A stretch of DNA of 64,000 bases from Richelia intracellularis HH01 (GTDB taxonomy: Bacteria > Cyanobacteriota > Cyanobacteriia > Cyanobacteriales > Nostocaceae), in the NCBI RefSeq assembly GCF_000350105.1, contig NZ_CAIY01000027.1, forward strand, positions 186,001 through 250,000. Reading direction: 5' to 3'. The first letter of the stretch is position 1; each line of letters begins with the position of its first letter. This document shows positions 1-64,000 of this stretch, one piece after another. The position numbers were made by a program, and so were the translations under genes. A model generated the notes under the pieces. The model worked only from the letters and a program-made list of their open reading frames with translations. It searched no databases and had not been told where the DNA came from.

Positions 1-3000
1 AGATTCAACAGGGTTAATTTGAAGTTCTGGTGAATTTGACGGACAAGTGTTTACAATCGGGTTTAGTTTCTCGGAGATGGCAGAGTTTTTCTCTACTAGT
101 TCAACTGCTTCCGCACCTATCAAATGGGAATACTCCTTTTGCATTAGTTGGAAAAAGTTTTTGGTGTATTCCACCTGCTGTTGCAAATATTGCTCATGAA
201 CCCTCAAAGTATCACCCTGCTGAGAGTGGAATTGCTGTATGCTTTTATTTAAACTCTCAATCATCTTACATTTCAATTGAGTCATTTCTTTGCTAGAAGC
301 ACTATGCGCAAACAAGGAATTTTTTTGCTGCATTAGTTTGAAAAAGCTGCGGGTATACTCTACCTGATGATTGAGATAATTACTATGAATTTCTAAATTA
401 TCACTTTGATTTTGCTGAAATTCAGTCAGGACGTACTCTAAACTAGATAAAATGCTTTGATAATTATTGATTTTATGTTGATTCTGCATGTCTGACTGAG
501 AATTGGGGAGAAGAGAAGCATGGGAAACCGAAGTTGGGATCTGGGATGATGAAGTTATTTCCGAATCATAACTTGTAATATTAGCTTTACTTTTCTCTTG
601 AATATTATTAGCCTTTGCACTCAATTCGACCTTTCCTAATTTTTCTTCAGAAGATAAAATAGGTGCAGATTTTTTACCTTCCACTTTTACAGAACCATTT
701 GTCTGGAAACCTATTGAACTTGAACTAACTTCACCCATTGGAACTATTTCTTTTAGTTCTAAATCTGGTTTTAGGATTTCCATGTTCAGTCTACCATTGC
801 TATTTTTTCTAACTGTCTGAGTATAATTGCTACCCTTAGTACTTTGTATGTGATCTACCTGATCAATATTTTGCAATGCCTGTGCAAACCCTTGCTTGGT
901 TTTATCAGACACATAGTTCATACCATTTAACTGGAACTTTAAACCCTTTTTGGTTTCCGTTTCTGGAAGTGGCTTAGGTATATAATAAGGATCAAGGTTT
1001 TGCAGACATAAACCAACTACTCGCAATTGTAGTACAGCTTGGCGTAATAAGTGATCACTATTTTTCTGAGCACTTGGATTTAGAGCAATCGCCAAATGAG
1101 GACGCTCACCCAAGATATCTTTCACTAAGTTAGTGAGAATCTTACGGGGACCAAATTCAATGAAACAATAACCACCTGCATCATAGATATTTTCAATTTC
1201 CTGTTTAAACAAGACAGGGTTGGAAATATGAGTTTCCAAAATTTTCTGAATCTCTGATGAAGTTTGTGGATATTCCTTCGCCGTCACATTCGTATATACA
1301 GGTACTTTGGGAATTTGGAACTCCACATCCTTAATAGCAATGGCAAATGACTTCTCGGCAAAAGCAATCAGAGGAGTATGGAATGCTGCTGCTACAGGTA
1401 GCAATACTGCATTGCTACCTTGTTGACGTAACAAGTCCTTTAGCTTATGGATATCTGCTGTAGGTCCTGCTAACACTACTTGCGTGGGGGAATTAAGATT
1501 AGCTATTGCAACCTTAGGAAATTGCTTTAGTATAGCCTCTATTATCTCTAACTCTGACTTTACTGCCAACATGGTACCAGTATCATAGTTGGGATATTGA
1601 GGAGCTGCCATAGCCTGTCCACGAGACTTTACTAGGAAGCAATAATCTTCATCAGTTAGTACTTCTGCGGCCCATAATGCTGTTAATTCCCCAAAACTGT
1701 GTCCAGCAACAAAATCGGCTTTAAATCCGGCTTGTTTAAGAATTTTATACAGCCCAGAACTCAACAGACCAATGGCAGGTTGTGCATATTCTGTCCTTTG
1801 TAGTGCAGCAGCTTGACTATTTCTTTCCATCTCAGTGAATACCGGATTGGGAAATACAACTTCGGATAATGGCTTTAATTTCTCTTGCAGCAACAGACCA
1901 TCCATGTAACTATACATTTGCCGCATTTGTGGAAAGTTCATCACAATTTCCTTACCCATTTCCAGGTATTGGCTACCTTGGCCGGAGAATAAAGCTACTA
2001 CCTTACCATCTAAATTCATTCCTGTTGCACGGTAGAAAATCCCTTGGGGATGTTCCCAAGATTCTTCAGCAGACTTATTTTTCAACAAATCTATACTCAT
2101 TGCCAAAAACTTACTAACTTGAGTTAGAGAATCAGCAACAAATCCTACTCTTGCATTAGTTGGAGGAATTTCTAAATACTTACAATTCTCAATCAGACTA
2201 AGATAGTACTTCTCTCTTTGTTCCGATTGCAACTGATTTAGTGTTTCTTCACACTTCTCTAACAACTTAGAGGGGCTATCTGCATACAGCAAGACCTCAA
2301 ATCCAGAGTGGTTTAGACGGTAAGCCTGCTCGTGTTCTTTTTGATATTCTTCTAACACTACATGGTAATTAGTTCCACCAAATCCGAAGGAACTTACACC
2401 TGCTCTTCTAGGGGGTTGCCCCTCTGCTCTAATCCATGGTCTAGTTTCGGTATTTAAGTAGAAGGAAGAATCCTTAAGGTTGAGTTTGGGATTAGGATTT
2501 TTAACATTGAGGGTGGGTGGTAATATCTTATGATGTAGTGCCAAAGCGGTTTTAATTAAACTGGCTACTCCAGCAGCTGCTTTTGTATGTCCAATTTGGG
2601 ATTTTACTGTCCCCAAGGCAATATGTTGCCGTTTTGCATCAGTTTCTCCAAAAAAGTCTCGTAGGGACGCAAATTCTGTGGGGTCTCCTGCCATAGTTCC
2701 CGTCCCGTGTGCCTCAATTAAGGTAACAGTTTCGGGTGCAAAACCTGCATCATTGTAAGCACGACGTAATGCTGCAACTTGCCCTTCCTTGCGAGGAGCA
2801 TAAATACTCTTAAACTTTCCATCACTGGAGGTACCAATGCCCTTGATAACAGCATATATATTATCCCTATCCCGTTCTGCATCTTCTAGGCGTTTAAGCA
2901 CCACCATTCCTATACCTTCACCAAGCATCATGCCATCTGATTCAGCATCAAAAGGCTTAACTCTTTCCCCTGGAGAAACTGCAGGGGTTTTACTGAAACT

Positions 3001-3864
3001 AATATAAGCAGTAATAGAATTATCGGTGTCAACACCACCTGTGATCATCATATCGCAACGATGATCAACTAATTCCGCAATTGACATCTTTAAGGCAGCT
3101 AGGGAACTAGCACAAGCTGCATCTACAGTGCAATTTATACCCCCCAAATTCATACGGTTAGCAATCCTTCCCGCAATCACATTGGATAACATTCCAGGGA
3201 AAGAATTCTCGTCCCACTTTACATAGGCACTTTTGATTTTCTCAATGATTTTTTCTGTATCCTCATCAGATAAGCCACTATTTTTCAAGACTTTTTTCCA
3301 AATAGGATACTGTAATCTAGACGAGAGAGCAATTCCTAATTTAAGAGCTGCCGAACCTAAAACTACCCCCACATTTTCACGATTAAACTGACGTTCTAAC
3401 CCATAACCAGCATTGGTCATAGCCTCTTTTGCAACTACCAAACTGAGTAATTGGGAAACATCAGTAACTTCTAATATATTAGGGGGTATACCAAATTCCA
3501 CTGGGTTAAAATCCACATTAGGAATGAATCCACCCCGTTTACAATAAGTTTTATCTTCTAGAGTTCTGGGATTAGGATCGTAGTAATCATCAATATTCCA
3601 ATGGGAAGTTGGAACATCAGTAATGCAATCTATTTTATTAACAATATTTTGCCAATATTCTTGTATATTTCTTGCTTCAGGAAATATGGATGCCATCCCA
3701 ATAATTGCAATGGGAGTATGATGCAGTTTACGACCTATATTATTTAACACAGATGTTTCCGACCTCATTTTCTTTTCCTCTATAAACTTAACTACCGCCT
3801 GTTCGCAATTATTAATCTGCCCTTCTAATTGTAATAAGGCAGTATCAACCCAAGAAGCAGACAT
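1..3864 (-). CDS. hglE: Heterocyst glycolipid polyketide synthase HglE, N-terminal part (runs off left edge)
   Basis: Type I/PfaA-like polyketide synthase that builds the long alkyl chain of heterocyst glycolipids. My reverse-strand reading from the ATG at 3862-3864 stays open for 1288 codons to base 1, so the C-terminus (expected acyl-carrier domains) lies outside. A ketosynthase covers about residues 35-460, with the active cysteine in DAACASSLAALK (near residue 248) and histidines in EAHGTGT (near 380) and GHTKAAAG (near 420). An acyltransferase covers about 625-930, with GQGSQ and the serine motif GHSFGE (near 721). Residues 1150-1280 form a Gln-rich linker containing a duplicated block. 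It is divergent from hgdBCA, as I recall for the Anabaena hgl island. No strong Shine-Dalgarno precedes the start. The family call is firm; the HglE identity rests on domain order and the hgd neighbours. Confidence 0.88.
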   Translation of the reverse strand, partial: MSASWVDTALLQLEGQINNCEQAVVKFIEEKKMRSETSVLNNIGRKLHHTPIAIIGMASIFPEARNIQEYWQNIVNKIDCITDVPTSHWNIDDYYDPNPRTLEDKTYCKRGGFIPNVDFNPVEFGIPPNILEVTDVSQLLSLVVAKEAMTNAGYGLERQFNRENVGVVLGSAALKLGIALSSRLQYPIWKKVLKNSGLSDEDTEKIIEKIKSAYVKWDENSFPGMLSNVIAGRIANRMNLGGINCTVDAACASSLAALKMSIAELVDHRCDMMITGGVDTDNSITAYISFSKTPAVSPGERVKPFDAESDGMMLGEGIGMVVLKRLEDAERDRDNIYAVIKGIGTSSDGKFKSIYAPRKEGQVAALRRAYNDAGFAPETVTLIEAHGTGTMAGDPTEFASLRDFFGETDAKRQHIALGTVKSQIGHTKAAAGVASLIKTALALHHKILPPTLNVKNPNPKLNLKDSSFYLNTETRPWIRAEGQPPRRAGVSSFGFGGTNYHVVLEEYQKEHEQAYRLNHSGFEVLLYADSPSKLLEKCEETLNQLQSEQREKYYLSLIENCKYLEIPPTNARVGFVADSLTQVSKFLAMSIDLLKNKSAEESWEHPQGIFYRATGMNLDGKVVALFSGQGSQYLEMGKEIVMNFPQMRQMYSYMDGLLLQEKLKPLSEVVFPNPVFTEMERNSQAAALQRTEYAQPAIGLLSSGLYKILKQAGFKADFVAGHSFGELTALWAAEVLTDEDYCFLVKSRGQAMAAPQYPNYDTGTMLAVKSELEIIEAILKQFPKVAIANLNSPTQVVLAGPTADIHKLKDLLRQQGSNAVLLPVAAAFHTPLIAFAEKSFAIAIKDVEFQIPKVPVYTNVTAKEYPQTSSEIQKILETHISNPVLFKQEIENIYDAGGYCFIEFGPRKILTNLVKDILGERPHLAIALNPSAQKNSDHLLRQAVLQLRVVGLCLQNLDPYYIPKPLPETETKKGLKFQLNGMNYVSDKTKQGFAQALQNIDQVDHIQSTKGSNYTQTVRKNSNGRLNMEILKPDLELKEIVPMGEVSSSSIGFQTNGSVKVEGKKSAPILSSEEKLGKVELSAKANNIQEKSKANITSYDSEITSSSQIPTSVSHASLLPNSQSDMQNQHKINNYQSILSSLEYVLTEFQQNQSDNLEIHSNYLNHQVEYTRSFFKLMQQKNSLFAHSASSKEMTQLKCKMIESLNKSIQQFHSQQGDTLRVHEQYLQQQVEYTKNFFQLMQKEYSHLIGAEAVELVEKNSAISEKLNPIVNTCPSNSPELQINPVES

Positions 3865-4347
3865 AGGAACAATATTTGTTGATAGTTGATAGTTAACATA
3901 AAGTTTTGAAATGATTGAATATCAATCATTTCAACTTGCTTTAAACATTCATCTTGAAGTTTATGATATTGTGGCAAAACTAAGTGGAGGTATGATCCAA
4001 ATATTTCATTGTGTTTTAGCTTACTTATTTCTCAATTACAGTGTAGAAAAATCACAATTAATTAGTTCTAATACTATCTATTGAATCCCTCAGTAATTTG
4101 AACTACAGTATCATTTATATCCTAACCAATAAGCCAAAAGCCTACTTGGATAAAATCAAAGCTAAATAGGATAAACTACTTGCTTTTATCAGGATAATTT
4201 AGTGCTAATCTCAGGAAGTAATTTGATTTAAAAAACATATTTTCTACCTTAAGTTGATACCAAATATTATCTTTGTTTTTACCTTATAGTCTTTATCCAA
4301 CAGCTATTCAACATCGAATTTTTACTTTATAAAATTTAGGTATTAGA
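3865..4347. other. Intergenic region upstream of hglE
   Basis: AT-rich spacer between the hglE start and a small hypothetical gene on the same strand. It must hold the hglE promoter. I looked for an NtcA-type GTA-N8-TAC site and found no convincing one. No ORF or RNA gene is recognisable. Confidence 0.6.
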
Positions 4348-4626
4348 TTATGAAATGCTTGATTCCTGATACTGTGGCATCAAGTCAATAACATTGTTGT
4401 AACTTGAAAAATAGTCTCTAAGAACATTAGCAGCTTGACCTGTAAACTCAATCCATTCTGAATTATTAACATGCTCAGATGTAAATTCCCAGGGAACTTT
4501 TATAGATTTAGGAGTAGCTATGAGAACATAAATTCTTTTTTCTCCAGAACTGGTTTGACCATCTAGCCTTATAGCAGCAACGTAGTTAGTATTAATAACA
4601 AAGTTCTGTATCTTTATAAAAGCCAT
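4348..4626 (-). CDS. Small conserved-looking hypothetical protein (92 aa)
   Basis: A 92-residue protein starting MAFIKIQNFVINTNYVAAIR. I do not recognise a named family. It looks like a real protein: the composition is balanced for such an AT-rich region, with alternating hydrophobic residues suggesting beta strands in the first 50 residues and an amphipathic helix around residues 60-75. There is no signal peptide, membrane segment or cysteine pair. It lies downstream of the ParB-like gene and upstream of hglE on the same strand, but long spacers on both sides argue against a tight operon. No function can be assigned. Confidence 0.6.
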   Translation of the reverse strand: MAFIKIQNFVINTNYVAAIRLDGQTSSGEKRIYVLIATPKSIKVPWEFTSEHVNNSEWIEFTGQAANVLRDYFSSYNNVIDLMPQYQESSIS

Positions 4627-5257
4627 AGCAAATTACAAAGTCCAAGATAATATAGTTTAAGAAATATGGTGAAAGAATGTTGACAGATTTGTTACAGAAA
4701 AAATATATTTTCTCCGAGCTTATCAAATTGAGTAAACAGGGAAAAAGCTGTAAAAATAAACCATATGAATTGCAATTTAGTATTAAATTTACACATGTTT
4801 AATCGACTCAATAATATAGTTTATTGCCGATCTAGCTATAAAGTTTATTAATAAATAACTAACATATATGCAATTTAAAAAAGAGTTAGATATTATTCAT
4901 TTCTCAAGAAAATATTTATCACTTTTATAAGTACATTTTAAGAACTAGTATCAATAAACGCTAGCTTCTATAAAAAAATACTGTGATTTAATATGTTCGT
5001 CTCTATATAAAGGTTAGCCTAATAACATGAAAAATATTTTATTGTCAACTAAGACACAGAGATAATTAATACATGGAGTGTGTTTTTCCAGTACCATATC
5101 TTTTTCATAAAAACCTGATATTTTCTACAAAGGCGAGTAAGTTTAGATTGTAGATATGAAAAGCTAATAGGCAATGAAGACTAGATGGATATTGTGTAAA
5201 ATACTTTTCTTAAAGTTATTGTTGGTTAGATTCGTTAGCTAAATATTATATTCTTTT
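4627..5257. other. Non-coding spacer
   Basis: About 630 bases of AT-rich DNA with frequent stops in every frame. I see no gene, RNA or repeat. Confidence 0.6.
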
Positions 5258-6559
5258 TTAACCTCTAACCAACTGAGGTTGCATGCCAGTAAGGTTTTGC
5301 CAACGCATTAAACCACGATGAACAAATTCCCGATTTCTATCACCAACAAGGCATATACGTCCCATTCTTTCACAAGTTACCAGAATTTCACCCTGTCCCA
5401 TAAAGGGAGCCACTACCAAATCATTGGGGCTAGTATACAAGTGTAATAAATAATTAATAATTCCCTCTACTCCTTCCACTTGAATTGGTATAGGTGGTTG
5501 GGGAATAGATTGTTGGGCAAATATCCCCACATAAATACTTCCAAGCACAAATTCATACTGAAAATTCATCTGTTGCTGGCGACAAAATTGGTAAATATAG
5601 CCCTGAGAGCGTAAAACAGCTACAACTTTGGCTTTTCCTATCAAGTAATCGTGATTCCATGTAGATGATAAAGTAGCGATTGCTAATGATGCATCTTGTA
5701 ATAATAGGTTGATAAATTCGCTACTAGTAGTATCCCCACTATATACTTGATGTCTCCCTAATATCCATTCTCTAATCGATCCAGACTCTTTTACTGAAAT
5801 AGATGCTGGTGCAATTTTTAACTTAGCGTCCTGGGATACCAGGATATTCTGTAAGGTAATTAGTTGTAATTCTTTTCGCTTTGCTTCAGCCTGTTCTAGG
5901 ATTTGCCTTTGTTTTTCTATTTCAGTGGTTTCCCCAGATTCCTGGGCAGCTTTTAGAGACTTCTGTGCTTCTCCCAAAATAGTTTTCACTGAACTAGCAG
6001 CCCTGGCTACCTGCAAGAGTTTTGTGGGACTATTAGCGATTGCAGTTCCCTTAATTATCTGCTTTACTTCTGGAGCAATATCCTTGGCAATTTGTTTACC
6101 ATGTTGGAGGGTACGTTTGGAATATCCAATTTCTTGAGCAAATTCCAAGTTTGTTTTGACTGGTGGTGAAATAGTTTCACTACCTCCCAGAGTATATTGA
6201 TTATCCCCTGACTTAGCTTTCAGGCCCATATGTGTTAGTAATATATCCCTCTCCAGCCATAGTTCTGCTCTTTCTAAGGCTTCTAACTCATTGCGGATCA
6301 AATTTTCATCAATCTCTGCCAATCGAGCTTGTTCATTACTTTGATAATCAACAATATGGCATTCAATTTTCTTTATTCCTAATTGCTTATAGGCTGTAAG
6401 GCGATGCAGTCCAGCAATTAAATTCAATTGTTTATCTATAGTAATAGGATTCAATAAACCGTTAGCTTTAATTGATTCCTTTAATTGGGTTACTTTTTCA
6501 TTCTTTATCGGACGACGATTGGCATCAACGTGAATTTGGTTTATGGTTATTTTAGGCAT
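5258..6559 (-). CDS. ParB/Srx-domain protein fused to a degenerate DNA-methyltransferase-like domain
   Basis: A 433-residue protein. Residues 1-110 match the ParB N-terminal (ParB/RepB/Spo0J) fold: an opening I-x-V-D-x-N-R-R segment, then LKESIKANGLLNPITI, IAGLHRLTAYKQLG and the ENLIRNELEALERAE helix. Residues 110-235 are helical, with a Glu/Lys/Gln-rich coiled-coil stretch. Residues 255-430 resemble the DNA methylase often fused to ParB domains in phage and plasmid proteins: ILGRHQVYSGD aligns with the usual entry to the domain, and VAPFMGQGEILVTCERMGR with the SAM-binding DPFMGSGTT segment. The catalytic DPPY motif is not visible, and the SAM-motif aspartate is alanine. This suggests a non-catalytic DNA-binding or nucleotide-binding protein rather than an active methylase. 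The gene is intact and isolated between long spacers. It is probably not the chromosomal partition ParB, since no parA is nearby. Confidence 0.75.
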   Translation of the reverse strand: MPKITINQIHVDANRRPIKNEKVTQLKESIKANGLLNPITIDKQLNLIAGLHRLTAYKQLGIKKIECHIVDYQSNEQARLAEIDENLIRNELEALERAELWLERDILLTHMGLKAKSGDNQYTLGGSETISPPVKTNLEFAQEIGYSKRTLQHGKQIAKDIAPEVKQIIKGTAIANSPTKLLQVARAASSVKTILGEAQKSLKAAQESGETTEIEKQRQILEQAEAKRKELQLITLQNILVSQDAKLKIAPASISVKESGSIREWILGRHQVYSGDTTSSEFINLLLQDASLAIATLSSTWNHDYLIGKAKVVAVLRSQGYIYQFCRQQQMNFQYEFVLGSIYVGIFAQQSIPQPPIPIQVEGVEGIINYLLHLYTSPNDLVVAPFMGQGEILVTCERMGRICLVGDRNREFVHRGLMRWQNLTGMQPQLVRG

Positions 6560-6870
6560 AATTAACTATCAGCAAAAAATTAATTTGTATATTCACAGAT
6601 GAATATCACTAATATAGTGAATATTGCTCTTATTGATTTTGAATTTTCAGATAAGTTTTACCAAGTAATTCTATTTAATAATGTAGATATTAACACAAGT
6701 ATATGTCTACTGAATATGGATTGTACTACTAATAGGTTAAAAGTAACTTATTAAGAAGATTTATAAGACAATAGAGAAAAATCTAAAATGCAAAATAAAT
6801 ATTGCCAAATTAATACATAATTATATTTCAACAGTAATTTAATTAATAGCAATATTTAACCCTAGATTTT

Positions 6871-6910
6871 TATAATCGCTAATATAAAAAGATTAATATT
6901 AGCGATTATA
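6871..6910. repeat. Perfect 15-bp inverted repeat
   Basis: Arms 6871-6885 (TATAATCGCTAATAT) and 6896-6910 are exact reverse complements around a 10-base loop. It lies about 310 bases upstream of the ParB-like gene start, so it is not that gene's terminator. Function unknown. Confidence 0.75.
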
Positions 6911-8235
6911 TTACCTGAGGTAATACAGTATACAAGACAAAATTATGATCAGTTTTACATTTTTTTAATGTACATATATTATATGTATAATTGGTGAAGT
7001 TGTAACTAGTAAATACTGAATTAGTCAAAAACTAGTCATACTCAAAATTAAGAACAAAATATGTACTGAAAACTAACATCAAAAAATGTAATCATTATAT
7101 GGCTTTTGATATAAATTATTTGAAATAATATTCTTATATAGTTAATTGATAGATGTATTGGGGAATAAGTTTTAATTAAACTAAAATTTATATCAACCTA
7201 TCTAGTTCTAATACTTATTACCTTCTGTTATTGTACAAAGTTTAACAATTCTTGTAATTAGGTATTAAATTATTGACAAAACCTTCAATTATTTTGATAA
7301 TAAAATTTACTTATTCCACAATATATTGCTAATTGATCAGAGGCACTTTAAAATGTATGTGGAAATCACTAAAATCTCAGGTTCATTTTTATGCTTAATT
7401 TAACTAATTAATGATAGACTATTCACACAGAATATGTATATAATTACACTATTATAGGCTAACAAACACCTAAATTTATGTGTAAAAACTATGCTCAGAT
7501 TTCAATAAATTATTTTTCGAAGTTGATAAAAGATAATAATATACTCTAAGTTTAAAACCGAAAAATATTATTACTAATAATAAATATTCTCTAATAGAAG
7601 GATCTATAATTAGATAATAAATCATGATTTAATTATTTTTTAAGTCTTATAAATAAATAGGAACATCAAATTTTAGCTTCAAACCTAAGTTGATTAAAAA
7701 CAAATCTAATTTACTTATATTTATTATAAAATAAGGCAAGATTATAGCCTCAAGACATAAGAATTTTGCGCTAATGACTGCTGAGACTTATAAATGAATG
7801 AGATTGATTTAGAATCATAGCTAAAATTGTTATTTTATAACACAGCTAAAATCAAGTAATACTATTCTTATTAAGAATGTAAATATTCACTTTTTCTAAA
7901 AAATTAGTCAGATTCTGACAGAGGTAGAATACGAAATTGCATATATTATCACATGCTTCTATAATTTTGCCAGCCTATATAAATACTTGATTAGAGTAAA
8001 AATGAGGTCAATTTGAGGAATTTTGTACTTGATATATTTCATCGATGGAAATCAACTCTTAAATGTAGGTTTATAAAACTATATCAGTGATGAGAGACTA
8101 TAATTAATAATTTGTGCAAACCTAGTAAAAACTATGAAATATTGCATGATAAAGTTTATTTATGAGAACATTTTTTGTATGTTAAATAACAGATTTATCA
8201 TTCTTTAAGCAGGATACAAATTTGATATTTTTTTT

Positions 8236-8266
8236 GTAGCAGATTTTTGCTGCAAAAATCTGCTAC
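8236..8266. repeat. Perfect 31-base palindrome (15-bp arms, 1-base centre)
   Basis: Arm 8236-8250 (GTAGCAGATTTTTGC) pairs exactly with 8252-8266 around a single T. It is flanked by a run of eight T on the left and TTTTT shortly to the right, so it resembles a terminator, but no gene ends nearby on either strand. Confidence 0.75.
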
Positions 8267-9988
8267 TAGTTTTTCGTAAACTTTTTTCTGCTTAATCTTT
8301 GATTAAGCTTAAGCTAATGATATATGATAATTTTATTTAAGCTTGACAAATTAATAGGGGAATATGCATATTAGTTTGACTATTAATATAGTAGAGTTTC
8401 AAAGAAAATGAATTATTATTCAAATAAGTCTATACTGTTATCAGTTGCAAAAAAGCTAGTAATGCTTAATTATCCAGTTATGTTCTGGAACATTATGAAA
8501 AATACAATTGTTCTTGGATCTCATAATTATGAGAAGAAATTAAAGAATGTTATAGCTTGTTCTCTTCCCAACATTTTCAACTTATGAGCCAATGAAATAT
8601 TTACCTCTAAGTTAAAATTCTAATACAGCCTCAAAAATGATTAAATTTCGTAATATTCTCTTCAAAAGAATATTATTTTGAAAATTTCCATATGTTACTA
8701 GGGTAAACAGAATTTACCTAACATTTTGATGAGTTATTTAGGATGGAGAGTTAATCTATTTCTTGATATAAAATAGTCAATAAAGAGAAAACATATATGG
8801 GATTTTTAATGACTCATCATAGGTATCAAAATATCAGTAATTATTATATAGACTTGTAATTTTAGTCTATAATCGATCATAAATACTTATGAAAGTATTA
8901 TTAACTTAATAAGATAGAGTAAAATTTATACAATTATTTTAACTTTTTAACTCCTCAGAGTGTTGGGTATATATACATGTTGATATGGGTAAGACTTGTT
9001 CTCCTACATTTTAAGACTACTCATACAATATGTATCAGTGTATTATTGACAGAGCAAATATATAATGAATAATTTTCGATTTCAGATTGTTTATTTTTTA
9101 ATTGCATATAACACTATATTTATCATTCTCAAAAAAGCGTAACATCTGGTTTCAATATCTTGTGATTTTACTGTTTCTTATGACCACTTTACTATTCTCA
9201 CTTTGTAATATATCCTTCACATATAAGTGTGCTTTGGTTCCTTTAGACATTAAACTTGTTTCAATCAACCTTTCTGCTAACTGTTTGTTTACTGTTGTTT
9301 AGTTGGTATTAGTTGATCTCTGAATTACTTTTATCAAAAAAAATTGCGCAATTTTTAAGTTTAATAACTTAAATATACTTACCTAAATCAACCTGATTCA
9401 TATTTCTCCTCAATAACCTATTATTTAGATTGTCATCTCATTATGTTAATAGTCATAATTTCAAGTCCCTAAGTTCATCTTCACTTTAAGCTGATCTATT
9501 TTATTGTTAAAGCCTTATCAATCTTATTATTAGCTGCTCTATGCTTGTTATCTATTTAATTATGATTGATACTAGTTATGCTATTAACAAATATTTTCAT
9601 ATTTTACTATTTAATTTTAAAGGTTAATGCTTTTTTATACCAGTGAAGTACCATTATGCATTTCACTATTATCAATACTCCACTACCTGAATCATTTCAA
9701 CAAACTATATTTCCTCTTGTAACTGAAGAAACATTCATTGTTGAAAAGATCAATTATATTAGGGTTTAAAGTGATTAAAACAAAGAAATATGGGACTAAT
9801 AAAGCACCAATATCAAACTGATTTGCTTGTTAAGCTAAAGTATCTTATACCCTTATAAATCATTTAAACATAAGCCTTAGAAAATGAGATTAGTAAAGGT
9901 AATAGAATACAAACAAATAAACAAAAATCTAATACAAATTAGACCATAAGCTTTTACCTTGCAAATAATATCATTAGTTCATCAATAC

Positions 9989-10040
9989 TTTATGGTCTGT
10001 TTAAATAGAGCTAGATAGCTCTATTTAAACAGACCATAAA
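9989..10040. repeat. Perfect 24-bp inverted repeat upstream of hgdB
   Basis: Arms 9989-10012 and 10017-10040 are exact reverse complements over 24 bases around the loop AGAT. The arm reads TTTATGGTCTGTTTAAATAG followed by AGCT. It is the longest perfect hairpin I found in the window. It ends 228 bases before the hgdB start, so it could lie in the hgdB leader or be a mobile or recombination relic. Confidence 0.85.
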
Positions 10041-10268
10041 ACTAGATGATAGATACTTTCTAGCATATATAATAAATACAAAGCAAAAGACAAAATATTA
10101 TCGCTATTGTCCTAAAAAAAACAGGAAATTTATGACTAAAAAGAAGGTAAATATAAGTTAGATGATTTTATATATTTAATCTGATTTACTTACTAAAGTT
10201 TCTCAAAATACATCCCTACTCTATTACTTTATTAAACATAGCAACCATAATAGAATTGGAATCAAAAT

Positions 10269-11489
10269 ATGGCAATAGATAGAAAACGACAATTATTTCC
10301 ATCATCAATTCAATGGCATATTATTGTAGTCACTTCCATTACTGTAATAGTTGGACTAGTTTCTTTTTACAGTTATTCTAAACTCAGATCAAATACTACT
10401 AATCGAGCAGTAAAATTCCCGGAGAAAAGTCAGTTACTTAAAAATCAATCTACCAGAGGAGCAAGGGTTGCTATTACTGCTTTGGGAAATCTAGTTCCAG
10501 AGGGTGAAATTACTCAACTTTCTGCACCTAGTTCCTTAAGTGGGGTACGGGTAGAAAGATTACTGGTAAATGAAGGAGATAAGGTAAAGGCAGGACAGGT
10601 AGTTGCATGGTTGCAAGGATATACTAAAGCTGCTGCTGCATTGCAACAATCAAAAGACAATTTGAAAGTAGCAAAAGCAAAATTACTACAAGTTAAAGCA
10701 GGTGCAAAATCAGGAGATATAAATGCCCAACAAACAATTATTGAGCGTTTAAAACAACAATTACAAGGAGAAATTATCACTCAAAACACGATTATTACAC
10801 GTCTAGAAGCTCAAGTTAAACATGCTAAAACTGAAAATGATAGATATAAAAAGTTATATATAGATGGAGCCATAGCAGCTTCCATTACAGACTCAAAAAA
10901 ATTGCAACTAGAGACCTTACAACAAAAACTTAAACAGGCTAAAGCAAATCTAGATAATACTTGTAATAGTATTCAAAATCAATTGAAAGAGTCAAAAGCT
11001 AGACTTAATAGTATTAAAGAAGTACGGATGGTAGATGTTAATTTAGTAGAAGCTGAACTCAAAAGCGCCATGACTGCAGTGATGCAAGCAACAGCAGAAT
11101 GGAATTTAACCCATGTAATTTCTCCTATAGATGGAAAGGTTTTAAAAGTTCATGCAAAAACTGGGGAAGTTGTTGCCACATCTGGGATTGTAGAAATTGG
11201 CAAAACATCTCAGATGTACGTAATTGCAGAGGTATATCAAACAGATATTGAAAATGTTCGTATTGGACAAAAAGCAATTATTAGTAGTACGGCTTTTAAT
11301 AGACAGTTACAAGGAACTGTGGAAGATATTGGTTTATTGGTTGATAAGCAAAGTATCTTAAGTATTAATCCTGGGGCAGACACGGATAGGAGAATTATCA
11401 AAGTAAAAATACGTATTGATAATCTAGAAGATAGTCAAAAAGTTGCCAGACTAACTAACTTGCAAGTTGATGTAGCTATCAAAATTTAG
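10269..11489 (+). CDS. hgdB: HlyD/DevB-type membrane fusion protein HgdB
   Basis: A periplasmic adaptor of a DevBCA-like export system that moves heterocyst glycolipids across the cell wall. It has 406 residues. A membrane anchor spans about residues 18-36. A lipoyl-like half-domain follows (GVRVERLLVNEGDKVKAGQ, near 95-115), then a long Lys/Gln/Ala-rich coiled-coil hairpin (about 125-280). The second lipoyl half (SPIDGKVLKVHAKTGEVV) and a beta-barrel domain (YVIAEVYQTDIENVRIGQKA) complete the adaptor. It is first in a collinear hgdB-hgdC-hgdA cluster, with 62 bases before hgdC. No ABC ATPase gene is present here, as I recall for the Anabaena hgdBC locus, where the ATPase must come from elsewhere. 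The symbol rests on family plus gene order; plain devB is the alternative. Confidence 0.82.
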   Translation: MAIDRKRQLFPSSIQWHIIVVTSITVIVGLVSFYSYSKLRSNTTNRAVKFPEKSQLLKNQSTRGARVAITALGNLVPEGEITQLSAPSSLSGVRVERLLVNEGDKVKAGQVVAWLQGYTKAAAALQQSKDNLKVAKAKLLQVKAGAKSGDINAQQTIIERLKQQLQGEIITQNTIITRLEAQVKHAKTENDRYKKLYIDGAIAASITDSKKLQLETLQQKLKQAKANLDNTCNSIQNQLKESKARLNSIKEVRMVDVNLVEAELKSAMTAVMQATAEWNLTHVISPIDGKVLKVHAKTGEVVATSGIVEIGKTSQMYVIAEVYQTDIENVRIGQKAIISSTAFNRQLQGTVEDIGLLVDKQSILSINPGADTDRRIIKVKIRIDNLEDSQKVARLTNLQVDVAIKI

Positions 11490-11551
11490 AATATTCTTCT
11501 TACTCCCTATTCCATTTCACATTTTTCAATCAATCCCCAGAGGTTGTAATT

Positions 11552-12730
11552 ATGCTGTTTAAAACTCCCTTGGGATTGTTACAGTTAGCTAGAAACAAAA
11601 TTCGTTCTTTAGTAGCTGTAGCAGGTATTGGTTTTATTGTAATTTTAATGTTTATGCAACTTGGGTTTCAAGATGCGCTCTATTCCAGTGCTACCCAAGT
11701 ACACCGAAGCTTAAGGGGAGATTTATTTTTAGTTAGTTCTCAATATAAGTCCTTAACTGCCATTCAAAGTTTTTTTCGTAGTCGTTTATATCAAACACTA
11801 GGCTTTGAAGGTGTAGAGTCTGTCTCTCCGATGTATTTAGGATTTGCTAAGTTCAAAAATCCAGAGAATGGAGAGAAATATTCTATTTATGTAATTGGTT
11901 TTGAACCAGGTAAGCCGGTAATGAAGTTACCGGATGTTGAAGCTAATACTGATAAATTAAAAGTACCTGATGTAGTTCTGTTCGATAAAAACTCTCGTCC
12001 AGAATTTGGTAACGTTGCCAAAAAGTTCGAGGAAGAGAATAGAGAACAAGTCATTGAAATCTTCCCCTTTGATTCTTTACGGGGATATCAAGTTAGAGTG
12101 GGTGGCCTATTTAAATTAGGACCATCATTTGGTGTAGATGGCAACCTAATTGTCAGTGATACCACTTTTTTACGTATCTTTCCTAATAGTCGTCCCTCAG
12201 AAATTATTGATGTTGGGGTTGTCTGCCTCAAGCCAGACATAAATCCAAAGAAAGTCATAGCCAATTTACAAGCACAATTACCAAAAGATGTAAAAATATT
12301 CACTTACAATGACTTTATTAATTTTGAAAGGAAATATTGGGCAACACGAACCCCAATTGGTTTTATTCTTAATTTGATGTTAACTATGGCTTCCATAGTA
12401 GGAATTGTCATTGTTTATCAAATTCTCTACAGTAATATTTCTACTCAATTAACTGCCTATGCCACATTAAAAGCCATTGGTTATAAAAATAACTATCTGT
12501 TATTGATTGTTTTTCAACAGGCTTTTATATTAGCTGTAATAGCATATCTTCCAGGTTTTATTATTTCTGTATTGCTCTATGATTTTGCTATGGATGCGAC
12601 TAAGCTACCAATTATAATGAGTTATCAAAATGCAATTTTAGTATTGATATCATCAATATTAATGTGTATGACTTCTGGGGCATTTGCAATTAATAAACTG
12701 CGTTCTACAGATCCAGCAGATATCTTTTAG
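11552..12730 (+). CDS. hgdC: DevC-type ABC transporter permease HgdC
   Basis: The inner-membrane subunit of the DevBCA-like exporter, MacB/FtsX-type. It has 392 residues and begins MLFKTPLGLLQLARNKIRSL, typical of DevC proteins. There is one N-terminal membrane helix (about residues 20-38), a large periplasmic domain (about 45-260) and three C-terminal helices (about 266-292, 315-345, 355-380). A ribosome binding site AGAGG lies about 10 bases before the ATG. It is downstream of hgdB and 119 bases upstream of hgdA. It should pair with HgdB and an ATPase encoded elsewhere to export heterocyst envelope lipid. The ORF is intact. Confidence 0.82.
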   Translation: MLFKTPLGLLQLARNKIRSLVAVAGIGFIVILMFMQLGFQDALYSSATQVHRSLRGDLFLVSSQYKSLTAIQSFFRSRLYQTLGFEGVESVSPMYLGFAKFKNPENGEKYSIYVIGFEPGKPVMKLPDVEANTDKLKVPDVVLFDKNSRPEFGNVAKKFEEENREQVIEIFPFDSLRGYQVRVGGLFKLGPSFGVDGNLIVSDTTFLRIFPNSRPSEIIDVGVVCLKPDINPKKVIANLQAQLPKDVKIFTYNDFINFERKYWATRTPIGFILNLMLTMASIVGIVIVYQILYSNISTQLTAYATLKAIGYKNNYLLLIVFQQAFILAVIAYLPGFIISVLLYDFAMDATKLPIIMSYQNAILVLISSILMCMTSGAFAINKLRSTDPADIF

Positions 12731-12849
12731 AGCATCATTTTTTGGGGGTTAAATAATACCAGGGATAATTTTACGTCCGTTTTCTATCATAACTACAATA
12801 GTTAATCCTATTTCCATTGACAATTCCCCTTTAACCTATTCTAAGAATA

Positions 12850-13854
12850 ATGACTCATAAAAATAGAAATGTACTCATCACAGGTATTGATGAATTTATC
12901 GGTTTACGTACTGCAGAAAAAGCAATCACACAAGGAATGAAAGTATGCGGATTGCAAAGTTGTAAAAAACAGAAAAAAAATGTCCAGGATCTAGGTATTG
13001 ATATCATTGTTGGTGATATTAATGATCCAATGATAGCTCAAAAAGCTTGTCAGGGAGTTGATGTAGTTATACACACCCATGAACTTGCTAAAGAAGGAGG
13101 TGAAATAGAAGAATTTCGACAAGTAAATGTCAAAGGTACCATTAATATATCCAAAGCAGCAAAAAAGTCTGGAGTGAAAACTTTTATCCATATTTCTAAT
13201 GCTTTAGTGTATGGCTTTGATTATCCTCATCTTGCTACAGAGGATAGTAATCTTGTAGGAGAAAATAACCCTTACTGTGAAACTAAAATAGAAGCGGAAA
13301 AAGCATTATTAGAGCTGAATTCTCCCCCCAATTTTGGTGTAATCATTATTCGACCAGGAGATGTTTATGGACCAGGTAGTATCCCTTGGGTTGTAAGGCC
13401 AGTAATGCTTATGAAGCAGAAACTATTTGCATATGTTAATGATGGCTCTGGAATAATTAACCATTGCTATATTGACAACCTCATTGATGCCATGTTTCTC
13501 TCTATAGAGAAGCAGCCATATGGGGAAATATTTAATATTACTGATGGACAAGAAACTTCTTGTAAAACATATTTTAGCTACTTGGCAAAAATGACTAATT
13601 TACCTATACCTTTTGCACTACCAAAAGATGAATTAAAGCTATTTTTAAAATTACGTTATCAAGGACAAAAGTTATTCCGTAAGCCTGTAGACATTTTTCC
13701 AGAAGCTGTCGATTTTATGTCACGCCCACATGCATATTCTATTGATAAAGCACGAGATATCCTAAACTATGAACCTAGTGTAAATTTAGAACAAGGTTTG
13801 GAAATTACTAAACAATGGTTGCAGAAAACAAACTTAAAAGAAATAATTCTATAG
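12850..13854 (+). CDS. hgdA: NAD-dependent sugar epimerase HgdA
   Basis: An extended short-chain dehydrogenase/epimerase of 334 residues. In Anabaena the gene next to hgdBC encodes a UDP-galactose 4-epimerase needed for a normal heterocyst glycolipid layer. Visible features are the N-terminal Rossmann strand and loop (VLITGIDEFIG, residues 8-18), a serine-containing strand (HISNALVYG), the catalytic Tyr-x-x-x-Lys in YCETK and the family segment RPGDVYGPGS. The usual second glycine of the nucleotide loop (TGxxGFIG) is Glu here, which could weaken cofactor binding or be a local substitution. It is the third gene of the hgdBCA cluster. Assignment as HgdA relies on gene order. Confidence 0.78.
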   Translation: MTHKNRNVLITGIDEFIGLRTAEKAITQGMKVCGLQSCKKQKKNVQDLGIDIIVGDINDPMIAQKACQGVDVVIHTHELAKEGGEIEEFRQVNVKGTINISKAAKKSGVKTFIHISNALVYGFDYPHLATEDSNLVGENNPYCETKIEAEKALLELNSPPNFGVIIIRPGDVYGPGSIPWVVRPVMLMKQKLFAYVNDGSGIINHCYIDNLIDAMFLSIEKQPYGEIFNITDGQETSCKTYFSYLAKMTNLPIPFALPKDELKLFLKLRYQGQKLFRKPVDIFPEAVDFMSRPHAYSIDKARDILNYEPSVNLEQGLEITKQWLQKTNLKEIIL

Positions 13855-14119
13855 ACAAATAGTAATTATAGTTTTTATTCTTTGTCTGGTTGCATCTACT
13901 ATTTTCTAAAAAATAATTAATTCTCATTAACAAGTGTTCCTAAATTTAACTGTAATTTATAAAAAATATGTTAGATAGTATCATAGACAAATAATTTTTC
14001 ATGCTTTTTTCAAAACATATATCATATTTGATTGAGATAACTCAGTTTGTATCTTTTTATTTCTTCATAATTAAGTAAAATTGAGATAGATATTTTATAT
14101 ATCTGAAAAATAATTTAGA

Positions 14120-15099
14120 GTGAGTATTGGTTTACCTATATATGATAGTGAAAACTTTATGAAAGAAGCTATAGACTCAATCTTTGTACAAACTTTTACC
14201 GATTTTGAACTGATTATTTCTGATAATGCCTCTACTGAGAGTACTGAATCTATTTATCAAGAATATGTAGCAAAATACTCCCGTGTAAGATACTATAAAA
14301 ATGATATCCTTGGCGGTGCTCCAAATTATCACCGGACTTTTGAATTATCTACTGGTGAGTATTTTAAATAGGCAGCCCATGATGATGTGATTGCTCCAGA
14401 TTTTATTAGTAAATGTGTTGCAATATTAGAAATCCTGACACAGTTTTATATCATTCTCTTATTTCTTGCATTGATGAAAGTAGTAATTTTATTAGAAATA
14501 ATAATGTCCATCTCCATAAGTATTTATCAAAAATAAATGTGAGATTCCACGAGTTATTAGCTAAAAATCTGTGCTATCCAATTTTTGGATTGATTCATTC
14601 TAGTACTTTGAAAAGTATAACTCTTCAAGGTATTTATAGAACTGCAGATGCTATTTTCTTATTAAGACTAGCAATGTTAGGAAAGTTTTATGAAATACCT
14701 GAATATCTTTTCTTTTTATGCAGTCATCTAAAACAATCATTAAGCATTTTATTTCCAGACCATATGTCATTTATTGATAATAATCATAAATATATATTAG
14801 GTCTATTACCTGATCTATATGGTTATGAAAAATGGTTCGATTCATCCAATAATGAAAGCAAATTATTATTTCAGTATTGGCGTGTGTTTTGGGAATATTT
14901 ACGTTCTGCATGGCTAGTGACAATGATTTGCTATGAGTGCTTCTGTTATCATATAAGTCTTATTAAACAATTTAAGGGTATACAACCACTCCTATTTAAG
15001 GATTTCATCGCTGCTAAAATATTATGGGGAAAATTTACAAAATATAAAACTGCTGATACACTTGCTATAATAGTAAATATAATTCAATATCCCAAATAA
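14120..15099 (+). pseudogene. Broken family-2 glycosyltransferase, probable hglT remnant
   Basis: Two collinear fragments of one glycosyltransferase. The first (14120-14371, 83 codons) has the GT-A start SIGLPIYDSENFMKEAIDS and the nucleotide-sugar region QTFTDFELIISDNAST. It ends at a TAG (14369-14371) exactly where related proteins have Trp in GEYFKWAAHDD; reading on in frame gives AAHDDVIAPDFISKCVAIL. Near 14430-14436 the frame shifts, and the rest (to 15099) continues as NPDTVLYHSLISCIDESS down to FYEIPEYLFF. The first codon is GTG, and a stop lies just upstream, so the native N-terminus is also missing. It sits just after hgdA, the position I recall for hglT, the glycosyltransferase that sugars heterocyst glycolipids in Anabaena. 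The family call is strong; the hglT identity is inferred from synteny. Confidence 0.8.
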
Positions 15100-15894
15100 G
15101 AAGTATGTATTTGTTTATATCCTAGGAGAATGGATCTATTTTAGAAGCTTAAAGCCTTCGCAGGGGTATTTCTAACGGAACTATAAGTCATTCACTTTAA
15201 ATGCCTATTTCCTAGCTTAAAATATGGAAAATATACCGTTACCATTATTCATAAAAAATGTGTAAAGTAAAATAAATTGATATACTTTGATATTGCTAGA
15301 AGAAGATTTAGAATCTCTAATAATTATAAAGCCTCAATTAAAATAGGTATATACTTATTACATTGATGCTGATTTTACTCTTAATGGAAATAACAACATT
15401 AATATTTATATAAAATATAACTAGATTGAAATTGAATTATTGAGTGAGTTTGGTCAGCCTATGGGAAATACTACTGTTATGCGTAAATATTTTTATTTCA
15501 TAGCTGTTCTTATTTTTCTATTGCTTAGATATAGTAAAATGCAAAATTTGATACAAATATCATGAATAATTGATGATTATAATTACAATTATTGTTTTTA
15601 TTTTAAATAAACTAAGCTAAATGCAATAAGATATACAAACAAACCAGTCAATGTAATATATGGCTAAGATCTATTATAGACAATAATCATAAGTACCGAT
15701 GAAAAATATTTTTTCCCTTTCACATATAGGCTCTAGCAATTTCTGGCATATGAACCCTACTAATTGCTAGGAACAAAGGTAAAATCATAATCTTCAAGAG
15801 TTTTTTTGTATATTAGTTTAATAGTTGATTATATTTCAGTTTAAAACCTGGGCAAAATTAGCATAATTTGTGATGCGGTTACGTCCTTTAACTC
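15100..15894. other. Non-coding spacer
   Basis: About 800 bases of AT-rich DNA between the glycosyltransferase remnant and the kinase gene. No gene, RNA or clear repeat is seen. Confidence 0.55.
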
Positions 15895-17940
15895 ATGATC
15901 TGCTGCCTTAATCCTGATTGCCCTAATCCTCTTAACCCTGATAAAAGAAAGCTTTGTCAAACCTGTGGCACTCCTCTGGTGTTACTACTACGAAACCGTT
16001 TTCGTGTGATTAGGGTGCTTTCTGATGAGGGAGGATTTGGTAGAACTTACTTAGCAGAGGATATTGACAAGCTAAATGAAAACTGTGTTGTCAAACAATT
16101 AGCACCCAAATTCCAAGGTACTTGGGCAATTTCCAAGGCTATGGAGCTTTTTCAAAAAGAAGCACGACAACTCAAACAGCTTGGAGAGCATTCTCAAATT
16201 CCTACTTTATTAGCTTACTTCGAACAAGACAACTATATGTTCTTGGTACAGCAATTTATCGATGGTCATAACTTATTAAAAGAATTACAGTGGAAAGTAT
16301 CTTATACATCAGAAGATATTAAAGATATTTTATTGAGTTTATTACCTGTACTCAAGTTTATTCATGATCATGGAGTCATACATCGTGATATAAAACCCCA
16401 AAATATTATACGTCGTCAAAGTGATGGACGATTATGTTTAATTGACTTTGGTTCTTCCAAGCAATTGACAGCCAGAGTACAGATGAGAACGGGTACTTCT
16501 ATTGGTTCTCATGGTTATTCACCCTTAGAACAAATTAGAGATGGTGCAGCTTATCCCGCTAGTGATTTGTTTAGTTTAGGGGCTACTTGTTTCCATTTAT
16601 TGGCTGAAACTTCTCCATTCCAACTATGGATGGAACATGGTTACAGTTGGGTAAAAAATTGGTGTAAGTACTTACGCACTCCTATCGATAGAAATCTAGC
16701 TAAAACATTAGATAGACTTCTGCAAAAAGATATAAAGTATCGGTATCAATCAGCAAATGAAGTCCTCCTAGAACTAATAGCTAATATGGAAGTAACTCCT
16801 GCTTTTATAACAGAAGAAACTGTAGCAGGTACCCTCCCCAAATTACCAAGTCAATTACCAATTACTCCTAAAAAGTATTTCAAATTAATTAATATATTAG
16901 TTGTAATTTTTACAGTGTCTATGTTAGGTCTGGGTGAGTTTTGGTATAAACAGTATATTCATATAGAAAGTAGTATTTATACTAATAGTAATAAGCAAAA
17001 CCACCAAAAGGTTAATAGTCCTCATGCCTCAACTACAGCTTCTGCAAATTCCTGGAAAAGTTTTTCTTTAGCTAATACATTGGAAGATAAAAATCAACCT
17101 ATAGCTTGCTTTGCATTTAGTCCAGACGGTACTACTATTGCCAGTGCAAGTAATCAGGCCATTAAATTGTGGAGTGGTAAAACTGGACAGGAAATATCTA
17201 TTTTAGAGGGACACTCTGAGCTGGTTAATACCTTAGCTATCAGCCCTGATGGGAAAACCCTTGTCAGTGGAAGTGACGATAGTACTATTAAGTTATGGAA
17301 CTTAGCAACAGGTCAGGAAGTTAGGACTTTTTCCGGGCATAAGAGTGGAGTAAATGTTCTGGCTTTCAGTAATGATGGACATATCTTAGCAGACGGGAGT
17401 ACAGGCGGAACAATAAGACTATGGAACTTATTGACTAGGAAGGAAATGCTTGCGATTACCAAGCACAAGGGAAAAATAACTAGTTTGATTATTGCCCCTG
17501 ATAATAAAATCTTGATTAGTGGGAGTGATAACAGTACCATACAACTATGGTATTTGGTTTCTGGTAAAAAAATTCTAACTCTCCAAGGACATTTGGGAGA
17601 AATTACCAGCTTAGCTATTACTCCCGATGGCAAGACACTTATTAGTGGGAGTAATGACAAAACGATTAAACTGTGGAATTTGAAATCTGGCAAACAAGTT
17701 TCCACATTTAGGGGTCATGTGGGGAAAGTAAATGCTCTGGTAGTCGCACCTAGTGGCAAAATCCTAGCTAGTGGTGGTGATGATAACGCTATTAAACTAT
17801 GGGAACTCGAATCTGGTAGGCAAATTACTACTCTTAAAGGACATGAGCAAGGAATAAAGGTAGTTGCTTTCAGTCAGGATGGTAAAACTCTAATGAGTGG
17901 TTCAAAAAAAATGATGAAAATTTGGGAGATTAATCGTTAG
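15895..17940 (+). CDS. Serine/threonine protein kinase with C-terminal WD40 repeats
   Basis: A 681-residue membrane-anchored eukaryotic-type kinase of the kind common in filamentous cyanobacteria. It starts with a small zinc-ribbon-like segment with paired cysteines (CLNPDCPNPLNP and CQTCGTP, residues 4-25). The kinase domain (about 36-300) has a glycine loop (GGFGRTYLAED), a lysine in VVKQLAP, the catalytic loop HRDIKPQN and DFGSSK. A single membrane segment lies near 328-350. Seven WD40 repeats (about 398-681, each ending near IKLW or IRLW) should form a seven-blade propeller. Signal and target are unknown. Most catalytic residues are present, so it is likely active. It stands alone and is followed by a small hairpin. 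Confidence 0.88.
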   Translation: MICCLNPDCPNPLNPDKRKLCQTCGTPLVLLLRNRFRVIRVLSDEGGFGRTYLAEDIDKLNENCVVKQLAPKFQGTWAISKAMELFQKEARQLKQLGEHSQIPTLLAYFEQDNYMFLVQQFIDGHNLLKELQWKVSYTSEDIKDILLSLLPVLKFIHDHGVIHRDIKPQNIIRRQSDGRLCLIDFGSSKQLTARVQMRTGTSIGSHGYSPLEQIRDGAAYPASDLFSLGATCFHLLAETSPFQLWMEHGYSWVKNWCKYLRTPIDRNLAKTLDRLLQKDIKYRYQSANEVLLELIANMEVTPAFITEETVAGTLPKLPSQLPITPKKYFKLINILVVIFTVSMLGLGEFWYKQYIHIESSIYTNSNKQNHQKVNSPHASTTASANSWKSFSLANTLEDKNQPIACFAFSPDGTTIASASNQAIKLWSGKTGQEISILEGHSELVNTLAISPDGKTLVSGSDDSTIKLWNLATGQEVRTFSGHKSGVNVLAFSNDGHILADGSTGGTIRLWNLLTRKEMLAITKHKGKITSLIIAPDNKILISGSDNSTIQLWYLVSGKKILTLQGHLGEITSLAITPDGKTLISGSNDKTIKLWNLKSGKQVSTFRGHVGKVNALVVAPSGKILASGGDDNAIKLWELESGRQITTLKGHEQGIKVVAFSQDGKTLMSGSKKMMKIWEINR

Positions 17941-17960
17941 ATTTTTTAGGATGATTACTC

Positions 17961-17980
17961 GTTACGCTTATCAGCGTAAC
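17961..17980. terminator. Hairpin after the kinase gene
   Basis: GTTACGCT and AGCGTAAC form a perfect 8-bp stem around TATC, 21 bases after the kinase stop codon. There is no T-run right behind it, so it may be a terminator hairpin or an mRNA 3'-end stabiliser. Confidence 0.5.
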
Positions 17981-18279
17981 CATAGATAATTCCAACTATA
18001 TTTTTTTGAAATACCCTAGAACGGTGCAATTTTTCAAGAATGGTTTTTCGCATTATAGATGATAATGGCGGTTATAAAAATAACATTCGATTAGTAGTTA
18101 ACATTTACTATGATAGAAAATCATTTCATATGGAAAAGGTTAGTTATTTTATCTGGCAATTACAATATATATCCCAATGAATCAATCAAGTTACATTAGT
18201 CTAACTCATCAATATTATATATTGACTAAACATTGCAATTACTGCAATATATAGAAGCCTAAAATGACTAATATACCTA
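17981..18279. other. Convergent spacer between the kinase gene and tamB
   Basis: About 300 AT-rich bases between two genes pointing at each other. Apart from the hairpin next to the kinase gene I see nothing. Confidence 0.5.
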
Positions 18280-21200
18280 CTAAAACCGCTTTTTAAACTC
18301 CAAAGTAGCCCGGCTATCATCATAAAAGTTGGTTGAACCACGAAGACGAAATTCCCCGTCCATCCTATAGTTTAAACCTAACTGAATCGGGTCATCAGTA
18401 GTTAATATTTTAATTCCAGAAGCAGAAATTCTAGGAGTAATATCAATACCAGTCTCAGTCGCCAATTCCAGCTTAGAATTACTTCTACCAGCTTTAGGGT
18501 TTTTGTAAATAATAGTCGGAAATATTCGTAACTCACTCAAACCAAAACTATTACCAATTTGATTAAAAGATTGTTGAAAATTATTCAGCACTGCGGAGCC
18601 AGCAATATTCATCAAAGCTAAAGTACTACCACCATTTTGGTGTTTTTGACCAAATCCACCCCCTAATAGTGCAATGATCTCTGTTTCGGTTCGGGCTGGG
18701 GCACTTCTAAGCACTAAATTATCATTTAATTGACTTGCTAGCCCTTGTACACTTGCTTCCACACGTACATTTTCTAAGGCTGCTAAACCATTATTATTAG
18801 GTTTATTAAAATCTGTACTTTGAATTACATCCAAAACTTTGGCAAATAAAACAATATCCAAATATGGATCTAGTCCTTTATCTTTAGTAAAGACAGCTTT
18901 GTGGTTATGGCCACGAGCCAAACTCAACTGGGTTGTAAATAAATTTACATTACCTTCTTTTAACCCTATTATTCCATCTGGTGAGGGATTATCCAGAGAA
19001 CCATTAACATTTAATGTACCTGTAGCTAGGAACTGGAAAATAGGAGGGCTAGAAATTTCTATGTTTTTCCCTAAATTCAATTGTAAATCTAGAAATTTAA
19101 TACTTGCAAAATCATACTCCAAATTACTCTGACTTGAGTTTTCGATTCGTTTTATCTGTTTGGGTTTTGGAGAAAAACTCTGGCTAGAAATATTATTGTC
19201 TGGTATCTGGATAGAAATATTATTGTCTGGTAGGATTACGCGACCTTCACTTAGGTTTACATTACCACTAATATTGGGATTTAAGAATGCTCCAATAACT
19301 TCTAACCTTCCGCTAGCATTTCCTTGATATAGGCCCTTAAGATTTAATAATAACTTATCAAAATAAACTGTTAATGGATTATCTATTTGTGTGTTATGGT
19401 TACTAGCGATCGGAATTTCTCCATGAGCTTTTACTTTACCAAGACTATAGTTACCTTGGATATTTTTAACAATGATGCGATCAAAATCAAAGTTAATTTC
19501 CCCTGTAACTTGTGTCAATTGTCCTGGTAACATTCGGGTTGAAAAGATAGCATCATTTAATCTGGCAATACCATTTAATTGAGGGGATCTCCAAGTGCCA
19601 TCAACCTTAATGTCTATTTCCCCTTCACCTTTTTGGAAAGCCAATTCATCGGTAAACAAGTTTAATACAGCTAGACCTTCATTTTCAACTTGTATATGTA
19701 ATTCAATTTTATTGCTTTCTGGGGTGACAGTAGCAAAAGGCAAACTGTAGGGAACACTACCATTAATATTTACTGATTCTAGGTTAATAATTTTCAACTC
19801 ACTACCAAAATACAAACGCCCATTTGTATAACTAAAGCTAGAATCTGCTAAATTCAAAGGTTTCTGATTAATAGCCCCATTTATAATACTAGCCCTACCA
19901 ATAGCATGGGGATTATTAATACTACCGGACAATGCTGCTGTAGCGTTTAGATTACCGGTAATATTTACTGGTAACTTGATGTACTTGTTTAATAAATCGA
20001 GGGGAAAATTTTCTATCTCCAGCTTACCATGTTGGTCCTGACTGCCAATATTACCTGAAAACGCAATAAGTCTGTTTTTGGATTGAATTCGCAATGGCAG
20101 TAGTCTTAAGGATGCATTTTGAAAACTACCTTCGGCAATTATACTATCAGCATTATACAAATAGTTTAATTCCTGATTTTTCCATACCCAATTTTCACCA
20201 TTAAGTTTGAAATTAACATTCGTACTTTTAGTTGTATCCAAGATAATTTCACCATTTATAATGCCTTTTAAATCAGACAATTGTGGAACTATCCCTGATT
20301 CTTGACGTTGTTGCTGTTCTAAAAGTGCTTGTATTTCGTAAAAACGTTGAATTTGTAGTAGCAAATTTAACTGGTGCTTACCTGCAGCCTTGGTTTTTAA
20401 ATCATTGGACTTACCATAGGTTTGTGTGGCTTTTCTTCCTTGTATATCTTGAATTTCAAATATTTGTAAAGCGGTGATAATATCTTGAACTAGTCCCTGT
20501 TTTATATTTATATTTGCCTGGATTTTGGGTGATTTTGCATCTGTGATAATATTACCTGCAAATGTATATCTACTATCACCTTTGATAAGTTCACTCCTAG
20601 CCAGTTTAATTGTACTATTTGCATAATTAAACTTTGCTTGTAGGTGTTCACCTGTGATTCTTCCAATTTTTGGGTTGGTTATTGCTAATTCTCCAGAAGT
20701 TGCTAATGTCTGCTGATTAATTAGCAAATATCCACTCAATTCACCCTCAATTACTCCTGTGCCGATAGGTGTTTGAGATGGCAGTTGTACACCTAATGTT
20801 TTTAGTGGTAGTTTTTCTATATTAATAGATAACTTATTCCCCTGAGTTTTCCCAGTGCCTGATGCTTGATTACCCTTAACTGAAAATAATTCTGGATAAC
20901 CTTCTTCATTAAAGCTTAGATCAATTTTATCTCTTATACCATTTACATCTAAATTTAAACCACCATCTAGTTTTGTTTGTAGAGTTCCCATTAATTTAGA
21001 TTCAAAGGCAAACTGATTTACCACAAAGTTATTTAGTTCTATCTGCCCTTGAATGTTTAACTTATCAGGTGTGCCTGTAATTTTACCACGAAAGTCAGTT
21101 TTTCCTTCTACAGGTATTGTTGCAGGTAGATTCAATAAGAGTTGGTCCAAGTTGTAATTTTTTAGGCTTATATTTAAGCTCAAATTGTTAATTTCTGGTA

Positions 21201-23751
21201 ATTTTCCATCCTCAATCTTGGTATTTAGATAACCATTAACTTGTAAACCTGGGCTGGTAGATTTTTCCACAACCAGTTTGTTACCCATCCACCGCACCAC
21301 TCCAGATAATGGATTTTTGAATAATCCAACTCCTTGGGATAGATTTACTTCCCCCACAGCACGTACATTTGCCAAACTGAATTTATCCACTATACCTGTA
21401 ACTTGAAACTTGCCATCCATCTCACCCCGCATTTGCTCATTAAATTCTTCAGCAGATATACCAGTAGCCGTCACTGCAGCTTTATAACGCCCGTTATTTA
21501 ATTGAATGTTTTGAGCAATGACTATTCCGCTGGCCAGATTGAGCCTTCCCTCCCCACTAGCTTGAGTATCTATAAATTTAAAGGGAGCTAAAGAGCCAGC
21601 AATACTTAATTTGCCAAGTATCCTACCCCAAAATTGCTTTGGCACTTCTTCTACCAGTTCTTGCAATGGGACATGGTCAAATTGGAGTTGTGCTTTATAC
21701 AGCCCAGATATTAGTTGGATATTATTAACTGCAATAGTACCACCATCAATACTTAACTTGGCATTACCCATTAATTGGAGAGTTTTCGGACTAAGATTAT
21801 TTATATCTCCTGCTATTTTAAATATTCCATTCAAGGGATTTGCTAGGATTGAGTGGGATCCTTTAATAACTTGGCCCAGCTTAACTCTGGTAGCTATTAC
21901 TTGAGCTACAACATTTTTCTTATTCAGACGAATATTCGATATGGCTAATGTACCACCACCAATTTTTATCTCTCCTCGTTGTGTATCTATCTTATCGATT
22001 GTAAATGGTGCAGAACTACCAGAGAGAACAAAACGGCCATTAACATCTACCCCATTCAAAGAAATATTCGGTAGTTGTTCCTTATTAATAAAAGGTTCTA
22101 TATGAACATCAGCAGCCTGTAATATAGTATGCCAGTTTTGATTATCCCAAGTACCAGTAGCTACAACTGTGCCATCCCCCACTTCTAATTCCACATTTTG
22201 GAAACGAATGGTTTTGTCTGGATAAATAATAGTTTCCCCTTTTGCAGGGTAGGTTGCTTGCGGTGCTTGCCATTCAAGAAAGGTTTGAAAATTTTTAGGG
22301 GTACCAGTTAGTAATGCAGTGGCATTAAATTTACTAATTTTTAATGGGAGTTTGAGATTATAAACTTGAGTTAAACTATCTCCAGGAAATTTGTTTGCAA
22401 CTAAGCGGAAATTGAAACTCGGAGAGTCATCCAACTTCATAATGCCATCGCCTGTTATCTTTCCTCCTAACTTTGTTTTCCCTTGAAGATTCCAAATTGA
22501 AATTAAACCACTGCTGGTAAAAAATTTAAACTTACTTTGGATATCTTGAAAATTAACTTTATCAATATAAGTTGGTATGATGGTGGCTACTGTACCGGAA
22601 ATAACTGGTTGAGTTATTGCACCCCCAACTTTAATATCTGCTTTTACCTTTCCATTTACATATACAGGAACCTCAAATTGTAAGGATTCTAAAGCTTTGG
22701 ATAATTCTACACTCCTAACCTTTCCTACCAACTGATAACCATCTTGTCTATGAATGATCCCATGTGCAGCCAAGGGAATATTGCCGTAATTCGTAGTGAT
22801 GTTTTCTAACTTTATTGTCATTCCTTGGAAACTAATATTACCTTGGGATTGTCTGAAAGTTTCTGGTGCTTGAGGAAACTTTATCTGCATACCTTCCACA
22901 GCAACTTTCCCAAACATTAGTGCTTCTTGCTTATGTGTTAACTTAATTTTTACATTTCCTCTAGCTCGTCCTCCCTGTAGCTCAATAGGTAATGGTAGGA
23001 CTTTTGAAACTTCGGGAATAAATATATCCTTTACTTGTATCTGCAAGTTTCCAGATGAAGTTTCGGGATGAACTGAACCTCGGAAATCTATATTACCCCC
23101 ACTACCAACATTTCCTCCCACTTGAAAAATAATTAATTGGTTATTATCTTGCAATTGAGCCAGACCATTGAGTTGGGACAATGAAACAGGATTTGCGATC
23201 AAAGCCTTCTTATCAGATTTGTTGGCTTGGTAGGGTATTAAGATTAATTTTCCATTAGTAATTCGTAGCTTATCTAAGTCTATTTTGATTAATCCAAATC
23301 TACTGGAAGTAGCTAAAGTGTTACTAAGCCAAGTTTCTTGAGAATCTTGTTGAATATAAACATCTGGGTTGACTAAATTTATATCTAGATTTAGTTGATG
23401 TTGGAAAAGCAATTGCCACAAATTAAAACTGATTTCTAACCCGTCCATAATGATCCTATTCTTATTTGTAGGTATAGCAGGGATCTCAGAAGGGGCAAAT
23501 TTTACCCCTAATAGGGAAAGTCTTTCTACCTTCCCTAATTTGAATGGGCGATTCAGTGACTTAGTCAAGTTTTCCTCTACCAGAGGAACTAAATCTTTTT
23601 GAATAAATGTCCATAACCGCCAAGTACCAACGGTCAATCCAAGAGAGAGCATAATACCCAAAGCAATTCCACTATGTCTGAGTGAAAAAAACCATAATGG
23701 TTTGCGATTATTGGGGTATGACTTCATATCTTGGTGGGGAGATTTATTCAT
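18280..23751 (-). CDS. tamB: TamB-family (DUF490) translocation/assembly protein
   Basis: A very large envelope protein of 1823 residues, the largest gene here. The family spans the periplasm as a beta-taco groove that bridges inner and outer membranes and helps outer-membrane protein assembly or lipid transport. One N-terminal membrane helix lies near residues 27-48. Then follow many repeated amphipathic beta segments (patterns such as G-x-I-x-G-x-h and NGxhxh), and the C-terminal TamB domain (about 1400-1823), which includes SAPARTETEIIALLGGGFG and ends in a barrel-like F-K-K-R-F. The length suits cyanobacterial TamB proteins. The frame is fully open although neighbouring regions are decaying, which implies strong selection. 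No Omp85/TamA gene is adjacent. Confidence 0.88.
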   Translation of the reverse strand: MNKSPHQDMKSYPNNRKPLWFFSLRHSGIALGIMLSLGLTVGTWRLWTFIQKDLVPLVEENLTKSLNRPFKLGKVERLSLLGVKFAPSEIPAIPTNKNRIIMDGLEISFNLWQLLFQHQLNLDINLVNPDVYIQQDSQETWLSNTLATSSRFGLIKIDLDKLRITNGKLILIPYQANKSDKKALIANPVSLSQLNGLAQLQDNNQLIIFQVGGNVGSGGNIDFRGSVHPETSSGNLQIQVKDIFIPEVSKVLPLPIELQGGRARGNVKIKLTHKQEALMFGKVAVEGMQIKFPQAPETFRQSQGNISFQGMTIKLENITTNYGNIPLAAHGIIHRQDGYQLVGKVRSVELSKALESLQFEVPVYVNGKVKADIKVGGAITQPVISGTVATIIPTYIDKVNFQDIQSKFKFFTSSGLISIWNLQGKTKLGGKITGDGIMKLDDSPSFNFRLVANKFPGDSLTQVYNLKLPLKISKFNATALLTGTPKNFQTFLEWQAPQATYPAKGETIIYPDKTIRFQNVELEVGDGTVVATGTWDNQNWHTILQAADVHIEPFINKEQLPNISLNGVDVNGRFVLSGSSAPFTIDKIDTQRGEIKIGGGTLAISNIRLNKKNVVAQVIATRVKLGQVIKGSHSILANPLNGIFKIAGDINNLSPKTLQLMGNAKLSIDGGTIAVNNIQLISGLYKAQLQFDHVPLQELVEEVPKQFWGRILGKLSIAGSLAPFKFIDTQASGEGRLNLASGIVIAQNIQLNNGRYKAAVTATGISAEEFNEQMRGEMDGKFQVTGIVDKFSLANVRAVGEVNLSQGVGLFKNPLSGVVRWMGNKLVVEKSTSPGLQVNGYLNTKIEDGKLPEINNLSLNISLKNYNLDQLLLNLPATIPVEGKTDFRGKITGTPDKLNIQGQIELNNFVVNQFAFESKLMGTLQTKLDGGLNLDVNGIRDKIDLSFNEEGYPELFSVKGNQASGTGKTQGNKLSINIEKLPLKTLGVQLPSQTPIGTGVIEGELSGYLLINQQTLATSGELAITNPKIGRITGEHLQAKFNYANSTIKLARSELIKGDSRYTFAGNIITDAKSPKIQANINIKQGLVQDIITALQIFEIQDIQGRKATQTYGKSNDLKTKAAGKHQLNLLLQIQRFYEIQALLEQQQRQESGIVPQLSDLKGIINGEIILDTTKSTNVNFKLNGENWVWKNQELNYLYNADSIIAEGSFQNASLRLLPLRIQSKNRLIAFSGNIGSQDQHGKLEIENFPLDLLNKYIKLPVNITGNLNATAALSGSINNPHAIGRASIINGAINQKPLNLADSSFSYTNGRLYFGSELKIINLESVNINGSVPYSLPFATVTPESNKIELHIQVENEGLAVLNLFTDELAFQKGEGEIDIKVDGTWRSPQLNGIARLNDAIFSTRMLPGQLTQVTGEINFDFDRIIVKNIQGNYSLGKVKAHGEIPIASNHNTQIDNPLTVYFDKLLLNLKGLYQGNASGRLEVIGAFLNPNISGNVNLSEGRVILPDNNISIQIPDNNISSQSFSPKPKQIKRIENSSQSNLEYDFASIKFLDLQLNLGKNIEISSPPIFQFLATGTLNVNGSLDNPSPDGIIGLKEGNVNLFTTQLSLARGHNHKAVFTKDKGLDPYLDIVLFAKVLDVIQSTDFNKPNNNGLAALENVRVEASVQGLASQLNDNLVLRSAPARTETEIIALLGGGFGQKHQNGGSTLALMNIAGSAVLNNFQQSFNQIGNSFGLSELRIFPTIIYKNPKAGRSNSKLELATETGIDITPRISASGIKILTTDDPIQLGLNYRMDGEFRLRGSTNFYDDSRATLEFKKRF

Positions 23752-24664
23752 TGAATTTGACTTGATGTTGTTATTACAAGGAGGAATTATAGCAGGAGGT
23801 AGGAGTTACAGGGTATCAGATAAAAGCTGATTATGTTTTGGATATTGATTATAAATTTATCCTTACTTTTAAGTACATCCTTATAGTAAAAATAGACATT
23901 TACATAGAGTAATTCAATATAGCTATAAACTTATTAAGTAAGAGCTATCAAATTGGTAAAACTCAATAACCATACTTTTATAAATATGGTACGATACTGT
24001 CTTGAATCAAGAATGTAAATTATCTTTTGCTAGCAGTTATTTCTAAATAATTTCATACGCCTTTAAGACAATAAAAATCGGCGAGAATTATAGTGGATTA
24101 AGTATTTGCTAAACATCCTTTATTTTAAATAAAATAATAATATTCTGGTTTCAAACTTCAGCTATTCATGAGTAGAGTTCAAGTAACCTCGAAATTCAGA
24201 TTTAATCCTTATTTTAATATTTGTTGTTTAATATGTGACTTAGAATATTATATATCATTACTGTGGACTAATAATTTAACTTAATGCATTCACTCAAAAT
24301 TTGATTTTCTCTATTTTGAAAACTTAAATTAGATGATTTTTAGATTTAAATGTCCAATTTGTCTACTATCCACTCTGCAATCCATGCTGCACATATAACC
24401 TGGTTCTAAGAAAATTACAAATACAACCAGAGTAATAGCAATCTTAAGAAATAGAAATATATGTATTCCTAAGAGACTAAAGGATAATCTAATTGAGGCA
24501 AAAATATAAAATTATCTGTTAATACGGCTTCACTCACTTAAGTAAATAGTTACTGAAAGAAAATTTCATATTTAAATAATAATTTTCTTATTACTGATAT
24601 TCTTAACTTAATTTCCGCCTTTAATATTAATAGATCCAAAAATCAAGAACGGACGACTACACCT
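23752..24664. other. Divergent spacer between tamB and the DUF3110 gene
   Basis: About 900 AT-rich bases that must hold the promoters for both divergent genes. No conserved box is certain by eye, and no RNA gene or repeat is seen. Confidence 0.5.
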
Positions 24665-25069
24665 ATGCGCATTTTTGTATTATTGTTTAATGCTGGCACT
24701 GATAATGAAGGAGTTCATACAATTCAAGAAGATGATCGCAATAAAATTCTCATGTTTGAATCTAAAGATGATGCTACCCGGTTTGCCCTACAATTAGAAG
24801 CTCAAGATTTTCCAACTGCATCGGTAGAGGAAATTGATGCTGAAGAAATCAAGGAATTTTGTCAAAGTGCTGGTTATGAATGGGAACTAATTATTGAAAA
24901 TGAAGCTTTAGTAATTCCCCCAGAAAGAAATGTGGAAGAAACTAATTGGCAAGAAGATAGAGGTAAAAAAGAAAATGATCTTGATTCAGCAACTAGCCAT
25001 AAAGCGGAGGAAGAAATTTCAGGTACAGAGTTAGACAATATTCGTCGTCAACTGGAAGGACTACTATAA
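24665..25069 (+). CDS. DUF3110 domain protein
   Basis: A 134-residue soluble protein matching the DUF3110 family of cyanobacteria and plastids. Residues 1-85 carry the family pattern: MRIFVLLFNAGTDNEGVHTI, then ILMFESKDDATRFALQLEAQ and FPTASVEEIDAEEIKEFC. The tail is acidic and probably disordered (residues 90-134). The molecular function of the family is not known to me. The start ATG directly precedes the conserved MRIFVLLF, so the start is well placed. It is monocistronic. Confidence 0.82.
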   Translation: MRIFVLLFNAGTDNEGVHTIQEDDRNKILMFESKDDATRFALQLEAQDFPTASVEEIDAEEIKEFCQSAGYEWELIIENEALVIPPERNVEETNWQEDRGKKENDLDSATSHKAEEEISGTELDNIRRQLEGLL

Positions 25070-26012
25070 TTAGTACTTTAACGACTTTCCATATGACGTA
25101 ATAACGTAATGTGTAAGCTTGAGAATAGTTAATTGCAAAGGTGAAAATAAAGTCAGTTATAGATTTATATCATTGTTGATATATAATCAGCCATATGAGA
25201 AGATATAACTCATTTGGCTCTGACCTATTGTAATTAAGAAAAATAAAATAAGATTTCAGAGCCAATGGATAAACTTGCAAGGGTGTGGACATCTATAATA
25301 ACGGAGCAAGTTAACCTCAATAGTCTATACTTTGACAGACTTTCTTCACTAGAACTGATTAAATAATTTTATCACGACTATAAAAGGCGACAGAGATGAT
25401 GGCCAGTTTGAGTTAGTAGTTAGAACAGGCAATCTATATGACCTTTAATTGCTTGCGTCAGGAAGATATTTATTTTATATAAGTACGGGAATTTACGGTA
25501 TGCTAGACGTGCCAGATATTCCAAGTTACTTGCCAAACTTCTGATTTTTCCCAGGTTGGGTACATAATATCTATTAATAATGTTACTAGAGCTTTAATAG
25601 GCAGTTCAGAGAGTTTAGAAGATTGTGATTAAGATGGAGCTAATTATGATTATCAAATGTCAAACTGGCAATTTGCATATGATAGTAGGAATTATAGCTA
25701 TAGGCCAATCACACCTTTTCTATGCAGTGCTTTGCAAGCCACTTGTTAAAATTTTGCAGGAAATATTGCACATTGCAATCGCCTGTGTGTCTTACTCTCA
25801 AGTAATTCCTGATATTGATATTCACTTATTCACTGGAGCATAAATAACCGCTGGATATACATTATTTTAATACTAGTACAACAACAAAACTTGCCTTGAA
25901 AATCTGGCTGATATGTATAGCATGCTTAGATAAAGTACATGGCAATTATATAAAAGAAAAGAATTATTTAGATAACACTACTAACTTCCAGTATGCTACT
26001 CCCACTTTATGA
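25070..26012. other. Spacer with possible unrecognised gene debris
   Basis: About 940 bases. Some stretches look less random than usual: on the plus strand near 25485-25560 one frame reads YGNLRYARRARYSKLLAKLL, and near 25640-25730 another gives SNWQFAYDSRNYSYRPITPF with stops on both sides. These could be remains of a gene, but I cannot name the family and no frame stays open. Confidence 0.35.
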
Positions 26013-26852
26013 TTATTCCACAAAACCTGGTCACCATTGTTGTGTTGCAGTCAATTTAATATCTAAACTTTGCCAGTATTCTTTTTCAAGAATATCAATT
26101 ACCTCATCAATTTGCTGTCGGTACTTTTTTAGTACTATCAACAAGGCTTGGCGATTATATTTTGCCATCATTACCCCTAAATTTGGATTACCACTACCTA
26201 CGCAACTTGTGTCACGAAAGCCTTAACTAGCAAGGTGTTGAGCTAGCTCTAAAACTTTGCTATCACTTTCCTCCATACAGGCTGTAATCAAGGAAGCACT
26301 AACCATAACTGGTAAATGAGAAATCCAACTCACCGCTAAATCATGACTTTCCGGAGAGGAATAATATAATTTTGCTCCTAATTAGCCTACTAATTCTGAC
26401 ATTACTTCAACTACTGACCATGGGGTTGTGTCTGCCAGTATCAATACATAGGGTTTATCAAAAAATAAACTACTTTGTGCAGCCTTAATACCACTATCTG
26501 ACTTTCCAGCCATTGGATGTCCACCAATAAAGTTTTGCCAATGGGGAGTTATGGCCCTGACTATAGGGTTTTTTACCGAGCCGATATCTATGATAATACA
26601 ACTTGTAGATATATGTACGGTTAATTCCAAGAACTTTGGCATAATTAAATCCATAGGTGTACAAATAAATATAATATCTGCATGTGTCATCAGATTAGTA
26701 TCTATCCCTGCTACATCCACACAACCCATATTGATAGCTGTTTTGCAGGTAGATGAACGATGACTAACTCCCAAAACATAATGTCCTTGTGAGCGTAAAT
26801 CAAATCCTAAAGAACCACCGATAATTCCTAATCTAAGAATGCCGATATTCAT
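26013..26852 (-). pseudogene. tyrA: Decayed prephenate/arogenate dehydrogenase gene (tyrA)
   Basis: A full-length but dead copy of the NAD(P)-dependent dehydrogenase that makes the tyrosine precursor. It can be read in a single frame over 280 codons, the family's usual size, but has three internal stops: TAA at 26382-26384, TAA at 26223-26225 and TGA at 26031-26033. The first 156 residues are still clear: LGIIGGSLGFDLRSQGHYVL, IFICTPMDLIMP, IDIGSVKNPI and GGHPMAGK. After the first stop come LGAKLYYSSPESHDLAVSWI and GSGNPNLGVMMAKYNRQALL. The Rossmann loop is also damaged: the first glycine of the G-x-G-x-x-G motif is Arg (GGA to AGA). There are no frameshifts, so the decay is by point mutation and probably fairly recent. 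Confidence 0.9.
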
Positions 26853-27590
26853 AGGTATAATAGTCTAGATTAATTTAGACTCAAAAATTATAAAATGCCA
26901 TCATGGGTAGAAACTTAATTGATGTTGGAGTAAAAATTAAATCAATAAAATTATTAAGCTGATTTAAGTACTTTCTATCCTGCAGATCTTAGTTTTTTAG
27001 TATAATTTTTTCTTTTGTGGCATCTTAATTATGACTATATTGGCAAGTGGTAAACTATTGCACATATGCCCATGTAATCCTTTGATAAGAAGATATGGAA
27101 GAACTTCTAATCAAAGTACTTGTATTAGTTTTGTCTCTCTTATTATGAATTTTCACTTTAAGGATTTAACTAATAGCCTTAACAGTTAAAATAATTATCT
27201 ATAAAAATTTATAAGGTGTGTAGGCTGAAACAACATTTGTCTAAAATTCACATAGTTTGCAATAGTGCCACAAGCAAATCCTTCGCTTCTATTATATTGA
27301 TTTTTCTGCTTTTACTATTTCTCATGACACAATCAAGGCAAATTGATGTAAAACTCAACATCAACTGCCGCAGATTAGTCTTATATGGTTATCGTGTGTT
27401 AATTACACTACCTGTTACTAGTAAATTATAAACCAAGTAATGAGTTTTGAATGTATTTACATCTTCAAATAATCTGTGTTTACATTTATGAAAACTAAAT
27501 TAGGGCTGAATTGATTTTAAATCCTGTTGACAAAGTGTATTTTTGTCTGACGATCCGCTGGGTTTAGGAAAGCATCCTAATAGTCACAGA
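26853..27590. other. Non-coding spacer
   Basis: About 740 AT-rich bases between the dead tyrA and clpC. A 71-codon open stretch at 27216-27431 has no visible ribosome binding site and an AT-driven composition, so I do not call it. Confidence 0.5.
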
Positions 27591-30041
27591 TTAGCTAACC
27601 ACTAACAAATCCTTAGTAATTGATTTGCTAACTATTACTTTATCGGTTTCATCTAAATCAATATAAGCAGTATCACCCATATTAATCTCACCATGTAGAA
27701 TTGCTTCTGCTAAAGGATCTTCAAGATAATTCATAATCACCCGACGCAACGGTCTTGCTCCATAAGAAGAGTCATAGCTTTGTCTGACTAATAATTCTTT
27801 AAATTGATCACCTACTTTCAATTTAATGTTTTTTCCTATTAAACGACCAGCAACTTCTTTTAATAATATTTCAGCAATCTGTTTGATTTCTTCTTGTTTG
27901 AGTTGTGTAAAGACGATAATTTCATCTAACCTGTTGAATAGTTCTGGACGGAAATAAGCTCTTATCTCCTCACAGACTAAGTTCTTAATGTAATTATAAG
28001 CTGCTTCTGCCCCATTATTATTCAATTCAAAGCCCATAACACCTCCACCTTTCTCGATAACCTTAGAACCAAGGTTGGAGGTCAAAATAATTAATGTGTT
28101 ATTAAAGTTTACTTTCTTACCCCTACGATCCTCAATATGACCATCTTCTAGTATTTGTAGTAGTATATTCAATACATCAGGGTGTGCCTTCTCAATTTCA
28201 TCAAACAGAACCACTGTGTATGGTTTTCGCCGCACAGCCTCAGTTATTAGCCCGCCTTCGTCGTATCCTGCATAACCAGGGGGAGAACCTATTAGTTGAG
28301 AAATATTGTGACGCTCCATGTATTCGGACATATCTAAGCGGATCATTGCATCTTCCGAACCAAATAGGCAAGCTGCCAAAGCCTTAGCCAGGTGAGTTTT
28401 CCCTACTCCTGTAGGACCAGAAAAGAGAAAACTGGCAATAGGACGATTAGTATTCCTTAAACCCAAATGAGCACGACGAACAGCACGGGAAACAGCATTA
28501 ACTGCCTGCTCTTGGCCAATTAGTCTTTGGTGTAAGATTTCTTCCAAGTGAAGTAAAAACTCGGATTCAGACTCAGTCAACTTATTCACCGGTACACCAG
28601 TCCATGCAGTAACTATTTGAGCAATATCTTCCTCTTCTACAGTAACACTTTGGACATTTTTCCCTATTTGAGAGTCTTGAAGGTTTGCTATCAATTCCAA
28701 CTCCCGATCACGTAGTTCACTGGCTCTTGCAAAGTTTTGTGTCTTCACTGCTTCATTTTTCTGCTTGATAACACTATTAAATTCCTCATCTAATCCCTTA
28801 TTCTTAGTTTTTAGAGAATTACGCAAGTGTACCCGGGAACTAGCCTCATCAATCAAATCAATCGCTTTATCTGGAAGGAAGCGATTATTAATATAGCGAT
28901 TTGACAACTTTGCAGCTGTTACCAGTGCCCTATCAGCTATCTTTAAACGGTGGTGTTGTTCATAAACCCCACGCAAGCCATGCAAGATTTCTATAGTTTC
29001 TTCTACGGACGGTTCACCCACTAAAACTGCCTGTAAACGACGTTCCAGAGCGGTATCCGGTTCAATATTCCGGCGATATTCATCTAGGGTTGTAGCTCCA
29101 AGGCATTGTATATCTCCTCTGGCTAAAGCAGGTTTAAGAATATTTGCTGCATCTATTCCTCCTTCAATGCCCCCAGTCCCTATCAAGGTATGAATTTCAT
29201 CAATGAAGATTATTATATTACCACCAGTGCAGATTTCACCTATAATATTCTTGAGCCTTTCTTCAAAGTCCCCCCGAAAACGAGTGCCAGCTATAAGTAA
29301 CCCCATATCCAGGCTAAATACTTGTTTCTTCAGCAAAATCTCTGGGACATCCTGGTTATAAATGCGTTGTGCTAAACCTTCTGCAATAGCAGTTTTACCG
29401 ACTCCTGGTTCACCAATAAGAACAGGATTGTTTTTCGTTCGCCGACCAAGAATTTGAATTACCCTTTCAATTTCTTTTTCTCTACCAACTACTGGATCAA
29501 GTTCGCCTAACTCAGCTTCTTTAGTGAGACTTCTGCCAAATTCCTCTAGAGTACTGTTATTAGAATGTCTGATATTGCCACCAAGGTCATTTGTCACTAC
29601 TGGTACATTTTCACCCAAGCGACGAATCACCAAATTACGGATCTGAGAAACATCTATTCCTAAGTTTTGTAAGACTTTAGTAGCTACACCTTCCCCAGCC
29701 CCAGTTAATCCTAAAAGTAGATGTTCCGTACCAATGAAATTATTTTCTAAACGGTGAGATTCCTTAAGGGCCTGTTCAAATAGTCTTTTAACCTTCGGGG
29801 TAAAGGGAATTTCTGGTCTTAAGTAACCAGAGCCCCTACCTATAATCCTTTCAACTTCTTGACGTGCCTCTTGGTGAGTTACTCCTAACCCAGTGAGTAC
29901 TTCGTTAGCAATACCTGTTTTTTCTCCAATTAATCCTAAAAGAATTTGTTCTGTTCCCACAAAATTATGTCCCAGGCGACGTGCTTCTTCCTGGGCAAGC
30001 ATAACCGCCTTAATAGCTTCAGAAGTAAATTGTTCAAACAT
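27591..30041 (-). CDS. clpC: ATP-dependent Clp protease ATPase subunit ClpC
   Basis: An Hsp100 unfoldase of 816 residues that feeds substrates to ClpP/ClpR; in cyanobacteria it is an essential housekeeping chaperone. Two Clp-N repeats fill residues 1-145 ([20 protein letters not shown] onward). AAA domain 1 has Walker A GEPGVGKT (210-217). A short middle domain carries the UVR-like motif ([20 protein letters not shown]) typical of ClpC rather than ClpB. AAA domain 2 has GPTGVGKT, followed by [20 protein letters not shown]. The C-terminal D2-small domain ends near residue 810. Length and motifs are normal. It is monocistronic, facing away from chlH. Confidence 0.96.
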
Positions 30042-31735
30042 AGCAGGCCTTGTTCTCTTGCAGCACGGTCGGGATCAAAGTTACTTCACCCTTACCAGGA
30101 CGTCCATAAGTACTTTGTTCACAATTAATATATCTTTGTTTAAAGTTTTGTGGCAGTAGTGAGAGCCGTAAGAGCTAAGGTGTATTAGCCGTCTTTGGAA
30201 TTTAAGGCCTAAAAAAACTTTAGATTATCTTCCTAAACTATAGCCTTGAAATCATAATTCAATGACAGACTATTTAGTTCTATAAACTTTATGGGACAAT
30301 AATATTATATGATGTAATTTTTTTTGTATTATATTTCAACAATGTTAAAATTTTGGTGTATTAAAAGATTAGTCATTTACTGATAAATATACTTTCCACA
30401 TTATAAAGTAGAGTCAATACTCTGATGATATGTATACCAAGTTTTTGACTTTAGTTGTTACAAACAATCAACACATTTAGTTTGTTTATGGGGAACAAGA
30501 AATACTGCAACTATTTTTACTTAATATATTTCAAGACGACCGTAAATCTAATTCCACTTGGCTACTATAAGTTATACTTGCTGTAACATATTCAGTATTA
30601 TAGTAACCTTATTCATGGCACTTTAGATGATCTTTGTTAAAATAATATCCTTTAATTTCATCTATTGTTCTCAAGTGTTTGCAAATATATATCTGTACTT
30701 TTATCGAAAAATTGAATTTACATTTTTCTGAGTTTCGAGAATCTTCAATTAAGAAAAGAAAAATTATGCATTATGTTCTGCATGTCTCCATTAAAATTAT
30801 AAATGGATTGCCATATAAAAATTTAGCTTATTTTCCGAAAAATCCATATACTTATTACTCAAAGTATATTCTAAAACTGCTTATTATCTATTCAAATAAG
30901 TGCTTATATTATTCTTTATTAAGCTCAATTTTAATTGGATAATAATATTAATTAATTTGTGATATGTCCTCATAAATAAAACTTGTATACTTAGGGAATT
31001 AGCCTTTCCTTCGAGGAGCTCTATACATTATCTGGGTATCTATTAATAGTTGATATTATGATTTAGATGCAACCATTTTTTTACAAATAAACAGTAAGTA
31101 TGATGAGTTTTGCTATTGTATCTAGTTAGCCAAACTCCGAAAGAAATAATGTGTTATTTTATGCTAAACTTAACATAGTAATTAAAAAATAAATTAGCAA
31201 AATATGCCAACAAAAACTAAATTAATTAGCTAGTTAGCTTACAGGCAAAACTAATAGGTGACAAGTTATAAAGTTTTTGTAAAATATTTGGGCAAAAAAT
31301 AAATAATTCTTACCGTCCTAATCAGGGAGTAAAATATCTGTAGTTTGCCAATATTGCAAACCACAGACCTTATGTTTTAAATTAAGTTGTTACTCAATTT
31401 AAAATACAAGGCTTTCCATCATTACTGATGCCTAAAATATGTGAATATTTGGTTTATATAATATATTTTTATAATAATGATTAGTAATAATTAATTGCAA
31501 ACAGAATTAATTTATGTGTGTAATTGAACTAATTTCTGGTTTCTAACCATAGTGAATTTTTGTAAACCAAAATTAGGTTTTTATATCGTTTTATGTCACT
31601 AAAACTATGAGTTAAGCTTTTAATCACAATTTTCTGATAAAAACTTCATAGTACCTGAGAATTAGGCAAGCTATTGCAGTTTATTTAGATCAAGCCTATC
31701 AGCACAGAATACGCATCAAAGGAGCTTATAAAAGC
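30042..31735. other. Divergent 1.7-kb spacer between clpC and chlH
   Basis: It must hold both promoters. The rest is very AT-rich; an 87-codon open stretch at 30679-30942 looks like chance. An imperfect hairpin with TTTTAAATT/AATTTAAAA arms lies around 31370-31413. A good ribosome binding site (AAAGGAG, 31718-31724) precedes chlH. Confidence 0.55.
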
Positions 31736-34700
31736 ATGTTCACCCACGTCAAGTCTACCATTCGTCACATCGTACCCGATGACTTGCGGGGACGGCATTT
31801 ACTCAAAGTGGTCTATGTCGTATTGGAGTCCCAGTATCAGAGTACCTTATCGCAAGCTGTGAGAAATATTAACAATAAAAATCACAATTTAGCAATTGAG
31901 ATTAGCGGTTATTTGATTGAAGAACTCCGGGATCAAGAAAATTATCAGTTATTTCAAAAGGATGTGGAAAATGCCAATATTTTCATTGCTTCCTTGATAT
32001 TTATTGAGGATCTGGCAAACAAGTTGGTAGAGGCAGTAAAACCCCACCGTGATAAATTAGACGCTATAGTGGTTTTTCCCTCAATGCCAGAGGTAATGCG
32101 GTTAAATAAAATGGGCAGTTTTTCCATGGCACAATTGGGGCAGTCTAAGAGTGTAATAGCTCAGTTTATGCGGAAGCGTAAGGAAAATTCGGGTGCTGGT
32201 TTTGAAGATGCAATGCTTAAACTATTGAGGACTTTGCCTCAAGTCCTCAAGTTTTTGCCCTTGGAAAAAGCTCAGGATGCCAGGAATTTTATGCTTAGTT
32301 TTCAGTATTGGCTTGGGGGCTCTTCTGAAAATCTAGAAAACTTCTTGTTAATGTTAGCTGACAAATACGCATTAGGAGCTATTGAGGATTTTCGGAATAC
32401 CTCTCTACAATATGAAGCGCCTATACTCTATCCAGATATGGGTATATGGCATCCTTTAGCCACTACCATGTATGATAATCTGCAGGAGTATCTTAACTGG
32501 TATAATGGTCGTGAAGATATTTGTGAGGAGCTAAAAGATCCAATTGCTCCTTATATTGGTTTAATAATGCAGCGTACTCATCTAGTTACTGGTGATGACG
32601 CTCACTATGTTGCCATGGTTCAAGAGCTAGAGTCAAGAGGGGCAAAAGTTATTTGCATTTTTGCCTCCGGGTTAGACTTCTCTAAACCTGTAGATACTTA
32701 TTTTTACGAGCCAGCTAGCAATACCCCCTTAGTAGACTCAGTAATTTCTCTGACTGGTTTTGCTTTGGTGGGAGGACCAGCACGTCAAAACCATCCAAAG
32801 GCAATCGAGTCATTGAAAAAACTCAACCGCCCTTATATGGTCGCTTTGCCCTTGGTATTCCAAACAACAGAAGAATGGCAAGAGAGTGAATTGGGTTTAC
32901 ACCCAATTCAAGTGGCATTACAGATTGCTATTCCAGAGTTGGATGGAGCTATTGAGCCAATTATCTTATCAGGCCGAGATGGTACTACTGGGAAAGCAAT
33001 TGCTCTCCAGGATAGAATTGAGTCAGTGGCACAAAGAGCCATCAAATGGGCTAGTTTACGTATTAAGAGCAGGATAGATAAAAAAATTGCCATTACTGTA
33101 TTTAGTTTTCCCCCAGATAAAGGAAATTTGGGTACTGCTGCATACCTAGATGTATTTAGCTCTATTTACGAGGTAATGAAAGTACTCAAGAATAATGGCT
33201 ATAATTTAGCGGAACTACCTACTTCTGCAAAGGAGTTAATGGAAGAAATAATCCATGATGCCCAAGCACAGTATACTAGCCCCGAATTAAATGTAGCCTA
33301 CCGGATGTCTGTAAGAGAATATGAGGCTTTGACTCCTTATTCTAAGCGTTTGGAGTTATCTTGGGGAGCTCCTCCAGGACAACTCAATAGTGATGGGCAG
33401 AATCTTTTAATTTACGGTAAACACTTTGGAAATGTATTTATTGGAGTTCAGCCAACTTTTGGTTATGAGGGTGACCCCATGCGGTTATTATTCTCCCGTT
33501 CCGCAAGTCCTCACCACGGCTTTGCTGCCTACTACACATACTTAGAAAAAATATGGGATGCAGATGCTGTGCTACACTTCGGAACTCACGGTTCATTGGA
33601 ATTTATGCCTGGAAAACAAATGGGAATGTCAGGGGAGTGTTATCCTGACAACCTAATTGGAACAATTCCTAACCTCTATTACTACGCAGCTAATAACCCC
33701 AGTGAAGCGACAATCGCCAAGCGTCGCAGTTATGCAGAAACCATTTCCTATTTAACTCCCCCCGCAGAAAATGCAGGACTGTACAAGGGATTACAAGAAA
33801 TGAGTGAATTAATTAGCTCTTACCAAACTTTGAAAGATAGTGGGAGGGGAGTTCCAATTGTTAACACCATAATGGATAAATGCCGGATGGTGAACCTGGA
33901 TAAGGATATTGATATTCCGGAAATTGATGCTAGAGATATGAGTTCTGAAGAACGGGATAATATTGTAGGAGCTGTTTACCGTGAATTAATGGAAATAGAA
34001 TCCCGCTTGTTACCATGTGGATTACATGTTATTGGTAAACCACCCAGCGCAGAAGAAGCAGTTGCAACTCTGGTAAATATTGCTGGTTTGGACCGGGAAG
34101 AAGAAGGAATTATTAGTCTACAACGAATTATTGCGAATAGCCTGGATAAGAATATTGATGATATTTATCGCAATAATGACAAGGGAATTTTAGAAGATGT
34201 ACAGTTGCTAAAAGATATCACCATGGCTACTCGTGCAGCAGTAAGTTCCCTAGTTCAAAAGCAAACAGACTCAGAAGGAAGAGTTTCCTTAATTTCCAGA
34301 CTGAATAAATTCAATTTAGGTAAAAATGAACCCTGGGTAGAGATACTGCACCAAACAGGTTACCCTAAAGTTGATCGGGAAGCACTTAAACCTTTATTTG
34401 AGTACTTAGAATTCTGTTTACAGCAAATCTGCGCGGACAATGAACTTGTGTCATTACTCAAGGGTTTAGAAGGGGAATATATTTTGCCAGGTCCTGGTGG
34501 CGATCCTATACGTAACCCAGACGTACTACCTACTGGTAAAAATATACATGCCCTTGACCCTCAAGCTATTCCCACCGAAGCGGCAGTAAGGTCAGCCAGA
34601 ATAGTAGTTGATCGGCTATTAGAAAGACATATAGTGGAGAATGGTGGGAATTATCCTGAAACAATTGCTTCTGTACTTTGGGGAACTGACAATATTAAAA

Positions 34701-35722
34701 CCTATGGTGAATCACTGGCACAGATTATGTGGATGATCGGTGTACGTCCTGTACCAGATGCATTGGGAAGAGTAAATAAATTAGAATTGATTCCTTTAGA
34801 AGAGCTAGGGAGACCAAGAATTGACGTAGTTATAAATTGTTCTGGTGTATTCCGCGACTTATTTATTAACCAAATGAGTCTGTTGGATAAAGGTGTAAAA
34901 ATGGCTGCGGAAGCAGATGAGTCTCCAGAAATGAACTTCATCCGCAAACATGCAACAGCTCAGGCAAAGGAGATGGGAATAAATCTACGTCAAGCTGCTA
35001 CCCGCGTATTCTCCAATGCTTCCGGATCCTATTCATCCAATATAAACCTGGCAGTGGAAAATAGCACTTGGGAAAATGAAGGGGAATTACAGGAAATGTA
35101 CTTGAAGCGCAAGTCATTTGCTTTTAGTGCAGACAACCCAGGGAGTATGAAACAATCTAGAGAGCTGTTTGAAAACACTTTGAAGACAGCAGAAGCAACA
35201 TTCCAAAATCTTGACTCTTCCGAGATTAGCCTAACAGATGTTTCCCACTATTATGATTCAGATCCCACCAAATTAGTAGCAAGTCTGCGTGAAGATGGCA
35301 AAACTCCAGCATCTTATATGGCTGATACAACCACAGCGAATGCTCAAGTAAGGACATTATCGGAAACTGTGCGTTTGGATACACGTACTAAACTGTTAAA
35401 TCCCAAATGGTATGAAGGTATGTTATCTCATGGTTATGAAGGTGTGCGGGAATTATCCAAACGATTGGTAAATACAGTAGGTTGGAGTGCAACTGCGGGT
35501 GCAGTTGATAACTGGATTTACGAGGATACCAATGAAACCTTCATGAAGGATCAAGAAATGCAGGAGCGTTTATTAAAGATGAATCCCAATTCCTTCCGCA
35601 AGATGGTAACAACATTACTGGAAGCAAATGGAAGGGGTTATTGGGAAACAAGTGAAGAGAATCTTGATAAATTGCGCCAACTATACCAGGAAGTTGAGGA
35701 CAAAATTGAAGGGGTTGAGTAG
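31736..35722 (+). CDS. chlH: Magnesium chelatase subunit H (ChlH)
   Basis: The large porphyrin-binding subunit of Mg-chelatase, which with ChlI and ChlD inserts magnesium into protoporphyrin IX at the entry to chlorophyll synthesis. At 1328 residues it matches cyanobacterial ChlH (about 1330). It shows the N-terminal DUF3479 region (residues 10-170) and the CobN/Mg-chelatase domain with landmarks [60 protein letters not shown] and a C-terminal [16 protein letters not shown]. The ATG follows an AAAGGAG box by 11 bases. The frame is complete. It is followed by a hairpin at 35752-35789. Confidence 0.97.
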
Positions 35723-35751
35723 TTATTAGTTGTAATCTCTAGTTTTTTTTC

Positions 35752-35789
35752 GAAAGATAGAGAAATTATTAATAACCTCTCTATCTTTC
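35752..35789. terminator. Hairpin after chlH
   Basis: GAAAGATAGAGA (35752-35763) pairs perfectly with 35778-35789 over 12 bp around a 14-base loop, 29 bases after the chlH stop. A run of eight T precedes rather than follows the stem, so it is not a canonical terminator on the plus strand. It may still mark the transcript end. Confidence 0.5.
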
Positions 35790-35938
35790 AGCTTCTCACA
35801 TTTCAAATTTTTGATTGTAGGCTATAAGAGCAAGTTTTTTTAGAAATATGCATATTACTTTTATCAATACCAATCTATAATAAGTTCTGATAAGATATTT
35901 AAGAAAAGCGAAGATATATTGGCCATATCAATAGAGTA

Positions 35939-37030
35939 ATGGAAGGTAACTTTATTCGAATGCCTCCTACTATAAAATACACTAAGAATATTTGGGATAC
36001 AAATTACACTGAAATTATTGATGTTCGTTCTCCAAGCGAGTTCTACCATGATCATATTCCTGGTTCCATAAACTTACCGGTTCTTGATGATAATGAACGT
36101 GTTGAAGTAGGAAATATATATAAAAAAAATTCTCCGTTTCAAGCTCGTAAAATTGGTGCAGCTTTAGTTACAAAAAATGTTTCTCAACACTTGATTAAAT
36201 ACTTCGCTAACAAGGATAAAGATTACTTCCCCCTGGTGTATTGTTGGCGTGGAGGTCAGCGCTCTGCTAGTATGGCTGCAGTATTGTCCCAAATTGGCTG
36301 GCAAGTTGTAATTTTATTGGGAGGTTATAAAACATATCGTAGCTATGTACGTCAAGCACTTGAGGATTTACCCAATCGATTCAATTACCGTGTTATATCT
36401 GGTTTAACAGGTAGTGGAAAAACTCTAATATTGCGTCAATTATCCCAGAGAGGGGCTCAAGTTTTAGACTTAGAAAGCTTGGCAAATCATCGCGGTTCAT
36501 TACTTGGAGAAATATGGTCAAATGAGTCCTTGCCACAACCATCACAAAAGTACTTTGAGACTCTAATTGTACAACAGCTTCAAAAATTTCACTCTCATCA
36601 AATAGTATGGGTAGAATCAGAAAGTAGCAAAATTGGAAGGGTTTACTTACCAATTCATTTATGGCGAAAAATGCATATTTCCAATTGTATGCAAATTCAA
36701 GTACCCCTAGACGTAAGAGTCAGTTTTATCATCCAAGAATATCCTCATTTAGTTAATAATCCTGATATTTTAAAAGCAAAAATAGCCAGATTAAAATCTC
36801 GATATGGAAGTAATACAATCAGTGATTGGAACAATTTAATTACATCCAGTGATCCACATGAATTTGTTAAAAGTATTCTTCAGTCACATTACGATCCTGC
36901 ATATTTTAAATCCCTAAAAAATAATTATTTAAAAATCAAGCCCACGTTGTATTTAGAAAATTTATCCATACCAACGATTGAAAACTTGGTAGATTATTTA
37001 ATTCATTATAATGATAACGTGTTATGCTAA
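35939..37030 (+). CDS. mnmH: tRNA 2-selenouridine/geranyl-2-thiouridine synthase MnmH (YbbB/SelU)
   Basis: Modifies the wobble 2-thiouridine of tRNA for Lys, Glu and Gln, by geranylation and/or exchange of sulfur for selenium. It has 363 residues: an N-terminal rhodanese domain (about 20-140) with the catalytic cysteine in YCWRGGQRS (Cys102), and a C-terminal P-loop domain with GLTGSGKT (155-162), followed by LDLESLANHRGSLLGEI, a signature of this family. An alternative start at Met8 is possible. I see no selD in this window, so whether selenium is used is unknown; the geranyl activity would not need it. The ORF is intact and follows chlH by 216 bases on the same strand. Confidence 0.9.
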   Translation: MEGNFIRMPPTIKYTKNIWDTNYTEIIDVRSPSEFYHDHIPGSINLPVLDDNERVEVGNIYKKNSPFQARKIGAALVTKNVSQHLIKYFANKDKDYFPLVYCWRGGQRSASMAAVLSQIGWQVVILLGGYKTYRSYVRQALEDLPNRFNYRVISGLTGSGKTLILRQLSQRGAQVLDLESLANHRGSLLGEIWSNESLPQPSQKYFETLIVQQLQKFHSHQIVWVESESSKIGRVYLPIHLWRKMHISNCMQIQVPLDVRVSFIIQEYPHLVNNPDILKAKIARLKSRYGSNTISDWNNLITSSDPHEFVKSILQSHYDPAYFKSLKNNYLKIKPTLYLENLSIPTIENLVDYLIHYNDNVLC

Positions 37031-39711
37031 CTGACTTAAAGTTAAATAATTATTTAAGCTGATAATGGCTTTATTCCAATAGTGTAAATAAAAACATTAT
37101 TCACTTACTAATAACTTGTCTTATTTGAGTACAAAAAATTAATGTGAATTGATAACATAATTGTAAGATTATTATCTATAAAAGAAAAACATTAACCACA
37201 CGTTCTGATGCATAATCATTTTTATAATAGTTATTATACTAATATTCGATTTTATCACCTCTGTATTTATCTATAATCTGTTGAGGATATTTAAACAGAA
37301 ATATTCTAAGAGATTATAAAACTATTGCAAATATCTAATTATAGTATTGACTATAGCATTATACGAAATAAGTATGTAGTATTTAGACAATAATGATTCA
37401 CAGCATGGTAATTGGGTTAATTAACAATATCTGATTCAATTACAGTAAGTAAATTTCAGCATAAAAAATCTTTTTTCTCAATAGTTAAAAAACATTTGGA
37501 GAATTCCACAATAATAATTTATGCCCAACTATAATGACTCCTATACTTTTTTTACATCCTGAGTACATAAAGATTCCTCAAATAAACTCTTAATAAGTAA
37601 AGCCTTCCATATGCTTCTAATCCCTGAAAGAGTAAACCATGTTACACTCATAAAGTGTAATATATTACATATTCACTTTAATGTGAAATAACTTTAGAGA
37701 TAAACTCCAATACATAGATGTTTTTAGAAAAGTAATAAAAAGCTGCATGTATGTATTAATTATGTATGAGTTCATAATAAATATGGACTTCATATTTATA
37801 TCTATAATAGTTTGGTTACAATAATCAAATTATTGGTAAGTCTATAATTGTGTATATTTTGAATTCCTGGGATAGTTATGACCATATCAATCATTATCTT
37901 ATTATTAAATATATATACTGAAAGATTTTTCTAGCCTTTCAAATATTCTCTTGACTTTTAATCTTTGATTCATTTATGAACTGATGAAGCTTAGATAAGA
38001 ACTCGGTAATTTTCTTGAATCATTACTAGAAGAGACCTAATAATAGTGTGAGATTTTACAAAAATATCCAGATGTACCACCCAAATAGTATTTGTTCAAA
38101 ATGAATATTATATTAAAAGCAAAAGTTAATGAGAGTATTAATTCATAGAAAAGTATAATGATGAAAGTTTTTAATTTTACATAAAGGTACTAGTTCACTT
38201 GATTGTGTATTTTTTTATTGAAAATTATTAACCTTAAACCTATATTATCATAATTAATGATTTAAATAGTATGCAATTGCAAGTTGATAATTGAAATAGA
38301 AAAATTTGTAAAACTATTGCGAGCTTTATTCTTACTAATTGTAATCACTTATAGATTGGGGATCATATATACATGATCAACAAATACTAATATTAGATAT
38401 AGGGGTTTATATTATAATTAATTATCAGTAAGTAAGATAAGAATCTATACTGGAAAATTTTTAGTCTATTTAATTATAATCTTATGATACATATATATAA
38501 TGAATTTATTTAATTATTTGGCTTTTGAGCGTAATGAATCTTAAAACTTATATCGGCATTGATTTAATCTACTATAATTTACCAATTACAATATTTGACT
38601 CTATTGCATTACATCAAAAATGACTTATATATTAATTTAAAAGGATCAAATATTATAATTGTATAAAATTCCCTCTATATCATTAGGGAATGTATAGTAA
38701 ACAAGAAGTTCATGAATAGTACAAACAAAGTTATCCAAACAAATTGAGAGACATACAATATAAATTTATTGAATGAAAGGAGTTATGAAATTGATGATAT
38801 ATGGTAGGTCATGAACGCAATTTACTGAAATTTATTAGGATGATTTAGATGATAAAGTTCATCAAAACATTTCTCTCTATGGCAAATAGCATATACATAT
38901 TTCTATAACTCTTATAAATTCAGAATAACTTGTTTGAGATATGACAAGGTGTAGTGATAAGAATACTAAAAGAAGTAAACGATTTATCATACATTAATAT
39001 TTTGTCATTACTGCAATGAATACCAATCACAGTATAAAAGCCAGGTAAGTATACTGAAGGCTAAATTACCTCTCAGGTTAGTGAAGTTTTTCCTAAGTTA
39101 CCCCGCTCAATATTAGTAACGGTTCACTTTTATCTATTCCTATCAAATGTTTATAAGTATGTTTTTTACTCTTGATTAGGAGAACTGAATTTTTATTTTT
39201 CTTGGGTTTAAATATATTAAACATGAATGTTAACTACACAAACTAATTATAACTTTGCCAACCCTATAAAAGCTCTCAATGAACTTTCTTATACTGCTTA
39301 ATTGATCTTTTGTAAGTGTGGTGTTTTACCTAAATCATATTCTAAAATTTCCTGGAATTAGGGATTATTTATTCAATAAGCTTAGGCTCTATCTATAGAA
39401 CACCATGAAAAATCTCCGTAAGGTTAAATATTTGATAATATATACACTGGGAACTAGAGAATACAGTTTTGGTTCCTTCCTGAAAAGCAGTCTTAGACGT
39501 GAGGCCATTTACCTTTCAGGCAGAGTAAAGTACAAGGAATTTTTGATTAAAGCTTCTTAAGGGTTTAACTATAAAAATTTATATTGTTCTTTGTTTAAAA
39601 CTATATCTGTGTCTGTTTGGTGGCTTACTCTAATGTTTTTTCTTGTTTCCCAATAATTATTGGCATATGAATTTTAGATCTGAAAATATCTTGAATAAAA
39701 GTGTAACTTTT
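37031..39711. other. 2.7-kb non-coding, AT-rich stretch
   Basis: Stops are dense in all frames. A few less AT-rich patches (about 39030-39120 and 39470-39550) do not translate into anything I recognise. The second contains a weak hairpin (CCTGAAA/TTTCAGG). I see no RNA gene that I can name. Confidence 0.55.
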
Positions 39712-40638
39712 TTATTTTTCCTTCCTCTGAGCTATTCTAAGCTTTGCGGAACGTGATCGCGGGTTTTGAATAATTTCATTAGGTTGTGCAACAATTGGCT
39801 TTTTGGTCAATACTTTAAGTAGGGGCGCATTTCTGAAGCCATGTTTTACTAGCCTATCTTCCAAGCTGTGAAAGCTTATAATGGCAATACAAGCATTTGG
39901 GATAAGGGAGTGTGGAGCTTTTTCTAATAGTTTCTCTATAGATTGCAATTCATTATTAACAGCAATCCTTAAGCCTTGAAAAACTCTAGTAGCAGGGTGA
40001 ATCCTACCATGCCTGTATTTACTAGGAACCCAAGATGAAATTGCGTTAGCTAGCTCTGTAGTTGTGTAGAAGGGTCGTTTTTGCACAATTTGTCGTGCAA
40101 TTCGACGGGAAAGCCTTTCTTCGCCATAACACAAGAAAATATCTGCAAGTTTTTCCTCATCCCAAAAATTAATGATATCTTCTGCTTTTAAAGCCTGTTG
40201 TCGATCCATCCGCATATCTAAACCCGCAGTATGGCGAAAACTAAAACCTCTTTCTGGCGTATCTAAATGGTAAGAACTAACCCCTAAATCAGCTATAATC
40301 CCATCAAAACTCTCATTAATAAAGTTATAAGCAGAGAAACTTGTGTGGACAAATTCAACCCTATCCTTAAATTCTGCCAAATGTTTTTTTGCTGCATCTA
40401 AGGCTTCCTCATCCTGGTCTAAAGCTGTTACCCTGACATCTTTTGCCGCCTCTAAAATTAGGCGAGAGTGTCCCCCACCTCCTACTGTTACATCTAAGTA
40501 GTGTCCTCCCGAGATAATCGCCAAACCTGAAATTACTTCGTGGCTTAGTACAGGAAAATGAAAAAAATCTCCCCTCCCCATGTTCTCCAATCCAAGCTCC
40601 ATATAATAATTGAAGGAGTATAGAAAAATAAAACTCAA
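39712..40638 (-). CDS. rsmH: 16S rRNA (cytosine-1402-N4)-methyltransferase RsmH
   Basis: A SAM-dependent methyltransferase that modifies C1402 in the ribosomal P site (formerly MraW). It shows the family set [25 protein letters not shown] (SAM loop), [57 protein letters not shown] and the C-terminal [14 protein letters not shown]. The longest frame (308 residues) begins about 20 residues before the usual N-terminus. The ATG at residue 20 (40579-40581), with GGAG close upstream, or the one at residue 13 (40600-40602), is more likely the true start. It stands alone rather than in a dcw-type cluster. A second frame that opens upstream on the same strand is only a shadow. Confidence 0.93.
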
Positions 40639-40869
40639 CCCTTCTCCAAATTACATCTGAATTGGACATTTTTTATAGGGAAGGATAAATGGGAATAATT
40701 AAGTTAAGCAAAAGGGTGAAAAACCTAATTTCGTTCCTATGCGAGAATGGTCATTCCCTAACCTCTATTCCTATGATTTGTTAAATGTCCACCAAAACTT
40801 GCCCTGGGTCAAATTGGCATACGAACAGTTAAATTTTAAAGTCTTCACAAACTGGAGAATTAGGACAAT

Positions 40870-42054
40870 ATGGTAAGAATTGAAACACGCACTGAGCCAA
40901 TGGTGTTGAATATGGGGCCACACCATCCCTCCATGCATGGGGTTCTACGGCTAATTGTCACCTTAGATGGTGAGGATGTCATTGATTGCGAACCAGTGAT
41001 TGGCTATTTACACCGGGGAATGGAAAAAATCGCCGAAAACCGTACCACTGTTATGTATGTTCCTTACGTTAGTCGTTGGGACTATGCGGCGGGAATGTTT
41101 AATGAAGCTGTAACCGTAAATGCACCAGAAAAATTAGCAGGAATTACTATTCCCAAACGTGCTAGTTACATCCGTGTAATAATGCTTGAGCTAAACCGCA
41201 TTGCTAACCATTTGCTGTGGTTTGGTCCGTTTTTAGCTGATTTTGGCGCACAAACCCCTTTCTTCTATCAATTCCGTGAACGGGAGATGATTTATGACTT
41301 ATGGGAAGCTGCTACTGGGTATCGTATGGTTAATAATAACTACTTTCGGGTTGGTGGAGTAGCTGTAGATTTACCCTATGGTTGGGTGGATAAGTGCTTA
41401 GATTTTTGTGATTATTTTCTACCTAAGGTAGATGAATATGAACGCTTAGTTACTAACAATCCTATCTTTAGGCGACGTATAGAGGGTATTGGTACTATTG
41501 CTCGTGATGAAGCCATTAATTGGGGATTATCTGGTCCAATGTTACGAGCATCTGGAGTAAAATGGGATTTACGTAAAGTTGACCACTATGAATGTTATGA
41601 TGACTTTGATTGGGATGTACAGTGGGAAACAGGCGGTGACTGCTTGGCTCGTTATATAGTAAGAATGCGAGAAATGCGGGAATCCGTAAAAATCATTAAA
41701 CAAGCAATCACAGGAATTCCTGGTGGACCATATGAGAACTTAGAAACCAAGCGGATTCAAGAGGGTAAAAAATCTGAATGGAACAGTTTTGACTATCAGT
41801 ATATTGCTAAAAAAGTTTCACCTACTTTCAAGATTCCTAAAGGCGAGATATATTCTCGCGTTGAGAGTGGAAAAGGTGAATTGGGCATATATCTAGTAGG
41901 GGATGATAATTCTCTGCCCTGGCGCTGGAAAATTCGCGCTGCTGACTTTAATAACCTGCAAATCTTACCTCATTTACTTAAAGGTGTGAAGTTGGCAGAC
42001 ATCGTGGTCATTTTGGGAAGTATTGACGTAATTATGGGGTCTGTTGATAGATAG
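40870..42054 (+). CDS. ndhH: NAD(P)H-quinone oxidoreductase subunit H (NdhH)
   Basis: The 49-kDa-type subunit of the photosynthetic NDH-1 complex on the thylakoid membrane, which forms part of the quinone-binding cavity. It has 394 residues, the normal cyanobacterial length. Landmarks are [18 protein letters not shown] at the N-terminus, [15 protein letters not shown], a near-perfect middle section ([20 protein letters not shown]) and a C-terminal [18 protein letters not shown]. An AGAATTAGGA stretch sits 10-20 bases before the ATG. The transcript appears to end at hairpins near 42086-42134. Confidence 0.96.
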
Positions 42055-42085
42055 ACTTCATTGTAATTATTTATGTTGATATAAT

Positions 42086-42134
42086 AGAGGCGTATTCTGT
42101 TACGTCTCTGTAGCCTTTCCCAGAAATCGGGAAA
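42086..42134 (+). terminator. Tandem hairpins downstream of ndhH
   Basis: AGAGGCGTA/TACGTCTCT (42086-42109, one G-U pair) and TTTCCC/GGGAAA (42116-42134) form two consecutive stems 32 bases after the ndhH stop. There is no strong T-run after the second, so this is a probable transcript end rather than a textbook terminator. Confidence 0.5.
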
Positions 42135-42920
42135 AAGATGAGTGCTTATTTATGCATTTTAATTATCAATGATAAAATTCTTTGTAAATGATGAAGTGTT
42201 CCAAAGTCTATATATTGGTCAACAAAAACTAGACTTTTCAAACTTCAGGATTGACTTTATAGATAGCCTATACAAGATTTTACTAAATTATTGATGTGGT
42301 TTACAGAGAAAATTCCTGGTATGAACTATAAATAAACAGCGCTTATTAAGCTCGTAAGTAACATAAGTAAAATTTGCCCATATCAAACAAAATTTAAATT
42401 TATCAGAAGTTCAATTCCCGAAAACAACTACTGTAAAAAGTTAGATAGGTGCTTTAGCATAAGAATCTTTATGTAATATGGATGGGTAGTCACAAAATTA
42501 TTCAAGTAGTTTTAAGACTTAAAAAAATCAAGGTATTCGTCTGACAATCAATATCTGGTTGATATACTGCACTTATGGCTAGTCTATGCTTGCATGTAGC
42601 CTATTAATCTAAGACTTATCATCCAAGGTTTTAAAAGTTTTCGTATAAAGTACTAAAATCTACGAATAGTAGATAGTAGAATTTTCAATTCAATATTTGA
42701 TAAATTTTTAATAAATACTTCATAACATTAAAAATTTCAAGGTGGATATTTTCTGGTCGGGCCTTAGAATATGATTGTTGAACGATGACTGTTCTGATCG
42801 ATTAGCATGTGCTGGATTCTACTAGCATGGAGGAAAATCTGGTTAGGATTTAATCCAGTTTTCCATTTTAATGAATCGATAAATATAAAAACCGAAACTA
42901 GTAAAGCTAATCAGTAGCAA
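42135..42920. other. Non-coding spacer
   Basis: About 790 AT-rich bases. A moderate hairpin (GGAAAATCTGG with CCAGTTTTCC, about 42831-42863) lies just before the next gene. A T-arm-like GTTCAATTCCC near 42410 has no tRNA around it. Confidence 0.5.
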
Positions 42921-44128
42921 TTGATAGGTAATTCTATGGATTATAATCCAGCATTATATGAAGTTATAGCTCACCATATTACTACCAGTCCTAAGGAACT
43001 AATTACTTTTGCCCAATACATGGATTTAGTATTGTATCATCCTCAACATGGTTATTATTCCAATCAAGAAATAAATATAGGTAAAAAGGGAGATTTCTTC
43101 ACTTCTGTGCATTTAGGAGCTGATTTTGGCGAATTGTTAGCTGAACAGTTTGTGCAGATGTGGAACATTTTGGGAAATCTACAATCATTTGCTTTAGTTG
43201 AAATGGGTGCAGGGCAAGGATACTTAGCACTAGATATACTTAAATATATCCAACAACAGCACCCACATTTCTACTCCTGTATAAATTATATAATTGTGGA
43301 GAGGTCACCGGCCTTAAAGGAAGTTCAGCAGAGAAAGTTGGTAGGATACCCTGTTAATTGGCAGACATTAGAAAATATGCCTAGTAATTCTGTTACTGGT
43401 TGTTTTTTTCTAATGAGTTAGTTGATGCCATGACAGTGCATAGATTCCATATTATTGAGGGAAAACTTCAAGAGATCTATGTCACGACTAAAAATATGTT
43501 GCAAGATGGAGGAAAAGACAAATTCTCCCAACCTTTATTTGCTGAAGTCTCCGGAGAACCATCTACACCAAAAATAAGGGAATACTTTCAGCTAGTTAAT
43601 ATAAATGTTGAGAACTACTCTGAAAATTATCAGAGTGAGGTAAATCTAGCAGTTTTAGAATGGTTAGCTATAGTTAGTGATCGCTTGCAATGCGGTTATA
43701 TCTTAACCATAGACTATGGTTATCCTGCTCATCGCTACTATAACCCCATGAGATCAAAAGGTACTTTACAATGTTACTGGAAACATCAACGTCATAATGA
43801 CCCTTACATTAATATTGGCAAACAAGATATTACTGCTCATGTAAATTTTACTGCCCTGGAGAAATGGGGCAATTATTGCGGTTTGACAAAATTAGGTTTT
43901 ACCCAGCAGGGATTATTTCTAATGGCTTTGGGGTTGGGAAACCGCCTGGCCTCCCTTTCCTGTGGAAACCAAAAAATATCCCAATTGCTATATCGCCGAG
44001 ATTTACTACACCAATTAATAGATCCGATGGGACTAGGAGGATTTGGTGTTCTATTGCAATCTAAAGGACTTCAAAAATCTAAAATTTCTCAAACACTCAG
44101 AGGATTTACTACTCCTGATTTGTCCTAA
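42921..44128 (+). pseudogene. MidA/NDUFAF7-type SAM-dependent methyltransferase, frameshifted at a T-tract
   Basis: Two collinear reading frames make one DUF185 (MidA/NDUFAF7) methyltransferase, a family that in eukaryotes methylates an arginine of the NDUFS2 subunit (the NdhH/NuoD homologue) during complex I assembly. The first frame (42921-43421) has GKKGDFFTSVHLGADFGE and the SAM loop VEMGAGQGYLALDIL, then breaks at GCFFLMS-stop. The second (43400-44128) resumes with FFSNELVDAMTVHRFHI and continues through GYILTIDYGYPAHRYYNP and ITAHVNFTALEKWG to a normal end. The break lies in a run of seven T (about 43406-43412); eight T would restore one frame of about 402 codons. Everything else looks intact. 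It may be a recent pseudogene, a gene rescued by polymerase slippage, or a sequencing error. Confidence 0.85.
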
Positions 44129-44574
44129 GTCTTTAATACCAAAACCCTTTCGAGTCCGAAGCTAACATTATTTAGAGCTGAGGGATAATATAATGCAATG
44201 ACAAATGCAAGTTATAAAACTTTAGAATTAAAATTCTCACTTGAAAATATGAATTGGATATTAGGGGAATACTCTATCTTAATCCTTATCTCTTCTGTAC
44301 TAGGGTCATTTGAGAGCAAGCTAAACCCATATATATGTGGGTTTACAAAAGTTTGCCCCTTTTTACGATTGGGACTAACTTGGAAAAATTAGAAGACAAG
44401 AGAGGAATAACAATCCCCTGATTTGCTAATTTGAATAACATAATTACAAATTGTAATAATTAGAAAGATTATTTTGATATTGGAACAATTGTTTATACTG
44501 TTAAATCAACGATTGCTAAAATTATTACAAGGGCAATTTTTGTTAAAAATATAGATGAGAAAAGGAGCATAACT
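44129..44574. other. Non-coding spacer upstream of a small membrane-protein gene
   Basis: About 450 bases. A 64-codon open stretch (44198-44392) has no ribosome binding site and I do not call it. A short imperfect hairpin (AAACCCATAT/ATGTGGGTTT) lies near 44324-44346. Confidence 0.45.
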
Positions 44575-44670
44575 ATGAATACTCATGAATTATTAATGCT
44601 GATTTCATTATTAACTCCAGGAATTTTACTTTCAGTCATAATCATGGCGACTTTCGCCGCAGGGGGATAG
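44575..44670 (+). CDS. Tiny single-pass membrane protein (31 aa)
   Basis: ATG at 44575 is preceded by a strong ribosome binding site (AAAAGGAG, ending 7 bases upstream) and runs 31 codons to TAG at 44668-44670. The peptide begins MNTHELLMLISLLTPGILLS and ends MATFAAGG, so nearly the whole chain is one membrane helix with a short polar N-terminus. Its size and shape resemble the small subunits of photosystems, cytochrome b6f and NDH-1, but it does not match psbX, psbY, petN, petL, petM, psaI or psaM as I remember them. The local base composition is richer in G and C than the surrounding spacer, supporting a real gene. It lies 100 bases before the dehydrogenase gene. Confidence 0.65.
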   Translation: MNTHELLMLISLLTPGILLSVIIMATFAAGG

Positions 44671-44770
44671 GTTTTCAAGATTCATGCTGGGAATTAACTA
44701 ATAATTTTATGACTCAGCAATGAACAACTTTCAATTGACAGCAAACGCTCAACCATTGGGAATATAAACA

Positions 44771-45643
44771 ATGAAGGTGGCATTTCTGGGGACTGGATTG
44801 ATGGGACAACCTATGGCTCAAAGACTATTAGCAGCTAATATTCCGGTTATAGCCTATAACCGCACCCTAGAAAAGTTAGAGCCATTAAAAGCTGCTGGTG
44901 CGGAAATTGCAGCCAAACCCTATCAGGCTATTCGTGCTGCTGATTGTGTGATACTTATGCTTACTAATGCTGCAGCTATTTACAGCGTTTTACTTTCTGA
45001 TCGCTCTTCTGGGGCAGTACAAGGACGCAGTATTATCCAAATGGGGACTATTTCGCCCACGGAAAGTAAGGAGATTCAAGATACTGTGGAAATTGCGGGG
45101 GGAGAGTATTTAGAAGCTCCTGTATTGGGTAGTATCCCAGAAGCAAGAACTGGGAAGTTAATTTTGATGGTAGGGGCTTATCGAGAACAATATTATCGTC
45201 ACTTAGATTTACTAAAGAATTTTGGACCAGAACCAGTATTGGCAGGTAGAGTGGGAAGTGCTTCAGCCCTCAAATTAGCAATGAATCAATTGATTGCTTC
45301 CATGACTACAGCCTTTGCTCTGAGTCTGGGCTTTATCCGGCGTTATGGTATAGAAGCAGATTTATTTATGCAGGTCTTGAGAAATAGTGCCCTATATGCA
45401 CCGACTTTCGATAAGAAGCTATCAAGAATGTTGAATGATAATTATGATAACCCTAATTTCCCAATAAAACACTTACTCAAGGATACTGATTTCTTTATCG
45501 AAGAGGCTAAACTCGCAGATCTGAATGTACACAGCATTGAAGGTGTAAAGCAAATCATAGAAATGGCCATGAAAATGTCATTTGCATATGCAGATTACTC
45601 CTCCATATTTGCTGCTATTGAATCAGGAGACCACTCAAACTAA
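44771..45643 (+). CDS. NAD(P)-dependent beta-hydroxyacid dehydrogenase (3-hydroxyisobutyrate dehydrogenase / glyoxylate reductase type)
   Basis: A 290-residue beta-hydroxyacid dehydrogenase. It has the Rossmann loop AFLGTGLMGQPMAQRLL (residues 4-20), AYNRT for cofactor choice, the substrate-binding segment EAPVLGSIPEARTGKL and the catalytic-lysine helix ALKLAMNQLIASM. The family includes 3-hydroxyisobutyrate, tartronate-semialdehyde and succinic semialdehyde/glyoxylate reductases; the substrate cannot be told from sequence alone. A glyoxylate or succinic semialdehyde reductase role would be plausible in a cyanobacterium and would bear on glycolate metabolism, given the dead glcEF genes elsewhere in the window. 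The ORF is intact, with its start directly at MKVAFLGTG. Confidence 0.85.
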   Translation: MKVAFLGTGLMGQPMAQRLLAANIPVIAYNRTLEKLEPLKAAGAEIAAKPYQAIRAADCVILMLTNAAAIYSVLLSDRSSGAVQGRSIIQMGTISPTESKEIQDTVEIAGGEYLEAPVLGSIPEARTGKLILMVGAYREQYYRHLDLLKNFGPEPVLAGRVGSASALKLAMNQLIASMTTAFALSLGFIRRYGIEADLFMQVLRNSALYAPTFDKKLSRMLNDNYDNPNFPIKHLLKDTDFFIEEAKLADLNVHSIEGVKQIIEMAMKMSFAYADYSSIFAAIESGDHSN

Positions 45644-45727
45644 CCTGCTCGCAATTATCATATCTCTAATATTATTTGCATCCCCTCAGCCTAATTTAAT
45701 GAAAATTTTGGGGTAGTTTAACTATTA

Positions 45728-47029
45728 TTATTCCCAATCATTTGTAGTCAACTTGGTGGTATTTATCAAAACAGTGTGGGGAATTTGCAGGTTATTACGA
45801 GTATCATTTACATCATTATTTTTCACAGTTCCGATGAAAGAGCTTGCAGGGTTTTTCACTTCTTCCAGGTTTGTGGCAAACTTTATACCGTGCTCAATTT
45901 TTTTTGTGGAAGAAACCAAATCACTTAGGCCATCAATTAACTTTTTTAAGTTCTGACGAAAGTCGGGGCTACCTGTTAACGCGTCTAAATCAGAGGTAAT
46001 TTTTTGAGTATTTTCAAAGGTTACCCTGGCAGAATCTAAAGTCTTTTGTAAAACAAGTAAATTATCTGGACTGCTCAGGGTTGTAGTAACATATTTAAGA
46101 CTGGCTGAGGCCTGGGCTGCATTCGCAGAAAGAGTTTCTAAGTTCCTAATTAGTTGTCCTTGGTTCAAACGATTAAGGGTTGGAGACAAATTATCCAAAT
46201 TTTTCAGCAATTTATTAGCCTGACTAACTGTTAAACTAATATTCTTGGCCGTAGCACCAAATTCATTTGCCGTATCTCCCAATTTAATAACTGCTTCCGA
46301 GCTTGATGTACTAATCTTATCTGCGGCTTTGGAGATAGAGTTTGCAGCACTTGAAAAACTGCCGAACTGGCGTTTTGCAATTCTTGTCAACTTAGTAAGT
46401 TCACTGCTCAGTTGAGCTATTTGTGATGCAGCAATAGAGGTATTGTTTAAAGTGTTATCGATATTAGCATAGAAGCTAGGGTCAGTATATACTTTAGCTA
46501 AACGACTAGTAGTACGGATGAGCTCGTCCATACTAATACCAATTCTACCCTGAAGACGGGAACCATTACAGACTATAAGTGTATGTTTACAATTAGGGTC
46601 TAAAGGACCGGCAACTCTAAGAGTAGAGACAAATGGTTTTTCGGGTGTAATATCAATAACACTTTCACCAATTAACCCAGATTGATTGGCTTCTACAACA
46701 ATGTTTTTAGGGATAATTAGTTCTGACTGAGAGATTTCAATTTCTACCTCCACAGTATTAGGCCCTGGTTGTATAGAATTAACTCGACCTACTTTAACAC
46801 CACGATATCTTACAACTGCACCTTTTTGCATTCCCCCAGCATTTGTGAATTCCACGATCACTTTATAGGTTTTACCAAATACAGCAAATCGACTTAACCA
46901 GAGAACTGCTCCACCTAAAATAGCCAATCCCAATAATATCAATAATCCTACAGAACCCTCTCTAAAAGTCCTTCCAGATACAAAGGGGATTTTTCTTCTT
47001 AGATTGTTTACCTTATCTTTTTCTGACAT
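45728..47029 (-). CDS. MlaD/MCE-family lipid-transport protein
   Basis: Periplasmic substrate-binding part of an Mla/TGD-type phospholipid transporter (TGD2-like in plastids). It has 433 residues: a membrane anchor near 27-50 (SVGLLILLGLAILGGAVLWL), an MCE domain (about 55-150) with VEFTNAGGMQKGAVVRYRGV, VGRVNSIQPG and NQSGLIGESVIDI, then a long Ser/Asn/Leu-rich helical region (about 170-400) that should form a coiled bundle. Its start overlaps the stop of the upstream ATPase gene by one base (TAATG), so the two are translationally coupled. No MlaE permease gene is adjacent. Confidence 0.88.
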   Translation of the reverse strand: MSEKDKVNNLRRKIPFVSGRTFREGSVGLLILLGLAILGGAVLWLSRFAVFGKTYKVIVEFTNAGGMQKGAVVRYRGVKVGRVNSIQPGPNTVEVEIEISQSELIIPKNIVVEANQSGLIGESVIDITPEKPFVSTLRVAGPLDPNCKHTLIVCNGSRLQGRIGISMDELIRTTSRLAKVYTDPSFYANIDNTLNNTSIAASQIAQLSSELTKLTRIAKRQFGSFSSAANSISKAADKISTSSSEAVIKLGDTANEFGATAKNISLTVSQANKLLKNLDNLSPTLNRLNQGQLIRNLETLSANAAQASASLKYVTTTLSSPDNLLVLQKTLDSARVTFENTQKITSDLDALTGSPDFRQNLKKLIDGLSDLVSSTKKIEHGIKFATNLEEVKNPASSFIGTVKNNDVNDTRNNLQIPHTVLINTTKLTTNDWE

Positions 47030-47811
47030 TAACCTGCTACCTGAATTGGTCCTGATAGATTCCCACTCATAAATTGTCGAATTAAAGGATGGTCTGTATT
47101 ATCAATCTCGCTTATCCGACCCTGCCATTGGAGTTTACCCTGATGGAGAAACACTATTCTATCGGTTGTACGGCGAATTGTGCTATCCTGATGTGTCACA
47201 ATGGCATAGCTCCCCCAGGCTCCTTGGATGGACTGCAAATGACAGATCAAATCTTCAATTACTGTAGAGGCAATAGGGTCTAAACCTGCTGTGGGTTCAT
47301 CATATAGTAGAACTTCTGTACCCTGTTTAGGATTGTCTGGATTGGACATAATTGCCCTGGCAAAACTTACTCGTTTTCTCATTCCTCCTGAAAGGACTGA
47401 TGGGTAAAGATCTCCCGTTCCTGATAAACCCACCATGTCTAGTTTCTCATTTACTAGTTTCCGAATACATGATCGCGGCAACTTGGAATTTTGATATAGT
47501 AAGAAACCCACATTTTCCTCCACGGTTAGAGAATCAAATAATGCTGCTTGCTGAAAGACCATACCAATGCTCACCCCATCAATGCGATCCTCAATTAAGC
47601 CTTCTCTTTTAACTCCTTCAATGTATACTTCACCACTATCAGGTTCCATTAGTCCCGCAATTATCCGCAAGATTGTTGATTTTCCTGTACCACTAGGACC
47701 AATAATTCCAAGTGCTTCCCCACGACAAATTTGTAAATCGACATTATCTAATACCTTTTTATTACCAAAACTTTTAGAAATACCTTTTAATTCAATAATG
47801 ACTTTAGACAT
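47029..47811 (-). CDS. MlaF-type ABC transporter ATP-binding protein
   Basis: ATPase of the Mla/TGD phospholipid transporter (TGD3-like). It has 260 residues: Walker A GPSGTGKST (38-46), a Q-loop in GMVFQQAALFDSLTVEENVG, the ABC signature LSGGMRKRVSFARAI, Walker B LLYDEPTAGLDP and the H-loop in IVTHQDS. The LTVEENVGF and SGGMRKR segments are typical of the MlaF branch. It is the first gene of a two-gene operon with the MCE protein. The permease (MlaE/TGD1) must be encoded elsewhere. Confidence 0.9.
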   Translation of the reverse strand: MSKVIIELKGISKSFGNKKVLDNVDLQICRGEALGIIGPSGTGKSTILRIIAGLMEPDSGEVYIEGVKREGLIEDRIDGVSIGMVFQQAALFDSLTVEENVGFLLYQNSKLPRSCIRKLVNEKLDMVGLSGTGDLYPSVLSGGMRKRVSFARAIMSNPDNPKQGTEVLLYDEPTAGLDPIASTVIEDLICHLQSIQGAWGSYAIVTHQDSTIRRTTDRIVFLHQGKLQWQGRISEIDNTDHPLIRQFMSGNLSGPIQVAG

Positions 47812-48461
47812 GGTATTTTATGTTTTATATTTATGGACAGTAAGGAAAACTTCCAATAGAACTATCTTAGAGGGTTTTGCTTTTTAATCTAATTATTATC
47901 TACATAAGTAATTGATATATCAAAACTCACTCAGTGTTTAGTATTATTACCATCAGATAATTAAATTAAGTGTTATATTTTATTTCTAAACAACTTTAAT
48001 TATTATCTAGTAATACTGAGCTGATCCTATCTACTTTCTAGTAGTAATAACAGTTGTTAGCAGTTATGCCATTTGTTTTTCTGTGGATTTTTAACTTTCT
48101 AATAATATAGAGTATTCTTCGTATAAATTTTTGCTTAGAATTAAAACTGTTGGGCTGGGGCTTGTTAGCAGTAAAATCTAAAATCTGATTTTAACTACAT
48201 TATCATTATTCTATTTTTAGTCACTTTCATACTGTAATGGGTTAGAATCTGAATCTACTCGGTATTGGTATATAATTAAGGTGGATATGGCTGTATACAT
48301 CTTGTTTGACTAATTATCCTTAACAAGAGTGGCAAATTAGGATTTATGTAATCAAGCAATAAGTGGGGGTTTCAAAATTATCCTAGTCACTATATCTAGT
48401 AGAAATGTTTCATCTGAATTTATATTAACTTTTCTTTTCGGAAGATTTTGTGAACTCACTT
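47812..48461. other. Non-coding spacer
   Basis: About 650 AT-rich bases between murF and the mla pair, all on the minus strand. It must hold the mla promoter; no other feature is seen. Confidence 0.5.
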
Positions 48462-49829
48462 TCAAGAAGTGGTACTAAGGCATAAATCATCTCGTAACTG
48501 AATAACCACTTCCTCTAAACCTACAGAATGAGATGCCTTAAACAAAATTTGATCACCTGATTTAATATATTTTTTCAGTCCTGCTAATAACTCTTCATGG
48601 CTGTTAAAACACTGGCTAGGTACACCAACTGCTTTCTCTACAATCGCTTCAGTATCCTCACCATCCATTAACACGACCAAACCATCCAACTGTAACTCTC
48701 TTACCGTTTCACCGATTTTTTGATGTAATTGCTGTGATTGCTTTCCCAATTCTCTCATAGCACCCAATACAGCAATTCTCCTTTTACCAGGTGTTTGCGA
48801 CAGCAAATTTAAGGCTGCTATCATCGCTTCTGGTGCGGCATTATAAGTTTCATCTAAAATTACTATTTTATTAGGTAAAGTAAAACGTCGTGATCGCCCC
48901 CCAGGTATATCCACCATTATTCCTGTTTGTAAGGTAATCCAATCAATATCTATAATCTTAGCTATAGCTAAAGCAGCCATGTAATTAGAGGCAATATGAC
49001 GACCAGGCATAGGTAAATTAAACTTCATTCCTTCAATATCTAGGGTTTGTAGGTCAATTAACTTGCCTCGAATATCTCCCCCAGTAAATCCAAATGTAAT
49101 CACCCTTCCGTGCCATAATTGGCTTGCCACCTCTATAAGCAGAGGATTATCATAATTTAATATTGCCACACTGTCCTGAGACATTTGTGCTAGCAGTTCG
49201 CATTTTGCCGATGCAATTGCTGCTTCAGAACCCAGCAAGTCAATATGTGCTTTACCCACATTTGTAATAACCCCAATAGTTGGACTAACAATGTCCGTTA
49301 ACTCGGCAATTTGTCCTGCACCTCGCATTGCCATTTCTATTACAGAATAATCATACTGGGCATCTAACTCCAATAAAGTTTTTGGCACACCAACCTCATT
49401 ATTAAAGTTTGCATAAGTCTTATGAACTTTACCCTTAGTAGCTAAAACTCCAGCAATTAACTCTTTGGTAGTAGTTTTACCAACAGAACCAGTTATCCCT
49501 ATTACTGGTATGTTAAAGTGATCACGCCACCATCTAGCAATCTGCTGGTACGCCGCTAAAGTACTTCTAACTTGCAATATAGGGAAACCTTCATCTTGGT
49601 ACTCAAAGTCGGCTATAGCAGCAATTGCGCCATTTCTAACTGCTATTGATATAAACTTATGGCCATCAAATTTCTCCCCCCGTAAAGCTACAAAGACTTC
49701 ACCTTGCTTAATAATCCTTGTGTCTGTTTGTACCCCATTAATGATTTGCACCAAAGCTTCTATCGATAAATTAATAGCCTTAGCACCAATAATGTTGACA
49801 AGTTGATTAAGAGTTGCAAAACAAGGCAT
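48462..49829 (-). CDS. murF: UDP-N-acetylmuramoyl-tripeptide--D-alanyl-D-alanine ligase MurF
   Basis: A cytoplasmic Mur ligase that adds D-Ala-D-Ala to the peptidoglycan precursor. It has 455 residues, the normal length. The N-terminal substrate domain contains GVQTDTRIIKQGEVFVALRG. The central ATPase domain has the Mur P-loop GITGSVGKTTTKE, YANFNNEVGVPKTLLEL and EMAMRGAGQIAELTDIVSP. The C-terminal domain has DETYNAAPEAMIAALNLL and VLGAMRELGKQSQQLH. The ORF is intact and monocistronic. Its survival shows the cell still makes peptidoglycan. Confidence 0.95.
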   Translation of the reverse strand: MPCFATLNQLVNIIGAKAINLSIEALVQIINGVQTDTRIIKQGEVFVALRGEKFDGHKFISIAVRNGAIAAIADFEYQDEGFPILQVRSTLAAYQQIARWWRDHFNIPVIGITGSVGKTTTKELIAGVLATKGKVHKTYANFNNEVGVPKTLLELDAQYDYSVIEMAMRGAGQIAELTDIVSPTIGVITNVGKAHIDLLGSEAAIASAKCELLAQMSQDSVAILNYDNPLLIEVASQLWHGRVITFGFTGGDIRGKLIDLQTLDIEGMKFNLPMPGRHIASNYMAALAIAKIIDIDWITLQTGIMVDIPGGRSRRFTLPNKIVILDETYNAAPEAMIAALNLLSQTPGKRRIAVLGAMRELGKQSQQLHQKIGETVRELQLDGLVVLMDGEDTEAIVEKAVGVPSQCFNSHEELLAGLKKYIKSGDQILFKASHSVGLEEVVIQLRDDLCLSTTS

Positions 49830-50224
49830 AATCCCATATTACCTTTGAAAATTTTAACATTTTAAACCCCTTAGATTCAAAGTAATTTAACAGTCTAGTC
49901 AGTACATTTATTAATTAGGGTAGAAAGCCTACCTGCTAGGAGGAAATCAAGTTACAATCAAATCAATTTAATAATTTACTTAGATAAAAAAACAAGGTGT
50001 ATTATTTAGCTGGTATAGTTTATAATCATCCAAATTAATTAGAATAGTACCAAAGAAGTTAAAACCCCTTTAGTACATTTTCTTAGCAGTGGTAATAGTT
50101 GGGATAAGCCAAGTGTTGGTATATTTGTTAAATATCTACTAGAAAATGGCAAAGCAGGGGGATACTTACCTAGTTATTACTTGTTTTTATTTCCTTTCCC
50201 TTAGGGAATCTTAGGGAAGTAATT
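49830..50224. other. Non-coding spacer
   Basis: About 395 AT-rich bases between two minus-strand genes; no gene, RNA or repeat is recognised. Confidence 0.5.
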
Positions 50225-50692
50225 TCAATCGTCCATAACTGATTGTCCTTGGTTTTTTATCAAAATGACTTTTACAATCTGATTGGCCATATCACTGTTA
50301 ATATTCAAACAGTGGTAAAGATCACTGAGGAAATCTTGCTCTTCAGTTGTCATATCGCCGTCTGAAAGCACCATATCTGTAGCTAATGCAAAAGCTGATT
50401 CCTTTAAGTTGTCTGGTAAGGAAGATTGTGCTGCTCTAAATAAGGTATCTATTCCTTCAGTCCGCAAAAGATTGAGGAGTTTCTCAAACATATCTACAAG
50501 CAGATCATTAGTATAAGACTGAAACAACTTCATCCTAGATAGGATACCTGATACGTGATGCGATTCTTCTTTAGAAATATGACCATTTGAAGCTATTGCA
50601 GCTAAGGTAATAGCAACAAAAGCCTCCTCTGGACAAAGAATATCTTGAAATTGATTATGAGAATCTAATACATTCTTATCAAATAAACTCAC
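50225..50692 (-). CDS. TerB-like (tellurite-resistance family) protein
   Basis: A small, all-helical, acidic cytoplasmic protein of 155 residues. The TerB/DjlA-type pattern appears twice in metal-binding-like segments: AAIASNGHISKEESHHV (about 32-48) and ATDMVLSDGDMTTEEQDFLS (about 103-122), the latter being the hallmark D-G-x-h-x-x-x-E-x-x-h motif. The family name comes from tellurite plasmids; the role of the cyanobacterial chromosomal members is not known to me. It lies 179 bases downstream of a small membrane-protein gene on the same strand. Confidence 0.8.
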   Translation of the reverse strand: MSLFDKNVLDSHNQFQDILCPEEAFVAITLAAIASNGHISKEESHHVSGILSRMKLFQSYTNDLLVDMFEKLLNLLRTEGIDTLFRAAQSSLPDNLKESAFALATDMVLSDGDMTTEEQDFLSDLYHCLNINSDMANQIVKVILIKNQGQSVMDD

Positions 50693-50870
50693 TTGTTATT
50701 TGCTCCATTCAATAAACACCTCGTCTACAGTATTTACACGCATAAAAATGCACTTAAATGTAGAAGAATATAATATCTTGAGGTTTATGTATTTTAGTGT
50801 TCCCAGTATTTTGCTCTGGTTAACACCGGAAATAAGTGGTTTTAACATAGGTGATTTTTATTACTAGACT

Positions 50871-51041
50871 TTAACGAAAATGTTTGGGACTAGCAGGATA
50901 AATATTATTTTTTTCGATAGATCCAACAATTGCTAAGCCGATAGCTGAGACTACAATCAATATCAGGACAGAAATTAAAAAGGCATTAACAAATATCCGC
51001 AAGGCTTCATCGAAAAAGAGGTAGGTAGTCATAGCTCGCAT
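50871..51041 (-). CDS. Small single-pass membrane protein (53-56 aa)
   Basis: A short minus-strand gene with two in-frame starts: ATG at 51039-51041 (56 residues) and ATG at 51030-51032 (53 residues, MTTYLFFDEALRIFVNAFLI onward). The stop TAA is at 50871-50873. Residues 12-38 of the shorter form make one strong membrane helix (FLISVLILIVVSAIGLAIVG), followed by a polar tail ending in PKHFR. This looks like a small thylakoid or plasma-membrane subunit, but I cannot match it to a named photosystem, b6f or NDH-1 subunit. Composition is clearly more coding-like than the 3.5 kb of spacer upstream. Confidence 0.6.
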   Translation of the reverse strand: MRAMTTYLFFDEALRIFVNAFLISVLILIVVSAIGLAIVGSIEKNNIYPASPKHFR

Positions 51042-52634
51042 CTCAACTCTATGTTGCTAGTAATATTTACTTTCTCCAGCTACAAAAAACAATTTTCGCC
51101 GAAAAACTACCAGCATTTGCATATTAACAAAACTTTAAAATTTTGGCGAATTGTACAGAAGTTTTGCAAAAGTATTTGCGGTAAAATATAATGGTAATTA
51201 TCTTATGTGTAAACTTTTAATTTTTTGTACTGAATAATTCCTGGGCAACATATTTACTTTCTATGTAAAAATTTTATATTTTTTGACTATTAGATAATTA
51301 AATAACTTCAAGATTTAGGATTTATATAGTAGGTATTAGGTAGTAATAAGAGTAGCAAATTCTAGGAATACAGGTAAGAAAGATAACCTACCGCTACAAA
51401 AATAAGGCAAAATATTAAAATATTTGTTGATGAAGTAAATTATAGATATACTTATAGAGTATAAAAAATGATATAGTCACTGAAAATTAGGTTAATCTAA
51501 CTAGAAAATCAGTAGATATATTAAGAATAATAGATAACTAATATCGTGAAGTTTTGTAAAAATAACTACCAGTAAATTTGCTAAAATCAAAAAGCATATT
51601 TAAGAATACATCATAGGGGCTAGGAGTATATTCAGAGTTTTCATATTTAGGAATAGAATTTTGCTTTTTTGAGTATTATAGACTTGAGGTTTGAAAACTA
51701 AAAAAGTATAAGTGCTATAGAAAATATAGAATCCAGTAGTGAAACAATCTACATTATAAAATATAAAGTAGTACAGGCTTTAAAAAAACTGTGAAATGAT
51801 AATATATCAAATACAAGCGTGTCTTTAACATTTATATAGCAAAAAAACTATACATAGACCCTTGTATTCATTTAATAGTAAAATACATTAACTGGGCTAC
51901 TACAAGTATTTTTAATGCGAATAATTAACCACAGACATTTGTACTGCTAAAACCAGTAAAAACTTTTGCATAACCTAGAAAAACAGAAATTAGTGTGGTA
52001 ATACTTTTAGCAAAAACCCAATAAATAGCTATAGTAGTATCTACGAATTTCGGTAGTCTCAAGGATTTAATTGTGGTAAGTAATCATTTTGCTTTATTTT
52101 ATTGTTCTAGCTCTCATTCTCATACAGATTGATAAGCCATTATAAAGATTTGGGAAGTTATAAAGCTATACTTTTATCTCATGCTTTTAATATTTGTATT
52201 TGATAATAGTTATACAGTAAAATCTCAAAGGAAATATTAGGCAAATTTAATTGAATATTTCAAGAAACCAATTAAATTGTGTTGTTCAAAAAACAAAATA
52301 TTTGCTTAATATGTATCAGCTTTACAGGTTAATTTTTTCATAACTATACTCTTTTGCAAATATCTTGAAATATGGATTTACTTTGCAGGTAGTTATTCTA
52401 GTTATAAATAGAATTTGAATCTACTACTTATTTCTTGATAAAACTGGAAGAATAACTAGTAAGATCATTATACTAATAATAACTAAAACTTATGTTAATT
52501 TAACAGTATCATAAACATACTCAATATTTTTATGCATATACTTAACCCGTTAAAACTCTTTCAAGATAATTTCCATAGAGATATCTAATAAAATTATCTT
52601 GAGTTAATGAAATTAAATATTTTATGGTCAAGAT

Positions 52635-52669
52635 AACTCTTGAGTAGTTTATTCTACTACTCAAGAGTT
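52635..52669. repeat. Perfect 13-bp inverted repeat
   Basis: Arms AACTCTTGAGTAG (52635-52647) and 52657-52669 pair exactly around a 9-base loop. No gene is within 1.6 kb on either side. Confidence 0.7.
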
Positions 52670-53612
52670 AGTTAAACTCAACAAAAAATACAATACTCCT
52701 TGAATTTTCCAAGTATTCTATTAGTTCTGATATTTATATCTAAATTCCCAACTACATTTTGAGTAGGTTTATTTACAACACAAAATTCGGTTGAGATCTC
52801 AAGTTTGAGGCAAAATTTAATTGTGCCATTGTTCTCTAGACTATCTGAATATGCAATCGAATGAAAACTTAACTTAACAAATATTCCTTTTAGGATTAAT
52901 AAAAAGAAAGGTTAAGATTTTATTTCTTAATAAGGCCACCTCTACCTGAATATACTCACTATCAATTCCGCCAGTTTTATCTCGATTTATAACCACCCAA
53001 TAAATTATGTAATTAGAAGTTAAATAATTTATTAATGCAAGTTTTACTTAATACTTATATATAGCAAGATACTTCTTTTTGTTAATTAAATTTATATATA
53101 ACTTTTTTGCACAAAAACTATCTTTATATATGGTAATAACTATGCCATAGTTAATAACTTGAAGTCGTCTAGTAATTTATACGGGTACACTATATAGCTA
53201 TGACTAGTAAATTTATATATAATGCTAATTAATACAAACATTTTTCGATATAGCTTTAAACAGGTAAAATACATAATTACCAACAAAATATTTACAACTA
53301 ATGCAATATAAATATTTTATACTCCACACAAATTGAAAATGATTTTAAAGTAGAGTATCAGTCAAAATATAATGGTACTTTTATTATCCAATCATTCATT
53401 AATATACTGATTTTTAAGATCTGAGAAAGAAAAATAGCTAATTTAATATTAAACCTAGTGAAAAACTATTATTGATTTTAATTAATCACTCTAACAAATA
53501 AGGTTTTTTGTTTTATATGAGATGTATTCTGGAATAAAGTTAAAAAGCTATTAAAATATTTTCTGAGATTCAGTGGTTTAAATTTTAATAACTAGAATAC
53601 TACTCATTTCTT

Positions 53613-53657
53613 GGTTCATAAAAGCTCTATCTAATCAAACTAGGGTTTTTATGAACC
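53613..53657. repeat. Perfect 11-bp inverted repeat with longer loop
   Basis: Arms GGTTCATAAAA (53613-53623) and TTTTATGAACC (53647-53657) pair exactly around 23 bases. No neighbouring gene explains it. Confidence 0.55.
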
Positions 53658-54368
53658 TATTACTTTCCATATAACGTTTACAATAAATTTTGCAATACGT
53701 TCTTAGCAAGAAGATTTGTTTAATAAAAAAGAATAAATTAAACAGTATAGCAAGTTTTATTGATACTGTTAATATGATTAATGTATTTATAATTTATGTA
53801 GCCAAATACAATGACATCTTAAAACTCTAAACACTCAAAAAATAAAAATGAATTGCTTGTATAAAGTGAAAGTGACACCTATAAGTACTTTTTATTATAA
53901 TTTCAAAATAAAATGGGTTATTTTTAAGATCGGTAAACCTCAGCAAATCTCACTATAAATTGTGTAGTGTAAAGTATAATTGATGGTATCTAAAAATAGA
54001 TATATGCTTAGCTAATTCAAAATCTAAAGTATAATATTAATTCAAAGAATAAAAATATAAATTAGGGTTTAACGTATATCATGTGCAAATAGAAAAAATA
54101 CTTTTATCTAAGTAAAAAATATACACTGCAGATTTTATTAAAAAGAATTTATAGCAATTGGATATGGGATATTTTGAAGATTATTGATTTAATTATCACT
54201 AATGTTAGGACATATATTTCTTGCTTGATTAATTTCTGAAATAGACCTGATTACATATGATAGTTAGCATGCTTTTTGCATTTCATATGAGTATGTAAAT
54301 TATTACACCACAATATTAAATTTGATTTGTGTAGCTAGTATATATGAATTCTTAATGTAGACTAAATC

Positions 54369-54408
54369 ACACTAATTACTAATGATAGTGATCATTAGTA
54401 ATTAGTGT
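54369..54408. repeat. Perfect 18-bp inverted repeat upstream of a hypothetical gene
   Basis: Arms ACACTAATTACTAATGAT (54369-54386) and 54391-54408 pair exactly around AGTG, followed by CCTTATTTT. It ends 130 bases before the ATG of the 234-aa gene, so it could be an operator or leader hairpin. Confidence 0.8.
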
Positions 54409-54538
54409 CCTTATTTTAATGAAGTTATTAGTGAATAATTATGTTAACTTAACATAATTATAAAATTCTAGGTTCAAACTAGCTTAAATAACCAGCACGT
54501 GTCAGAGCCACAATAAGGAATTTCGCATTCTATAAATT

Positions 54539-55243
54539 ATGAACAATGACAACTTAGATTTATTTGTATTGACACTTTATATTATCGGTATTACCTATAC
54601 ATTTAATCGTATGGTTGACTCTATCGGTGATCGTATAAAAGTAGAGTGTGATGCAAGAAAAACTATTACCGAGCAATTAAAAAGGCAAAATTTGGAAGAT
54701 AAGTTAGAGATATCCTTTTCTTTAAAAGGGATATATCCAATAGATGAACCTGATACCCTATTCATGAACGTTAAAAATAAATCTGAGAATTTAGCAATTT
54801 ATGTGGATTGGGATAATAGTTCTATTGCAGGTATTGATCAGCGGTCACGGCGAGTAATTCGTAAATCACCAGACTTAGTTAGGGATTTGGCTGTACCTCA
54901 GATTCCAAGTTTGATTGTTCCTGGTAGAACTCTCAAAGAATCAGTTACTGCAGAAGATGTATTCAAACGAGATAAAGAAACAGGTACATACTCCCCAGCT
55001 CTTCCAATAGCTAATATTCCTGGGTTACAAAAAGGAGGAAAACTCCAAAAAAAGCAGTATATGGATTTTATGAGTGGCAAGATAGATTTTGAGTTTTCTC
55101 TGGATTTAGTTTTAAGAATAGCAGAGGCTACCTATGGTGTTAACCAAGGAACAAATATTCCTCTTGTTTGTATTGTTAATTGCCCTTTTAAAATTAAAAA
55201 ACTTCCTTGGACTTATGCACTTCCCTGGAATAGAAAGAAGTAA
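54539..55243 (+). CDS. Hypothetical protein (234 aa) with an N-terminal membrane segment
   Basis: I do not recognise the family. The N-terminal 20 residues (LDLFVLTLYIIGITYTFN) form a probable membrane anchor or uncleaved signal. A polar helix rich in Arg/Lys/Glu follows (residues 28-56). Residues 60-234 look like a soluble beta-rich domain: LEISFSLKGIYPIDEPDTLF, IYVDWDNSSIAGIDQRSRRV, SLIVPGRTLKESVTAEDVF and a C-terminal VCIVNCPFKIKKLPWTY. The anchor places this domain either inside or outside the membrane; sequence alone does not decide. Codon use and composition are coding-like, and the frame is intact between 3.5 kb of empty DNA and rnpB. Confidence 0.7.
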   Translation: MNNDNLDLFVLTLYIIGITYTFNRMVDSIGDRIKVECDARKTITEQLKRQNLEDKLEISFSLKGIYPIDEPDTLFMNVKNKSENLAIYVDWDNSSIAGIDQRSRRVIRKSPDLVRDLAVPQIPSLIVPGRTLKESVTAEDVFKRDKETGTYSPALPIANIPGLQKGGKLQKKQYMDFMSGKIDFEFSLDLVLRIAEATYGVNQGTNIPLVCIVNCPFKIKKLPWTYALPWNRKK

Positions 55244-55380
55244 TGTAGTAGAAGAAATAGAAAGAGAGTGGTAAGAAATGAGTTAAGAAGAAGATATTTT
55301 GACTATCAACTATCGACTGTAAGTCTCCTAACTTTATCATTAGTTTCCCATATGCAACATAAAATACTAAACTAATTAAT

Positions 55381-55829
55381 AGGAGAGAGTAGGTGTAGGC
55401 GGTTACAGAATGGTGTAAACACCATTTTGAGGAAAGTCCGGGCTTCCTAAAGACCTGACTTGCTGGATAACTCCCAGTGCGAGTGATCGTGAGGATAGTG
55501 CCACAGAAAAATACCGCCTCTAAATTTTAGATTTCAAATTGCAAATTTTAGATTTTAGAATCAATCGAAAGTCCAAAATTTAAAATTTGAAATCCTTAGG
55601 GGTAAGGGTGCAAAGGTGTGGTAAGAGCACACCAGCAGTATCGAGAGGTACTGGCTAGGTAAACCCCGGTTGGAAGCAAGGTCACAGGAGTGATGGTTGG
55701 TCTTTTACCGACTCCGCTAAATTAGAGCCGCTAGAGGTGTTTGGTAACAAACATCCCAGATAGATAACCGCCCTCATGAGTTAATTGCTCATGAGAACAG
55801 AACCCGGCTTACTACCAACTCTCTCTCTA
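55381..55829 (+). ncRNA. rnpB: RNase P RNA (rnpB)
   Basis: Catalytic RNA that trims tRNA 5' ends. It is recognised by the paired ends (AGGAGAGAGTAGG at 55381 and CCAACTCTCTCTCTA near the 3' end) and the conserved core: GAGGAAAGTCCGGGCTTCC, AACTCCCAGTGCGAGTGA, GATAGTGCCACAGAAA, ATACCGCC, GGTAAGGGTGCAAAGGTG, GGTAAGAGCACACCAGC, CGAGAGGTACTGGCTAGG, AAACCCCG and AGATAGATAACCGCC. Between ATACCGCC and GGGTAAGGGTG lies an unusual AT-rich insert of about 80 bases (55518-55599) able to fold into a long stem. Exact ends are approximate by a few bases. Confidence 0.96.
55518..55599 (+). repeat. AT-rich inverted-repeat insert in a variable stem of rnpB
   Basis: The arm at about 55530-55551 (GATTTCAAATTGCAAATTTT) matches the reverse complement of 55573-55594 with few mismatches. 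The strand contains repeated ATTTTAGA/ATTTCAAA heptamer-like units, resembling the short tandem repeats common in Nostocales genomes. Core RNase P sequence resumes immediately on both sides. Confidence 0.75.
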
Positions 55830-57250
55830 CTAATAGTTTTTACTGAATAGATAAAAAACATCTCCAGAATATATAATTAAGTAGGAACAATGGGACTATA
55901 AAGGGGTATAAATAAAATGAAGGAAAGATCACCTTACAAAAAACGATGCTATTACAAATTATGCCTAGCTTTTTTCCAGAAACATTTAATTAGGCTTTAT
56001 TAGTATATATTTTAGATGTTAGCAAGTCTATTTCTTTATCCAATAAGGTTTGATTACCCTAGATTTAGATTTAATTTATAAAAATTCTTTGAATGTAAGT
56101 TTCCTACAGATGAGATCATTTTTTACTTGAAAATTATTAGATTTTTTAGGATACAATTCAGGGTTATGATCAAGACCCTATAAATAATTTTTTATGGGAG
56201 ACTTATTTTGACCATAAAATAAAAATATCACCATTGTTATACTTCAAATTTAGATGCTTGATAGAAAGCATAATTTTTGTCCATAAGAAGTTTTCTTTAT
56301 TCTTTAAGGAAAATATTTGTAATTAACTTTTATAGTGATACACATAGAAAACCAAACTAGAATCATTTTCCAAGACTTTTTTCATTTGTATTGTATATTG
56401 ATACATATAAAAAATACTTAGAATTTGCAATTATTGCTGACCATTAGAAATTTTTTATGATACTTTTGAGAAAACTAAATATTTGTTTTTAGGCCAGTCT
56501 GTTGGTAGGATTAAGGTACAAAAAAACAGTTAAATTAATGCCTTATTTTAGTTGTATAGTATAATTTTTACTTTATATTTAGACTTGCATTAGTTTTGAG
56601 AATAAATCTGAACTATTTAAGTTTACTCAGGAAAATATAAAGAAATAAGCTAATTACTTTTTTCATAACTCTATGCTTTGAATTGTAGGACTTTACAACA
56701 CTTACTTAAACCTAGTCTAGATTTATTGCCTCAAGGCAAACTTAATAAAACATATTTTGGACTTGATTTTACTCCTATCATGATTTTTTGCGTTTCCATT
56801 CAAACTCTTATTCTTTAGAAAACTTGCTAAGTTGCTTATATCGAAAAAAATATGTGCTGATTCTTCTCTAGAAATGATTGTTATTACACTTTATAAATAC
56901 CTTGTAGTATAATCTTTAATCCTTATTCTTTAAGATGTCATATACTTAGCTTAAGTCTGTAACATCAATAAATTTTTAGCAGGCTGGTAAATAAATATTA
57001 TCAAGTTCGCAGTGAGCTACAAATTCATTGTATAAGGGTTAAAGTACTTGCTACAATACCCTTAATTTTGTCTCAATAAGAACTTTCACAGTTGTAAATA
57101 TGAAACTAAAATCCAAGTTAAGGGAAACTCATTTCCCCTAACTTTACAATCAAGTTTTAAATCATCTGTGTTTGAAACTGAGACCATACTAAATTCCACT
57201 CCCACCTATCAGCACAAAAATTTTCTTAACTATATTATCAACATGCTTTA
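55830..57250. other. 1.4-kb non-coding spacer between rnpB and rnc
   Basis: AT-rich with dense stops. It should contain the rnc promoter. No gene, RNA or strong repeat is recognised. Confidence 0.55.
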
Positions 57251-57970
57251 ATGAAACTTGCTTATCCACGTCGACAACGCCAACTCGAAACTTTAGTCAA
57301 AAAATTAGGCTTGTCACTAGAAGAACCAATAAAGTGGGATTTACTTGACTTAGCACTTACCCATCCTTCTGTTTCAGATTCTGACAATTATGAACAATTA
57401 GAATTTTTGGGGGATGCAGTAGTACGTTTGGTGGCAGCAATAGTTTTATGGGAAAAATACCCAGATTTTCCAATTGGAGATTTTGCTGCTATTCGTTCCG
57501 TGTTAGTAAGTGATCGCATTTTGTCAAAATTGGCTAAGGAATATGGTTTGCAATTATATTTACTAGTAGCAGGCAGTGCTAGTGGTGATCGAGTAGGACA
57601 ACAATCCCGGTTAGCAGATGCTTTCGAAGCGGTTCTTGGTGCGTTATATCTCAGCACCAATAATTTGGAGTTAATTCGTCCCTGGCTGGATAGTCACTTT
57701 TGCAAACTCGCCACTGAAATTCGCCGTGACCCTGCCAGGCTTAACTACAAAGCTGCTTTGCAAGAATGGACTCAAGCACAGTTTAAGGTGTTACCAGAAT
57801 ACCGAGTAGTAGAGATACCTCCTTCTGTACGTAATCAAGAACGCTTTATAGCTGAAGTATGGCTGAACGGGAAAAAATTGGGGAATGGTAAGGGACGTTC
57901 TATTAAAGCTGCAGAACAAGCAGCGGCAAAAGTAGCTTTTTTATCAGTAAATTGCCCACAAAAATCTTAA
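57251..57970 (+). CDS. rnc: Ribonuclease III
   Basis: A double-strand-specific endonuclease that processes rRNA precursors and structured RNAs. It has 239 residues. The nuclease domain (1-150) has the family signature YEQLEFLGDAVV (47-58), with the metal-binding Glu and Asp, and the second acidic cluster in RLADAFEAVLGALYL. The double-stranded-RNA-binding domain (about 162-233) has NYKAALQEWTQ and the C-terminal GKGRSIKAAEQAAAKVAF. Cyanobacteria often have several RNase III paralogues; this is a full-length two-domain one. It is monocistronic. Confidence 0.94.
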   Translation: MKLAYPRRQRQLETLVKKLGLSLEEPIKWDLLDLALTHPSVSDSDNYEQLEFLGDAVVRLVAAIVLWEKYPDFPIGDFAAIRSVLVSDRILSKLAKEYGLQLYLLVAGSASGDRVGQQSRLADAFEAVLGALYLSTNNLELIRPWLDSHFCKLATEIRRDPARLNYKAALQEWTQAQFKVLPEYRVVEIPPSVRNQERFIAEVWLNGKKLGNGKGRSIKAAEQAAAKVAFLSVNCPQKS

Positions 57971-59289
57971 ACCCTTGCTAATTTAAGCTGCTACAAACTA
58001 TTATATAGCTATCTGTAGCAGCCAATTAAAAAATGCACTTCCTATGATTAATATTATTAGATAATACAAGTATTTACTAATAATTTTTATTACCTATTAT
58101 GAATTTTAAAGTAGCTAATACCAGAAAGTTATTAACAACTATTAAGCATTCTTTTAACTAACCAGATAATTTATCATTAAAAACTCAGTTACAATAGGTA
58201 AGGAGATTAAAAAATTTAGCCACTACAAATACTGTACATACTCATTATCCTCTGTTGAGTATGTACTTCAGTAAAAAGAACACTTTTTAGCTAAAAACAC
58301 TAAACTTTCAGCCAGAGTAGTATTATGAATTTTGCTTAGCATATAGAACTTTAAATTAATAGTTAGTTCTATTATTAATTAGAATATTTAAGTTATAGTG
58401 AGGCTAGTTGTTATTTATAATATTGCAATTTTATTGATTGGTTATAGCAAACTTCTATCACGAAAATAGAATCTGGGATTACAATATATCTACAACTTCA
58501 AAGATCAAAAGTAGCTACAGACTTATTATGAGTAACTCCTAAATTTACTCAGTCTTGAAATCAAATATCCAGCTGTATTGACTATATTAGTATTAAGTAA
58601 TAACTATTGATAATAGAAGGTTGACCAATACTAAGTCAAACTTACTATACTGGAGTTCAAAACATTAGACTGATAATTTTATATCCATCGATTAATGATA
58701 TATAATATCAACTATTGTTCAATAGTAAATTTTATAAAAGGCTTTTAATTTATTCTAGTATTTGATACTCTAAATACTAGAATAAATCAGATATTTACTT
58801 TAGTCTTCTTGACAGCATATTAGTAAATAGACTAACTGACTTAAGAGCTTTCTTCTATTTTTAGAAAAAACTACCTAATAGTAGAACGAAAATCGATTTG
58901 TAATTTCATTTGATATCTATCAGTTACCAGGGACATAAAAATCCTTATTTACTAAGTCAAGAAAAGATTTATCCGCTTATAAATTTATTATTAATGGTTT
59001 TGATATACTAATATTAGTAAGTATTTTATAACTGCTTAAAAAGCATATCATAAATGTATGATTATGATATGGCTTAGTCATATCTCTTATACTTTGATAT
59101 ATTTCTACTAATTAATTTAAGTAAATAGAGGTTGAGGAAAAATAAGTGCCCTTCAATATACCTTTTAGAACCCATTATTTACAAAAAAATTATGCAATTT
59201 ATACTTCGCTTTTTCCCAAAATTATCAGTATCCCAGACATTAGTCTCAATAGTAGATATAAAACCGATTTCTTAATCAGGATAAAGTCT
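57971..59289. other. 1.3-kb non-coding spacer
   Basis: AT-rich. It probably includes the eroded 5' two-thirds of glcE, of which nothing is readable. A perfect hairpin at 58748-58787 is listed separately, and a smaller one (CATATCATAA/TTATGATATG) lies near 59046-59073. Confidence 0.5.
58748..58787. repeat. Perfect 16-bp inverted repeat
   Basis: Arms ATTTATTCTAGTATTT (58748-58763) and 58772-58787 pair exactly around an 8-base loop. It lies in decayed DNA between rnc and the glcE remnant. Confidence 0.75.
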
Positions 59290-59745
59290 CCACTTTTCTT
59301 GCTTAAGCGCGATCAAAGCTAATTTTCTCTCTGAAGAATTTGTAGATAATTTATATCTTGGTAAAAATTCAAAAGAGGTGAACTTATGGCAAGGATTGCA
59401 AGAATAAATACATAGGACAAGCAAAAAATCTTCTATTGCCTGTAAAACAGAAATAATAACCCCTACAGCAACAGAAGTTATAGCTAAATTAGAGATGGGA
59501 GTTATTAATATTAGCTGTGGCTTGGGTTTATTACAGTTTGATAAGAAACAAGAAATATTAAAAATGTGAATAGTCTGTGAACATCACAGGGTTTTTTGAG
59601 TATTCTTACAGCAGATAATCAAGTTCAAGAAAATATAGATATTTGGGGCTATACTAGTAATCCTCTAAATTTAATGCAGGACACAAAAAGGCAATTCGAC
59701 AGCAAGAACATTTTTAGTCCCGGGCATTTTGTTGGAGAGATATGA
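59290..59745 (+). pseudogene. glcE: Remnant of glycolate dehydrogenase subunit GlcE (C-terminal third)
   Basis: FAD-binding subunit of the glycolate dehydrogenase that opens photorespiratory glycolate salvage. Only the last 150 or so codons can be read. One frame gives IKANFLSEEFVDNLYLGKNS, NLWQGLQE-stop and TEVIAKLEMGVINISCGLGL, with stops at about 59390 (TAA) and 59567 (TGA). After a frameshift in a T-run near 59590 the next frame gives SILTADNQVQENIDIWGYTS and ends FDSKNIFSPGHFVGEI, matching the conserved GlcE C-terminus (QFDP-x-x-ILSPGRFVGGI). The upstream two-thirds is unrecognisable. The start coordinate is approximate. It is directly followed by the glcF remnant in the normal order. 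Confidence 0.8.
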
Positions 59746-59840
59746 TGAACCTCAGATAACAAGTGAGAATCTGAAATTAAAAATCCTATTCTTCGTATAT
59801 TTATACTATTTCTTAATAAGAACAGTATTAGACATTAGCT

Positions 59841-60690
59841 ATGCAAATTCCGTATTATAAAAACGGTCAGCAGATCAATATAAAAAAGCTTAAAGGTTTT
59901 GATAATAAATAGCCAAAAGATTCTAAATTAATTGATAGTTGCATGCACTATGGGTTTTATCTTTTCATCTATCCTACTTATCAAGTAATTGGCAAATAAA
60001 TGGATTCCCCTAGTGGTAGAATAAACTTAATATATGCAACTAATAAAGGGAAAATAGCATTAAGTAAATCCACAATAAGGCTTTTGATTCTTATGTAGTT
60101 TATTTATTATGTTATCATACATCCTTCTAGGATGGAACATGATAGAACATGATAGGCTAATAGCTGCAAGTAATCTTATGCCCGCTGTTTAAAAAATTCT
60201 GCTATCCGCAAAATACTTCTATCCCTATTTTTCTATATTAATAGGTTAATATTTTTCTTTTTTGTCCTCTTATTTTCTCAAAAACTGGGGTTTTCTAAAT
60301 TCTTTTATGCCACAAAAATACTTTATAATGTCTCCCATATTTTTACAGTGATGGAATCTCTTCTGACAGAGGCCACTTTAAAATATTTCCAAGATGATTT
60401 GCCAATTATTATTCTTGCGTAACAGAAGAAATACGATTAGGTGTAATTAATTCTGGGTTGCATACAAGTGAATGCAGCAATTTGTTGTGGTAGTACAGAA
60501 GTTTATAATATTTTGCAATCTGAAATGGCAGAAGAATTGTGGTGATCAAAGGTACAAAACCTCTTTTCGACCTAATTCTGGTTGTAGTTTACAGATTAGG
60601 AAACATTTACAGGAAAATCAGATAATTATCATACACCCTATAGAATTTCTGGACTATACAATTCAGGATAAGAAGTTAACAGGTATGTAG
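59841..60690 (+). pseudogene. glcF: Remnant of glycolate dehydrogenase iron-sulfur subunit GlcF
   Basis: The N-terminal part from ATG 59841 reads DSKLIDSCMHYGFYLFIYPT and YQVIGK-stop-MDSPSGRINLIYATNKGKIALS, the GlcF start with its first 4Fe-4S site. Of the four cysteines in C-x-x-C-x-x-C-x-x-x-C-P, three are Tyr (TGT to TAT). In-frame stops follow. The C-terminal part near 60460-60690 is clear in several frames: CCGSTEVYNILQSEMAEEL, then NSGCSLQIRKHLQENQIIII and HPIEFLDYTIQDKKL. At about 850 bases versus roughly 1350 for a whole gene, the middle has been deleted or eroded. A 72-codon open frame at 60472-60690 is just its tail. Confidence 0.85.
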
Positions 60691-61153
60691 CTAACCCACA
60701 ATAATAATTTTATGAATGTCAAGGTTATACGACTTCCCGCTTGAGTACTTTGTGAGTGTCTTCATAAAAGATAAAGGTGGTAATAAAGAACTTTAATTAT
60801 TTACACTTACATCAATGATTATGCTTTGGGAGCAAGATATTAAATAAATAAAATCCATACAGTAAAATCTATAGAATTAATAAGTAAAGTGAATAATCTT
60901 GCATACCCACATAATATATCCTATACATGAATGGTTTCAAAGACTTAGGTAAATGTCATGATTTTTGCTCAATCCACTTATGGCGATCTTGAATCAGTCT
61001 AAATATCTGTGAGGAGGAGAATATTTAATACAAGTTACTAGTCTAGCAGCTTGAAAAATTAGAATATTAGGATATAAATATCCCAGCGGTTAAATATACC
61101 ATTATAATTAATCTGGTGAATAAGTCTACTTGAGTTTATAGAGGTAGTAAACA
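60691..61153. other. Non-coding spacer
   Basis: About 460 AT-rich bases upstream of the Nfu gene; it includes an AGGAGGAG stretch near 61012 with no start codon at a usable distance. Confidence 0.5.
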
Positions 61154-61384
61154 ATGGAATTGACAGTAGAAAATGTAGAAACTGTATTAGATGAAATGCG
61201 TCCATATCTTATATCTGATGGTGGTAACGTAGAACTAGTGGAGCTTGATGGCCCCATTGTAAAACTTCGTTTGCAAGGTGCTTGTGGTTCTTGTCCTAGC
61301 TCTGCCATGACTTTAAGAATGGGGATTGAACGTCGTTTACGGGAGATGATTCCAGAAATTTCCGAAGTAGAGCAGGTTATTTAA
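61154..61384 (+). CDS. NifU-like iron-sulfur scaffold (Nfu, C-terminal-domain type)
   Basis: A 76-residue Nfu scaffold that carries and delivers Fe-S clusters, essential in cyanobacteria for photosystem I and other proteins. It consists only of the NifU C-terminal domain: [20 protein letters not shown], then the cluster-binding C-x-x-C in GACGSCPSS (Cys44 and Cys47), then [14 protein letters not shown]. The size is typical of the stand-alone cyanobacterial Nfu. The ATG is supported by AGAGGTAG about 8-15 bases upstream. Its full preservation among wrecked neighbours agrees with an essential role. Confidence 0.94.
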
Positions 61385-62377
61385 AAGTTAGTTTAGCTTG
61401 CTATAATGGCATCATTTGCAGAACAACTCTTCTATTACTTTCAAATAAAGAGCTTTTAGTTAGGAATTTATAGTTATATACCCTATTTTCAGTTTATAAC
61501 AGTACACTCTTGCTTAAACCCAAAATTATAGGGATTTAGATAAAGGGATACTAGCAAGAGTGACTATTTCTAAATAGTATCACATAGACAGTAAAACATT
61601 TAAATAAGTGACAATAAATGGAAAGGTAAACCAAGATCTTAAAAGATTAAACGTATACTCATATTTGCAGTTTTCTTGGTAAAAGAATATAGAGCTAGTC
61701 AGAAAAAACGCTAAGGAATAATATAAGGTTAGATTTCGATCGGTAAAACTTTATAAGTGTAAATTAATGAAATTATTAAGTTTCTACTGGGTAGCAGCTT
61801 AAAATAATCTTCACTAGTAAATAGGATTACTTAATGTCAACTTAAACACTGGTTTATTTGCTAGCAGGTCTATTTTACAAGATAGAATACCCAAAACTGG
61901 AAAGTCTAAAAAATAAACTGTTGGTATTACTCATACTCACATACAACTCTACGTGAAGTTCCATATCAGTTTTATTTAGTCAAAACTTAAAATATTAAGG
62001 CACTAGAATAGTGACTAAAATAATATGTTTATCCTTCACAATACAATTCAAACCCCTTATATAAAAATTCCACCCGTGGCTTTATTTGGTTAGATAATAT
62101 GAAGACTTATTATCTCCTACTAATCTAATAGTTTGATTGTTTCTCTACTATTGAATACTTATGAATTATGATTACTATCAGATGCTTTTATAGGTAATAT
62201 CTTGACTTGTAAAAACTGTTTGAAATTGAATTTCTGGAAGTTTTAATAGTATACATCTAGCATTTTAGAAGTTGTTTATATACCTACCTATATGCAATAT
62301 GCTTAAAACTGTCAGAAACAGCTCTTTATTTTAGGAATATAATCAAGACACTAATGCGGAAATTATATATTTCCATT
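61385..62377. other. Convergent spacer between the Nfu and hydrolase genes
   Basis: About 1 kb, AT-rich. The only structure seen is a 10-bp inverted repeat CACTCTTGCT (61505-61514) with AGCAAGAGTG (61553-61562), 38 bases apart, about 120 bases after the Nfu stop. It might be the end of the Nfu transcript. Confidence 0.5.
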
Positions 62378-63313
62378 TTAACTAGTTAATTGCAAGGCAG
62401 TTTTATTCCTTTGATTTTTTTTCAAGTTGTGGTCAATCCAATCCAAAATTAATTTATTAATTTCTTCTGGATTTTCATCATGAGGACAATGCCCAACATT
62501 ATCCAAGTATATTACTTGTAAATTTTGATTATACTGGGCAAATTTTTCTGCCAGCACTGGGGGAATTAACTTATCTTGGTTACCCCAAATTAATAGAATA
62601 GGAATAGTTAAGTTAGATAAAATATCTTTGATATTAGGACTAAAATTTTTACTGGTAAAACCCTGCAATAAAGCTACAAAGGTACGGGCTGAACCATGGT
62701 CTTGTGGAGGCCTTGCAAAAATATCTATTAATTCATCAGTGACAGCTTCAGGATTGGCGTAAGCGATGATAACCCAACGACGTAACACAATAGGATGGCG
62801 TACTATGTAAAATAGGGGTTTAAGTAACAACGGTGATACAACCATGTTCTTAATACCCATTACCACAGGATGTAAAAAAGCTGGGGTTATTTTTTCTTCC
62901 CAAGAGAGGTCAGGTAAGCTCATAATCACTGCGCTCTTTACTATTTCTGGATGGCTTGCAGTTACAGCTAAGGAGATTAACGAACCTATAGAATTACCTA
63001 CCAAGACTACTGGCTTACGAATAAAAGCTCGCCAGAAATCATATATTTGCTCTACCCAAAGCTTCACCTTATAATTAGCCGGAGCTTTTTGGGAGGCACC
63101 AAAACCCAACAGATCCAAAGCATAAACTGTGTGGTAACTACCCAATACTTCTAAATTATTTCTCCAATGACCAATGGAAGCACCAAAACCATGGATCAAA
63201 ATCAGCGGTACTTCTTGAAGAGAATATTCGTGGGGGCGAATGAAAGTATAGCGAATTTGCCAACCCCTCCAAACCCAGTTTCTCTGATTTCCTAACTTAT
63301 CTTGCCACTTCAT
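62378..63313 (-). CDS. Alpha/beta-fold hydrolase
   Basis: A 311-residue serine hydrolase. It has the oxyanion-hole motif LILIHGFGASIGHWRNN (37-53), the nucleophile elbow VGNSIGS (Ser108), an acid in LIWGNQDKLIPP and the catalytic histidine in DNVGHCPHDENPEEI. The sequence resembles the cyanobacterial/plastid group that includes pheophytinase-like and haloalkane-dehalogenase-like hydrolases. The cap domain (about residues 130-230) has hydrophobic stretches that suggest a lipid-like or pigment-like substrate. The substrate is not determinable here. The ORF is intact and monocistronic. Confidence 0.88.
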   Translation of the reverse strand: MKWQDKLGNQRNWVWRGWQIRYTFIRPHEYSLQEVPLILIHGFGASIGHWRNNLEVLGSYHTVYALDLLGFGASQKAPANYKVKLWVEQIYDFWRAFIRKPVVLVGNSIGSLISLAVTASHPEIVKSAVIMSLPDLSWEEKITPAFLHPVVMGIKNMVVSPLLLKPLFYIVRHPIVLRRWVIIAYANPEAVTDELIDIFARPPQDHGSARTFVALLQGFTSKNFSPNIKDILSNLTIPILLIWGNQDKLIPPVLAEKFAQYNQNLQVIYLDNVGHCPHDENPEEINKLILDWIDHNLKKNQRNKTALQLTS

Positions 63314-63865
63314 AAACCTCTCTCAAGCTAATCTCCACAATAAAACTCTATGACCAGGAATTTTAGAGCTGTTTCATATAACAGTAAAATCTATGTTTTT
63401 CTATCCCCATCTGTTCTGGTTTACTTAGTCAAGTATCCCTATGAAAGTGAAACAGCCATGACATATTCCAATCTCGATTTTTAAAGTCACTTTACAGATG
63501 CTAATGGTATCAATAACTATTAGGAATTAACCCCATTATGACCTTTGAAATTAAGGCTTCCCAAGAAGTTTTCCAATAGAGTATTTAAGACTATACCCCT
63601 CTAATATTCTATAGCTTCCAGGTTTTGGGAACCTAAGCATCAAAAACTAGCAGAATAGTCTCTCTCCAAAAGAATATTATTGATATCCAAAGCGCCTAGA
63701 GTTTATTTACTCTATAGTCTGAGTATCTAAATAATGGCATTTCAGGAAAAATTATTACAGTTAGTTTGTTATATTATGTAATATTAAGTAATCTAAAATA
63801 AAAGTACCAGGGAAAACCCTGCCCATTTTTATACAATACATAACTTACTCCCATGTACCATCAAA
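63314..63865. other. Divergent spacer between the hydrolase and MFS genes
   Basis: About 550 AT-rich bases that should carry both promoters; no named element is recognised. Confidence 0.5.
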
Positions 63866-64000
63866 ATGTTGCAAATATCAAAGAAACAATTGCGCCATAA
63901 TATATTGGTGTTGTTTACGGCAGGTTTTTTATTCTGGTGTAGCATGGGCTCATTATTACCTACATTACCCCTTTATATGCAAACAGTAGGAGCAAACAGA
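63866..64000 (+). CDS. MFS transporter, N-terminal fragment (runs off right edge)
   Basis: ATG at 63866 opens a frame that continues to the window end (45 codons). After a short basic leader (MLQISKKQLRHN) comes a first membrane helix (ILVLFTAGFLFWCSMGSLLP), followed by TLPLYMQTVGANR, the usual layout of the first helix and loop of a major facilitator family drug or sugar exporter. Substrate and completeness cannot be judged from this fragment. Confidence 0.7.
   Translation, partial: MLQISKKQLRHNILVLFTAGFLFWCSMGSLLPTLPLYMQTVGANR

Follow-up and report, generated by a model that had tools for sequence, protein, structure and literature searches.

HglT (All5341) of Anabaena PCC 7120 is a glycosyltransferase whose gene lies towards that end of the heterocyst glycolipid (hgl) island which carries hgdA. 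The excerpted text of PMC2211374 places this protein among the waaG-type, group-1 transferases, and the coordinates given there make its gene 1266 bp long. The table of GT2-domain proteins of PCC 7120 in the same excerpt closes with all5342 and all5343, and all5344 does not appear in it. All5341 is likewise a group-1 glycosyltransferase in PMC4365693, which calls all5344 unknown.

For Richelia it is already in print, in the main text of PMC11804610, that members of the genus without hglT have pentose glycolipids. That text reports hglT as absent from three Richelia species, and two of the three, HM01 and RC01, have exclusively pentose head groups. It also reports that no pentose lipid was made when RINTHH_5560, 5570, 17770 and 20790 were expressed in Anabaena mutated in hglT. 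Ribose has been described in Hemiaulus-associated Richelia (PMC8969518, in excerpt). The enzyme that adds the pentose to the Richelia glycolipids is still sought, and the lipids themselves are proposed markers for diatom-diazotroph associations.

The window analysed here, a stretch of 64,000 nucleotides from the genome of Richelia intracellularis HH01, contains part of the hgl island of this symbiont. A preliminary description of this DNA had read the gene after hgdA as a broken hglT. We find instead a real pseudogene under the wrong name, the product of ordinary endosymbiont gene decay. Taken as a whole, our reading is that the locus is a decayed accessory GT2 gene distinct from hglT, that hglT and all5343 are absent from five genomes, and that the GT2 had the role and history proposed below; we give this reading a probability of roughly 0.87. 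It shares with the main text of PMC11804610 the absence of hglT; we found in that text no description of this pseudogene, or of all5343 being absent as well.

A decayed accessory GT2 gene beside hgdA

Lesions were called by alignment with three close intact genes, from R. intracellularis RC01, Richelia (Calothrix) rhizosoleniae SC01 and the genome G071 (Table 1). The intact form of the gene encodes about 332 residues, the RC01 and SC01 relatives being 332-aa PF00535 proteins. The three defects named in the preliminary description were all confirmed: the lack of a proper start, which is compounded by an early in-frame TAA, the Trp-to-stop change, and the frameshift, which proved to be a 4-nt deletion. 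At each of these sites the copies of RC01, SC01 and G071 are intact. Two single-codon deletions, near 14304 and 15004, were also found in the same alignment. The gene is intact in RC01, SC01, G071 and G033 and broken in HH01 by four lesions that destroy its start or frame. With several independent disabling lesions relative to intact relatives, it is a pseudogene.

Table 1. Features of the hgl island in the HH01 window (window coordinates)
Feature	Position	Strand	Basis and remarks
hglE, first 1288 codons	1..3864	-	frame open up to window edge
hgdB, intact	10269..11489	+	Pfam search and open frame
hgdC, intact	11552..12730	+	Pfam search and open frame
hgdA, intact epimerase	12850..13854	+	Pfam search and open frame
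Accessory hgl-island GT2 pseudogene	14099..15099	+	70-71% identity, in two frames, to the intact RC01 gene (L053:2644-3642); PF00535 on N-fragment
ATA replacing RC01 start ATG (MSKKQPKVSIG)	14099..14101	+	alignment and frame translation
In-frame TAA (CAA in RC01)	14111..14113	+	alignment and frame translation; missed in the preliminary description
TAG nonsense codon (TGG in RC01, SC01 and G071)	14369..14371	+	alignment
His-Asp-Asp codons of WAAHDD segment	14378..14386	+	frame translation; between the two ORFs, in neither
C-terminal fragment ORF, 228 aa	14413..15099	+	71% identical to RC01 residues 107-321
4-nt deletion (frameshift) relative to RC01, SC01 and G071	14430..14431	+	alignment
DUF2141 gene remnant (taken as the all5344 position)	15031..15348	+	one TAG and three TAA; overlaps end of GT2 pseudogene
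Protein kinase/WD40 gene	15895..17940	+	Pfam search; next gene in RC01 as well

Two pieces of the gene remain open. The N-fragment (14120-14371) matches Glycos_transf_2 (PF00535) with an E-value of 4.8e-15, and the C-fragment, which contains no further stop, gave nothing at E <= 0.001 in the Pfam search. The His-Asp-Asp codons that fall between them encode what we take to be the DxD-like motif of GT2 enzymes. In the survey of 80 genomes described below, the window match was scored with two stops, one TAG and one TAA.

Upstream of the pseudogene the frames of hgdB, hgdC and hgdA are all open in the window, in agreement with the preliminary description. Its statement that hglE is also intact holds for the first 1288 codons, which are all that the window contains of the gene; just outside the window, the 3' part is divided between two frames where nine A follow one another (L082:18071-18105; C64 about 185,071-185,105). 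This split may be a sequencing or read error, or slippage. The same HH01 island has a ketosynthase-like gene that is also split, close to seven consecutive A (L082:14311-14455), and in RC01 one frameshift interrupts hgdA where the sequence is rich in A (L053:1776-1800). All three of these A-run breaks may be read errors.

Identity and distribution of the island glycosyltransferases

In the Nostoc contig L044 the order of genes is hgdA, GT2, DUF2141, a 419-aa HpnI-like GT2 and a 425-aa GT4, the GT4 being the fourth gene after hgdA. In genome G048 it is hgdA, DUF2141, an all5343-like gene and GT4, without the accessory GT2. Judged by published family, size and order, the GT4 fits hglT, the 419-aa GT2 probably corresponds to all5343 and the DUF2141 gene to all5344, and the window GT2 appears to be an extra gene with no counterpart in the published PCC 7120 tables. 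Like HglT it is a glycosyltransferase at the hgdA end of the island; unlike that group-1 (GT4) enzyme it is a GT2, with orthologues of its own in genomes that also carry hglT. The N-fragment and the intact RC01 and SC01 orthologues all match PF00535, and the Nostoc GT4 taken as hglT matched none of the window ORFs at E <= 1e-3. The window GT2 and this GT4 are therefore different genes, and the name hglT has to be withdrawn, the fragments being closer to an unrelated GT2 family whose members have their own place beside hgdA. In a tree the window gene groups with those of RC01, SC01 and G071 at a fork with 100/100 support, the HH01 row being a long branch that the program flags.

The all5343-type GT2 (HpnI-like, about 420 aa) shares with the window gene its GT2 domain, the island and a position downstream of hgdA, but it is longer, is a separate gene in Nostoc L044, and was not found in HH01, RC01 or SC01. 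Its best NCBIfam model, HpnI, scores far under the cut-off (84 vs 310 bits). For the intact GT2 of RC01 and SC01, the top-scoring NCBIfam models include those of the TuaG, EpsE and PglI type; these cover only the N-terminal 120-137 residues and score 67-80 bits against cut-offs of 400-500, so that the RC01 and SC01 proteins are not members of those families.

We surveyed 80 genomes of the family, drawn from a larger group and including HH01 (G000), RC01 (G001) and SC01 (G024), with cut-offs of E <= 1e-60 for hglT and E <= 1e-40 for both the all5343-like gene and the GT2. An hglT orthologue was present in 72 genomes (five of the matches listed contain a stop), an all5343-like gene in 69, and the GT2 in 45, the broken window copy counted; hglT was also carried by 39 of these 45. 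GT2 and hgdA are neighbours on a single contig in 44 of these 45 (30, and 14 of a further 15), G064 having the two genes on separate contigs, and in Nostoc and Calothrix contigs the GT2 is directly downstream of hgdA. Among 38 stretches (the 30 best matches plus named contigs, with RC01 and SC01 represented twice and the window copy once), the GT2 is accompanied by hgdA in 37 and has DUF2141 downstream in 36; in L048 and L049 another gene stands between GT2 and DUF2141. The window gene also adjoins hgdA and precedes DUF2141, and is thus a decayed copy of an accessory GT2 of the hgl island with a fixed place in the order hgdA, GT2, DUF2141. An internal stop was found in only one other island copy among the 45, that of G067 (one TGA). 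G038, which keeps hglT, has a remnant of the first 80 GT2 residues that falls below the cut-off.

No hglT was found in eight of the 80 genomes (G000, G001, G024, G025, G033, G047, G071 and G073), and no all5343-like gene in 11, including G000, G001, G024, G071 and G033. Both are missing from seven, namely HH01, RC01, SC01, G025, G033, G071 and G073, the last of which has no close hgdA either; G047 lacks hglT and keeps an all5343-like gene and the GT2. Neither the GT4 nor the all5343-type glycosyltransferase was thus found in HH01, RC01, SC01, G071 or G033, so the two are missing together in the whole of this group, and the absence of hglT extends to further genomes, G071, G033 and others. G025 and G047 are two further relatives without an hglT orthologue. 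Presence of the GT2 is not significantly tied to absence of hglT (6 of 7 genomes vs 39 of 72, Fisher p 0.23, G073 having been dropped before the count).

The preliminary description had proposed a search for an intact hglT elsewhere in HH01. A search of the whole assembly (3.24 Mb in 90 contigs, about 89% complete) found no orthologue, indicating that hglT is absent rather than present and broken, and a search of plasmids gave only matches below 60% identity.

After the DUF2141 gene, the protein kinase/WD40 gene comes next in both HH01 and RC01, so that the all5343-hglT block is physically absent here. Since the SC01 and G071 contigs end just after DUF2141, the absence of hglT in these two rests on the whole-genome search. 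SC01 and G071 still have an intact DUF2141 gene, whereas the RC01 gene is split and that of HH01 is reduced to a four-stop remnant, a series of stepwise erosion. A transposase (DDE_Tnp_1 and DUF772 pieces, L053:3954-4872) separates the GT2 of RC01 from its broken DUF2141 gene. In G033 (L086 6926-13321) the ORFs after DUF2141 are unrelated and, to judge by appearance, may be phage-like, and the Calothrix-type islands L047, L048, L049, L050-L052 and L054 have a 634-656 aa protein downstream of hgdA.

Genes used in the published expression test

The genes expressed in the Anabaena hglT mutant were compared with HH01 loci. A published passage gives RintHH_20770 as a SulP gene. The only unsplit SulP gene of HH01 is on contig C7, where it is followed on the same strand by one ORF and then by a GT4 gene (ORFs >= 80 aa), which is the best hglT-like match in the HH01 genome. 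The possible starts of this GT4 gene lie at exactly 0 and 39 bp, and the main text of PMC11804610 says likewise of RINTHH_20790. Because it stands next but one to the intact SulP gene and has starts 39 bp apart, it is very likely RINTHH_20790. The window N-fragment, which has an in-frame ATG 39 bp in, was considered for the same name and rejected, the C7 gene fitting instead.

RINTHH_5560 and 5570 lie close together, with an intergenic region of 42 bp according to the main text of PMC11804610. The two window fragments are 41 bases apart (14413 minus 14371 = 42), and we think it probable that they are this pair. The window and ten HH01 stretches with glycosyltransferase matches were screened for gaps of 40-43, and 18 of the 20 PF00534/PF00535 matches of HH01 (two being without a locus) for gaps of 41 or 42; no pair in this set has a gap of exactly 42 bp. 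Other pairs with gaps of 41 or 43 were a GT4 and a Wzz gene (C86), an AAA ATPase pair (C7), an MFS gene pair (C39), a short ORF with an epimerase-like piece (C42, one of two C42 pairs), a radical-SAM gene with a GT2 (C60), and a GT2 with a 66-aa ORF (C47). Among the gap pairs examined, which include that one of the two C42 pairs, only the window pair has both members from a glycosyltransferase. The contig of the window, C64, has no other PF00534/PF00535 match. If RINTHH_5560 and 5570 are the fragments, neither the single constructs nor the joint one could have made the full enzyme, and the published negative result would be uninformative as to the intact GT2 of RC01 and SC01.

Order of gene losses and the pentose head groups

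Trees of the GT2 and of hgdA both place HH01, RC01, SC01 and G071 in one group, with G033 as sister. The end branch of HH01 is 0.14 in the hgdA tree, against 0.12 for RC01; in the GT2 tree it is 0.43, against 0.067, although it is partly swollen there by unalignable last residues and the tree program flags the row as unsure. On the HH01 branch dN/dS was 0.20-0.24 for the GT2, 0.066 for hgdC and 0.024 for part of hgdA. These ratios are weak evidence of decay, since the GT2 value is well under 1 and ratios of 0.12-0.24 were obtained for the RC01 branch of the GT2 and of 0.144 for the kinase gene in the pair HH01-RC01. They suggest that the GT2 was constrained for most of the HH01 branch and broke late.

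As all five genomes are without hglT and four of the five have an intact GT2, the simplest order is that hglT was lost first and the GT2 was broken later, on the HH01 branch alone; separate losses of hglT in these lineages are a possible alternative to a single early one. Most simply, then, the break in the GT2 is a later, separate event and not the cause of the pentose head groups, because the absence of hglT is common to relatives in which the GT2 is intact. Of the link drawn in the preliminary description between loss of a hexosyltransferase and the pentose head group, the general part stands, in that hglT is absent and the link is in print in the main text of PMC11804610, but the lost gene is not this one. 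We propose that the intact GT2 would be an optional decorating enzyme, transferring a sugar from a nucleotide-sugar to a lipid of the envelope or a related acceptor. Together, hglT and all5343 would have been lost once, before HH01, RC01, SC01, G071 and G033 split, and another enzyme may then have taken over head-group transfer. While the Hemiaulus symbiont was moving into the cytoplasm and losing genome size, the island would have eroded further at its downstream end, DUF2141 going before the GT2.

The original explanation, that the broken gene is hglT and that its loss turned the head group from hexose to pentose, does concern a glycosyltransferase encoded within the hgl island, in a lineage with pentose glycolipids. 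It is now extremely improbable, given that HglT is a group-1/GT4 enzyme, that the GT4 gene is separate and co-occurs with the GT2 in 39 genomes, and that RC01, reported in the main text of PMC11804610 to have pentose glycolipids only, nevertheless has an intact GT2. With one wrong explanation of the pentose lipids removed, the ground is cleared for finding the pentosyltransferase. The intact GT2 of RC01 and SC01 could be that missing enzyme, HH01 having lost it and either using another enzyme or differing from HM01. With hglT and all5343 both lost, it is the glycosyltransferase still found beside hgdA in RC01, SC01, G071 and G033, and the published negative test, as described in that main text, may have used two dead HH01 fragments. 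On such an account hglT and all5343 were lost as a unit, the GT2 after hgdA became the pentosyltransferase, and a screen that drew on HH01 missed it. We regard both the enzyme assignment and this fuller account as unlikely: Hemiaulus symbionts are reported, in the excerpted sources, to have ribose or pentose glycolipids although the HH01 GT2 is dead, the GT2 occurs also in 39 of the 72 hglT-bearing genomes, and in the comparison above its presence is not significantly tied to absence of hglT. The intact gene of RC01 (L053:2644-3642) or SC01 (L042:1477-2475) can nonetheless be named as a directly testable candidate.

It is very unlikely that the lesions are sequencing or assembly errors and that the living strain has an undamaged GT2. 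Other hgl genes of the HH01 assembly do have single frameshifts at A runs, as RC01 hgdA has in an A-rich stretch, and the excerpted text of PMC8776783 put the fragmented BicA gene of HH01 down to incomplete sequencing or gene erosion. Against this, the GT2 has four independent lesions, among them two nonsense substitutions and a 4-nt deletion outside any homopolymer, and its protein branch in HH01 is six-fold longer than that of RC01. None of its frame-breaking changes is a homopolymer indel, in contrast to the breaks in hglE, the ketosynthase-like gene and RC01 hgdA.

A UbiA-type (ribose-phosphate) route to the pentose was considered, and no extra UbiA genes were found, HH01 having five matches and RC01 four, compared with 5-8 in six other genomes. 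Elsewhere in the HH01 assembly, another GT2 match (G000:C58:62388-62777, L007) contains two internal stops, which suggests a wider decay of glycosyltransferases in this symbiont.
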